41,348 nt of DNA, from the NCBI GenBank assembly GCA_019119335.1, contig DWXF01000013.1:1-41348 (forward strand), read 5' to 3'. The position numbers were made by a program, and so were the translations under genes. This DNA comes from Candidatus Flavonifractor merdavium (GTDB lineage Bacteria > Bacillota > Clostridia > Oscillospirales > Oscillospiraceae). This document shows, in pieces, positions 1-41,348 of the stretch. The notes under the pieces are model-generated. The model was given only the letters and a program-made list of their open reading frames with translations, made no database searches and was not told where the DNA came from. Each line of letters opens with the position of its first letter. The first letter of the stretch is position 1.

Positions 1-153
1 GAGGCCCTCCAGGACGCCATGCGCAAGTACACCGGCCCCAACCCCAACATCCTGGCCCTGCCCCGCACCTTCACCACCGCGGCGGTCCACCTGTGCATGA
101 AGGACCCCGCCCTCAACTCCGCCCCCATCACCGGCACGCCCTGCGGGTGCTGA
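1..153 (+). CDS. C-terminal fragment of an unidentified protein
   Basis: The window opens inside a reading frame of 50 codons in phase from base 1, ending in TGA at 151-153. The visible tail has an alternating hydrophobic/polar pattern and ends in the residues TPCGC. Base composition is strongly GC-rich with C or G in most third positions, as in the other real genes here, and a strong plus-strand terminator follows about 80 bp later. I do not recognise the family from this tail. The start and most of the gene lie outside the window. Confidence 0.6.
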   Translation, partial: EALQDAMRKYTGPNPNILALPRTFTTAAVHLCMKDPALNSAPITGTPCGC

Positions 154-230
154 GAAAAAACAGCATTGCTCGTAACGTTTCACAGGGAGAACGGCCGCTC
201 CATTTTCCGATACATCTATGCCGGAACGTA

Positions 231-268
231 TCAGGGCTCCAGAGTACAACTCTGGAGCCCTGATTTTT
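231..268 (+). terminator. Rho-independent terminator
   Basis: A perfect 15-bp stem (TCAGGGCTCCAGAGT at 231-245) with a 3-nt loop pairs with 249-263 and is followed by five T at 264-268. It ends the plus-strand gene that enters from the left edge. The same hairpin may also stop minus-strand transcription of the cluster whose last stop codon is at 320, although there is no T tract on that side. Confidence 0.88.
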
Positions 269-319
269 AGTCTGCGGCTGCTTGTAAAGCAGATGATGAA
301 AATAGACCGGTCTGTACCG

Positions 320-1129
320 TTAAAGCCAGCCCACCTCCAACTCCGTGGGCATAAGGCTTACATCCGGCTTGACCCGTTCTCCGTGGAAATCACTGCCGCC
401 TGTGATGTGCAGTCCGTACGCTTCCGCCAGTCGCAGATAATAGGCCGTCTGCTCCTGGGTGTGTTTGGGGTAATGGCACTCCAGGCCGTCCAAACCGGAC
501 GCCTTCAGCCGTGCCAGCAGGGCCTCCAGCTTTTCGTCTGAATAGCCCAGTTGATAAGGATGCGCCAGTACCGCTTTTCCCCCGTCGGCGTGAATGGCGG
601 CAATACAGTCCTCTGCCGCCGCCTTGGGCCGCTCGATTTTTTGGTATTCATCCGTATCCAGATAGCGGTCAAAGGCCTCCCGCAGGGAAGCGACATAGCC
701 CCGCCGCAGCATGACCTGCGCAAAGTGCGGCCTGGACACAATTTCCCCGCCGGCCAGGGCCTCTGCCTCCGCCAACGGAACATCCAGCCCCTTTTCCCGG
801 AGATATGACACTATCCGGTACTTTCGCTCCGCCCGGCCGGCCTGCAGAGTGCGGCACAGAGCCTCCAGCGCGGGATGCTCCGCCCGAAATCCCAGGCCCA
901 GGATATGGAGGTGCCGGTCCTCCTTTGCCCCCAGCTCCACGCCGCGGACCACCGCAATCCCCAGTTCCCCTCCGGCCCGGATGCCCTCCTCCAAGCCGTC
1001 GGTGGTGTCATGGTCTGTGATGGCCAGGCATGCGATACCGGCTGCCTGCGCCTGGTAAACCAGCTGCCGGGGCGTATACTGTCCGTCGGAGGCCGTGGAA
1101 TGGGTATGCAAATCTGCTCTGCACCTCAT
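320..1129 (-). CDS. PHP-domain phosphoesterase, TrpH/YciV (RnaM)-like
   Basis: About 269 residues. The PHP metal-binding motifs are present in order: DLHTH at residues 5-10, then TDHD, GVE, HPY near the middle and GSDFHG near the end. The family hydrolyses phosphate esters; YciV-type members remove the 3' phosphate from nucleoside 3',5'-bisphosphates or act as 5'-3' exonucleases. The ATG at 1129 is chosen because the HTH motif follows directly and it begins 4 bp after the stop of the upstream cytidylyltransferase gene; a longer frame upstream lies inside that gene. It is the last gene of the phosphoramidate cluster. Inference: its substrate may be cytidine 3',5'-bisphosphate, the expected by-product when a 3'-phospho-CDP-amidate donor is used. 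A general nucleic-acid clean-up role is the alternative. Confidence 0.85.
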   Translation of the reverse strand: MRCRADLHTHSTASDGQYTPRQLVYQAQAAGIACLAITDHDTTDGLEEGIRAGGELGIAVVRGVELGAKEDRHLHILGLGFRAEHPALEALCRTLQAGRAERKYRIVSYLREKGLDVPLAEAEALAGGEIVSRPHFAQVMLRRGYVASLREAFDRYLDTDEYQKIERPKAAAEDCIAAIHADGGKAVLAHPYQLGYSDEKLEALLARLKASGLDGLECHYPKHTQEQTAYYLRLAEAYGLHITGGSDFHGERVKPDVSLMPTELEVGWL

Positions 1130-1133
1130 ACCA

Positions 1134-1877
1134 TCAGCCCCGGAGTACCTGCGGAAAACGCTGCTCATAGGTGAGGATATCCTGCTGCGTATCGCATTCC
1201 AGCCAAAGCTCCTGCACAGGAATGGTCTGGATCGGAAAGCCATGCAGCAGCATCCCCTGAAGCAGGGTTGTCATATCCAGCTTGTCCGCCGGCTTTGGCA
1301 GAGGCTGGCGGAGGGTCTGCCGCACCCAGTCCCAGCTCTGGGGCGTAAACCGCAGCAGGCCCATAAACTGGCCCTGGATCTGCTCCCGGCGCTCCGGCTT
1401 TTGCCCGATCTCCAGAAGCCGGCCGGCAGAGTCCGTCCGGAAGGTCTCCAGGTCTTCCAGCGGGTTCTCCATCCGCTGCTCCCAGAGAGACCAGTAACCC
1501 GAGTAGGAGGTGATGGCAAGGGGGGCCGTGCTGTCCATCAGGGCCCGGACCGCGTTTGGATGAAAGACAATGTCGGAGTAGCAGACGATACACGTCTCTT
1601 GTTCCAGCCAGGAACTGGCCATGGTGAGGGAGTGAAACATATTGGTCCGCTCCCAGTCGGGATTGTGAAAGTAGGTTACGCCGGGGACCGCAAACAGCTC
1701 GCTTCGGTAGCCGGTGACAATTCCGGTTTCCGAACGGGAAATCCCGGCCTGCTCCAGCGTGTCCAGGCAGCGGTCCAGCAGAGTCTTTCCGCCCAGCGTA
1801 CACATACATTTGGGCCTGTCCTTGGTGCGTTCTCCCAAGCGGCTGCCCCTTCCGGCGGCTAAAATAACGGCCTTCAC
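1134..1877 (-). CDS. Nucleotidyltransferase, Cj1416-like CTP:phosphoglutamine cytidylyltransferase
   Basis: 247 residues starting at a GTG (1877), preceded by AAGGAGG at good spacing and overlapping the stop of the upstream amidohydrolase gene (GTGA). The N-terminus KAVILAAGRGSRLGERTKDRPK is the nucleotide-binding signature of sugar-phosphate and LicC-type nucleotidyltransferases (G-x-G-x-R-L followed by P-K). In C. jejuni the equivalent enzyme joins CTP with L-glutamine phosphate to make CDP-L-glutamine. The specific call rests on the neighbours: an L-glutamine kinase, a class I amidohydrolase and an APS-kinase-like enzyme in the same operon. On its own it could only be called a LicC-like or sugar nucleotidyltransferase. 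Confidence 0.82.
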   Translation of the reverse strand: MKAVILAAGRGSRLGERTKDRPKCMCTLGGKTLLDRCLDTLEQAGISRSETGIVTGYRSELFAVPGVTYFHNPDWERTNMFHSLTMASSWLEQETCIVCYSDIVFHPNAVRALMDSTAPLAITSYSGYWSLWEQRMENPLEDLETFRTDSAGRLLEIGQKPERREQIQGQFMGLLRFTPQSWDWVRQTLRQPLPKPADKLDMTTLLQGMLLHGFPIQTIPVQELWLECDTQQDILTYEQRFPQVLRG

Positions 1878-2470
1878 AGTGCAAATACCTCCTTCATCCA
1901 CCTGACATCCCGGGGCCGCGGCGGGAAATACCGCTCCGGATGCCACATGATTCCATGAATCCAGGGATACTCTTGGTGCCCAACCGCCTCCAGCACGCCG
2001 TCAAGCCCCCAAGCCCTGGGGTACAGGGGCGGCGGACAGGTGGTGGCTCCCCAGCCGTGGTAGCTGTTTACAATATCCCCGTTGTCCAAGGGATGGTCCA
2101 CCCGAATGTGTCCGCTGATCCGCTGCAGCGGCGTGCCAAAAAAGGAGAGCAGCATCTGCATGCCCCGGCACACACCCAGCAGCGGCAGCTTTTTCTGGAT
2201 GGACTGTGCAATCAGGAATTCTTCCACCTCATCCCGCTCGGGCGCGTCTCCTCCATAGGCGCTCAGATCATTGCCGCCGGTCAGCAAAATTCCGTCCAAG
2301 GGAGTCTGGCTCAGAATCCGTTCCACCGCCGGCAGATGGTTGGGCAGAATGACGGGACAAAAACCGCAGGTCTCGGCAAAAACGGCCCATTCCTGAGAAA
2401 GGGCGTCCCGCCGTTCCCCGGTCTGCTCCACAACCTGTACCCGCTGTGTAATGGCAATTTGCTTGTTCAT
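1874..2470 (-). CDS. Class I glutamine amidotransferase-like hydrolase, Cj1417-like gamma-glutamyl-CDP-amidate hydrolase
   Basis: 198 residues, an ordinary length for this small family. The nucleophile elbow is GVCRGMQML with Cys101, and the His-Glu pair is in GIMWHPER (His177, Glu179), so the full class I/peptidase C26 triad is present. The TGGND motif near residue 65 is typical of the gamma-glutamyl hydrolase (PuuD) branch. In C. jejuni this enzyme cleaves CDP-L-glutamine to cytidine diphosphoramidate and glutamate. The gene overlaps its neighbours on both sides by 4 bp (stop at 1874, start at 2470 against the kinase stop at 2467), which implies coupled translation with the kinase and cytidylyltransferase. 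A generic gamma-glutamyl hydrolase is possible, but the genomic setting argues against it. Confidence 0.85.
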   Translation of the reverse strand: MNKQIAITQRVQVVEQTGERRDALSQEWAVFAETCGFCPVILPNHLPAVERILSQTPLDGILLTGGNDLSAYGGDAPERDEVEEFLIAQSIQKKLPLLGVCRGMQMLLSFFGTPLQRISGHIRVDHPLDNGDIVNSYHGWGATTCPPPLYPRAWGLDGVLEAVGHQEYPWIHGIMWHPERYFPPRPRDVRWMKEVFAL

Positions 2471-4764
2471 AAAACCATGACCGTCCTGTTCCTGCAGTCT
2501 ACCGCCAGCCGTTGGGCCGCGGTATAGCGGGCAAACTGCTTTTCGCCCACGCCGATCACGGCCGGAATCCCAAATTCCGCCGCCCGAATGGCCATATGGG
2601 AATTAGCCCCTCCGTAGGCGGTAATAAAACCGGCAATCTGATGGGAAAAGATCCAGTCATAGCCTGGGTCAGCCCCCTTAATCAGCACCAGCTTGCCCGT
2701 CAGCGCATCATCGGAGGGCAGCGTCACCGTCTCCGCGGTACATTGTTCCTGTGTAATAAAATTGGGAACGCCATCGGGCTGGAAGAAGCTGTATACCTGT
2801 CCCTCTTCCCACAGCAGCGGGGGAAGCGTCAGTCCCTCGGCCGCCTTTGCCATCATCTTGCCCTCCCGGATGGAGTCCCGCAGCACCTGGCCCAGGTCGC
2901 CGGCGGAAGAGCAGAACTCCATCACCCGCTGGATGGAGACATAGGACATCTCCTCCCGGTCCAAGCCGTACCCCTCTCCCAACTGGGCCAGCAGCTCCAG
3001 CACGTCGGAGAGGGTGCGGGTAAAGACAAACTTCGCGTACTCCCGTCCTTCAATAGCCTGCTGGATGAAGGTAAACAACGACAATACATCCGCTTTCAGC
3101 CGGTGCTCCTCCAGCAGCCGCTGGAGAAGCGTATACTGCTCCAGGGACAGTTTAAACACCTTTTTGTCCGACGCTGTCTCCCGGGGAAGGGCCGTTTCAA
3201 AGTAACGCCGCTCCTGGTCGTACCGGGGCGAGCAAATATCATAGGTACCCGGCCTGAGATGTCCGTATTTTTCCAGAAACGCCTGCCGGGAAAGACGGGA
3301 GAGGTCCCGGGAAATATTTTTCCCCACCGTGGCCAGACTGCCCAGATAGGCCGCCCGCTCCTCCTCGGTAAGCACCCCCACCACCACCATGGAGCGCAGA
3401 AACTCCACCGCGATAAAGCCCGCCCGGGCCAGCCCCGCAAAGGGCAGCGTGCCGTAGCGCTTGCAGTATTCCAGCAGCCAGTAGATCTTTTCCACCGGAC
3501 TTAACTCGCTGTCCAGAATCTGCCGGTGCTTGGTCTGCAGCACTTCAATCTTGCGGGCGTCCTTTTTCCACAGGCCGTCCTGACAGATGATGGAATTCGT
3601 CAGCTCCCGCAGCGCGTCCACCAGGCAAGCCTGCTCCTCTCGGGAGAAGCCGTGGGCATCCAGACGCCGCACTCGCTCTGACAGGTCAAAGGGATAACAG
3701 GTAAACGCGATCTCAAACTCGATCTTGTCGTGAAACTCCGGATGCAGCCGCAGCTGGCTCAGATAGTGCTCCGCCAGCTTTTCCGCCAGCTCCTCCGGCA
3801 ATGCCTTGGGCAGGAAGGAATTGAAGCTTACCCGGGCGTCGATGTAAGGCAGGCCCCGGAAATTCTGCATCAACGGGAAGGAGCGCAGGTTGCGGTAGCC
3901 GTAATTGTCCCGCTGGTAGGCCCACACGCCGTCGGTAATGATCTCCTTATACAGGCTCAGCGCCAGAGGACGGGGGCGAATGCCAATCATTTCCGCCGGA
4001 TTCCAGTCCGGCATCACGCCATAGACCGCGGTCCGGCCGCAGAGGTCCGGATGAGGCCGCATGGAGGCGCGCAATTTTTCCTGAATCTGCCCGAGGTAGC
4101 GGCACTGCTCCTCCAGTTCAGCCAGGGGGCGGCGCAGCACCAGGGGCCGAACCTGGAGCAGATACAGCACATCCTCCGCAATGGCAAATTCCAGATCCAG
4201 AGCCGGGCGCTGGAAAAGCTCCTCCAACTCCCGGCACAGATCAATGACTTGGCCCAGGGGCGCAGGCGGGGGCACGGGGGAGCGCTTAAAGTGGTAAAAG
4301 GTCTCCAGCTGAGCGCCCGTGCCGTCTGTTACCGAACTGGTGGAGCCGGTGGTTTTGTCATAGTTGAGGATGTAATAGTTGCCGCCGGTGTTGGGGTCGG
4401 CGGTAAACGCCACGCCGCACAGCTGGACCCGCTCCAGACAGGGCTGGAGAAAGAGCTGGTTTTCCGGGTCGTCCCCCATGGCGGCAGCCACCTGCCGGGC
4501 AGCCTGCAAAATGGCCTCCTCGCCCTGCACACCCGGAATGGAGAGAAATTTTCCCGCATTGGAGTTCTCTGCCGTATCCTCGCTGCGGGCGCTGCTTCGG
4601 ACGATAAGGGGCCGGTTTTGCCAGCCTGCCTCCCGCACCAGGGCCAAAAGCCGCTCAGGCTCCAGTTCGCCTGCCCGCAGGCAGAGCTGGGGCAGCACCC
4701 GGGCTGTGGTCAGGACCGGCTCCAGCCTCCGCAACGTGTCTGCCTTGCTGCCAAATTTTATCAT
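2467..4764 (-). CDS. PEP-synthase-like L-glutamine kinase (Cj1418-like)
   Basis: About 765 residues, close to the size of C. jejuni Cj1418. The N-terminal third is the ATP-grasp domain of PPDK/PEP synthase, with the arginine-rich signature RSSARSEDTAENSNAGKF near residues 56-75. The C-terminal domain carries the swivelling phosphohistidine motif GGANSHMAIRAAEFGIPA, with the acceptor His near residue 723. There is no PEP/pyruvate-binding TIM barrel, which fits a kinase using another acceptor. Cj1418 phosphorylates the amide of L-glutamine with ATP, forming AMP and phosphate, the committed step to phosphoramidate. The ATG at 4764 directly begins the conserved domain; a TTG at 4794 in the same frame is an alternative. 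Confidence 0.85.
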   Translation of the reverse strand: MIKFGSKADTLRRLEPVLTTARVLPQLCLRAGELEPERLLALVREAGWQNRPLIVRSSARSEDTAENSNAGKFLSIPGVQGEEAILQAARQVAAAMGDDPENQLFLQPCLERVQLCGVAFTADPNTGGNYYILNYDKTTGSTSSVTDGTGAQLETFYHFKRSPVPPPAPLGQVIDLCRELEELFQRPALDLEFAIAEDVLYLLQVRPLVLRRPLAELEEQCRYLGQIQEKLRASMRPHPDLCGRTAVYGVMPDWNPAEMIGIRPRPLALSLYKEIITDGVWAYQRDNYGYRNLRSFPLMQNFRGLPYIDARVSFNSFLPKALPEELAEKLAEHYLSQLRLHPEFHDKIEFEIAFTCYPFDLSERVRRLDAHGFSREEQACLVDALRELTNSIICQDGLWKKDARKIEVLQTKHRQILDSELSPVEKIYWLLEYCKRYGTLPFAGLARAGFIAVEFLRSMVVVGVLTEEERAAYLGSLATVGKNISRDLSRLSRQAFLEKYGHLRPGTYDICSPRYDQERRYFETALPRETASDKKVFKLSLEQYTLLQRLLEEHRLKADVLSLFTFIQQAIEGREYAKFVFTRTLSDVLELLAQLGEGYGLDREEMSYVSIQRVMEFCSSAGDLGQVLRDSIREGKMMAKAAEGLTLPPLLWEEGQVYSFFQPDGVPNFITQEQCTAETVTLPSDDALTGKLVLIKGADPGYDWIFSHQIAGFITAYGGANSHMAIRAAEFGIPAVIGVGEKQFARYTAAQRLAVDCRNRTVMVL

Positions 4765-4851
4765 AGAATCACCGCTTTGTGGAACGGACTGCAAAGGCGC
4801 GGGAGCGGTAGAGAACGGTACCCTGCTCCGGTCCGCTGCCCGTTTCCTCCA

Positions 4852-5604
4852 TTATTTTTTCGTCTGGGCCATCCAGATGCGCGTTGTATAGGGAACCAGG
4901 ATGGTCTGCTGATGCAGTCCGTGAACAAGGCCGCGGATCTCGCCGATAATCTTTTCAAACACCTCAGGAGACTGGCGGTACACAGTTCCATGGGACTTCC
5001 AGCCCTCAATAAAGTCATCCGCGTCAAGCCGGTGCGTTACGGTACCCTGCAGAAAAATCACCTTGCCAAACAGCCCGGATTGGTCAATGACCGCCGTTTG
5101 GTCCTCTCGGCGTGTTCCGTAGGTATACCCCGCAATATTGGACTGGATAATTCCCTCAATTTCCTTCTGCAGCGGGTCATCCAGATCGCGATGGTTCCAC
5201 ATGCACGCAAAATACCCGCCGGGTTTCAGAATGCGGTTTGTTTCGCTCAGCGCCATCTGCCGGTCGCAGACGTTAAAGGAGGAGCCGAAGGTAACCAGTT
5301 CAAACTGGTTGTCATCCATGCCGGTGTGCTCTCCCACGCCCTCAAACCACTGCACCTGCGGATACTCGCTGGTACGCTTGATCCCGTTGGCACGCATGGC
5401 GTCGTTGGGCTCCACCGCCGAAACGCGCAGGCCGAACTTCGCCAGCTCCAGGGTCAGATGGGCCGCGCCCGCGCCCACATCGCATGCGGCGTCGCCGGGG
5501 CGCACCCCCGCTTGCTCCAGCATCTGAGAAATGGCGGAAGGGGCGTAATCAGGGCGAAGCAGATAAGCTTCTGCCAGGTTGGTATAATCCCACTCAGTTT
5601 TCAT
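4852..5604 (-). CDS. Class I SAM-dependent methyltransferase, candidate phosphoramidate O-methyltransferase
   Basis: 250 residues with the Rossmann motif I DVGAGAAHLTLELAKFG at about residues 38-54, an acidic motif II (VEPND) and a post-I region typical of the Methyltransf_11 group. The ATG at 5604 overlaps the end of the upstream kinase gene by 11 bp. In C. jejuni, Cj1419 and Cj1420 are methyltransferases of the same pathway that supply the O-methyl group of MeOPN. Here only one methyltransferase is present, so either one enzyme does the methylation or the product differs. The small-molecule substrate cannot be read from the sequence; assignment is by cluster membership. Confidence 0.8.
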   Translation of the reverse strand: MKTEWDYTNLAEAYLLRPDYAPSAISQMLEQAGVRPGDAACDVGAGAAHLTLELAKFGLRVSAVEPNDAMRANGIKRTSEYPQVQWFEGVGEHTGMDDNQFELVTFGSSFNVCDRQMALSETNRILKPGGYFACMWNHRDLDDPLQKEIEGIIQSNIAGYTYGTRREDQTAVIDQSGLFGKVIFLQGTVTHRLDADDFIEGWKSHGTVYRQSPEVFEKIIGEIRGLVHGLHQQTILVPYTTRIWMAQTKK

Positions 5605-6106
5605 AATGGTCCCTCTCTCCTGATATCAGTTTTAATATTTGGGCAGCCTGTTCCCGCGGCGCAAGGCCCCCGTTGTTTTCCAGCACCAGATCGGGCTGTT
5701 TGGGCTCTTCCACGGAAAAGTCAATTCCGGCCACCGCGCCGTCTCCCCGGGTATATAACCCCTTTTGATCCCGTTTGCGCAGGGTCTCCAGGGATACCTT
5801 CAGATAGACCTCCACATAGCCGGGAATATTCGTCCGGTTCCAGTCCCGAACGCTGTCAAACATGGAAATGGTGCAGCAGATCACGTCCAGACCCTGTTCA
5901 GCCAGCAGCTTGCACAGGCGGGCGTTTCGCATGGCGCTTTTGAGGCGCTGGTCCGGCGCATAGCCCAGATCGTCTCCAAACACCTGCCGCAGCTGGTCTC
6001 CGTCCAGGAATACCACATTGTCCTTTCGCTCCCTGAGCGCTTGATAAAGCAGCGTTCCAATGGTGGTCTTTCCCGCCCCGGAAAGACCGGTCAGCCAGAG
6101 CATCAT
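5594..6106 (-). CDS. APS-kinase-like P-loop kinase, Cj1415-like cytidine diphosphoramidate kinase
   Basis: 170 residues, the size of Cj1415. It has a Walker A motif GLSGAGKTT at residues 7-15 and the adenylylsulfate-kinase signature LDGDQLRQVFGDDLGY near residues 34-49. True APS kinases sit beside ATP sulfurylase or sulfate-assimilation genes; none are present here. In C. jejuni this homologue phosphorylates the 3'-hydroxyl of cytidine diphosphoramidate, giving a donor that resembles PAPS. The ATG at 6106 is preferred over the next ATG at 6103 because AAGGAGG lies about 10 nt upstream. It is followed by the methyltransferase gene with an overlap. Confidence 0.85.
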   Translation of the reverse strand: MMLWLTGLSGAGKTTIGTLLYQALRERKDNVVFLDGDQLRQVFGDDLGYAPDQRLKSAMRNARLCKLLAEQGLDVICCTISMFDSVRDWNRTNIPGYVEVYLKVSLETLRKRDQKGLYTRGDGAVAGIDFSVEEPKQPDLVLENNGGLAPREQAAQILKLISGERDHYEN

Positions 6107-6160
6107 GGCCGCCTCGCCTCCTTATTCGTGTCAGATCGCGCCCCGGCGGCGCCGGTGCGC

Positions 6161-8125
6161 TCAGTGATAAAGCGGCTGCTCCAGCAGGGCGGGGTCCAGT
6201 TTCAGCTGGTCCATGAAACGCAGCGGCTGGCCGGAGTGGCCGACAAATTGAAGGCCCTGAAACAGCGCGCGCGTAATATTGTAGCGGTTGCCGCGCGCCC
6301 CCTCGACCCGTTTCTCCGCCATGGCCCGGGCGGTATTCTGGTTGTCCAGCAGGGTACCGTCCCCGGCGGTCACATCAATATGTATCGCCGTCTGGAACGT
6401 CTCCATCATCCGCCGGTCCAGGGTGGTCATTTGGGCCAGCTTTTCATCAATCCAGCTCAGATCCACTTCTTCTCCATGGTAATAGTGGAACGTATACCCG
6501 TATCGGGCATAGGCATCCCGCAGGAAATATTCCAGCAGCGCCCGGTCGGCGTCGTCGGAATAGTCGTCATAGGTGCGGTAGACGGCGGCGGGGTCGAAGC
6601 CCCGGTTATTGCCCTTCAGCGTCTCCGGGTTGAGGCCGCCGATGCCCGAGCAGTAGGTCATGCTCTCTGCATAGGGAATGTCCAAAAACGCCGCCAGGGC
6701 GGTAAAGGTGGCGGTTGGATTGAGCTTGCCGTCTTCAAAGCGTACCAGGACGCTGTCCTGGTACAGCCGGTCCTGAGGGTCCACCATAAAGCTGCGGTTG
6801 AGCAGCCACTGGGAGAAGGCGTCGCCCACCAGATTGTTTCGTTTATCCCTGGGGGACTCTTTGTATTCCTGCATGAAGCGAATGGTGGCGCCATAGCTGG
6901 TGGTAATGCGGCGCATGGCGGTAAAGGCTTTGATATACTTGAACTCCCGGAAGATGGGCGAGTCTTTGATCTTGTCGTACTCCTTTGAAAAGAGCGCGGT
7001 CTTTCTGGTTTGCTCGTTGTAGCGCAGCTCATACTGGATGTTGGAAAAGTGGGGCTGGAACAGAAGGGCCGGCACAATGCGGGATTTGGTATCCAGACCG
7101 TTCCTGGCGTATTTTTCGTCCAGAAACAGGGAGACCAAAATATCCTTGTCGGTAGGCGCTTTGAGCTGGCTGAGCTGAAGCTGCGTGTATGAATTGTTCA
7201 GCTTCCGTTTCCGCAGATTTTCTTTGGCCGTCTGGATATTTTCCAGCATGTCCTTCAGCATGGTGGTGCCGATGATCAGCAGATTGGGGTGGCCGTAAAG
7301 CACCTCGTTGAAAAAGTCCGTACCATTGTGGGAGGCCAGCTGAGTGTGCCAGATCATCCGCTTCACCTCACGGATCCCGATGGGCTTGACGGGATACTGG
7401 CTGTAATCGATGCCGAAGCGGGCCTTGAAGTCGATGGGATATTGACAGATCTCATCTCCTATCAGAAAAACAAACTTTTCCTCTTTCAGCAGGGAGACAA
7501 AGTCCAGACAGGACAGATGGGCGCAGAACATGGCCCAGTCGCGGTAGTGGAGGTAGATGTGGTTTTCCCGGCCTACCCATTCGCTCTTGCGCACATTGTC
7601 GTTCAAATATTCCAGCTGATACTGGGAGAAAACATCCCGGGCCAGGATGGGATTTTCCAAGTCCTTGAAAAAATAGCGGTCGATCACCGGGCGATTAAAG
7701 TCTATATAGGCGCCGAACTGGTTTTCGCTTTTGGAAAAGGGAATGAACCCCTGGTCGTCGTAGGGGAAAAAGAGGACGGGCAAGTCCTCAAAGGCAGGAA
7801 AGTCTTTTTGGAACAGATAGGCATACTTGGCCAAAGCCTGGCAGTTGGCCTCATAGCGCGCCTTTTGTTCGTCCACATTGGGCAGGTAAAAGGCCTGGAG
7901 CATCAGGTCCATCAGCTCCGCCTGGTAATATCCCCGGTTGTACAGGGAGACAAAGGACGCGTACGCCATCTGATAGCTGCCCTGGGAAAAGAAAATGTAG
8001 TTGGCGGCTTCCAGCTCCTCCTCCGGCGTCTTTTCCGCCTGCCCCAGCACCAGGGCGTAGGCCTTTTGGGCGCTTTCCACCTGTTGATAGTCCGCCATTT
8101 TTCTGGCCATTTCGATCGTCGTCAT
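6161..8125 (-). CDS. Large protein with helical N-terminus and sulfotransferase-like core; candidate phosphoramidate transferase
   Basis: 654 residues. The first 110 or so are helical and TPR-like (YQQVESAQKAYALVLGQ and similar). The segment SHNGTDFFNEVLYGHPNL (265-282) resembles the 5'-phosphate-binding loop of bacterial sulfotransferases (RSGTT followed by L..HP). The segment VLVRFEDGKLNPTATFTALA (459-478), continuing into FLDIP, closely resembles the sulfotransferase 3'-phosphate-binding region (RYEDL..P...L..FLGIP). No signal peptide or membrane segment is visible. It is the first gene after flagellin and its terminator, with AAGGAG 9 nt before the ATG. Inference: a sulfotransferase-fold enzyme that uses a 3'-phosphonucleotide donor would suit a 3'-phospho-CDP-amidate, so this could transfer the phosphoramidate to flagellin or its glycan. 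It could instead be a glycan sulfotransferase. Confidence 0.6.
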   Translation of the reverse strand: MTTIEMARKMADYQQVESAQKAYALVLGQAEKTPEEELEAANYIFFSQGSYQMAYASFVSLYNRGYYQAELMDLMLQAFYLPNVDEQKARYEANCQALAKYAYLFQKDFPAFEDLPVLFFPYDDQGFIPFSKSENQFGAYIDFNRPVIDRYFFKDLENPILARDVFSQYQLEYLNDNVRKSEWVGRENHIYLHYRDWAMFCAHLSCLDFVSLLKEEKFVFLIGDEICQYPIDFKARFGIDYSQYPVKPIGIREVKRMIWHTQLASHNGTDFFNEVLYGHPNLLIIGTTMLKDMLENIQTAKENLRKRKLNNSYTQLQLSQLKAPTDKDILVSLFLDEKYARNGLDTKSRIVPALLFQPHFSNIQYELRYNEQTRKTALFSKEYDKIKDSPIFREFKYIKAFTAMRRITTSYGATIRFMQEYKESPRDKRNNLVGDAFSQWLLNRSFMVDPQDRLYQDSVLVRFEDGKLNPTATFTALAAFLDIPYAESMTYCSGIGGLNPETLKGNNRGFDPAAVYRTYDDYSDDADRALLEYFLRDAYARYGYTFHYYHGEEVDLSWIDEKLAQMTTLDRRMMETFQTAIHIDVTAGDGTLLDNQNTARAMAEKRVEGARGNRYNITRALFQGLQFVGHSGQPLRFMDQLKLDPALLEQPLYH

Positions 8126-8150
8126 AGAAACGCTTCTCCTTCGCTCGGCG

Positions 8151-8182
8151 AAGAAAAGCGGGGCGGGCTTTTGCCCGCCCCG
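8151..8182 (-). terminator. Terminator behind flagellin
   Basis: A perfect 10-bp GC stem (8159-8168 with 8173-8182, loop TTTT) followed on the minus strand by CTTTTCTT. It lies between the flagellin stop and the ribosome binding site of the next gene, with no obvious separate promoter in between. The modification cluster is therefore probably expressed by partial read-through from the flagellin promoter. Confidence 0.82.
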
Positions 8183-8223
8183 ACTTTCCCCATAGGATCG
8201 GTCCTGCTCGGTCAGATACCGGC

Positions 8224-9999
8224 TTACTGCAGCAGCTGCAGCACGCCCTGAGGCACCTGGTTGGCCTGAGCCAGCATGGCCTGGGCAGACTGGATCAGGA
8301 TGTTGTTCTTGGTGTAGGACATCATCTCATCGGCGATGTCGGTGTCGCGGATGGTGGACTCGGCGTCCTGAATGTTCTCCTGCATCACGGACAGGTTGTT
8401 GATGGTGTGGTCCAGACGGTTCTGGGTGGCGCCCAGGGTACCGCGGACGTCGGAGACGTAGTTGATGGCATTTTCGATGGTCTGGAGGGCAGCCGCGGCG
8501 CCCTTCTGCGTGCCGATGTCCAGCTCCTCAATGCCCAGGCTCTTGGTGTGGCAGTCCTTGATGGTGACGGTGAGCTGGTTGTAGCTGTCGCTGGTGTCGC
8601 CGATCTGCAGGGTCAGGCCGCCGGACGCGCCCTCGGTGCTCTGGGTGCCGGGCTTGAAGATGATCTGGGTGCCGGTAGTACCGGCAGTCCACTTTCCAGC
8701 GTCGGTACCAGTGCCAACGGCACCCTGCTCCACATCCAGGCCGGTCTCCTTCTTGATCTTCTCCACCATGGCGGTGACGTCGGCAGCCTGAGCGGTGGCG
8801 CCGGTGGCCTGCACCCAGTGCTCCACGCCGGCGTCGTTCAGGGCCTTCAGCATGTCGTCGTCGATGGTTACGCCACTGGCAATGAAGGCAAACTTCTTGC
8901 CGTTGATCTCAAAGATAGAGTCCTCCAGAGTGCTGCTCTTGCCGTCCCACAGCTTGGCGTCGGCCAGGTCGTAGCCCTTCATGGCGTCGGTGGGCTTGGC
9001 GGTCACATCAATCTTGGTGGCGTGGTTGGTCTCAGTGGTTCCCTTGGTGTCGGTGAACTTGATGCCGGTCACGGTGGCTCCCGCGGAACCGGGCACCCGG
9101 GCGGTAAAGCTGAGTCCGTTGGCATTGTTAGCAGCACCGCTGGAGATTATCGCCACCTCGAAGTTTTCCTTAAAGGTCTTGTCCTTCTCCAGAGCTTCCT
9201 TGACGGCCTTATTAAGCTCGTCGCGCGTAACGGTAACGTTGGAAGTACCCGTACCAGAGATTGTCTGATCCAGCTTCAGGCCTTCCTCGCTGCCGTCATC
9301 CAGGTAGAAGTTCCACTTGCCGGTGGTACCGTCCTGCTTAACGGTGATGGTCTTGTTGATGGTCTGCTCCTTACCGTTGGCGTCCACGAAGGTCATGGAG
9401 AACTCGAACTTATCGCCATCCGTAAGGCCGGTAGCACTGGTAGCGCCCAGCAGATCGTTGACCTCATACACGCCCTTCACGGCGTCGATATTCTCAGCGC
9501 CCAGAGTGATGTCCAGGCCCAGCTTGGACAGGTCGGCCTCAATGGAGCCGGTGGTGCCGGCGGCGCCGGCCTCAGACAGAGAGCCGTCCAGCAGCTTGAT
9601 GCCGTTGAAGTTGGCGGAATCGGCGATACGGTCGATTTCGGTCTTGAGCTGAACAACTTCCTTCTGCAGCTGGGCACGGTCGGTCTCGTTCTCGTAGGTG
9701 CCGTTGGCGGACTGCTCGGCCAGGGAGTACATGCGGTTGAGCATGTCGTGAACCTCGGTCAGGGCGCCCTCAGCGGTCTGCACCAGGGAGATGCCGTCCT
9801 TGGCGTTCTTCTGAGCGCCTTCCAGACCGGTGATCTGGGCCCGCATCTTCTCGCTGATGGCCAGACCGGCGGCGTCGTCGCCGGCGCGGTTGATCTTGTA
9901 GCCGGAGGACAGCTTCTCCAGGTTCTTGCTCAGCGCGGAGGTGTTGTTGTTGTAGTTGCGGTAGGCGTTCATCGCCATGATGTTATGTTGGATCCTCAT
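8224..9999 (-). CDS. hag: Flagellin
   Basis: 591 residues. The N-terminal D0/D1 region is unmistakable (MRIQHNIMAMNAYRN, then LSSGYKINRAGDDAAGLAIS), as is the C-terminal D1/D0 coiled coil ending QAMLAQANQVPQGVLQLLQ. The central 300 residues are a variable, Ser/Thr/Gly/Ala-rich surface domain, longer than the short Hag of Bacillus, and would offer many O-linked modification sites. The ATG at 9999 has AAAGGAAG 8 nt upstream. Flagellin is exported by the flagellar type III system and polymerises into the filament. Its neighbours, a CsrA-like regulator and a TnpB-like protein upstream and the phosphoramidate genes downstream, suggest both special regulation and post-translational decoration. Confidence 0.97.
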   Translation of the reverse strand: MRIQHNIMAMNAYRNYNNNTSALSKNLEKLSSGYKINRAGDDAAGLAISEKMRAQITGLEGAQKNAKDGISLVQTAEGALTEVHDMLNRMYSLAEQSANGTYENETDRAQLQKEVVQLKTEIDRIADSANFNGIKLLDGSLSEAGAAGTTGSIEADLSKLGLDITLGAENIDAVKGVYEVNDLLGATSATGLTDGDKFEFSMTFVDANGKEQTINKTITVKQDGTTGKWNFYLDDGSEEGLKLDQTISGTGTSNVTVTRDELNKAVKEALEKDKTFKENFEVAIISSGAANNANGLSFTARVPGSAGATVTGIKFTDTKGTTETNHATKIDVTAKPTDAMKGYDLADAKLWDGKSSTLEDSIFEINGKKFAFIASGVTIDDDMLKALNDAGVEHWVQATGATAQAADVTAMVEKIKKETGLDVEQGAVGTGTDAGKWTAGTTGTQIIFKPGTQSTEGASGGLTLQIGDTSDSYNQLTVTIKDCHTKSLGIEELDIGTQKGAAAALQTIENAINYVSDVRGTLGATQNRLDHTINNLSVMQENIQDAESTIRDTDIADEMMSYTKNNILIQSAQAMLAQANQVPQGVLQLLQ

Positions 10000-10070
10000 T
10001 TCGCTTGCTTCCTTTCATTAGAAATGATTTTGGGGTGATGCTTCGTCGCGCTTCGATGTCCTTATCTCCG
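10000..10070 (-). promoter_or_regulatory. Flagellin leader with repeated GGA motifs (candidate CsrA sites)
   Basis: On the minus strand the 70 nt before the flagellin ATG contain GGA three times: in GCGGAGA, in GATAAGGACATC (10066-10055, resembling the CsrA consensus around ARGGA) and in the Shine-Dalgarno AAAGGAAG (10015-10008). In Bacillus subtilis CsrA represses hag by binding two GGA sites, one on the Shine-Dalgarno. A csrA-like gene lies 1.5 kb upstream. Binding is inferred. Confidence 0.45.
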
Positions 10071-10114
10071 CGCATTTGGCCTGGCGCGTTCCGGGCTGGA
10101 CTCCGTGGCCTTTG

Positions 10115-10144
10115 TCATCCGGCCTTTCCCGCGCGGTTCTTTTA
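10115..10144 (-). promoter_or_regulatory. Weak candidate sigma-28-type flagellin promoter
   Basis: The minus strand has TAAA at 10144-10141 and GCCGGATGA at 10123-10115, resembling TAAA-N15-GCCGATAA but with a 17-nt spacer and an inserted G. No better flagellar-sigma promoter was seen upstream of flagellin. Low certainty. Confidence 0.22.
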
Positions 10145-10169
10145 TTCCAACCGGCTCGCGAGGCCGGGT

Positions 10170-10406
10170 GAAACCAAAATAAAATATCATATTATGCTGA
10201 GTGGACGGCCCGGAAGCGCCGGGCTTTGGGCGCGTCCCCCGCTCTGCGGCGGAGGAGTAGCCCTCTGTTCTTCCCACCTGGCGGCTTTTGTCGGAAGCAC
10301 CGACCGAACCGGCAAACTCTTTTGCCGGTCAGGTCAGCGCTCCCCGGCCGCGCGCATGGGCATTCACCGGCGTCCCGACCGGTATAGCGTGAGGGGAGCG
10401 GCAGGC
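10170..10406 (-). ncRNA. Candidate guide (omega-like) RNA downstream of the TnpB-like gene
   Basis: This is the place where TnpB proteins encode their guide RNA, directly behind the stop codon. On the minus strand it holds three clean hairpins: ACCGGCAAA paired across AGAG (10329-10308), GTCGG/CCGAC with loop TGCTT (10304-10290), and GCCCGG/CCGGGC with loop CGCTT (10224-10208). The last two share GCTTCCG. After the third hairpin the sequence switches abruptly from GC-rich to an AT-rich run (about 10199-10174), which is where a guide segment would sit. No open reading frame of note covers it. The AT-rich part could instead be a promoter. Confidence 0.42.
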
Positions 10407-11582
10407 TCAGGCAACGCCCGCCTGCCGGGAAAAGGCCGCAAGGCCGAAGTCCCGGATATTCCGGGCGGTATTTTTCTCGCGGAGCAGTTCTTCCCCACAG
10501 TGGGGACACACCCAGTCTCTGGCCCGCATCGGCAGCTTCTCGTTCACATGGCCGCAGGCGTGACAGGTCTTGGCGGCTGGCGCGTAGGGGTCCACGTCGA
10601 TGTACGGCTTGCCCTGGGCCTCCAGCTTGTAGCGCAGGAACGCCCGGAACATACCAAAGCCGGAGTCCAGCACATTTCCGCCCTTGAGGCGCTGGGCCAT
10701 CACATTCAGGTCGTCATCCCGCACACACACGGCGTCCCAGGCGTTGGCTATCCGCCTGCTCTGCTGGTGCGCGAAATCCCGGCGCTGGTTTGCGATATGC
10801 TCATACTGGAGCCGGATTTTATAAAGCTGGGCCTCATAGTTTCTGGAGCCCTGCTGCATCCGGGAAAGCTTGCTCTGCATCCGGGCCAGCTTTTCCCGGG
10901 CGGCCGCCATCTGCGGCGGGAGCTCCGGACTGCCGCCGTTGCTGTCCACATAGAAACGGGCCATAGAGTAATTCAGGCCCACAGTCCGCTCAGGAGTGGG
11001 TACAACAGGCTTGGGCGCTTCAGCCTCATATCCAAACGTTATGGAGCAGAAATACTTTCCGGTTTTTGTCTTGGTAATGGTCACAGACCGCAGCAACCAC
11101 CAGTGCAGGGGCTTTCTGTACAGCTTCACTCTGAGCAGGCCCAGCTTGGGCATTTGCAGCCCGGCGCTGGTGAGACGCAGGGAAGGGCCCGTGTGATAGG
11201 GGCGGCAATACACGGTAAAGGAATCCTTCCGGGCCTTCTTGGTCTTGGGTTTGGGATATTGAAAGGCCTTGGGGTTCCTGAAAAAGTCCAGGTAGGCCTT
11301 GCGCAGGCTCTGGTGTACGGCGCAGAGGGCCTGGCTGTCTACTTCCTTCAGGAAAGGGGCCTCTTTTTTATACCGTGCCGGGGTGGGAATATAGTGGATA
11401 TCGGTGGCCGCATAGAACTCCTGCACGTCGGAGAGCATCTGGTTCCAGAGATACCGGCAGCAGCCGAAGGTTTTTTCCATCAGCTCCGCCTGCTCCGGCG
11501 TCGGATAGGCCGGAACCTTGAGGACGGTATAGCGGCTTGACCGGAGGGTCTTAGTCCGGTCTTCCCTGGACTTCCCTGACAT
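10407..11582 (-). CDS. TnpB-like protein with substituted RuvC catalytic residues (TldR candidate)
   Basis: 391 residues from the ATG at 11582 (GGAGGG just upstream; the start overlaps the csrA-like gene by 32 bp). The fold is clearly TnpB/OrfB: a conserved N-terminal domain, the RuvC core, and a zinc finger with CHACG and CPHCG. The three catalytic positions are changed. Motif I, usually GIDLG, reads GLNYS (Asp to Asn); motif II, usually EDLNV, reads DDLNV (Glu to Asp); motif III, usually RDxNAAxNI, reads REKNTARNI (Asp to Glu). No TnpA transposase or recognisable transposon ends are near. Nuclease-dead TnpB homologues (TldR) are known as RNA-guided repressors, including ones next to fliC in Enterobacteriaceae. 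Here flagellin is the next gene downstream on the same strand. Loss of nuclease activity is inferred from these residues; Glu/Asp swaps alone might leave some activity, but the Asp-to-Asn change makes it unlikely. Confidence 0.82.
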   Translation of the reverse strand: MSGKSREDRTKTLRSSRYTVLKVPAYPTPEQAELMEKTFGCCRYLWNQMLSDVQEFYAATDIHYIPTPARYKKEAPFLKEVDSQALCAVHQSLRKAYLDFFRNPKAFQYPKPKTKKARKDSFTVYCRPYHTGPSLRLTSAGLQMPKLGLLRVKLYRKPLHWWLLRSVTITKTKTGKYFCSITFGYEAEAPKPVVPTPERTVGLNYSMARFYVDSNGGSPELPPQMAAAREKLARMQSKLSRMQQGSRNYEAQLYKIRLQYEHIANQRRDFAHQQSRRIANAWDAVCVRDDDLNVMAQRLKGGNVLDSGFGMFRAFLRYKLEAQGKPYIDVDPYAPAAKTCHACGHVNEKLPMRARDWVCPHCGEELLREKNTARNIRDFGLAAFSRQAGVA

Positions 11583-11865
11583 CTCCCTCCGCGCTCCTTT
11601 CCTTTCGCCTTGGGCCGCTCCCGCCCGGCCATTCCTCCCGGCGCTTCTCCTCATACCTGCGTCTGGCCGGACTCCTGGGCCGCTCTGGCAGCAGGCCCTC
11701 CGGACGCTCACCCAGGCGCTCGTGGAGCTCCCCCCGGAGAATGGGGATCTCTCTGGGGGCCTGGATCTCTACGCAAAAAGCTGAGCCGGCCTGTTTGAAC
11801 ACCTGTATGGTGATGTTTTCGCCAATGGTGAGGTAATCGCCGGATTTTAATTTCAGTGAAAGCAT
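11551..11865 (-). CDS. csrA: CsrA-like RNA-binding regulator with C-terminal extension
   Basis: 104 residues. The first 50 are a CsrA domain: MLSLKLKSGDYLTIGENI, then APREIPILRGEL. Leu4 and Arg44, the RNA-contact residues of E. coli CsrA, fall at exactly the same numbers. The core is divergent (for example the usual VRLG is CVEI). The final 50 residues are Arg/Glu-rich and not part of a normal 60-80 residue CsrA; this part overlaps the start of the TnpB-like gene by 32 bp. The ATG at 11865 has an excellent AAGGAGG 6 nt upstream. CsrA binds GGA-containing hairpins and in Firmicutes controls flagellin translation together with FliW; no fliW is in the window. The extension could be a real tail or simply a late stop. 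Confidence 0.78.
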   Translation of the reverse strand: MLSLKLKSGDYLTIGENITIQVFKQAGSAFCVEIQAPREIPILRGELHERLGERPEGLLPERPRSPARRRYEEKRREEWPGGSGPRRKERSAEGDVREVQGRPD

Positions 11866-11886
11866 GAAAGCCTCCTTCTCCGTCCA

Positions 11887-11902
11887 GGCGCATCCATGCG
11901 CC
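11887..11902 (-). promoter_or_regulatory. Hairpin with GGA hexaloop in the csrA leader
   Basis: On the minus strand GGCGC-ATGGAT-GCGCC forms a 5-bp stem with the hexaloop AUGGAU, the A-N-G-G-A-N geometry preferred by CsrA. It ends about 21 nt before the csrA ATG, and two more GGA (TGGAC, CGGAG) plus the AAGGAGG Shine-Dalgarno follow. This fits autoregulation of csrA translation. Confidence 0.5.
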
Positions 11903-11920
11903 GCGCGAGTTTGCGTTTGT

Positions 11921-12052
11921 GTAGGTTTGCAAACCTACATTTTCAAACTGCCTTCATTATTTCTTTCGGCTTGAATTTTAAAAAATTAAGGCCTCCGGCA
12001 GGATTTTTTTATTTGTGGGATCGGTTTGCAAACCTACACGTTTTCAAACTGC
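11921..12052. repeat. Two directly repeated palindromic sites, possible serine-recombinase or operator sites
   Basis: Copy 1 contains the perfect 18-bp palindrome GTAGGTTTGCAAACCTAC (11921-11938) followed by ATTTTCAAACTGC. Copy 2 starts GGTTTGCAAACCTACACG (12023-12040) followed by TTTTCAAACTGC and ends one base before the recombinase stop codon. They lie in the same orientation, about 100 bp apart, with AT-rich DNA in between. Placement next to a serine recombinase suggests res-like crossover/accessory sites; they could instead be operators for csrA or the recombinase. Confidence 0.6.
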
Positions 12053-12685
<633 letters not shown>

Positions 12686-12720
12686 TCATAGGCAAATCTC
12701 CTAACCTTTTAGTTTACAAT

Positions 12721-12779
12721 AAAAAAACGCCCGTTCTCACCCATCAGGCGCCTAACCGGAGAGGGGAGAGCGGGCGTTT
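12721..12779 (-). terminator. Minus-strand terminator hairpin
   Basis: AAACGCCCG (12725-12733) pairs with CGGGCGTTT (12771-12779), the stem extending inward through TTCTC/GAGAG. On the minus strand it is followed by a run of seven T. No intact minus-strand gene lies directly upstream, so it is either a relic of a deleted gene or a leader attenuator for the recombinase. Confidence 0.6.
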
Positions 12780-12789
12780 CCTGTGCATG

Positions 12790-12833
12790 AAAAAAAGAGC
12801 ACTGCAGAACAAAAATCTGCAGCGCTCTTTTTT
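12790..12833. terminator. Bidirectional terminator hairpin
   Basis: A-rich left flank, CTGCAGA/TCTGCAG inner stem with loop ACAAAAA, outer GAGC/GCTC stem and T-rich right flank, so it can work on both strands. It directly follows the remnant of an LRR gene on the minus strand. Confidence 0.75.
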
Positions 12834-12844
12834 GTATGACGCAT

Positions 12845-12952
12845 CTATCTGAAGGCCAAAAGGCCTTTCAGGGGCGAAAGGCCGGTCATGGAGTTGTTGC
12901 TCAGGTTCAGGCTTTGAATGGTCCGGGTATCCTCTATAAAGCCCCCGCTTAT
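12845..12952 (-). pseudogene. Remnant of a leucine-rich-repeat protein gene
   Basis: Read on the minus strand, this short open stretch ends at a TAG (12847-12845) and translates to one clear LRR unit, with IQSLNLSNNSMTGLSPLKGL at its centre (x-LxLxxNxxxxLxPL). There is no start codon or ribosome binding site, and an in-frame stop lies just upstream inside the next hairpin. It appears to be the 3' end of a lost surface or internalin-like gene, followed by its terminator. Confidence 0.45.
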
Positions 12953-12987
12953 TCAGGCGCTCACGCAGCCCGATAAGCGGGGGCTTT
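12938..12987. terminator. Perfect 15-bp stem hairpin
   Basis: AAAGCCCCCGCTTAT (12938-12952) pairs perfectly with ATAAGCGGGGGCTTT (12973-12987) around a 20-nt loop. T runs flank both sides only weakly. It is one of three stacked hairpins in a 270-bp stretch without an intact gene. Confidence 0.5.
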
Positions 12988-13098
12988 CATCCGTTTGAAT
13001 GTCTGGAAATGCCGCAGCTCTCAGCAAACGCCCAGAGAAGCCAGGGCCACGCCCAGGAACTGGCAGATCAGAGGAATCAAACAGGTGATGACAAATAC

Positions 13099-13362
13099 AG
13101 GGGGATACCGGAGCAGTACATCAAGCGCCCGGAGGAGCGGGCCTGCAACCCGGTACTTCAGGCCAAGGTTCTCAACCGGGCGCAGACCGGCCTGAACGTA
13201 ACGCTGGGGCTGTGCGTGGGGCACGACAGCCTGTTCTACCGCTTTTCCCAGGCGCCTGTAACCACCCTGTTTGCCAAGGACCGGGTCACGGGACACAGCC
13301 CGGCTGCCCCCCTGTATCTGACCCACAGCTTTTACCGGCGCCTGCTGGAGCCGGAGAAATAA
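13099..13362 (+). pseudogene. C-terminal remnant of a DUF1847-type metal-binding protein gene
   Basis: The translated segment RGIPEQY...CNPVLQAKVLNRAQTGLN followed by VTLGLCVGHDSLFYRFSQAP and the ending SHSFYRRL-type motif (here THSFYRRL) matches the last 85-90 residues of the DUF1847 family as I remember it. The cysteine-rich N-terminal half is absent; sequence before about 13099 does not fit the family. Read on the minus strand, 13021-13098 looks like the hydrophobic tail of a membrane protein, which suggests a deletion junction near 13098. A terminator follows the stop codon. Probably non-functional. Confidence 0.55.
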
Positions 13363-13363
13363 A

Positions 13364-13403
13364 AAAAAGCGGGCCTGCCGCAGTGGCGGCAGGCCCGCTT
13401 TTT
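13364..13403. terminator. Bidirectional terminator between convergent genes
   Basis: An 18-bp stem, AAAAAGCGGGCCTGCCGC (13364-13381) with its complement at 13386-13403, loop AGTG, flanked by A runs on the left and T runs on the right. It serves the DUF1847 remnant on the plus strand and the CoA-transferase operon on the minus strand. Confidence 0.92.
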
Positions 13404-14059
13404 CAGCACATGGGCTTTAATTCCGGTGAGACGATCAAAGTGGCCTCTGTGGCCGCCTGGATCTGCTCCACGGTGAACTCGGGGTTGTATTCCACCAGCT
13501 CCAGGCCCTTCTCTGTCACGTTGATGACGGCCATCTCCGTGATAATCTTGGTAATGCAGCGGACAGCCGTATAGGGCAGGCGACACTTCTTCAGGATCTT
13601 GGGGCTGCCCTTGGCGGTGTGCTCCATAGCCACAATGACGTTTTTGGCTCCCACCAGCAGGTCCATGGCGCCGCCCATGCCGGGCATTTTCTTGCCGGGT
13701 ATGATCCAGTTGGACAGAGAGCCCTCCTCGTCCACCTCCAGACCGCCCAGCACGGTGGCATCCACGTGACCGCCGCGGATCAGCCCGAAGGAGGTGGCCG
13801 AGTCGATAAAACAGCCGCCAAAGCCCACCGCCGAGGGCGCGCCGCCGGCGTCCACCACATGAATGGGGTCCAGATTCTCCTGAGAAACCCCGCCGGTGCC
13901 GATGATGCCATTCTCCGACTGAAGGGTTACCTGAACCCCCTCGGGCAGATAATTGGGCACCAGGGTGGGCAGGCCGATACCCAGGTTGACCACATCTCCG
14001 TTCTTCAGTTCTTTTGCCACACGCTTGGCAATAAAAGCCTTGATTTCAGACTTTTCCAT
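13403..14059 (-). CDS. atoA: 3-oxoacid (butyrate/acetoacetate-type) CoA-transferase, subunit B
   Basis: 218 residues, full length for a beta subunit. It shows NLGIGLPTLVPNYL near residue 25 and the active-site motif SENG with Glu49, which forms the glutamyl-CoA thioester. GGLEVDEEGSLSNWIIPGKK is the usual oxyanion-side signature. The enzyme moves CoA between short-chain acyl-CoA and acetate or acetoacetate. Its ATG overlaps the TAA of subunit A (TAATG), so both subunits are made together. It is the last gene of the operon and ends at the bidirectional terminator. The exact acid substrate cannot be told from sequence. Confidence 0.92.
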   Translation of the reverse strand: MEKSEIKAFIAKRVAKELKNGDVVNLGIGLPTLVPNYLPEGVQVTLQSENGIIGTGGVSQENLDPIHVVDAGGAPSAVGFGGCFIDSATSFGLIRGGHVDATVLGGLEVDEEGSLSNWIIPGKKMPGMGGAMDLLVGAKNVIVAMEHTAKGSPKILKKCRLPYTAVRCITKIITEMAVINVTEKGLELVEYNPEFTVEQIQAATEATLIVSPELKPMC

Positions 14060-14748
14060 TAGTATTTGCCTCCCTCAACCACATAATCCACAAATACGCC
14101 GGAGGTGCGCACGTCCTCGGGAGCAATCTCCTCCACCTCCACCACTTCCTCCGCCTCGGCGATCACCACGTCGGCGGCGGTGGCCATAACAATGTTGAAG
14201 TTGCTGGTATCTCCCTTGTACCACACATTGCCCGCTTTGTCGATTTTGGCCCCGGCAATTACGGCAAAGTCGGCCCGCACCGGCTCCATCAGCAGGTAGT
14301 CCCTGCCTTTGACCGTATGCTTACCCAGGCAGAAGGGATTGTCCTCCACAATCGTACCCACGCCGGTGGGGGTGAGCACGCCGCCCAGACCGGCTCCGCC
14401 GGCCCGGATCATCTCAGCCAGGGAGCCCTGGGGAATCAGCACCACTTCCAGCGTGCCCTCCTGCATGGACTGGACGGCCACCTCGGGATTCAGGCCCACA
14501 TGGGTGGCAATGAGCTTCTTCACCTGCCGGTTGTGCACCAGCTTGGCCACACCGTAGTAATCCTCCCCCATGGGGCCGCCGGGCATGGAGGCGTCGTTGC
14601 AGATCATGGTCAGGTCCTTGACGCCGCTTTTGGACAGGGCGTCCACAAACCGATGCGCGCTGCCGCAGCCCATAAAACCGCCGAACATGACGGTGGCCCC
14701 GTCGGGAATCAGCCCCACCGCCTCTTCCATGGAAACAAATTTAGGCAT
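14059..14748 (-). CDS. atoD: 3-oxoacid (butyrate/acetoacetate-type) CoA-transferase, subunit A
   Basis: 229 residues from the ATG at 14748, which has AGGAGG 8 nt upstream; a slightly longer frame would place the ribosome binding site inside the gene. Family features are DGATVMFGGFMGCGSAHRFVDAL at the N-terminus, the glycine-rich GGAGLGGVLTPTGVGT and NVWYKGDTSNFN. It pairs with the beta subunit encoded immediately after it. It follows the LpdD-like gene by 18 bp, tying the CoA-transferase to the decarboxylase genes in one transcript. Confidence 0.92.
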   Translation of the reverse strand: MPKFVSMEEAVGLIPDGATVMFGGFMGCGSAHRFVDALSKSGVKDLTMICNDASMPGGPMGEDYYGVAKLVHNRQVKKLIATHVGLNPEVAVQSMQEGTLEVVLIPQGSLAEMIRAGGAGLGGVLTPTGVGTIVEDNPFCLGKHTVKGRDYLLMEPVRADFAVIAGAKIDKAGNVWYKGDTSNFNIVMATAADVVIAEAEEVVEVEEIAPEDVRTSGVFVDYVVEGGKY

Positions 14749-14766
14749 GATAAATCCTCCTGTCAT

Positions 14767-15135
14767 TTAAAGCCATATGGCTTCTGCCTCCAGGCAGGCC
14801 AGGGCCTGTTCCGTCAGCTCAGCCAAAGTTTTCAGTTCTTCTCCCGTGGCCCCGTCATAATGTATCCCCCCAGTACAGACGGTTACCGCGGCGTAACGGC
14901 TGCACAGGGTTTCAGCCACCTTCCGGCACAGATACTCGTCCTTGTGCCCGGTGTGGTTGAGCACCGAGGAGGTACAGCTTGTCCGCCCCGGCTCAGCCAG
15001 GGAGGGCCTGGGCACCGCCAGCACGGCAGTGCCCAGATGGGCCGCCCCGCCGGTGAGCACCGCCAGCAGGTCGGCGCCCACCCGCTCCACCCGGAGCTCC
15101 ACGCTCAGACGGCCTTCATACTTCCTCACCAGCAT
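14767..15135 (-). CDS. LpdD-like small subunit of a UbiD-type decarboxylase system
   Basis: 122 residues. It starts MLVRKYEGRLSVELRVERVG and contains GGAAHLGTAVLAVPRPSL and a GHKDEYLCRKVAE segment, which I recognise as the small LpdD-type protein (proposed prenylated-flavin chaperone) found with gallate and hydroxybenzoate decarboxylases. Its start overlaps the end of the UbiX gene by 20 bp. The B-C-D set of genes together is the hallmark of non-oxidative hydroxyarylic acid decarboxylases. Family recognition is good; the molecular role is known only in outline. Confidence 0.72.
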   Translation of the reverse strand: MLVRKYEGRLSVELRVERVGADLLAVLTGGAAHLGTAVLAVPRPSLAEPGRTSCTSSVLNHTGHKDEYLCRKVAETLCSRYAAVTVCTGGIHYDGATGEELKTLAELTEQALACLEAEAIWL

Positions 15136-15709
15136 CGCCGGTCCACCTCCGAAAGCCGTTGGGCTGAATGCCGAACCGCTCCAGCATCTTGCACACCAGA
15201 TGGTGCGTCATCTCCTCAATGGTGGCCCGCCGGTTGTAAAAGGTCATCATGGGGGGAAGAATGGTGACCCCGGGAATCCGGGACAGCTCCGCCAGGTTCC
15301 GCAGATGGATCGCGCTGAGGGGGCTCTCCCTGGCCACCAGCACCAGGGGCCTGCCCTCCTTGATGGTCACGTCGGCGGCCCGCAGCAGCAGGTTGTCGGC
15401 GTAGCCGCAGCAGATGCCCGCCACCGTTTTCATGCTGCAGGGCACAATCAGCATCCCCTCCGTCCGGAAGGTGCCGCTGGCCGGTCCGGCGCCGATATTG
15501 CCCGTCTCATAGCAGGTGTGGGCCAGGGCCTTCATCTCCTCCAGGCTGCGGCTGCTCTCCCAGCGCAGCGTCTCCGCTGCGCCGGCGCTGACGATGAGGT
15601 GAACCTCCCACTCCGGATGCCGCCGCAGCTCCTCCAGGCAGGCCAGGGCCAGAGGCGCGCCGCTGGCGCCGCTGACTCCCACCACCAGCCTGCGCTTTTC
15701 GCCGCTCAT
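15116..15709 (-). CDS. Flavin prenyltransferase, UbiX/LpdB family
   Basis: 197 residues. The FMN-binding motif GVSGASGAPLAL is at residues 11-22, and the core MLIVPCSMKTVAGICCGYAD is diagnostic of UbiX; LVLVARESPLSAIHLRNL and PPMMTFYNRRATIEEM complete the fold. It makes prenyl-FMN, the cofactor of UbiD decarboxylases, from FMN and a dimethylallyl phosphate. The start ATG overlaps the stop of the UbiD gene by 4 bp, so cofactor maker and user are translationally coupled. Confidence 0.94.
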   Translation of the reverse strand: MSGEKRRLVVGVSGASGAPLALACLEELRRHPEWEVHLIVSAGAAETLRWESSRSLEEMKALAHTCYETGNIGAGPASGTFRTEGMLIVPCSMKTVAGICCGYADNLLLRAADVTIKEGRPLVLVARESPLSAIHLRNLAELSRIPGVTILPPMMTFYNRRATIEEMTHHLVCKMLERFGIQPNGFRRWTGDAGEEV

Positions 15710-17184
15710 TTGAACAGCTCCGGCACCCAGTGGGCCGGATCCACATCCTTGAACTTGCAGCGCTGGAACCGGGCTTTCTGGTCAAAGGGCACCGTGCAGT
15801 CAAAAATAGCCTTGCAGGCAATCCCCCGGTCCAGGATAGAGGGGGAATAGGACGGGTCGTTGGAGGGGTCCAGGGGATGGCAGCGTACCCCGGGAATGGT
15901 CACAATGTCCCGGTCGGCCTGGAAGCGGGTGGTCATGGCCCACATCACATCGGACAGGTCGAAGCAGTCCACATCCTCGTCCACCAGGAACACATGCTTG
16001 AGCTCGCTGAAGGCCGAGAAGGCCAGCAGAGCGGCCTGCCGCTGGCGTCCCTCGTCGGAAGGCATGGTCTTTTTGAACTGGAGCACCGCCACATATTTGC
16101 CGCCGCCGCAGGAGGCGCAGTACACGTTCTGCAATTTGCCCGGCATGGCCCGGTTGACCATGGCCAGGATGCTGGTCTCGGTGGGAATGCCCGCCATGGA
16201 GACGTGCTCCTCGCTGGGCCCGATGCAGGTCTGCATGATAGGATTTTTCCGGGTGGTCACCGCCTTGACCTTGATGACGGGCAGCGAGGGGTTGGCCGGT
16301 CCGGTGTAGCCGGGGAATTCCGGCATGGCCTTGCCGGTATTGGTATTCTGGTCCTCCCGGCAGCGGGTGCCGGGAAGCAGTTCCCCTTCGATCACATATT
16401 CGGCGTTGGCAATGCAGTATTCCTCGATGGTAAGGCAGCGGGTGAGCTTCACCCCCTCTCCCCGGATGGCGCCGGCGGCTCCCAGCTCGTTGTAGCCCAG
16501 GGGGGTCGTGGGGGGTTCGAAGCAGGAGGCAATCTCAATGGCCGGATCCACGCCGATGGAGAGGGAAATGGGCAGAGGCTTGCCGGCAGCCTCCGCCTTC
16601 TGGCGGAACACTTCCAAATGGCGGGCGCCGGGAACAAAGTACATGGAAATCTCGTCCTTGCTCTGGAGGCAGAGGCGGTGAATGGTGACATCCGACTCCC
16701 CGGTCTCCGGGTCAGAGGCATAGCACATGCCCATGGTGATATAGGGACCGGCATCCTCCTCGGTGTTGGTGGGGGCGGGCACCAGCTTGCGGATGTCAAA
16801 GTCCGGGTCGCTAACCAGGTGGACCACCTCCTGGCAGGGGGCCTCATCGTTGGGAACCACTACCGGAGCAATGGGCTTTTCCACCGCCCGGTTGAGCAGG
16901 AAACCCAGCCGCTCGGGCCGCTCATCCAGCAGGCAGCCCACCCGCTTCCGGCTGGCCAGCAGGCCGATGAGCACCCGGGCGTCGGGATGGCCCTTCACGT
17001 TGTTGAAGATCATGGCCGGGCCCTCCCGGGTGGGCCGCATCACCGTACCGCCCGCTCCCACATGCCGGTAGACCCCGGAAAGCTCGGCGTGGGGCTCCAC
17101 CGGCACGTCGGTTTCAACCAGCTGTCCTTCCAGGCTCTTCAGCAGCTCCAGGGCGGACCTGAGATCCGTAACCTTTTGTTTCAT
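15706..17184 (-). CDS. UbiD-family prenyl-FMN-dependent decarboxylase (LpdC/hydroxybenzoate decarboxylase type)
   Basis: 492 residues, the usual length. It carries the UbiD features: an N-terminal domain with RPTREGPAMIFNNVKGHPDA, the central PISLSIGVDPAIEIASCF, and acidic active-site segments around EYVIEGELLPG and the C-terminal EDVDCFDLSDVMWAM. AAAGGAG lies 9 nt before the ATG. With UbiX and the LpdD-like protein it forms a B-C-D decarboxylase set. These enzymes reversibly decarboxylate aromatic or alpha,beta-unsaturated acids. The flanking CoA-transferases and 3-hydroxyacyl-CoA dehydrogenase suggest a fatty-acid-like or aromatic-acid catabolic route; the substrate is unknown. Confidence 0.92.
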   Translation of the reverse strand: MKQKVTDLRSALELLKSLEGQLVETDVPVEPHAELSGVYRHVGAGGTVMRPTREGPAMIFNNVKGHPDARVLIGLLASRKRVGCLLDERPERLGFLLNRAVEKPIAPVVVPNDEAPCQEVVHLVSDPDFDIRKLVPAPTNTEEDAGPYITMGMCYASDPETGESDVTIHRLCLQSKDEISMYFVPGARHLEVFRQKAEAAGKPLPISLSIGVDPAIEIASCFEPPTTPLGYNELGAAGAIRGEGVKLTRCLTIEEYCIANAEYVIEGELLPGTRCREDQNTNTGKAMPEFPGYTGPANPSLPVIKVKAVTTRKNPIMQTCIGPSEEHVSMAGIPTETSILAMVNRAMPGKLQNVYCASCGGGKYVAVLQFKKTMPSDEGRQRQAALLAFSAFSELKHVFLVDEDVDCFDLSDVMWAMTTRFQADRDIVTIPGVRCHPLDPSNDPSYSPSILDRGIACKAIFDCTVPFDQKARFQRCKFKDVDPAHWVPELFK

Positions 17185-17218
17185 ATTGAATTTCTCCTTT
17201 CAGAAATAGGACCATTTT

Positions 17219-17259
17219 AAAAATACCCACCGGAGCCGCAGAGCGCCCGATGGGTATTT
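17219..17259 (-). terminator. Intra-operon terminator between CoA-transferase and ubiD genes
   Basis: AAATACCCA (17221-17229) pairs with TGGGTATTT (17251-17259), extended inward by CGG/CCG. On the minus strand the stem ends in TATTTTT. It lies just after the fused CoA-transferase stop and 35 bp before the ubiD start, so transcription into the decarboxylase genes must be by read-through. Confidence 0.7.
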
Positions 17260-17272
17260 CCGTGCAATCAGC

Positions 17273-18838
17273 CTACTGCAAAGACAGGCCCATTTTTGTA
17301 TGGTGGAAAATGCGCTCATCCATGGTTTTGAGCTGGTCGGCGATCAGGGGCCGGAAGGCCATTTTGCTCAGAATGTCCCGCTCCAGATCCACGCCGGGGG
17401 CGATTTCGGTGAGCATCACGCCCTCGGGAGCCAGACGGAACACCGCCCGCTCGGTGATGTAAAGGATTTCCTGGCCGCTCTTCCGGGCGTAGTCGGCGGA
17501 GAAGGTGATCTGCTGTACCTGCTCCACGAACTTTACCCCATCGCCGTCCTTGTGGATGGTGAGGCGGCCGCCGCCCACCTCGACCTCCAGCTTTCCGGCG
17601 GTAAACGCCCCCATGAAGCAGACTTTGTGGGTGTTCTGGGAGATGTTGATAAATCCCCCCGGCCCGGTGCAGCGGGTGCCGAACTTGGATACGTTGACGT
17701 TTCCGTACTGGTCGATTTCGGCCGCGCCAAGGAAGGTCATATCCAGCAGGCCGCCGTCGTAGAGGTCAAAGGTATCGCAGATGGTGTCGATCACATCCGG
17801 ATTGACCGAGGCGGCAAAGCCCACGCCCTCCACCGGCACGCCGCCCATGGGGCCGGACTCCAGGGAGAGGGTCAGGCCGGTAATGCCCTCCTCGTTGGCC
17901 ACGCTGCCCACACCGGAGGGAATTCCGATGCCCAGGTTGATGACGACGTTGGGCCGCAGCTCCATGGCGCCCCGGCGGGCAATCACCTTGCGGATGCTCA
18001 TGTCCATGGGCGCAATGGCGCTGACGGGACAGCGCAGCTCACCGGACAGCTCCGGGCGGTAGGCGTCGGTGGCGTAGCCCTGGCGGTGCAGCTCCTCCGG
18101 AGCTACCACCACATAGTCCACCAGGCTGCTGTGGATGCGCACCCGCTTGGGGTGGATGCTCCCCCGCTGCACCACCCGCTCCACCTGGGCGATCACCTTG
18201 CCGCCGCAGTTGTGGACGGCCGCAGCGATTTCCAGCTCCGCGCCGGTCAGGGCTTCGTGGTCCATGGAGAGATTGCCGTCCTCATCGGCATAGGTGGCCC
18301 GGATCAGGCAGGCGTCCAGATGGAAGGCAGGGTAAAACAGGGACTCCTTCCCTCCCAGCTCCACCAGAGACACCACATCCCGGCCCTGTTCCCTGGCCCG
18401 GTCATTGGCCTTGCATCCCTCCACCCTGGGGTCGGCAAAGGTGCCCAGGCCCACATGGGTGAGCACGCCGGGTTTCTTTCCGGCAATGGCGCGGAACAGG
18501 TGAACCACCACACCCAGAGGCAGGGTATAGCCGGCAATTTTGTTCTCTCCCACCATCTGGGCCACATAGGGCGGATTGGCCAGGTGTCCGGCCACAATGG
18601 TGTCCATCAGCCCCGGCTCAGCCAACCGGTTCAGGCCCTGATTGTCCCTGGCGTTGCTTCCCGGGCTGATGCCGGCCACCACTGTCAGCTTACTGGGGTG
18701 GCCAAATTGATCATAGCGGTCGCGCAGCGCCTTCAGCAAGGCGTCCGGACAGCAATAGGCGCCAAAGCCGCCCACCACAACAGTCTGCCCGTCCTGGAGC
18801 AGCTCGGCAGCGTCCCTGGCCGTAATAAATTCCGTCAT
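17273..18838 (-). CDS. Fused alpha-beta family I CoA-transferase (propionate/acetate CoA-transferase type)
   Basis: 521 residues from the ATG at 18838; the ATG at 18847 lies directly on the GGAAGG ribosome binding site, so it is rejected. The first half is an alpha-type domain (DGQTVVVGGFGAYCCPDALL) and the second half a beta-type domain (NVVINLGIGIPSGV), with the catalytic Glu in LSLESGPMGG at about residue 327. This single-chain form includes propionate CoA-transferase and YdiF. It is the first gene behind a sigma-54-type promoter (18878-18893) and lies divergent from the activator gene. The operon thus holds two different CoA-transferases, which suggests two distinct CoA exchange steps. 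Confidence 0.9.
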   Translation of the reverse strand: MTEFITARDAAELLQDGQTVVVGGFGAYCCPDALLKALRDRYDQFGHPSKLTVVAGISPGSNARDNQGLNRLAEPGLMDTIVAGHLANPPYVAQMVGENKIAGYTLPLGVVVHLFRAIAGKKPGVLTHVGLGTFADPRVEGCKANDRAREQGRDVVSLVELGGKESLFYPAFHLDACLIRATYADEDGNLSMDHEALTGAELEIAAAVHNCGGKVIAQVERVVQRGSIHPKRVRIHSSLVDYVVVAPEELHRQGYATDAYRPELSGELRCPVSAIAPMDMSIRKVIARRGAMELRPNVVINLGIGIPSGVGSVANEEGITGLTLSLESGPMGGVPVEGVGFAASVNPDVIDTICDTFDLYDGGLLDMTFLGAAEIDQYGNVNVSKFGTRCTGPGGFINISQNTHKVCFMGAFTAGKLEVEVGGGRLTIHKDGDGVKFVEQVQQITFSADYARKSGQEILYITERAVFRLAPEGVMLTEIAPGVDLERDILSKMAFRPLIADQLKTMDERIFHHTKMGLSLQ

Positions 18839-18877
18839 GTCGTTCATCCTTCCGTATGAGCGTTACCCTGGTATTGA

Positions 18878-18893
18878 GCAAAAGGAATGCCAA
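18878..18893 (-). promoter_or_regulatory. Sigma-54 (-24/-12) promoter of the CoA-transferase operon
   Basis: The minus strand reads TTGGCATTCCTTTTGC, matching TTGGCAC-N5-TTGC with one change. It lies about 40 bp before the ATG at 18838 and faces the operon. The divergent gene encodes a sigma-54 activator. The palindrome-like TTGTCTTGACAA at 19031-19042 is a possible activator site. Confidence 0.75.
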
Positions 18894-19035
18894 CTAACGG
18901 CCAACATGCTGTATTCCTTGCAGCTCAACGCTTACATGGGATACTGGTCCGTCCGGAAGGAGGTGCGCTCAAGAAAACGTGTAGGTGTTTCTCCGATAAT
19001 TCCAAAGCAGTGTAGGAGAAAACCAACATTTTGTC

Positions 19036-19063
19036 TTGACAAGTTTTGAAAATGTGGTAGGCT
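19036..19063 (+). promoter_or_regulatory. Sigma-A-type promoter of the activator gene
   Basis: A perfect -35 TTGACA (19036-19041) with a 16-nt spacer and a weak -10 TAGGCT (19058-19063), about 35 bp upstream of the GTG start. The good -35 and poor -10 suit a modestly expressed regulator. Confidence 0.5.
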
Positions 19064-19097
19064 TTTAACCAAATCAATTTTGCAGGGAGGGTTTCAT

Positions 19098-20513
19098 GTG
19101 GAGCACGAAGCAGTCTGCTATTCCCGCTATGACCAGGGACCTGAGTATGGACTTGACATGCTGGAACGTTCTCTGGCAGCCCTGGGGCACACCTGTATCG
19201 TAGATCACGAGGGCCGGTATATCTACATCACGAAAACCTATGCCGAGCAGTTGGGTCTTGCACCGGAACAGGTTATCGGGCGAAAAATTTCCGACGTACT
19301 GGACGATTCCACCGTGCCCAACGTGCTGAAAACCGGCCAGCCCATCCGCGAGTCCCTCTACCTGCGGAATAACACCATCAATCTGATTAACCGCTTGCCC
19401 ATTTATGCCGGCGGAAAGGTGGTGGGCGCAGTGGCCCAGTCCCTGGCCACCGATGACAAAACCGTACGGCAGCTCCAGAACCGCCTGAGCAAGGTGGTAA
19501 CCGAACTGAACTACTACAAGGAAAAAGTACGGCTGAACGAGGGAAAACGGGTATCCGCCGACGCGATCGTCACCCGAAACGAGGGAATGATCGCCCTGAA
19601 GGAAAGCCTGAGCACGGTAGCCCGCACCCGGTCCAGCGTATTGATCACGGGAGAGAGCGGTACCGGGAAGGAGGTGGTCTCCTGCGCCATTCATGATCTG
19701 TCCCCCCGCAAGGACAAGCCTTTTATCCGGCTTAACTGTGCCGCCATTCCGGACAATCTGCTGGAGGCGGAGCTTTTCGGCTACGAGGAGGGGGCCTTTA
19801 CCGGCGCGCTGAAGGGCGGCAAGATGGGGGATTTTGAAGCGGCCAACAAGGGTACCCTGCTGCTGGATGAGGTGGACTCCCTGACGCTGAATATGCAGTC
19901 CAAGCTGCTGCGGGCCATTCAGGAGCGGGAAATCAAAAAAGTGGGCAGCATCAAGTCCATCCCCATCGACGTACGGTTTATTTTCGCCACCAACAAGGAC
20001 CTGGCCTCCATGGTGCGGGAGGGAAAATTCCGGGAGGATTTTTACTACCGCATCAACGTTATCAGCCTGGAAATTCCGCCTCTGCGGGAGCGTCTGGATG
20101 ATATTCCCCTGCTGGTTGACCATTTTATTCAAAAATTCAACGAAGAAATGGATATGGACATTCAGGGCATTACGCCCAAGGCGCTGGATCTGCTGCAGCA
20201 CTATCACTGGCCGGGCAATATCCGGGAGCTGGAAAATCATGTGGAGCGGGCCTTCAACTATACCGCCGGACCCTTTCTGGATGTCTCGGATTTCGGCCTT
20301 GCGGGTGAAGCAGCGGAAGCGGTCAAGCTGCCCATTTCCCTCCGGGAGGCCAGAGAGACTGCCGAACGGGACGCCATTCTGCGCGCCTTGCAGCAGGCCG
20401 ATGGCAACAAAAAAGAAGCCGCCCAGATTTTGGAGATTGACCGCAGCCTGCTCTACGACAAGCTCCGAAGATATAACCTGGTCCAGGATGTGAAGGACAA
20501 AGCAGACACCTGA
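19098..20513 (+). CDS. Sigma-54-dependent transcriptional activator (PAS, AAA+, Fis-type HTH)
   Basis: 471 residues. An N-terminal PAS-like sensor domain (about 25-125) is followed by a linker helix and the AAA+ domain: Walker A GESGTGKE (185-192), the sigma-54-contacting loop GAFTGA (232-237, intact) and Walker B LLLDEVD near 254. A Fis-type HTH is at the C-terminus (NKKEAAQILEIDRSLLYDKL). The GTG at 19098 is chosen because GGGAGGG stands about 7 nt upstream; the in-frame TTG at 19080 has none. Sigma-54 promoters are visible before both the divergent CoA-transferase operon and the downstream dehydrogenase, so it very likely activates both. The PAS ligand is unknown, perhaps the substrate acid or its CoA ester. 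Confidence 0.93.
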   Translation: MEHEAVCYSRYDQGPEYGLDMLERSLAALGHTCIVDHEGRYIYITKTYAEQLGLAPEQVIGRKISDVLDDSTVPNVLKTGQPIRESLYLRNNTINLINRLPIYAGGKVVGAVAQSLATDDKTVRQLQNRLSKVVTELNYYKEKVRLNEGKRVSADAIVTRNEGMIALKESLSTVARTRSSVLITGESGTGKEVVSCAIHDLSPRKDKPFIRLNCAAIPDNLLEAELFGYEEGAFTGALKGGKMGDFEAANKGTLLLDEVDSLTLNMQSKLLRAIQEREIKKVGSIKSIPIDVRFIFATNKDLASMVREGKFREDFYYRINVISLEIPPLRERLDDIPLLVDHFIQKFNEEMDMDIQGITPKALDLLQHYHWPGNIRELENHVERAFNYTAGPFLDVSDFGLAGEAAEAVKLPISLREARETAERDAILRALQQADGNKKEAAQILEIDRSLLYDKLRRYNLVQDVKDKADT

Positions 20514-20589
20514 CAGAAAAAATTCCGTTTTTTCCTACACACTTTATATGGAAAATTGCCACACAGTCTGCAATCAGGGCATCTTCGAG

Positions 20590-20606
20590 TTGGCACATTT
20601 TTTGCT
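20590..20606 (+). promoter_or_regulatory. Consensus sigma-54 promoter before the dehydrogenase gene
   Basis: TTGGCACATTTTTTGCT matches the TTGGCAC-N5-TTGCT consensus at every defined position. It lies about 67 bp before the GTG start of the dehydrogenase. Upstream, ATTGC-N10-GCAAT (20555-20574) is a possible activator-binding inverted repeat. Confidence 0.88.
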
Positions 20607-20672
20607 CATATATTTGGTATATCATACCCTCTCCGGCGCCCGGCCGGAGGAGAACAGGAGGAATGGTCTACC

Positions 20673-21623
20673 GTGAAAATGGAAGGTGTCAAGCAAATCG
20701 CAATCGTGGGCACAGGGATGATCGCCACCAGCCTGGCCGTGCTGACCACAGGCCACGGCTACCCCACCGTTATGCTGTCCTTGAGCGAGGATCTTACCGC
20801 GGCCAGCAAAAAAACCTATGACGGTTTTTATGAGCAGATGATCCAGCGGGGCCTGCTCACCAGGGAACAAGCGGAAATCTGTGCCCGCTATCTCAGCTAT
20901 ACCATGAACTACCGGGACCTGGCCCAATCCGATGTGGCCTTTGAGTGCGTACTGGAGGTGCTAGAGGTCAAGCACCAGGTATATCAGGCCCTGGAGGATA
21001 CCTGCCCAAACCTGAAGGCCATCTGCTCGGTCAGTTCCGCCCTGGTGGTAGATCTACTGCGGGAGGGAATGGAGAAATATCGCAGTAAGATTCTGGTAAC
21101 CCACCCCTTCAATCCTCCCCACATGGTTCCCTATTTTGAACTGGATGCGGGCAGCGAAACCGAGCCCCAGGTGGTGGAATTTGTCCGGGAGCTGCTGGAA
21201 TCCATGGGGCGCAAGCCTGTTCTGCTGAAAAAGAGCGCCCCCGGCTTTATTGGCAACCGCCTGCAGTTTGCCCTTTGGCGCGAGGCGGTCCATATTGTGG
21301 AGAGCGGAATTGCCGACAGCCGGGACGTGGACACCTGCTTAATGTACAGCTTCTGCCCCCGCTATACCTCCATCGGTATTTTCGAGCATTTTGACAACGG
21401 CGGCCTGGATCTGAATCTGAACACCTGTAAAAGCATTTTCCCGGACCTGTGCAATGACACCACGCCTCCCGAGGCGGTGAGCCAGCGGGTGGCCCGGGGA
21501 GATCTGGGCTACAAGACGGGGAAAGGGTTTTACGACTGGACCGGCGTGGACCATGACGCGTTCCAAAAAAGAGTAACGGAACCATACTGGGGCTTTTTTA
21601 ACTGGACCCTACCTACGGAATAA
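20673..21623 (+). CDS. 3-hydroxyacyl-CoA dehydrogenase family protein
   Basis: 316 residues from the GTG at 20673 (AGGAGG 11 nt upstream; an ATG two codons later is possible). The NAD-binding motif is IAIVGTGMIATSLA at the N-terminus, and the catalytic histidine is in THPFNPPHMVPYFEL. APGFIGNRLQFALWREA and GYKTGKGFYDW are family hallmarks of the C-terminal domain. Typical members oxidise 3-hydroxybutyryl-CoA or carnitine. Its consensus sigma-54 promoter and position behind the activator link it to the decarboxylase/CoA-transferase operon, where it would process a 3-hydroxy or 3-keto CoA ester. Monocistronic; a terminator follows. Confidence 0.9.
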   Translation: MKMEGVKQIAIVGTGMIATSLAVLTTGHGYPTVMLSLSEDLTAASKKTYDGFYEQMIQRGLLTREQAEICARYLSYTMNYRDLAQSDVAFECVLEVLEVKHQVYQALEDTCPNLKAICSVSSALVVDLLREGMEKYRSKILVTHPFNPPHMVPYFELDAGSETEPQVVEFVRELLESMGRKPVLLKKSAPGFIGNRLQFALWREAVHIVESGIADSRDVDTCLMYSFCPRYTSIGIFEHFDNGGLDLNLNTCKSIFPDLCNDTTPPEAVSQRVARGDLGYKTGKGFYDWTGVDHDAFQKRVTEPYWGFFNWTLPTE

Positions 21624-21654
21624 GTCAGCATATTTTTTCCATTTTATAAACGCA

Positions 21655-21688
21655 GGGGCAGCGGAGATTCCATCCGCTGTCCCTTTTT
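21655..21688 (+). terminator. Rho-independent terminator
   Basis: GGGGCAGCGGA (21655-21665) pairs with TCCGCTGTCCC (21673-21683, one G-T pair), followed by five T. It ends the dehydrogenase transcript. Confidence 0.85.
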
Positions 21689-22084
21689 GCCTTCGTGTTA
21701 CAAGAAAACGCTATTCGTCGTTCAATTTATAAAGCCTTCAGCCCGATTTTTAGCGGCTCATCGGAAAGTCATTCTTTTTCTGCCCGGCTCAACAGCTCCT
21801 GCTGTCTCGGCCATAACAGCAATCCGGCTGCGGAGCTGACGCTTTTTCAACGCCTCGATGTGGGTTTGACGCGGATTGGCCTTCCCCCATTTTTCGTTTG
21901 TCAGACACCTGTCTGCGGCTGGTTGTGTGGTCAAAACAACCACAGTAAATTCTGATTGGAAATTCAATTATCCCTCTTCAACTTGCAGAAATTCTTTTCC
22001 TTGTGCCCTGGACTTACATTCTCCCGACCATTTTCTCAGCAGAAATTATGATGGAAACATGCAATTCTCGGACAAATTTTTCAT
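21689..22084. other. Intergenic stretch without a recognised gene
   Basis: Nearly 400 bp between the dehydrogenase terminator and the end of the lipoprotein gene. A 69-codon minus-strand frame (21758-21967) has no clear ribosome binding site and no family I recognise. AT content is higher than in the genes around. I see no convincing promoter, RNA or repeat. Confidence 0.4.
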
Positions 22085-23476
22085 TTAGGTTAAGGCAAGA
22101 AACGGTGTTTCCAGTTCTCCCTTGTACACCGCCTCCAGCGTGGCTTGAAAATTGCATTGGATAGCGCCATCCTCCGTCATGCAATAGTCAAACGTTATGG
22201 TAAGAGTGCGCGCCCCATCCAGAGTATCCAACCGGGAAACACTGGTACAGGAGAACGAACCGCTGGTTTTCAGACGTTCCCCGGCCTCCTCGGCCATGAT
22301 GTCCGTACCGTGGGGGTCCACAGTGGCTCCAAAGGTCTTGCACACCTGCCGGACCATGTTCTCCTCCCGTCCGTGTATCGCCGGGCCGGCCATGGTCAAG
22401 GTCAGCACTCCGCCGTAATCATCCTCCGCCGGCTCCCACAGACCCTTAAAGTCAATGGAATCGCTTTTCAGCTCCACCTCATGCTCCGCGCTGCTGACTA
22501 CCTCACAGTAACCCATCCCCAGCGCGTTTCGATTGTCCTGGCTGCTGAAGTAGTCGGCAAAGCTTCCCATTCTCCCGGGGGCAATGCCCATAGTCTCCTG
22601 CCCCGAGATGTACGCCAGCAGATTTTCCGGGTTGTCCAGATCCGCCTCAATCCGGTGCACCAGGATGTTTTCCAGATAGAAGTGCCCCATCTCGTCAAGG
22701 TAACACCGAATCAAAAGCCGCTCACTGGTTTTCTTGCCGTTCTCCCGGAAATCACTGGTGGAGTTCTGATAGATCTCCTGGGTGATGCTGTCCGTATAGC
22801 AGGTTCCTACGGTCTGAAAATAGCTTCTGCAATAATTTACAAACTCCAGAACGGTGCTTCTCTCATAATACGGCTCCTGCACATTGTTCAGGTAGGCCAG
22901 CACCTGCTCCTCTGTGTCCGCAAGAGTCCCTGACCGGCGGACACTGCCCATGATTTCCCCGGTGGTCTGGTTGTACAGGTTTGTTTTTTCCACATATTGA
23001 GTTTTATCCTGCGTTTCCGCCCGAAATTCGCCATCCGGGCCATCGGGTTGCTTTACCGTATAGGTGCTGGGAACTGTGTCACCCGTCATCCCTGCCGTGT
23101 ACCGGAAATAGGACTCGACTGTTTTCCGCGCCATCTCCTCTCCGGTCATTTCGTGAGGAAAGTAAGCCCAGTCAAAGAAATGTCCGTATTGGGTTACATT
23201 GTACTCCACCTCCGGCACGGAGGACTGTACCCCCAGCAGCACAATGTCTCCCCCATTTGGAATCCGCTCCGGGACAATGGCGGTATCGCACACCACAGCG
23301 CTGGGGAGCGCCGGTTCTGACGTATCCCCTGACTCCTGTACGGACGAATCGGGCTGGCTTTCTTCCGGTCCGGCTGTCATCTGGGGCACGTCCTGTTCTG
23401 CATCTTGTTTTCCGCCGCAGGCAGTCAGGGACAGCAGCAGGAGTGCGGAAAGGATCAGGGACAACATACGTTTCAT
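22085..23476 (-). CDS. Secreted lipoprotein of unknown function
   Basis: 463 residues from the ATG at 23476. The N-terminus MKRMLSLILSALLLLSLTAC is a type II signal peptide with lipobox LTAC, so the mature protein should be lipid-anchored on the outer face of the membrane. A low-complexity acidic Ser/Glu/Pro linker follows (to about residue 55), then a soluble mixed alpha/beta region rich in aromatic and acidic residues. No catalytic motif is recognised. The gene stands alone, with a long upstream region and an upstream GAGAGG of only moderate quality as ribosome binding site. It may be a substrate-binding or cell-envelope protein, but nothing in it supports a specific role. Confidence 0.85.
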   Translation of the reverse strand: MKRMLSLILSALLLLSLTACGGKQDAEQDVPQMTAGPEESQPDSSVQESGDTSEPALPSAVVCDTAIVPERIPNGGDIVLLGVQSSVPEVEYNVTQYGHFFDWAYFPHEMTGEEMARKTVESYFRYTAGMTGDTVPSTYTVKQPDGPDGEFRAETQDKTQYVEKTNLYNQTTGEIMGSVRRSGTLADTEEQVLAYLNNVQEPYYERSTVLEFVNYCRSYFQTVGTCYTDSITQEIYQNSTSDFRENGKKTSERLLIRCYLDEMGHFYLENILVHRIEADLDNPENLLAYISGQETMGIAPGRMGSFADYFSSQDNRNALGMGYCEVVSSAEHEVELKSDSIDFKGLWEPAEDDYGGVLTLTMAGPAIHGREENMVRQVCKTFGATVDPHGTDIMAEEAGERLKTSGSFSCTSVSRLDTLDGARTLTITFDYCMTEDGAIQCNFQATLEAVYKGELETPFLALT

Positions 23477-23716
23477 AAAATCATCGCATCCTCTCATCAA
23501 ATTATTTTGGCGGGCGCTCCGGCCCAATGGTTTGCATCAGCGGAACAGGGCAAAATCAGGTCTGGTCAGCGTAAAGGAAGGCCTTCGCATTGGTAGGCAT
23601 CAGGGGGCGGGGGCAAGTCCTCCCTTCCCCTGAGCACAGCGGTATCATACCAAATCTCCCGCCCGGTCTTTTTCAAAATCAATAGAAATACTCCGCAGCG
23701 GCAGCCCAAACGCAGA

Positions 23717-23755
23717 ACGGCGCCCCCTGTCCGGCAGCGGGACAGGGGGCGCCGT
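23717..23755 (-). terminator. Strong hairpin behind the WYL genes
   Basis: A 16-bp stem ACGGCGCCCCCTGTCC (23717-23732) with its complement at 23740-23755, directly after the stop of the second WYL gene. The T tract on the minus strand is poor (TCTGCGTTTG), so termination efficiency is uncertain. Confidence 0.6.
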
Positions 23756-23759
23756 GTTT

Positions 23760-24728
23760 TCATATTCCGCAAATGGCCGGAGCTGTTTCCGGCTCCAGCG
23801 CCTGCTCCAGAAGCCCAAGCAGCTCTCGGCGCAGAGGCTCTGGACCCAAAAGAGTAACACCCGGACCCAGAGAGAGCAGCCGGCGAAGAATAACACTGCG
23901 GTCAAACCGGTACCAACGAAAGCGCAGGAGAAAACGTTCCCGGCCCTCCTGCGCGATTTCCACGAACAGCTGATCCTCAAAGGCCAGAAAGCAGCGCTCC
24001 AGCGCCCCCCGGTTAGGGGACACCCCCAGCACCACCGGTTCCGGCTCCAGCAGAGTCTCCATGGCCTCCTCGATCTCCTCAGGGGAAATGTCCACCGCAG
24101 CCCCCAGGCGGAGGCCGGATAGATTATCCAGCCGGGCCTTGATGGTCCGCCGGGCCGCCGGATCATAGAAAATGACCCACCAGCGCCGGTCAAAGGCCCC
24201 GTACTCCACCTTCCAGGGGAGGGTAACCGCCTGCCGGAGCCGTGGGTCGGCCCGGGTCTGGTAGGTGTACTCCATCATCCGTCCCTGGCGGATGGCCTGA
24301 AGGATGGCGGCGAGATTTTCCTGCTGGGGCAGGGGGTCCAGCCGGTTCTTGGGCCGCAGCCGCTGGATGGACTCCAGATTCTCCTCCCGCTCCACCAGCT
24401 GATGTCTGAGCTTCTCCGCCGTCTCCGGGGTCAGGAAACACGCCGCCTCCGGCCGGCTCAGCAGGAAGGAGAGAAACTCCTCCTCCGCCCGGCACAGCGG
24501 CAGCGGGGCGCGGGTGTTCCGGTCCCTCCGGCGGCAGCCGTCCTGATCCAGGCGGAGCATCCCCGCCGCCTCCATGGGCCGAAGCACCTGACCGCTGTAA
24601 TCCAGACCCAGCCGCCGGGCCAGCCCGTCCAGTTCCTCCCGGGTCACCCGCTCCCGGGCAGACAACAGGGCCAGAACCTCCAGGGCAAACTGAAGGCTCC
24701 GGCCCTGATACTTGTGAAACAGTTCCAT
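23760..24728 (-). CDS. WYL-domain transcriptional regulator (second of a pair)
   Basis: 322 residues from the ATG at 24728, with GGGAGG 8 nt upstream and only 4 bp after the stop of the first WYL gene. An N-terminal winged-helix-like part (LEVLALLSARERVTREELDGLA) precedes a WYL-type sensor domain around residues 140-235 (MMEYTYQTRADPRLRQAVTL, then RRWWVIFYDPAARRTIKARL), where the usual W-Y-L is degenerate. A C-terminal WCX-like region follows. WYL proteins bind nucleic acid or nucleotide ligands and often regulate stress and defence loci. It probably acts together with its partner gene. Confidence 0.8.
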   Translation of the reverse strand: MELFHKYQGRSLQFALEVLALLSARERVTREELDGLARRLGLDYSGQVLRPMEAAGMLRLDQDGCRRRDRNTRAPLPLCRAEEEFLSFLLSRPEAACFLTPETAEKLRHQLVEREENLESIQRLRPKNRLDPLPQQENLAAILQAIRQGRMMEYTYQTRADPRLRQAVTLPWKVEYGAFDRRWWVIFYDPAARRTIKARLDNLSGLRLGAAVDISPEEIEEAMETLLEPEPVVLGVSPNRGALERCFLAFEDQLFVEIAQEGRERFLLRFRWYRFDRSVILRRLLSLGPGVTLLGPEPLRRELLGLLEQALEPETAPAICGI

Positions 24729-24732
24729 ATTC

Positions 24733-25977
24733 TTACTCCTCCCGGCCGCACAGTCCATCCCGGATGCGCTCCAGATCCTCCTTCAACCGCCGGGGCAAGT
24801 CGTGCTCCCCCGGCTCCACCCGCAGCCAGGGGGAGAAGGACCGCAGAAAGGGCACCAGCTCCTGGGGGTCGTTGACCCGGGCCTCATAGTACTCCCCGCC
24901 GTTCTCCTCTCTTACCTCACCCACCTGCATCTCCCGCAGGAACTGAGCCCTCATGCCGGGCAGGCGTTCAAAATTCAGCCTGGCCCGCACCAGCACCGGC
25001 CGACCCGAGGGTGGGAGAAGGCCGGAGCACAGGCTGTCCGCATAAGCCTCCCGCACTGCCCTCTCCGCGGCGCTCCATGTCTCCTCGGGCAGGGGCTCCA
25101 GCGGCTTCACCCGGCGGATAGACCGCACCCGGTGCAGGGTGGGCCTGTCCTCCTCCAGACACAGCAAATACCACCGGCCCAGCCGCACATCGGCCCGCAG
25201 GGCCACAGGAACGGCGGCCGCCGTTCCGCAGACCAGCTCCAGCTCCACCCGCCGGTGCTGCTTCCGGGCGTCCAGCAGCTGATAGACCACATTTTCGTCA
25301 AAGATGTTGCACTTCACGTTTCCCCGCAGGAGGAAGGGGCTCTCCGGCCGCTCTGACAATCCCCGGCGCTCCAACTCCCGCCGGATGCTCCGGCGCAGGA
25401 AGCTGCCCGCTACCCGGGGGTAAGCTACCCCGGCGGCAAAGCGCACATAGTCCTCCAGAGCCATCAGCTCCTCCGCGGTCAGCGGGGCCAGGGGACTGCC
25501 CGCCAGGCGGAAGGCCTTGCCCTCCCGCCGCAGGTAGCCGTACTCCTCCAGCTCCAGGGCACGGCGGCGCACGGTGGCGTAGGCCGCCTCCCGGTCGCCC
25601 AGCCCCATGAGCTCCACCGCCGCGCACAGCCCGTCCAACGTTCTGGGCTGCCGGGCGCAGGCGGACAGGATGCACAGCACCTGGAGCAGCTCCTCCTCCT
25701 TCATGGAGTGGAGCAGATAGGAGTCGGCCAGGCGGTCCTCCCCGCTTTTGGAGTACTCCCGCTGAAAGCGCAGGTACTTCTTCCCTCCCTGCCACCGGGC
25801 GTCCTCGTCCATTTCGGGATACAGGGATCGGAGCAGGCCCGCCCCGTAGTCGTAGTCCTTCACCCCGCCGATGCCCGATTGGGCAAAATCCTCCCGGCTG
25901 AAAAACCCGTAGAGGTAGATCTGCTCCAGAAAACGCCGGATTCGGTTGTAGTCCTTGATTCCCTTGACCGCCGCCAC
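24733..25977 (-). CDS. WYL-domain transcriptional regulator (first of a pair)
   Basis: 414 residues. A helical N-terminal region with a winged-helix-like segment (residues 1-160) is followed by a WYL domain (RRVELELVCG, then LRADVRLGRWYLLCLEEDRPTLHRVRSIRRVKPLE, about residues 225-285) and a C-terminal extension typical of WCX. The start is a GTG at 25977 preceded by GGGAG/GGAG; upstream ATGs are out of frame. A perfect sigma-A promoter (26052-26080) drives it. It lies directly behind the TerY-P/Sel1 operon but is separated from it by a terminator, so it is an independent unit that could regulate its neighbour. Confidence 0.85.
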   Translation of the reverse strand: MAAVKGIKDYNRIRRFLEQIYLYGFFSREDFAQSGIGGVKDYDYGAGLLRSLYPEMDEDARWQGGKKYLRFQREYSKSGEDRLADSYLLHSMKEEELLQVLCILSACARQPRTLDGLCAAVELMGLGDREAAYATVRRRALELEEYGYLRREGKAFRLAGSPLAPLTAEELMALEDYVRFAAGVAYPRVAGSFLRRSIRRELERRGLSERPESPFLLRGNVKCNIFDENVVYQLLDARKQHRRVELELVCGTAAAVPVALRADVRLGRWYLLCLEEDRPTLHRVRSIRRVKPLEPLPEETWSAAERAVREAYADSLCSGLLPPSGRPVLVRARLNFERLPGMRAQFLREMQVGEVREENGGEYYEARVNDPQELVPFLRSFSPWLRVEPGEHDLPRRLKEDLERIRDGLCGREE

Positions 25978-26051
25978 AGCTCCATCTCCCAGAACCGCCG
26001 GCAGAGCCGTGACCCGCCGGACCGTTTTATACTTAGAAATAGCTGGATTTT

Positions 26052-26080
26052 ATTATAAGGCCCCCCATTTTCCCTGTCAA
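26052..26080 (-). promoter_or_regulatory. Consensus sigma-A promoter for the WYL pair
   Basis: On the minus strand TTGACA (26080-26075), a 17-nt spacer and TATAAT (26057-26052): both hexamers are perfect. It lies 75 bp before the GTG of the first WYL gene and just after the terminator of the upstream operon. Such a strong promoter usually implies tight repression or high expression. Confidence 0.88.
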
Positions 26081-26101
26081 CGCTTCCGGCGCAGGCAGAA
26101 A

Positions 26102-26135
26102 GCCGCCCCGGGTCCTCACAAGGACCCGGGGCGGC
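26102..26135 (-). terminator. Terminator of the TerY-P/Sel1 operon
   Basis: A perfect 15-bp stem GCCGCCCCGGGTCCT (26102-26116) with its complement at 26121-26135 and a 4-nt loop, followed on the minus strand by TTTCT. It ends the operon that begins near 36980. Confidence 0.85.
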
Positions 26136-26204
26136 TCCGATTTGCACAATGCGGGAGACGAAGACCGCTACCGGAGGTATGTCCGGGGGATGCGCCCTAC
26201 CACA

Positions 26205-26378
26205 GCCCCCATTTTTTCGTGCAAGCTCCTTCTGGGCTTTCTCAAATCCCTGTTTTGCCGCTCTTGTCAGCCAATGGCAGTACTGTTCCTCGTCCTTCTC
26301 CGCGCCCAGGCCGTACTTGTAGCACCGGGACAATTCCCACCGGGCTTCGGTATGTCCCCTTTGAAGCCGGCGGGCCCG
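26205..26378 (-). pseudogene. In-frame Sel1-repeat sequence behind an amber stop
   Basis: Directly after the TAG at 26381-26379 the same frame continues for about 58 codons with clear Sel1-repeat character (EARWELSRCYKYGLG, then EEQYCHWLTRAAKQG and EKAQKELARKN). It looks like the original end of the preceding gene, cut off by a nonsense change or by a small rearrangement (the residues just before and after the stop do not fit the repeat). An ATG at 26333 could in principle restart translation but has no good ribosome binding site. Confidence 0.6.
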
Positions 26379-28121
26379 CTACTCCCCATCCGCTCCGTCC
26401 GGATGGTATACGTCCAACTCATGCAGGGCTTCGGGGTGTCCCTGCTCCGCCGCCTTTTTCAGCCAGTGGAGGTACCGCTCCTCATTTTTCTTCACGCCCT
26501 GCCCGTCCCGATAGCAGCAGGCCATGGCATACTGGGCCCCGGCGTCCCCCAGTTCCGCCGCCCGCAGGTACCACATGGCCGCCTCCACCCGATTCCGGGT
26601 CACGCCGTCCCCTCTGGCGTACAGGCTGGCCAGCCCCACCTGGGCCGGGATGGAATCCAGCCCAGCCGCCCCATACAGATATTTGCGGCACTCCCCGTCG
26701 TCCCGGGCCGCGCCGTTTTCCTGGGCGTATGCCTCTACCAGCTCCTTTTTGGCGTTCTCATCTCCGCCCTCAGCCAGCCGCCGCAGCCAGGACAAACCCC
26801 GCTCCCGGCTTTGTGGGTCGTCCGGTCGCTGCCGGCAATACCGGGCCAGCTCCCACATTGCCGGAGCGTCCTTTTGCTCTGCCGCCCGCTCCAGCCAGGC
26901 GATCCACGCTTCCTCGCTCTGCTCCACGCCCTCCCCGTTCCGGCAGCACTGGGCCATCTCTCTCTGGGCCCCGACGTCCCCCTGCTCCGCCGCCCGACGG
27001 TACCACTCCGCCGCCCGGGTCCAGTCCTGTGGGACACACATTCCATACTGGTACTCATGTCCCAGCTGCCTCTGGGCCTGGGCAAGCCCCTGTTCCGCTG
27101 CCAGGCTCAGCCAGCGGAGGTGCTCTTCCTCGCTCCGCTCCACGCCGTACCCGAACCAGCAGCACATGGCAAATCGGTACTGTGCCTGGGCGTCGCCCTG
27201 CTCCGCCGCCCGCCGAAACCACTCCGCTGCGCTCCGGCGGCGCTCCGCCGCCTGCTCCCCGATATACTTGCCCGACTTCAGCTCCTCCAGACACAGATCT
27301 CCCAGCTCCCGCTGTGCCCCGGGCTCTCCGGCCTCCGCCCCGGCCCGGATCCGGCGGCGATGGACGCAGCGCTCCTTTGCCTTCTGCCGGCGGGACCAAT
27401 CCTCGCCGTAATAGCGGGCCTCGGCGTCGTCAACGCCCGCCCGCTGTGCCCGGCGCAGCCAGCTCAGCCCGCGCCCCTGGCTGCGGGGTACGCCGTCCCC
27501 GGTGCGGTAGCGGAGGGCCAGCTTCAGCATGTCCTCGCCGCTGCCCCGCCGGGCCGCGGCAACAAACCAGGCCTCCGCCTGTGCCAGGTCCTGTTCCACA
27601 CCCTTGCCCTGGGCATAGCACTCCCCCAGCAGCACCATGGCCCGGAGCTCACCGCCCTTCGCTGCGCTGCGCAGCAGTTTCACCGCCTGCTCCGGCTGGT
27701 CGGGCAGCAGCATCTCTCCCCGCAGCAGACAGGCCTGGGGGTGTTCCTGCTCCACCGCCATGCTCAGATAGCGCTCCACGTCGGAATCCCACGCGGGGTC
27801 GGGGTGGTTCAGAAAATAGGCCGCAATCTCATACTGGGCCTGGGCCTCCCCCTTCTCCGCCGCCTCACACCAGTCGGGCAGGGTATCTAGGGTAAGCGCT
27901 TCCCGGGACGGCTGGGGCTTCTCCACCACGGAGCGCAGCAGCGCCGCGGCCTCCTCATGGCCCTGCTCCGCCGCCCGGCGCAGCCACTTCTCCGCCTCCG
28001 CGCCGCTCTGTTCCACACCCGCTCCCCGCAGATAGCACTGTCCCAGGGCAAATTGTACCTCCGGGTCGCTCTGATCCGACTCCCAAAGGTCCAAAACCTG
28101 ATTTTGCCCGTATTCATCCAT
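26379..28121 (-). CDS. Sel1-like repeat protein, third of three in the operon
   Basis: 580 residues from the ATG at 28121, which has AGGAGG 8 nt upstream; the in-frame ATG at 28145 has none. The protein is built almost wholly of 36-residue Sel1-like repeats (A..LG..Y..G.GV..D...A..W...AAEQG) and has no signal peptide or membrane segment. Sel1 repeats form curved helical scaffolds for protein binding, so it is probably a cytoplasmic adaptor or sensor of the kinase/phosphatase system encoded upstream. The two soluble Sel1 paralogues and the N-terminus of the membrane one begin with the same motif (LG.CYL.G.GVE...AEAEKWLR), which points to local duplication. The gene ends at a TAG that interrupts a repeat. 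Confidence 0.88.
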   Translation of the reverse strand: MDEYGQNQVLDLWESDQSDPEVQFALGQCYLRGAGVEQSGAEAEKWLRRAAEQGHEEAAALLRSVVEKPQPSREALTLDTLPDWCEAAEKGEAQAQYEIAAYFLNHPDPAWDSDVERYLSMAVEQEHPQACLLRGEMLLPDQPEQAVKLLRSAAKGGELRAMVLLGECYAQGKGVEQDLAQAEAWFVAAARRGSGEDMLKLALRYRTGDGVPRSQGRGLSWLRRAQRAGVDDAEARYYGEDWSRRQKAKERCVHRRRIRAGAEAGEPGAQRELGDLCLEELKSGKYIGEQAAERRRSAAEWFRRAAEQGDAQAQYRFAMCCWFGYGVERSEEEHLRWLSLAAEQGLAQAQRQLGHEYQYGMCVPQDWTRAAEWYRRAAEQGDVGAQREMAQCCRNGEGVEQSEEAWIAWLERAAEQKDAPAMWELARYCRQRPDDPQSRERGLSWLRRLAEGGDENAKKELVEAYAQENGAARDDGECRKYLYGAAGLDSIPAQVGLASLYARGDGVTRNRVEAAMWYLRAAELGDAGAQYAMACCYRDGQGVKKNEERYLHWLKKAAEQGHPEALHELDVYHPDGADGE

Positions 28122-28190
28122 CTTCCGTTCCTCCTGCTTCCCCATTGTATCCCGCCGCTCCTGCCCCGGGCTTCGCGGACGCGGGGTGCG

Positions 28191-30116
28191 TCAGGCCTCG
28201 TTGTACCGCTCCAGCTCCCACCGGGCATCCATAGACCGATTCAGCCGCGCTCTGCGCAGCCAATGGAGATATTGCTCTTCGTTTCGCTCTACGCCTGTCC
28301 CTTTCTTATAGCACATGGCCAGGTCGTACTGGGCGGACGCACTGCCGCTCTCTGCCGCCTGGCGCAGCCAGTGGAGGTACTGTTCCCCGCTTTGCTCCAC
28401 GCCGTACCCATTTTTATAACAGTAGGTCAGCCGTCTCTGGGCGTTGCAATTTCCCTGCTCCGCTGCCTTGCGCAGCCAATGGACAGCCTGTGTCTTGTCC
28501 GGTTCCACACCGCACCCATCGATATAGCAGGTGGCCAGATCGTACTGGGACAGAGCATGACCTCCCTCTGCCGCCTGGCGCAGCCAATGCAGGTACTGTT
28601 CCCCGCTTTGCTCCACACCGCTCCCATCTCTGTACAGACGGGCCAGATTTCGCCGGGCGTACCCATCTCCCAGTTCCGCTGCCCGCCGGTACCACTCTGC
28701 CGCCAGGGCCGGATCCCCGGGGACACCTCTGCCATCTTCGTATGCCGCCCCCAGATTATTCTGGGCCGCGGCATTTTTCTGCTCCGCCGCCTTGCGGTAG
28801 CACACAGCGGCCTGCTCCAGGTCCTGGGAAACGCCCCTTCCCCCTGCATACGCGAGGGCCAGACTCTTCCAGCCTAATGCGGCTCCCTGCCCTACCGCCC
28901 GACGCAGCCAATCGAGGTACTGTTCTGTGCTCTGTTCCACGCCGTGTCCCTTCCAATAGCACCAGGCCAGGTTGCATTGCGCCGTGGCATATCCCTGCTC
29001 CGCCGCCTTGCGGTACCAGGCTACTGCCTGCTCCAGGTCCTGGGGAACGCCCTCTCCTATGTTGCAGGCAAACCCCAGACTGTTCCACGCCCCGATATCG
29101 CCCTGATCCGCCGCCTTTCGCAGCCAGCTGAGGGCCAGCTCCATATTCTGTTCCACGCCGGTACCACTCCAATAGCACAGGCCCAGGCGCCGCTGGGCCT
29201 CCCCGTGGCCCTGCTCTGCCGCACGCCGGTACCACTCCGCCGCCTTGGGCCAGTCGGGGACGGTCTCATTCCACCGGGCATACTGCTGCCCCAGCTCATT
29301 CTGGGCCTGGGGGTCGCCCGCCTCCGCCCGGGCACGGAGGGGAGCCAGGCGTGCTTCCCGGGCCTGCTGAGCTTCCCGCTCCTTCCGGGCCGCCCACTCC
29401 TCGCCATAGTAGCGCGCCTCGGCGTCGGCCACGCCCGCCTGCTGCGCCTGCCGGAACCAGCTCATGCTACGCCCCGGGCTGCGGGGCACGCCGTCCCCCC
29501 GGCGATAGCGGATGGCCAGCTTCAGCATATCCTCCCCGCCGCCCCGCCGGGCCGCGGCAATAAACCAGGCCTCCGCCTGTTCCGGATCCTGCCCCACGCC
29601 CTCGCCCCGGGCGCAGCACTCGCCCAGCAGCTCCATGGCCCGGGGCACGCCGCAGTCCGCCGCGTTGCGCAGATGAACCAGGGCCTGCTGAGGGTGAGCC
29701 TCCAGCAGCTTCATCCCCAGCCGCAGACAGGCCTGGGGATGCCCCTGCTCCACCGCCATCTCCAGATAGCGCTCCACGTCCTCCTGCCACGCCGAATCGG
29801 GGTGATCCAGAAAGTAGGCCGCAACCTCATACTGGGCCTGGGCATTTCCGTCCTCCGCCGCCACACACCAGTCGGGCAGCGTCTCATCATCCAGCGCCCC
29901 CTCCGGCAACCCGGGCTCCCGGGAGGAGGCCAGCAGGGCCGCCGCCCCGCTGTGCCCCTGCTCCGCCGCCAGGCGCAGCCACTTCTCCGCCTCCCCTCCG
30001 TTTGGCTCCACACCGGTCCCCGTCAGATAGCACCGGCCCAGCTCATACTGGATCTGAGGGTCGTGCTGATCTCCCTCCAGAAGGTCCCGAAATCGGTTCT
30101 TTTCGTCTTCGCCCAT
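28191..30116 (-). CDS. Sel1-like repeat protein, second of three in the operon
   Basis: 641 residues; ATG at 30116 with GGGAGGAG upstream. About fifteen Sel1-like repeats run the full length, many near-identical (YRKAAEQG, GVEQSGEQYLHWLRQAAE). N-terminal region (DLLEGDQHDPQIQYELGRCYLTGTGVE) is nearly the same as that of the membrane-anchored paralogue encoded just upstream, which indicates recent duplication. No targeting signal is visible, so it should be cytoplasmic. It probably scaffolds interactions within the triad; repeat number could vary between strains because the DNA copies are very similar. Confidence 0.88.
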   Translation of the reverse strand: MGEDEKNRFRDLLEGDQHDPQIQYELGRCYLTGTGVEPNGGEAEKWLRLAAEQGHSGAAALLASSREPGLPEGALDDETLPDWCVAAEDGNAQAQYEVAAYFLDHPDSAWQEDVERYLEMAVEQGHPQACLRLGMKLLEAHPQQALVHLRNAADCGVPRAMELLGECCARGEGVGQDPEQAEAWFIAAARRGGGEDMLKLAIRYRRGDGVPRSPGRSMSWFRQAQQAGVADAEARYYGEEWAARKEREAQQAREARLAPLRARAEAGDPQAQNELGQQYARWNETVPDWPKAAEWYRRAAEQGHGEAQRRLGLCYWSGTGVEQNMELALSWLRKAADQGDIGAWNSLGFACNIGEGVPQDLEQAVAWYRKAAEQGYATAQCNLAWCYWKGHGVEQSTEQYLDWLRRAVGQGAALGWKSLALAYAGGRGVSQDLEQAAVCYRKAAEQKNAAAQNNLGAAYEDGRGVPGDPALAAEWYRRAAELGDGYARRNLARLYRDGSGVEQSGEQYLHWLRQAAEGGHALSQYDLATCYIDGCGVEPDKTQAVHWLRKAAEQGNCNAQRRLTYCYKNGYGVEQSGEQYLHWLRQAAESGSASAQYDLAMCYKKGTGVERNEEQYLHWLRRARLNRSMDARWELERYNEA

Positions 30117-30152
30117 GGTTCTCTCCTCCCGTCATCCCGTGTGGGCCGTTCA

Positions 30153-32288
30153 TCATTGGGGCTGCTTTCTGAAGATCAACAGCAGCGGCAAAGCGGCGCT
30201 GACAGCGGCCACAAGGATATTCCACAGCAAATAGAGCAAAACAAACACCAGACAAAGGATGAAACCCAAAAAGCCCCTTCCTTCCACTAAAAAAGACTTT
30301 ACCAAATACATGACCTGTATAATTACCATACCATATACCGGAAACTGCAGGAAGGTCAGGTGTCCGCTGAGCATCAGCAAAAGCCATGCCGTTATGCACA
30401 GGCCCAGCACAGAGCTGGCCAGAATACTCGCAAGTGTGCTGTGAGAAAATGTGAACTCGTAGAGAAACACTGTAACCGCTTCGCTCTGGAACTTCACATG
30501 GAACGTCTGGTCCGCCAGACAAAGCGTCCCCAATACCGCTGGGGCCAGCAGCGCGATACTGTATACAACGAGCCCCCCTTTAAGCACAGGGCCTTGAACC
30601 AGCGCCGGTTTATTCTCGCCAAAAAGCCGTTTCCACAAAGGTGTCCCCTTCCCCGTGAAAAGGAGCACGAATCCTTTTCCCAGGAAATGCTCCGGCATAA
30701 AGGGCTCAAATCCCAAGCGTAAAGCGCTCCACGTTGCGGCACCCACGATCCCCTTGGACAGGGCAACGTTCCATCCCACATAGGGGATATAGACAAAGAG
30801 GAACAGCATGAGAATCGTACTTAAAGGACGATCATAGGAAATAAGGGACAATGCGCTGATCAAATTGAATGCCACCAGGAACGGCGGGACAATCCGCAGA
30901 AGTCTTATGCGCCCACCGTAAATGAGGAGGACCCATCCGCCCAGGCACAGACCCAGAGAGCATGCCAAAAACCCATAGAACAAAAGTCCGTGGGCCTCCG
31001 CAAGGCGCTGCGCCAGGGCCGCGCCCATACCCACGGCGTCTGTCATCCTGTCGAGCACATCCGCACTGAGTTTGAGCACCTCGTTATTGATGCCGCTGCG
31101 GTGGAGGGCGATGGCCGTACACAGCCAGGTGCCCAGTCCGCCGGCCAGCAGCAGCACCGCGCCCAGCAAAAAGGTCACCCATTCCAGCGTTCCCACCAAA
31201 AGCGCCTCGCGGAAGGCGTACCTGGCCTCCAGCTTTGCCTGGCGCTCCGCTTCTTCCTTCTCCCGGCGCCGCCGCTCCGCCTCCCGGGCGGCTCGCTGCT
31301 CGGCTTCCTCCTTCTCCCGGGCGGCCCGCCGCTCGGCCTCCTCTTTCTCCCGGACAGCCTTCCGCTCCGCTTCTTCCTTCTCCCGGCGCTGCCGCTCGGC
31401 TTCCTCAGCCGCCTTCCGCTCCGCTTCTTCTTTCTCCCGGCGCTGCCGCTCAGCTTCCTCCGCGGCCTTCCGCTCCGCTTCTTCCCTCTCCCGGCGCTGC
31501 CGCTCAGCTTCCTCCGCAGCCTTCCGCTCGGCCTCTTTCCGCTGCTGCTCCCGGACATACTGTCCGTACTCCGCTTCAAACCGTTCCCGGGCGTCGGGGC
31601 AGCCCGCGTCCCGGGCCTTCTTGACCCAGCTGTACGCCTTTCCCCGGCTTTCGGGCACGCCATCCCCCTTGGCATAGCGCAGAGCCAGCAGCAACATCCG
31701 CTCACTGCCGCCCCGCTCCGCCGCCTGGATGTACCGGCGCTCCGCCTCCGCCTCGTCCCGGGCTGTGCCCGTACCCTGGCTGCAGCAATCGCCCAGCAGC
31801 TCCGCCGCCTCCCACAATCCGCAGTCCGCCGCGTTGCGCAGCAGCTTCACCGCCTCCTCCGGCTTTTGCTGGGAAAAGCGCCGCTTGGCCAGCAGCAGGC
31901 AGGCCTCCGGGTGGCCCTGGCCGGCGGCCATGCTCAGATACCGCTCGGCCTCGGCCTGCTCCACCTGACCGCTGCACCCCAAAAAGTAGGAGGCCACCCG
32001 GAACTGAGCCTCCACGTCCCCTTCCTCTGCCCGGAGACACCAGTCGGGCAGGGTGTCCTCTGTCAGCGCTTCGGCCCGGGGCTTCTCCCGGTGGGAGGGC
32101 GCGGCCAGCAGGGCCGCAGCCTCGCTGTGCCCCTGCTCCGCCGCCCGGCGGAGCCACTTTTCCGCCTCCGCGCCGTTCTGCTCCACGCCGGTCCCCGTCA
32201 AATAGCACCGGCCCAGCTCATACTGGACCTCCGGGTCGTGCTGATCCCCCTCCAGAAGGTCCCGAAATCTCTCTCTTTCTTCGTTCAT
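30153..32288 (-). CDS. Membrane-anchored Sel1-repeat/coiled-coil protein
   Basis: 711 residues in three parts. Residues 1-240 are Sel1-like repeats nearly identical at the start to the downstream paralogue. Residues 245-355 are a highly charged Glu/Arg/Ala coiled coil built of 18-residue units such as ERKAAEEAERQRREKEEA. Residues 360-705 form about eight hydrophobic helices (for example around 366-392, 434-457, 466-500, 572-592, 620-642, 648-665 and 672-705). There is no signal peptide, so the Sel1 and coiled-coil parts face the cytoplasm. The ATG overlaps the stop of the PP2C gene by 4 bp. It could tether the kinase/phosphatase system to the membrane or act as its membrane effector. The transmembrane region is not a family I recognise. 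Confidence 0.88.
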   Translation of the reverse strand: MNEERERFRDLLEGDQHDPEVQYELGRCYLTGTGVEQNGAEAEKWLRRAAEQGHSEAAALLAAPSHREKPRAEALTEDTLPDWCLRAEEGDVEAQFRVASYFLGCSGQVEQAEAERYLSMAAGQGHPEACLLLAKRRFSQQKPEEAVKLLRNAADCGLWEAAELLGDCCSQGTGTARDEAEAERRYIQAAERGGSERMLLLALRYAKGDGVPESRGKAYSWVKKARDAGCPDARERFEAEYGQYVREQQRKEAERKAAEEAERQRREREEAERKAAEEAERQRREKEEAERKAAEEAERQRREKEEAERKAVREKEEAERRAAREKEEAEQRAAREAERRRREKEEAERQAKLEARYAFREALLVGTLEWVTFLLGAVLLLAGGLGTWLCTAIALHRSGINNEVLKLSADVLDRMTDAVGMGAALAQRLAEAHGLLFYGFLACSLGLCLGGWVLLIYGGRIRLLRIVPPFLVAFNLISALSLISYDRPLSTILMLFLFVYIPYVGWNVALSKGIVGAATWSALRLGFEPFMPEHFLGKGFVLLFTGKGTPLWKRLFGENKPALVQGPVLKGGLVVYSIALLAPAVLGTLCLADQTFHVKFQSEAVTVFLYEFTFSHSTLASILASSVLGLCITAWLLLMLSGHLTFLQFPVYGMVIIQVMYLVKSFLVEGRGFLGFILCLVFVLLYLLWNILVAAVSAALPLLLIFRKQPQ
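31368..31529 (-). repeat. Three 54-bp tandem repeats encoding the coiled coil
   Basis: Three near-identical 54-bp units encode the 18-residue repeats (residues 254-307) of the membrane Sel1 protein. Shorter related units continue to about 31240. The repeats are in frame, so slippage would lengthen or shorten the coiled coil without breaking the gene. Confidence 0.85.
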
Positions 32289-33028
32289 GCTTCTCTCTCG
32301 CTCCCGTCGTTCCAGTCAATGACCACAAGGCTCAGATCGTCCGCGCTGCGCGGGGCAAAAAGCCGCTCTGTGTTTTCCTCCAGGGCCCGGCTGATGACCG
32401 TCTCCTCCCCCTCCCAAAGCCAGCGGGCTATGGTGGAGCAGGCGTGGGCCGGAGTTCCGGTGCGGCGCTCATAGAGGCTCTCCCCCATACCGTCGCTCAT
32501 GAGCAGAAGGCTCCCTCTGCCTGCCAGCCGCCCCCGGCACAGCCGGAAGTGGTCCAGAGCGTCCACATCGGTGAGGAAAAAGGTCTCGTTTTCAAATTCT
32601 CCGTTTTCCGGGGGGCTGAACACCTCCGCCCCCTCGGAAGTCACCCGGACCTGCACCCCGTCTCCCAGGTGGCCGGAGAGGTACCGGCCCGCCCCGTCGG
32701 CGGCAAAGAACAGCAGGGTGCTGGCCAGCTCATAGACGGGGTAAGGCTGTCCCTCCAGCTCCTCCAGACAGCGCCGGAGGATGCGGGCCGCCAGTTTCCG
32801 GTCCTCCTGCGCCCACCACCCTTCAAATTCCTCGCAGGCCAGTGCGGCCACGGCGGCGGTGACGCAGGCGGCCCCGATGTGGCTGCTCGCCCGGCTCCCC
32901 GCCCCGTCGGCCAGGGCGGCGCACACCACGCCCCCCTCCCGGCACACATGGATCTGGTCCTGGCAGGGGATGCCTTCGGCCTGGTGACGGCGGCCGGTAC
33001 GCACCACATGGCTGATTTTATAATTCAT
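32285..33028 (-). CDS. PP2C-family serine/threonine phosphatase (TerY-P triad)
   Basis: 247 residues from the ATG at 33028 (GAGGAC 7 nt upstream, 10 bp after the vWA stop). PP2C metal-binding motifs are visible in order: ALADGAGSR, GHLGDGV, LLMSDGMGE and a final DDLSLVVI. The protein is a bare catalytic domain without membrane or sensor parts. In TerY-P systems such a phosphatase counteracts the partner kinase, with the vWA protein as a third component. The overlap with the following Sel1/membrane gene and the near contact with the vWA gene argue for a stoichiometric complex. Confidence 0.9.
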   Translation of the reverse strand: MNYKISHVVRTGRRHQAEGIPCQDQIHVCREGGVVCAALADGAGSRASSHIGAACVTAAVAALACEEFEGWWAQEDRKLAARILRRCLEELEGQPYPVYELASTLLFFAADGAGRYLSGHLGDGVQVRVTSEGAEVFSPPENGEFENETFFLTDVDALDHFRLCRGRLAGRGSLLLMSDGMGESLYERRTGTPAHACSTIARWLWEGEETVISRALEENTERLFAPRSADDLSLVVIDWNDGSEREA

Positions 33029-33038
33029 GGACGTGTCC

Positions 33039-33776
33039 TCAACTTTGTCCCAAAATTTCGCCCCAGGTGGTGGTGGGGTCGTAGTAGACCTCCTCACCGG
33101 TCATGGACATGGCGCTCTTCTGGATGCTCCGGCTCAGCCAGGTGAAAAATTCCTGAAACTTCAGATCCTGCAAGTAGTGGACCTTGTGGTCGGGAGAGAG
33201 CTTGAGGAGGGAATCGCACTTCATATTCTCCTTGTCTCCCACGGTGACGCACAGCACGCTGAGGTGCTTGTTGTCGCTCTCTTCCTTGAGGATGGCGGCG
33301 GCCTCCTCCAGCTCGGCGGCGGAGCGGGTCTCGTCTCCGTCTCCGATGATGATGAGCCAGGGACGGAAGTAGGAGTTGCCGTTGTCGGCGTAGCGGCGCT
33401 TACGCTTCTCCAGATTCACCAAGGCGGTCTTCACCGCGTCGGCCAGGGGAGTCTCCCCGTCAGCCATGAGCTCGGGCAGCTTCATGTGGTCGGGGGCGGT
33501 AAAGTCCCGCTCCACCACCGCCATGTCGCCGCCAAAGCTGATGATGCACAGCTCCACCGACTGATTGGCCACAGTGTCCGCCGCCATGTCCAGGCAGAAT
33601 TGCTTCAGCCCCTCCATCACCTTCACCAGCCGCCGCTGCTGCCGCATGGAGTAGGAGCAGTCGATGCACACGGTGATGGGGGTGCGGCGCTCGGAGTTGC
33701 GGCACAGCTCCTCCTCCTCCAGCAGGTACTCCTGAGGTGTCTTCTTGGGAAACTTGCTCCGTTTCTCCTCGCTCAT
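33039..33776 (-). CDS. TerY-like von Willebrand factor A domain protein
   Basis: 245 residues from the ATG at 33776, which overlaps the kinase stop (ATGA). The MIDAS metal site is complete: DCSYSM (D-x-S-x-S) near residue 40, the conserved Thr in DGETPLADAV and the acidic GDGDE. TerY-type vWA proteins occur with PP2C phosphatases and zinc-ribbon kinases in a widespread signalling module (TerY-P triad) related to the tellurite-resistance Ter systems. It probably recruits or presents a phosphorylated partner. No signal peptide; cytoplasmic. Confidence 0.9.
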   Translation of the reverse strand: MSEEKRSKFPKKTPQEYLLEEEELCRNSERRTPITVCIDCSYSMRQQRRLVKVMEGLKQFCLDMAADTVANQSVELCIISFGGDMAVVERDFTAPDHMKLPELMADGETPLADAVKTALVNLEKRKRRYADNGNSYFRPWLIIIGDGDETRSAAELEEAAAILKEESDNKHLSVLCVTVGDKENMKCDSLLKLSPDHKVHYLQDLKFQEFFTWLSRSIQKSAMSMTGEEVYYDPTTTWGEILGQS

Positions 33777-36700
33777 GTTTCTTCCTCTCTTCCTTGTTCT
33801 TTGTTCAGCTCTGCACAGCTCCTGCACCAGATGGGCTTTCCGCTACTCCGTCTAGCCTCCAGCCAGCCCTGGTGGGGCCGGAAGGTCTGCCCGCAGGATT
33901 CGCACACCGCGCGGGGAAAGACCTGTTCAAAGCAGTCCGGACACAGAAGGTCGGCCCCCCGGGCCTGAAGCTCCTCCACCCGCTCCCGCTTCTCGGCAAA
34001 ACTTCCCCCGCAGCGGCTGCACGTCACCTTGGTGTTGGCACAGTCCGGACAGATCATGGGTTTGCCCGCGTTGGTACGCTGAAACCACTCCCCGGCGGTG
34101 GTGGTAAATTCCTTTCCGCAGATGCCGCAGGTCTCCTGCTGTTCCCGCCGCTGGAAATTCTGCCGGATCCCCCAGTGGGTGCTGCACAGGTCGGGCTCCC
34201 CCCGGCTCCTGCGGCGGCGCCACACATCCTCTCCCAGGTTGAAGGGCTGCTTGCACTGCTGGCACACCAGATTCACCAGCTTCACATTCTTCTCGTCATC
34301 CCGGCCGCTGGTGTCCTTGTAGGTGCTGGGCTCCAGCTCGTCGCTGCTGTGTCCCAGCTCAATCTGCCGGACATACTCCCGGAAGATCTGGGCCCACTCC
34401 CCGGCCGACAGTCGTTTTTTTCCGGTAAAGGTGTTGTAGAATCCAGTTTTTACCAGGTAGGTGGTGTTGCTCCACATCTGGCGCCACTTGCCCACCGGGG
34501 CGCTCAGTTTGCCCGGCCCCCGGGATTCCTCATCCTCCTCACCGGAGTGGTAGGGGTAGGGGAAATCGCCGGCAATAATGGCCTCTGTCACCTCTTTGGC
34601 GTTCTGGTCGCAGCTCTCAAAGGGGGCCCGGCCCAGCATGACGATACCAAAGAGCAGCATGGCCAGGGAGTAGCGCTCGTTGTCCTCCGTGCGGGTGTAG
34701 CCGTAGCTGTCCGTACCCAGCTCCCGCATTTTCTTGTGGATTTCGGGGGACGTAAACACACAGGTGCCCACCTGACAGGGGAAGGGGCCCATCTGGTAGC
34801 TGTCGCAGTCCACCAGATGAACGGTGCAGTCCCGCTCCACAACAAAGTTCCGGGGATTGACGTCCCCCATGAGGATGCCCTGTTCGTGCATCCTGGAGAA
34901 GATGTCGGCAATGTTGGCCGCAACGAGGGCCAGACTTTTTCTGGTCCAGCCCTGGGCGGTAATGGAGCTGTTGTCGCGGCCGGGATGGAAGGACGTCCGG
35001 TCCAGCTCCACGCCGGGGGCTCTGGCCATGAGAAAGCCCATCCACTCTCCCCGGCCGTTGTACAACAGGGCCAGGGGCCAGCACAGACCAGGAATGTGGG
35101 GGTCGTGCTCTACCATGTACTTCAGCTTCGCCAGGCGGCGGCTGTCCCGCTCCATGTACACCTTGGCCAGCAGCTCCCGCTGGGCGGTCTCGTAAACCAC
35201 GCCCTCGCCCCCCTGGCCGATGGCCTTGCCGATGAGCAGCTCCCGCTGGCTGCCGTCGGACCACCGGGCGGTCAGCCGCTCCCCGGGCAGGGGGAGCGCC
35301 ACGCCCTCCGCGGCGGTTTTCTCCCTCGCGCTCCGCTCCACCCATGCCGCCTGCACCACCGGGACCGCCGGGGCGGGGTTAGCGGGTTCCTCCGGCTCCC
35401 GGGCCAGCATAGCCTCATAAATCTGCCGTGTGGCCTTGTAGGGCAGCAGCGGCCCGTCCAGATTCACTTTGCACACCACCACATTCTGCCCCCGCACCTG
35501 CTTGAGCTCCTCCGCCAGCCTGCCGTCCTGGGTGAGCATCAAAAAGCGCACTCCGGGATAGGACTGGGCCAGGCAGAAGAAGTTTTCATAGCTGTAAGGG
35601 CTGTCGGTGGGGCTGGCCACCACCTTCAGGCACCACCGTTCCCGCATGAAGCGCAGGGTTTTGATGGCCGCCTTACTGTCCTGGTGCAGTTCCTGGCGCA
35701 GCTGCTGCATCTGCTCCACCTGTTCAGGATCCAGCTCGGCCATGGCGGGCTCCGCCAGCTCCAGCGCCGTGTAGGGCACGCTGCCCCGGAACTGCCGGAA
35801 CAGCGTACCGACCACCGACTCGTCCACATAGAGGCACTGGTGCTCCTTCATCAGCAGGGGCGTCAGATGATCCGTCACCAGCTTGCGTCCCTCCTTGCAC
35901 AGAAAGACGCTCTCGTCCACCAGAATCACAAAGGAATTCAGCAGTGCGGACAGCGTCCCCTCCTCCGGCGGGATGACATGGGGCGCCCGGCGCAGCTTGG
36001 CCGCCGCGGTGGCGGGGACCCCCTTCCACAGAGGCCTCTCCAGAGCTGGCGCCTGCCGAAGCTCCGCCGGCTTGACGCTGGCGCGCTCCGCCTGGGCGGC
36101 CGCTTCCTCCGGCGTCTGGCATGCCGCGCCCCCCAGCAGTTCAGCCACGGCAGGCATGTGCCGCAGCTTATCCATCAGCTTCCGGCGGTCCTCGCCGTAA
36201 ATTTTTCCCCCCTGACAGTCCAGCCGCAGCCACTGGATTGCCTGCTCCATGGCCTGGCTCTGCTCCGGCGTTACATTCTCCTCCACCATAAACAGCTCCC
36301 GAAGCACCTCGTCCACCGGGATGGGGGCGGCGCCAAACTGCGTTTCAAACTGCTTCTTGGTCTCCTCCCAATAGCTTTGGACACAGTTCAGCTCTCCCTC
36401 CCAGCCAGGACTGCGCATTGCCGGCTCCGTCAGCTGCTCCAGAACAGTCAAATCCGCCTTGAGCGACTCCAGCGTTACATTCTGAATGACCGCTTCGCTG
36501 TCGTGGGCGTACTTATTGCGTATCTTAATGGCCTGACAGAGGACATGGCTGTACTCCCTCTTGGGTCCGGGCGCCTTCCACTGCCCATCCTTTCCCTTAA
36601 CGGCTCTGGAAAAATACTCTACATGAAACTTTTTAAAAAAATTCAGGCTGTCTGTGGCAAAAACCGGTTGCCCGTCCCGCTCCTCTAAAATCCGGCTTGC

Positions 36701-36979
36701 ACCATAAAGCAGATATTTATTGCAGCCCTGCAGATCCAAAAGCTGATAGGGATTGGAGGGGCAGACTGTCCCCAATTTACCGCGCTCCACCAGGGTTTGT
36801 CTCTTGGGCCCTGTGGGCAAAAGCAAATGCATCCAAAACTCCTCATCTGATACCTTGTAGTCTCTGTTGGCCGCCTCAATGGCTCTGGACATGTACTGTG
36901 CCACTCGAGTGGTCATTTCTTTCCCAAATCCATGGGCCTTCAGCTTTTCCTCATACCCAATCGCCCGTGTCGTGTCCAT
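33773..36979 (-). CDS. HEPN-PIN-protein kinase-zinc ribbon fusion (TerY-P triad kinase)
   Basis: 1068 residues from the ATG at 36979 (GAGGGG 8 nt upstream). Domain order: an N-terminal helical domain ending in IRNKYAHD (residues 153-160), the R-x4-H motif of HEPN RNases and similar to Swt1-type HEPN; a PIN-like domain at about 349-507 with acidic positions in VILVDESVF and LTQDGRLAEEL; a protein kinase at about 581-800 with glycine loop GQGGEGVVY, Lys in LAKVY, catalytic GDVNPRNF and metal-binding VDCDSY; and four or so CxxC zinc-ribbon knuckles from 906 to the end. Kinases with C-terminal zinc ribbons are the TerY-P type. The two RNase-like domains suggest a regulated, possibly toxic, RNA-cleaving output. 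First gene of the operon. Confidence 0.85.
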   Translation of the reverse strand: MDTTRAIGYEEKLKAHGFGKEMTTRVAQYMSRAIEAANRDYKVSDEEFWMHLLLPTGPKRQTLVERGKLGTVCPSNPYQLLDLQGCNKYLLYGASRILEERDGQPVFATDSLNFFKKFHVEYFSRAVKGKDGQWKAPGPKREYSHVLCQAIKIRNKYAHDSEAVIQNVTLESLKADLTVLEQLTEPAMRSPGWEGELNCVQSYWEETKKQFETQFGAAPIPVDEVLRELFMVEENVTPEQSQAMEQAIQWLRLDCQGGKIYGEDRRKLMDKLRHMPAVAELLGGAACQTPEEAAAQAERASVKPAELRQAPALERPLWKGVPATAAAKLRRAPHVIPPEEGTLSALLNSFVILVDESVFLCKEGRKLVTDHLTPLLMKEHQCLYVDESVVGTLFRQFRGSVPYTALELAEPAMAELDPEQVEQMQQLRQELHQDSKAAIKTLRFMRERWCLKVVASPTDSPYSYENFFCLAQSYPGVRFLMLTQDGRLAEELKQVRGQNVVVCKVNLDGPLLPYKATRQIYEAMLAREPEEPANPAPAVPVVQAAWVERSAREKTAAEGVALPLPGERLTARWSDGSQRELLIGKAIGQGGEGVVYETAQRELLAKVYMERDSRRLAKLKYMVEHDPHIPGLCWPLALLYNGRGEWMGFLMARAPGVELDRTSFHPGRDNSSITAQGWTRKSLALVAANIADIFSRMHEQGILMGDVNPRNFVVERDCTVHLVDCDSYQMGPFPCQVGTCVFTSPEIHKKMRELGTDSYGYTRTEDNERYSLAMLLFGIVMLGRAPFESCDQNAKEVTEAIIAGDFPYPYHSGEEDEESRGPGKLSAPVGKWRQMWSNTTYLVKTGFYNTFTGKKRLSAGEWAQIFREYVRQIELGHSSDELEPSTYKDTSGRDDEKNVKLVNLVCQQCKQPFNLGEDVWRRRRSRGEPDLCSTHWGIRQNFQRREQQETCGICGKEFTTTAGEWFQRTNAGKPMICPDCANTKVTCSRCGGSFAEKRERVEELQARGADLLCPDCFEQVFPRAVCESCGQTFRPHQGWLEARRSSGKPIWCRSCAELNKEQGREEET

Positions 36980-37289
36980 ATTCAATCCCCTCTCGTTTTC
37001 AAGCTCTATTTTAGCAAACGCTCTTGGGAGGATTTTCAATTTTTATAGAAACATCCGCATTCTTCAATTACCACCCCTATTTTCCAAAATTATGTTTAAT
37101 CTTTTCCCTGTTAATTCGTCAAGGCGCAAATTACCCCCTCTTACGGGCAGCTTCTTCTGCTGGAAGCCACTGAACCCGCTGCTGTTCCCACCTGGCGGAC
37201 CAAATGTTGAAAACTTTCTTAATCTATGATATATTGCCCTCTGAGACAGGCCCCGCTGCGCCTATATTTTTCATTGCTTGCGGAGATGA
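36980..37289. other. AT-rich upstream region of the TerY-P operon
   Basis: About 310 bp of clearly lower GC than the genes around. It must hold the promoter of the minus-strand operon. A possible -35 TTGACG (37122-37117) is visible on the minus strand, but no matching -10 at the right spacing convinces me. No gene is recognised. Confidence 0.4.
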
Positions 37290-37487
37290 ATGATTATGCT
37301 GAGAGATCCAGTGGAGCAAACTAAGGAATACATGGACGCCATGAAAATTATTAGCAAAGAAATGGATGAACTGCCTCAGTGGGTGTCCGCTGCCGGTTGT
37401 CAGGCATTTAAGCAAAGGCGTCTGGCGGAGATGGGAATCCGCTGGAGAACCCCCGCGGAAATGAACCCTGATATTATTTTTGACTAA
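37290..37487 (+). CDS. Possible small protein of 65 residues
   Basis: A plus-strand frame opening with MIMLRDPVEQ and continuing EYMDAMKIISKEMDELPQWV, closing with a TAA before a hairpin. GGAG stands a few nt before the ATG at 37290, and a second ATG at 37296 is equally well placed. The composition (amphipathic helix, then KQRRLAEMGIRWRTPAEM) looks protein-like, but I recognise no family. It points away from the TerY-P operon and shares its upstream region. It may be spurious. Confidence 0.35.
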   Translation: MIMLRDPVEQTKEYMDAMKIISKEMDELPQWVSAAGCQAFKQRRLAEMGIRWRTPAEMNPDIIFD

Positions 37488-37511
37488 CACGCTCTTTTTC
37501 CGCCCATTGCA

Positions 37512-37542
37512 TTTCTCTGCATACTTCCTGTATGCAGAGAAA
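37512..37542. terminator. Perfect 13-bp hairpin after the small frame
   Basis: TTTCTCTGCATAC (37512-37524) pairs with GTATGCAGAGAAA (37530-37542), loop TTCCT. No T tract follows on either strand, so it may be a protein-binding palindrome or a weak terminator. Confidence 0.4.
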
Positions 37543-37677
37543 CAACCCATATGGATTGACTTGTCTGCTTCTCATCCTTTCCTGACAGTTTTACAGGGAA
37601 AAAGCAAAACAAAATAGATGCAGCCGTGCTGCACCGAGCTGTGGGCGCTCAGACGATGTCTTTGCGTCACTAAATTG

Positions 37678-37747
37678 CCGGGCGCATGAGAAGAACACGA
37701 AACCATGCAGTCTCCTGCTGGTCACCGTGTTGTTCTCATGCGCCCGG
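37678..37747. repeat. Long inverted repeat (22-bp arms, 21 paired)
   Basis: CCGGGCGCATGAGAAGAACA... (37678-37699) pairs with 37726-37747 around a 26-nt loop, with a single mismatch, and TTTT follows on the plus strand. It lies between genes; function unknown, either a terminator for plus-strand transcription or a small structured element. Confidence 0.6.
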
Positions 37748-37779
37748 TTTTGTAGTCTGGAATGTTTAGAAATAATGTT

Positions 37780-37811
37780 AGGGCGCTGCAGAATCTGCTC
37801 TGCAGCGCCCT
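37780..37811. terminator. Hairpin behind the hydrogenase fusion gene
   Basis: AGGGCGCTGCAGA (37780-37792) pairs with TCTGCAGCGCCCT (37799-37811), loop of 6 nt. T-rich DNA follows on the plus side; on the minus side the tail is AACATTATTTC. It probably ends the minus-strand gene whose stop is at 37826, and plus-strand transcripts as well. Confidence 0.6.
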
Positions 37812-37825
37812 CTGTTTTTATAAAA

Positions 37826-40090
37826 TCAATAGTTGTCGCTGTGAATTTCAAAGAAGCTCTTGGAGTACAGGCAGGTGGGACACACCTCCGGGGCAGCGGT
37901 ACCCACCACGATGTGGCCGCAATTGCGGCACTCCCACACCTTGACCTCGCTCTTTTCAAAGACCTGGGCAGTCTCCACGTTGTGCAGCAGGGCGCGGTAG
38001 CGCTCCTCATGACGCTTCTCAATGGCGGCCACCAGACGGAACTTGGCAGCCAGCTCGGGGAAACCCTCCTTCTCGGCGGTTTCGGCAAAACCGTCGTACA
38101 TATCGGTCCACTCGTAGTTTTCACCCTCAGCGGCATGGAGCAGGTTCTCGGCGGTATTTCCCACACCGTGCAGTTCCTCAAACCACAGCTTGGCGTGGGC
38201 CTTTTCGTTTTCCGCGGTCTGAAGGAAGAGGGCGGCGATCTGCTCATACCCCTCGCGCTGAGCCACAGAGGAGAAGTAGGTGTACTTGTTCCGGGCCTGG
38301 GACTCTCCGGCAAAGGCTGCCTCCAGGTTTTTCTCGGTCTGGGTACCGGCGTATTTGTTTGCGCTCTTGACGGGGGCCTGCTCAATCATCTCAAAAGCGG
38401 AGGCAGGCTGCTTGCAGAGGGGGCAGCACTCCGGGGCGCTGTCGCCTTCATGAATATATCCGCAGACTTTGCATTTCCACTTTTTCATAACCTTTTTTTC
38501 TCCTCCTGATATGGATTCATTACAGACAGTGCGTTCCAACGCCTCTTTTACTTCGCTTGAGGACCGTTGAGGAGAAAAACTGCTCTTACCCGCACCGCAC
38601 AGGGGACACACCCAGCTCTCCGGCAGCACTTCAAAGGCAACGCCCTCCTTTGCCTCGTCATAGATATACCCGCAGATTCCACAGACCCATTTTTTCTCAG
38701 AATTTTCTTCCTTCTGATGAATGAGTTCACTTCGGTCCTGGTAGGTGGTATGAAGCATCCGTTCAGCCAGCTCACTGAGGGGCTGTCCGTAAAAGGCTTC
38801 GTAGACCGCTTTGATTTCGGGATTTTCGTGACTGGTGCGAAGGGCCATGGAACCGTCCCGCTGGTAGAGCGCGGCAATGCGGCTCTTGCGGGTCTCATCG
38901 GCGTTTTTCATCAGGTCCTTGGGCTGTCCGCCGCCGCCGATGCAACCGCCCGGACAAGCCATGACCTCCACAAAGTGGTACTGCTTTCCGCTCTCCTTCA
39001 TGCGCTGGAGGAACGTGCGGGCGTTGGCGGTACCGTAGACTACGGCTACCTGCAGCGTCAGTTCCCCGATTTCCACCTGGGCCTCCCGCACACCTTCATA
39101 GCCCCGGACAGGGCTGAGCTGAAGCAGTGTTTGAGGCGCCGCCTGGCCGGTGAGGTATTCATACGCTGTGCGCAGAGCGGCCTCCATCACCCCGCCGGTG
39201 TTGCCAAAGATGACCCCCGCGCCCGAGGCCTTGCCCATCAGGGAGTCGTAAGCAGAGTCCTCCAGGGTGTTCCAGTCGATTCCAGCCGCCTTGGCCCACC
39301 GGGCCAACTCCCTTGTCGTAATCACCTGGTCGGTGTCCCGCATTCCCTCCACACCGTGGTAGTCGGCGGCGGCGCACATCTCCTCCCGCCGGATCTCAAA
39401 CTTTTTTGCCGTGCAGGGGGTCAGGGCCACATGAACGATCTGCCGGGGATCCAGGCCCATCTGTTTGGCAAAGTAGGTCTTTACCGTAGGCCCCTGCATC
39501 CCGATGGGGCTTTTGGCGGTAGACAGGTGCGGCAGCAGCTCCGGAGCGTAAATCTCCGCAAAATGTACCCAGCCCGGGCAGCAGCTGGTAAACTGGGGCA
39601 AGGGGCGGTCCTGCTCTTTTATCCGGCGGAGCAGCTCGCTGGCCTCCTCCACAATGGTGAGGTCGGCGGCAAAGTTGGTGTCCAGCACGTAGTCCACCCC
39701 CAGAGCCCGCAGCAGGGCCACCATCTTCCCTTCCACAAAGGCGCCCGGCTCCATGCCGAACTCCTCCCCTAAAGCAGCCCGGACAGACGGGGAAGTGCTG
39801 ACCACAACCACTTTGTCGGGGTCGGCAATGGCCTTTTGCACCTGGGGACTCTCGTCCCGCTCCGTGATACTGTCCACCGGGCAGACATTGGCACACTGCC
39901 CACAGTAGATGCAGATTGCCTTGCCTCCGGTTTGCTCCAGCGTGTAAGTGCCGTGTACCCCCATCAGGTTGGTGCAGGCCTCTTTGCACATGCCGCAGCG
40001 GATACACTTTTCTTCCCAGCGGACAATGCTGGGATTGTCCGCCTCAATGGGGACACGGACAGATAAAGGTAAATGGTTCAGTTTCCTCAC
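37826..40090 (-). CDS. [FeFe]-hydrogenase-rubredoxin-rubrerythrin fusion
   Basis: 754 residues from the GTG at 40090 (AAAGGA upstream; GTG at 40126 is an alternative). Residues 25-75: two 4Fe-4S clusters ([11 protein letters not shown] and [11 protein letters not shown]). Residues 95-410: hydrogenase H-cluster domain with [15 protein letters not shown] and [10 protein letters not shown], all ligands intact. Residues about 467-505: rubredoxin (CGICGY, CPLCGAG). Residues 538-567: a short second rubredoxin-like knuckle (CKVCGY, CPLCK). Residues 587-710: rubrerythrin di-iron four-helix domain ([25 protein letters not shown]). Residues 719-745: a final rubredoxin knuckle. Such a chain could pass electrons from H2 to peroxide. 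It follows a perR gene, consistent with oxidative stress control. No hydrogenase maturases are in the window. Confidence 0.92.
38486..38507 (-). promoter_or_regulatory. Internal ribosome binding site, A7 run and ATG inside the fusion gene
   Basis: On the minus strand AGGAGG (38507-38502) is followed by seven A (38499-38493) and an in-frame ATG (38488-38486) that begins [11 protein letters not shown], exactly where a stand-alone rubrerythrin would start. The rubrerythrin part may therefore also be made separately. The A-AAA-AAG heptamer behind a Shine-Dalgarno-like sequence also resembles a -1 frameshift site; a shift would reach a stop within about 15 codons. Confidence 0.55.
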
Positions 40091-40103
40091 ATTCCTTTCT
40101 TCT

Positions 40104-40463
40104 TCATTTTTTCTGGCAGTCCTCACATAAATAAGTCAGCTTCAGATCATACGACAAAATAGAAATTCCCGCCTTTTGTTCCAGCTGTGGGGTGAGATCA
40201 CCCAGATCAATGTCCAATAGTCTGCCGCACCCCTTGCAAACCAAATGATCATGGCGTTGGATACGGTCATACCGATCGGGCATTCCCTCCACCGATACCT
40301 TGCGGATCAGATTCTCCCGCCACAGTCGGTTGAGGTTGTTGTACACGGTGGCCAACGCCACGGACGGATAGGTTTGCCGAAGTGCATCAAAAATTTCCTC
40401 AGCTGTCTTATGACTGCGGGAGGAACTGACAATCTCTAAAATTTTCTTTCCATACTTGGTCAT
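40104..40463 (-). CDS. perR: PerR-type Fur-family repressor
   Basis: 119 residues from the ATG at 40463 (GTG two codons earlier is possible). It has the Fur-family winged helix ([27 protein letters not shown]), a regulatory segment [13 protein letters not shown] and two CxxC zinc pairs (CKGC, CEDC) that form the structural site. A perfect 7-1-7 PerR box overlaps its own promoter, and its downstream neighbour encodes a rubrerythrin-containing peroxidase-like protein, so PerR is preferred over Fur or Zur. It would sense peroxide by metal-catalysed oxidation and derepress both genes. The 3' end of the gene overlaps or abuts the hydrogenase fusion start, implying one transcript. Confidence 0.85.
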
Positions 40464-40475
40464 GGCCACAACACC

Positions 40476-40498
40476 AAAATTAGAATTATTCTAATTTT
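40476..40498 (-). promoter_or_regulatory. PerR operator
   Basis: The core TTAGAATTATTCTAA (40480-40494) is a perfect 7-1-7 inverted repeat of PerR type, extended to 10-bp arms. It lies just downstream of the -10 of the perR promoter, where binding would block transcription. It is not repeated elsewhere in the window as far as I can see. Confidence 0.85.
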
Positions 40499-40526
40499 AT
40501 TATATCGACTTTATAACTCCCGTCAA
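40499..40526 (-). promoter_or_regulatory. Sigma-A promoter of perR-hydrogenase operon
   Basis: TTGACG (40526-40521), a 16-nt spacer and a perfect TATAAT (40504-40499) on the minus strand. The PerR box starts directly behind the -10. Confidence 0.82.
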
Positions 40527-41207
40527 GAGGCAAACCGCCCAAAAATAGTGGGCAGTCCAAAACCACCCGGTAAACGTGTAGATTATTAAAGGCTAAACCC
40601 CATATCCACAGGCGGGATCTGAACTGCATTCTCAAAAAATCAATTAGCTGGTTTGTAACCCATCGTGCGGCATGGATCGCAGCCATCATAAATGCGTCTG
40701 GCTCCACATTTGCTAACGCGAACTCATAGCCAAGATGTTGAATCCACCGCCAACTGTTGACGGGACAATCCAGCTGGACCAAAGGTACTCAATCGCTTAA
40801 AAGCGGAAACAGAGGCTGTTTTCTTTTTTGAAATATTGATAGAGCGTATTTGATCTGCCCAATCATGGAGAGCACGAAATGAGAAATGATAGATACGCTT
40901 GTAGCAGTCAAAGTCAACTTCACCTTGGATTGGCTGTTGATCCAGCTTTCCATGCAGTGTATAACAAAGAAAAACCGCCATTCCCAACGGAAAAAGGCGG
41001 TTTTTATGGAGCTGCTGTTCGTTCGTTTCCCCATACGGGTCAGTGTGTGGGTCAACAAGAATGTTCTATCCTTAGCCGGAAGATATGGTCAACGTGCTGG
41101 CACCCATCTGAATGTATTGTCCGCTGCTTTCATGCTCCAGCCTGACCCATCTGCCTACCTGTCCATACCGAATCGCACCCTGATCGAACATTCCCGTGGT
41201 AAAACGA
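40527..41207. other. Stretch without a recognised gene
   Basis: About 680 bp of lower GC than most of the window. Frames of 80-120 codons exist on both strands but overlap each other, lack ribosome binding sites and match no family I know. It may be the worn remains of an inserted element or gene. The only clear feature is a terminator-like hairpin at 40970-41005. Confidence 0.4.
40970..41005. terminator. Bidirectional terminator hairpin
   Basis: AAAAACCGCC (40970-40979) pairs with GGCGGTTTTT (40996-41005) around a 16-nt loop; it can act on both strands. It may end transcripts of the phosphofructokinase gene to the right. Confidence 0.7.
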
Positions 41208-41348
41208 CTACAACCGCGCCATGGAGGGCAGCTCCGGCCCGATGAGGGGGGCGCACCAGCGGCGGAAGGCCTCCGTCACGTCGGTGCCGTCGGCGGTGAG
41301 GTACTCGGGGGTGAGCACCCGCTCCCCCAGCATGACCTCCTCGATGGG
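41208..41348 (-). CDS. 3' end of a pyrophosphate-type 6-phosphofructokinase gene (partial)
   Basis: The last 46 codons, entering from the right edge and ending with TAG at 41210-41208. The tail reads EEVMLGERVLTPEYLTADG, then TEAFRRWCAPLIGPELPSMARL. The pattern TxxF...PLIG..LP..ARL is the C-terminus of the PPi-dependent phosphofructokinase branch common in Clostridia. The enzyme phosphorylates fructose 6-phosphate in glycolysis. The catalytic part is outside the window, so ATP or PPi use cannot be checked. Confidence 0.72.
   Translation of the reverse strand, partial: PIEEVMLGERVLTPEYLTADGTDVTEAFRRWCAPLIGPELPSMARL

What the first reader, a model, noticed from the sequence alone, without database searches (positions are those of the whole stretch)
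10407..11582. Nuclease-dead TnpB homologue next to flagellin: candidate TldR in Clostridia
Seen: in an otherwise well-preserved TnpB sequence all three RuvC catalytic carboxylates are replaced (D to N, E to D, D to E); no transposase or transposon ends; flagellin is the next gene on the same strand and a csrA-like gene overlaps its start. Known: TldR proteins are nuclease-dead TnpB relatives that use guide RNAs to repress promoters, and one clade in Enterobacteriaceae pairs with fliC to switch flagellins. Inference: this is an independently arisen or distantly related flagellar RNA-guided repressor, here combined with CsrA. I cannot tell whether csrA-linked TnpB relatives in Clostridia have already been reported.
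Basis: partly seen in the sequence, partly recalled or inferred. Interest (0 to 1): 0.9.

Follow-up and report, generated by a model that had tools for sequence, protein, structure and literature searches.

The report
CsrA-linked TldR that silences rival flagellins
This is a gut bacterium's copy of a recently published gene switch, in which a dead transposon nuclease uses an RNA guide to shut off other flagellin genes, and sequence comparisons suggest that the flagellin next door avoids the guide through silent codon changes.

Summary
The gene at 10407-11582(-) is a well-preserved TnpB homologue whose three RuvC carboxylates are all replaced. One replacement was misread: against ISDra2 TnpB it is D>N, E>R (not E>D), D>E. 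It lies in hin - csrA - tldR - guide RNA - flagellin, all on the minus strand. The system is published: Walker et al. 2026 (PMC13418256, section 11) describe csrA-associated TldRs with hin, an invertible promoter and guides aimed inside alternative flagellin genes. This is a new member, not a new kind.

Added here: the scaffold ends at GTCCAC (10201) and the guide follows (TCAGCATAATATGAT..., from 10200). In 12 of 12 loci of this type the guide matches a flagellin start within 0-2 of 15 bases (background: 11 of 2801 15-mers). In sister loci the 6-base seed fits the locus's own flagellin in 2 of 19 pairs but unlinked flagellins in 18 of 20. Codons 6-7 read AAT ATT in 5 of 30 linked, 21 of 22 unlinked and 14 of 31 flagellins from TldR-negative genomes. 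I infer escape of the linked flagellin by synonymous recoding. A ~120-bp segment between hin and csrA is inverted in Flavonifractor An306. No target was found in the window's own 82%-complete genome.

The parts
10407..11582 (-). tldR: nuclease-dead TnpB homologue, 391 aa, catalytic triad N204/R288/E369
10201..10406 (-). guide RNA scaffold, ending in conserved GTCCAC (5' end not determined; may reach into tldR)
   Evidence: conserved in relatives, compensatory change at 10 of 57 predicted pairs among 5 sequences; fold z -2.9; GTCC[A/C]C end in 12 of 12 loci of this type
10293..10344 (-). long hairpin in the scaffold, resembling the RNase III-cut stem described for an Oscillibacter TldR
   Evidence: comparison with PMC13418256
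10181..10200 (-). guide TCAGCATAATATGATATTTT (3' end not determined)
   Evidence: background; no second match at 2 or fewer mismatches in own genome
8224..9999 (-). linked flagellin, 591 aa; its guide-like site at 9977-9991 has 2 of 6 seed and 4 of 15 mismatches
11551..11865 (-). csrA-like gene, 104 aa; CsrA domain residues 1-50, C-terminal tail of relatives lost
12053..12661 (-). hin-like serine recombinase, 202 aa
   Evidence: Pfam Resolvase 1.9e-31; all NCBIfam matches below cut-off
11908..12050 (.). inverton: 28-nt inverted arms 11908-11935 and 12023-12050 (82% complementary), 87 nt between; inverted in Flavonifractor sp. An306
11963..11989 (-). sigma-28-like promoter TTAA-N15-GCCGAAAG facing csrA (consensus recalled; 9 of 12 positions, weak)
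   Evidence: FliA-dependent promoter in this region in Flavonifractor plautii per PMC13418256

Best explanation
It is a csrA-associated TldR locus: an RNA-guided flagellin-exchange cassette. A hin-like invertase flips a short promoter segment; when the promoter faces csrA, csrA, tldR and the guide RNA (and perhaps the flagellin) are transcribed [inferred]. TldR, with dead RuvC, binds its guide RNA (scaffold ending GTCCAC) and stays on the first codons of other flagellin genes, blocking their transcription; CsrA may add a translational block [RNA and DNA binding shown by others for relatives, repression inferred]. The linked flagellin is spared because its codons in and next to the guide's seed carry synonymous changes, so the cell swaps its filament for the linked flagellin [inferred from sequence].
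For: Dead catalytic triad: first D replaced in 31 of 31 and E>R/K in 31 of 31 in-frame distinct loci including the window (third D kept in 3 of 31); the more distant L117 and 3 genus TnpBs have D/E/D. Purifying selection. Conserved scaffold with compensatory pairs. A guide within 0-2 mismatches in 15 of a flagellin start in 12 of 12 loci of this type, against 11 of 2801 background 15-mers from the same stretches; 16-base matches in the sister group. An306 guide 15 of 15 to the flagellin of its second tldR locus and 14 of 15 to a third. Sister loci: seed perfect with own flagellin 2 of 19, unlinked 18 of 20, Fisher 5e-7. AAT ATT at codons 6-7: linked 5 of 30, unlinked 21 of 22, TldR-negative genomes 14 of 31; unlinked higher than linked in 15 genomes, lower in 0, tied in 1. 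Inversion in An306. Published RIP-seq and ChIP-seq for an Oscillibacter relative expressed in E. coli.
Against: No target in the window's own assembly: one flagellin only, no ATYCARCAYAATAT site; the assembly is 81.6% complete and flagellin copies often sit at contig ends in relatives. The window's guide has a G where close relatives have T, and the best flagellin site seen anywhere has 1 mismatch in 15. In the window's own subclade the self/non-self contrast is not shown: seed perfect with own flagellin 2 of 11, unlinked 2 of 6. The published CsrA motif CAAGGATG lies upstream of 1 of 30 linked and 2 of 22 unlinked flagellins. The sigma-28-like box is a poor match. Target-adjacent motif unsettled: an AT-ending flank here, CAC or CAT in sister loci.
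Confidence: 0.86

Rival explanations
1. The tldR gene is a decaying TnpB remnant stranded beside flagellin, with no function.
For: No Y1 transposase in the held genome; a relative in Oscillibacter sp. 1-3 is frame-broken.
Against: dN/dS 0.12-0.13; conserved scaffold, guide and gene neighbours; published activity of relatives.
Confidence: 0.03
2. The codon difference between linked and unlinked flagellins reflects expression level or shared ancestry near the start codon, not escape from the guide.
For: Codon 11 also shifts (AAT 5 of 25 Asn codons in linked, 10 of 15 in unlinked); TldR-negative genomes vary (14 of 31 AAT ATT); sequences are related and the tests treat them as independent.
Against: Asn AAT is rare further on in both groups (codons 12-60: 13 of 161 in 29 linked, 3 of 110 in 19 unlinked genes long enough), yet codon 6, which the seed reads in sister loci, is AAT in 22 of 22 unlinked and 9 of 30 linked; the contrast holds within genomes, 15 to 0 with 1 tie.
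Confidence: 0.3
3. The TldR mainly autoregulates the linked flagellin rather than silencing others.
For: The guide still resembles the linked start (11 of 15 in the window); 4 of 30 own pairs have a perfect seed.
Against: 26 of 30 own pairs have a seed mismatch; unlinked flagellins fit in 20 of 26 pairs.
Confidence: 0.08

Closest known systems
csrA-associated TldRs of Oscillibacter/Flavonifractor (Walker et al. 2026, PMC13418256)
   Same: Dead RuvC, csrA and flagellin linkage, hin upstream with ~120-bp inversion, downstream guide RNA with a long stem, guide against the start of flagellin genes. Oscillibacter sp. 1-3 has four matches here, one frame-broken and one partial; the paper counts four loci in its strain (whether the same strain was not checked)
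   Different: In the window's close group (window, L002, L097 of 32 distinct loci) csrA lies before tldR; in 17 others it lies after tldR. The window's csrA tail is lost. Its target is not located.
fliC-TldR of Enterobacter prophages (FRphi; same paper; Wiegand et al. 2024, recalled, not held)
   Same: Nuclease-dead TnpB with guide RNA repressing a host flagellin beside a replacement flagellin
   Different: There phage-borne and promoter-targeting; here chromosomal, with csrA and hin, apparently targeting the start of the reading frame
ISDra2 TnpB
   Same: Aligns over residues 22-383 of the query, 125 bits
   Different: Catalytic D/E/D intact and transposon-borne (recalled)
Salmonella Hin flagellar phase variation (named in the same paper; details recalled)
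   Same: Invertible promoter next to a hin-type recombinase controls which flagellin is made
   Different: There a protein repressor acts; here an RNA-guided one

Membership tests
TldR (TnpB-like nuclease-dead repressor) | TnpB homologue | tested here: met
TldR (TnpB-like nuclease-dead repressor) | RuvC catalytic residues lost | tested here: met
   N204/R288/E369 against ISDra2 and intact relatives
TldR (TnpB-like nuclease-dead repressor) | Adjacent guide RNA with a guide complementary to a gene | tested here: met
   scaffold and guide by comparison; the window's own target is not in its assembly
TldR (TnpB-like nuclease-dead repressor) | Binds RNA, binds DNA and represses transcription without cutting | not testable with these tools
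   binding shown by others for relatives
TldR (TnpB-like nuclease-dead repressor) | No longer part of a transposon | tested here: inconclusive
   no Y1 transposase in the genome; colinear in L002 and L003; transposon ends not searched for
csrA-associated TldR clade | csrA or flagellin within 3 kb (the paper's criterion) | tested here: met
   window; csrA found near 20 and flagellin near 30 of 32 distinct loci (one-sequence searches, several loci cut by contig ends)
csrA-associated TldR clade | hin upstream with invertible promoter (most loci, per the paper) | tested here: met
   hin found at 19 of 32 loci
csrA-associated TldR clade | Groups in a tree with the published sequences | tested here: inconclusive
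   31 TldR rows form one clade, 97/96, but the published accessions were not available to include
csrA-associated TldR clade | RNase III-split guide RNA | not testable with these tools
   a long stem is predicted

The most novel reading that the evidence does not exclude
In this family self/non-self discrimination is written in silent codons: the flagellin carried with the TldR is synonymously recoded in the guide's seed, while the flagellins it replaces keep the target sequence, so each cassette is a portable, self-immune flagellin replacement and several cassettes in one genome can form a silencing hierarchy (in An306, locus 1's guide fits locus 2's flagellin 15 of 15).
Probability: 0.6. Interest if true: 0.6.

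Novelty: new member of a known kind. Interest (0 to 1): 0.42.

Why it matters
If right, guides and flagellin starts can be read together to predict which flagellin silences which in gut genomes.

Tried and rejected
E>D at the second catalytic site: rejected on alignment. First reading of the guide border (after CACTCA, target-adjacent ATTCA): replaced after loci L007, L008, L010 and L120 showed that GTCCAC or GTCCCC is the shared scaffold end; the codon counts do not depend on it. Rfam: 4 matches at E<=1 in 8000-14000, none over gathering score and none at the guide RNA. Published CsrA motif upstream of flagellins: exact motif rare; an [AC]ANGGA[TG] lies at -38 to -48 in 11 of 22 unlinked and 5 of 30 linked flagellins by my reading, post hoc. 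One search translated loci of the opposite strand wrongly (L013-L016, L020); superseded. Structure prediction was not run.

Rows dropped: from 35 oriented loci I dropped L117 (intact TnpB) and two duplicates (L003 = L097, L004 = L098) to reach 32; L009 (frame-broken) was left out of residue counts and, with the two duplicates, of the tree. flags one TGA in the G361 copy (L112); the stretch that I translated is open. L098 ends 199 nt after tldR, so it has no guide. Unlinked flagellins (22) are those whose start lay in held DNA and met the start pattern; copies cut at contig ends and divergent FlgL-like hits are not counted, and L128 and L134-L137 were fetched but gave no start. Linked flagellins are 30 of 32 loci (two cut by contig ends). 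The codon 12-60 control lost one linked and three unlinked genes too near a contig end.

Literature: PMC13418256 was read in sections 11 and 33 and in found passages and legends, not whole. The other papers listed were seen as listings only; none is about TldR by title. So I cannot say the codon pattern is unpublished.

Full report
What is there. On the minus strand the order is hin-like recombinase (12053-12661), a 187-nt gap with inverted repeats, csrA-like gene (11551-11865), TnpB homologue (10407-11582), a structured non-coding stretch, flagellin (8224-9999). The window lies in an 81.6%-complete genome of 64 contigs; its nearest named relative among those found is Flavonifractor sp. An306 (90% identical protein).

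Dead nuclease. The direct alignment with ISDra2 TnpB and an alignment of 31 in-frame distinct loci including the window put N204, R288 and E369 at the three catalytic positions. The first position is N in 10, K in 18 and S, H or C in 3 of 31; the second is R in 28 and K in 3 of 31; the third is E in 21, G in 6, A in 1 and still D in 3 of 31. The distant member L117 and three genus TnpBs keep D/E/D. The 31 rows form one clade (97/96), with a warning there that L117 and the TnpBs are long branches. dN/dS against three relatives is 0.12-0.13.

Known system. Section 11 of PMC13418256 describes chromosomal TldRs linked to csrA and fliC, hin upstream of most, ~120-bp inversions with a FliA-dependent promoter in Flavonifractor plautii, guides inside alternative fliC genes by RIP-seq and ChIP-seq, and an RNase III-split guide RNA. 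The window agrees with the features that I could read from sequence, except that its target was not found and the promoter box is a weak match. Of 400 family genomes 19 have a match at E<=1e-90, 25 loci in all; one of these, G320/L117, is the catalytically intact one, leaving 24 TldR loci in 18 genomes. Among 32 distinct TldR loci from all searches, flagellin is found near 30, csrA near 20 and hin near 19 (single-sequence searches), some loci being cut by contig ends. In three loci (window, L002, L097) csrA lies before tldR, in 17 after it.

Guide RNA. The stretch after tldR is conserved and folds with a long hairpin (10293-10344); 10 of 57 predicted pairs show compensatory change among 5 sequences; the window's own fold has z -2.9. 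In 12 of 12 loci (8 of the window's subclade, 4 of the L007/L008/L010/L120 type) a GTCC[A/C]C motif is followed by a guide matching some flagellin start with 0-2 mismatches in 15 (best motif and best flagellin chosen, so fitted). As a control, 15-mers elsewhere in the same stretches reach 2 or fewer mismatches against the same flagellin starts in 11 of 2801 cases. The match uses two registers six bases apart, each with AT just 5' of it. In the 19 loci of the sister group the homologous end (GTCCAA, GTTCCA, GTTCAC and the like) is followed by guides, mostly AATATTATGACG-like, that match codons 6-11, with CAC or CAT 5' of the site. The target-adjacent motif is therefore not settled.

Who is targeted. 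Published work found that as few as 6 guide bases suffice for an Enterobacter TldR. With the first 6 bases as seed, sister-group guides fit their own flagellin perfectly in 2 of 19 pairs, unlinked flagellins of the same genome in 18 of 20 and other linked ones in 1 of 10 (Fisher own against unlinked 5e-7). In the window's group the numbers are 2 of 11, 2 of 6 and 2 of 4, which does not show the contrast by itself. Independently of any border, codons 6-7 are AAT ATT in 5 of 30 linked and 21 of 22 unlinked flagellins (Fisher 1.3e-8) and in 14 of 31 flagellin starts from 17 TldR-negative genomes (one-pattern search over 400 genomes, 34 with matches; unlinked against these 1e-4, linked against these 0.026). 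Within the 16 genomes having both kinds, unlinked exceeds linked in 15 and ties in 1. Nearly all these differences are synonymous. Caveats: relatedness is not modelled; codon 11 shifts too; TldR-negative means no match at 1e-90, and one such genome (G189) has a start of the linked type.

The window itself. Its guide differs from its own flagellin at 2 of 6 seed and 4 of 15 bases; the best site seen in any genome differs at 1 of 15. Its own assembly holds one flagellin, no further guide match at 2 or fewer mismatches (9 sites at 3, fewer than the 13 of the reversed control) and no site of the form ATYCARCAYAATAT. Its target is thus unknown.

Inverton. The arms 11908-11935 and 12023-12050 flank 87 nt. 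A 121-nt stretch of the window (11919-12039) aligns reversed to An306 at 82.6% while L003 has the window's orientation. A weak sigma-28-like box faces csrA in the window, so I infer the ON state.

CsrA. The domain is present (47.8 bits), below NCBIfam's CsrA cut-offs; a second, better-scoring CsrA lies elsewhere in the genome. The role of the linked CsrA here rests on the paper alone.

Verdict. A genuine and well-supported csrA-associated TldR locus, already known as a kind. The addition is the proposed silent-codon immunity of the linked flagellin.

Noticed in passing
11538-11642: Relative to Flavonifractor An306 the window lacks about 146 nt between csrA and tldR, removing the C-terminal tail that the CsrA of L002 (143 aa) and L003 (157 aa) carries.
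   Followed up: partly
4852-8125: Downstream of flagellin: a 654-aa protein without Pfam or NCBIfam match, an APS-kinase-like protein and a methyltransferase; perhaps a flagellin modification cluster.
   Followed up: no
L009:4001-5088: One of the tldR copies of Oscillibacter sp. 1-3 is frame-broken; that genome holds four matches at E<=1e-60, one of them partial.
   Followed up: no
L002 and L106 (both in An306): Two TldR loci of one genome may be ordered: the guide of L002 fits the flagellin of L106 15 of 15, while the guide of L106 has 1 seed and 3 of 16 mismatches to the flagellin of L002.
   Followed up: partly
L118 and the 18 other sister-group loci: Guide position 10 is A (18 of 19) or T (L112), never the G of the flagellin site (GGC of the Ala codon context); reason for this shared mismatch unknown.
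   Followed up: no
12790-12869: Inverted repeat followed by a T run between hin and the next gene upstream, seen by eye, possibly a terminator; only a sub-threshold Rfam hit.
   Followed up: no
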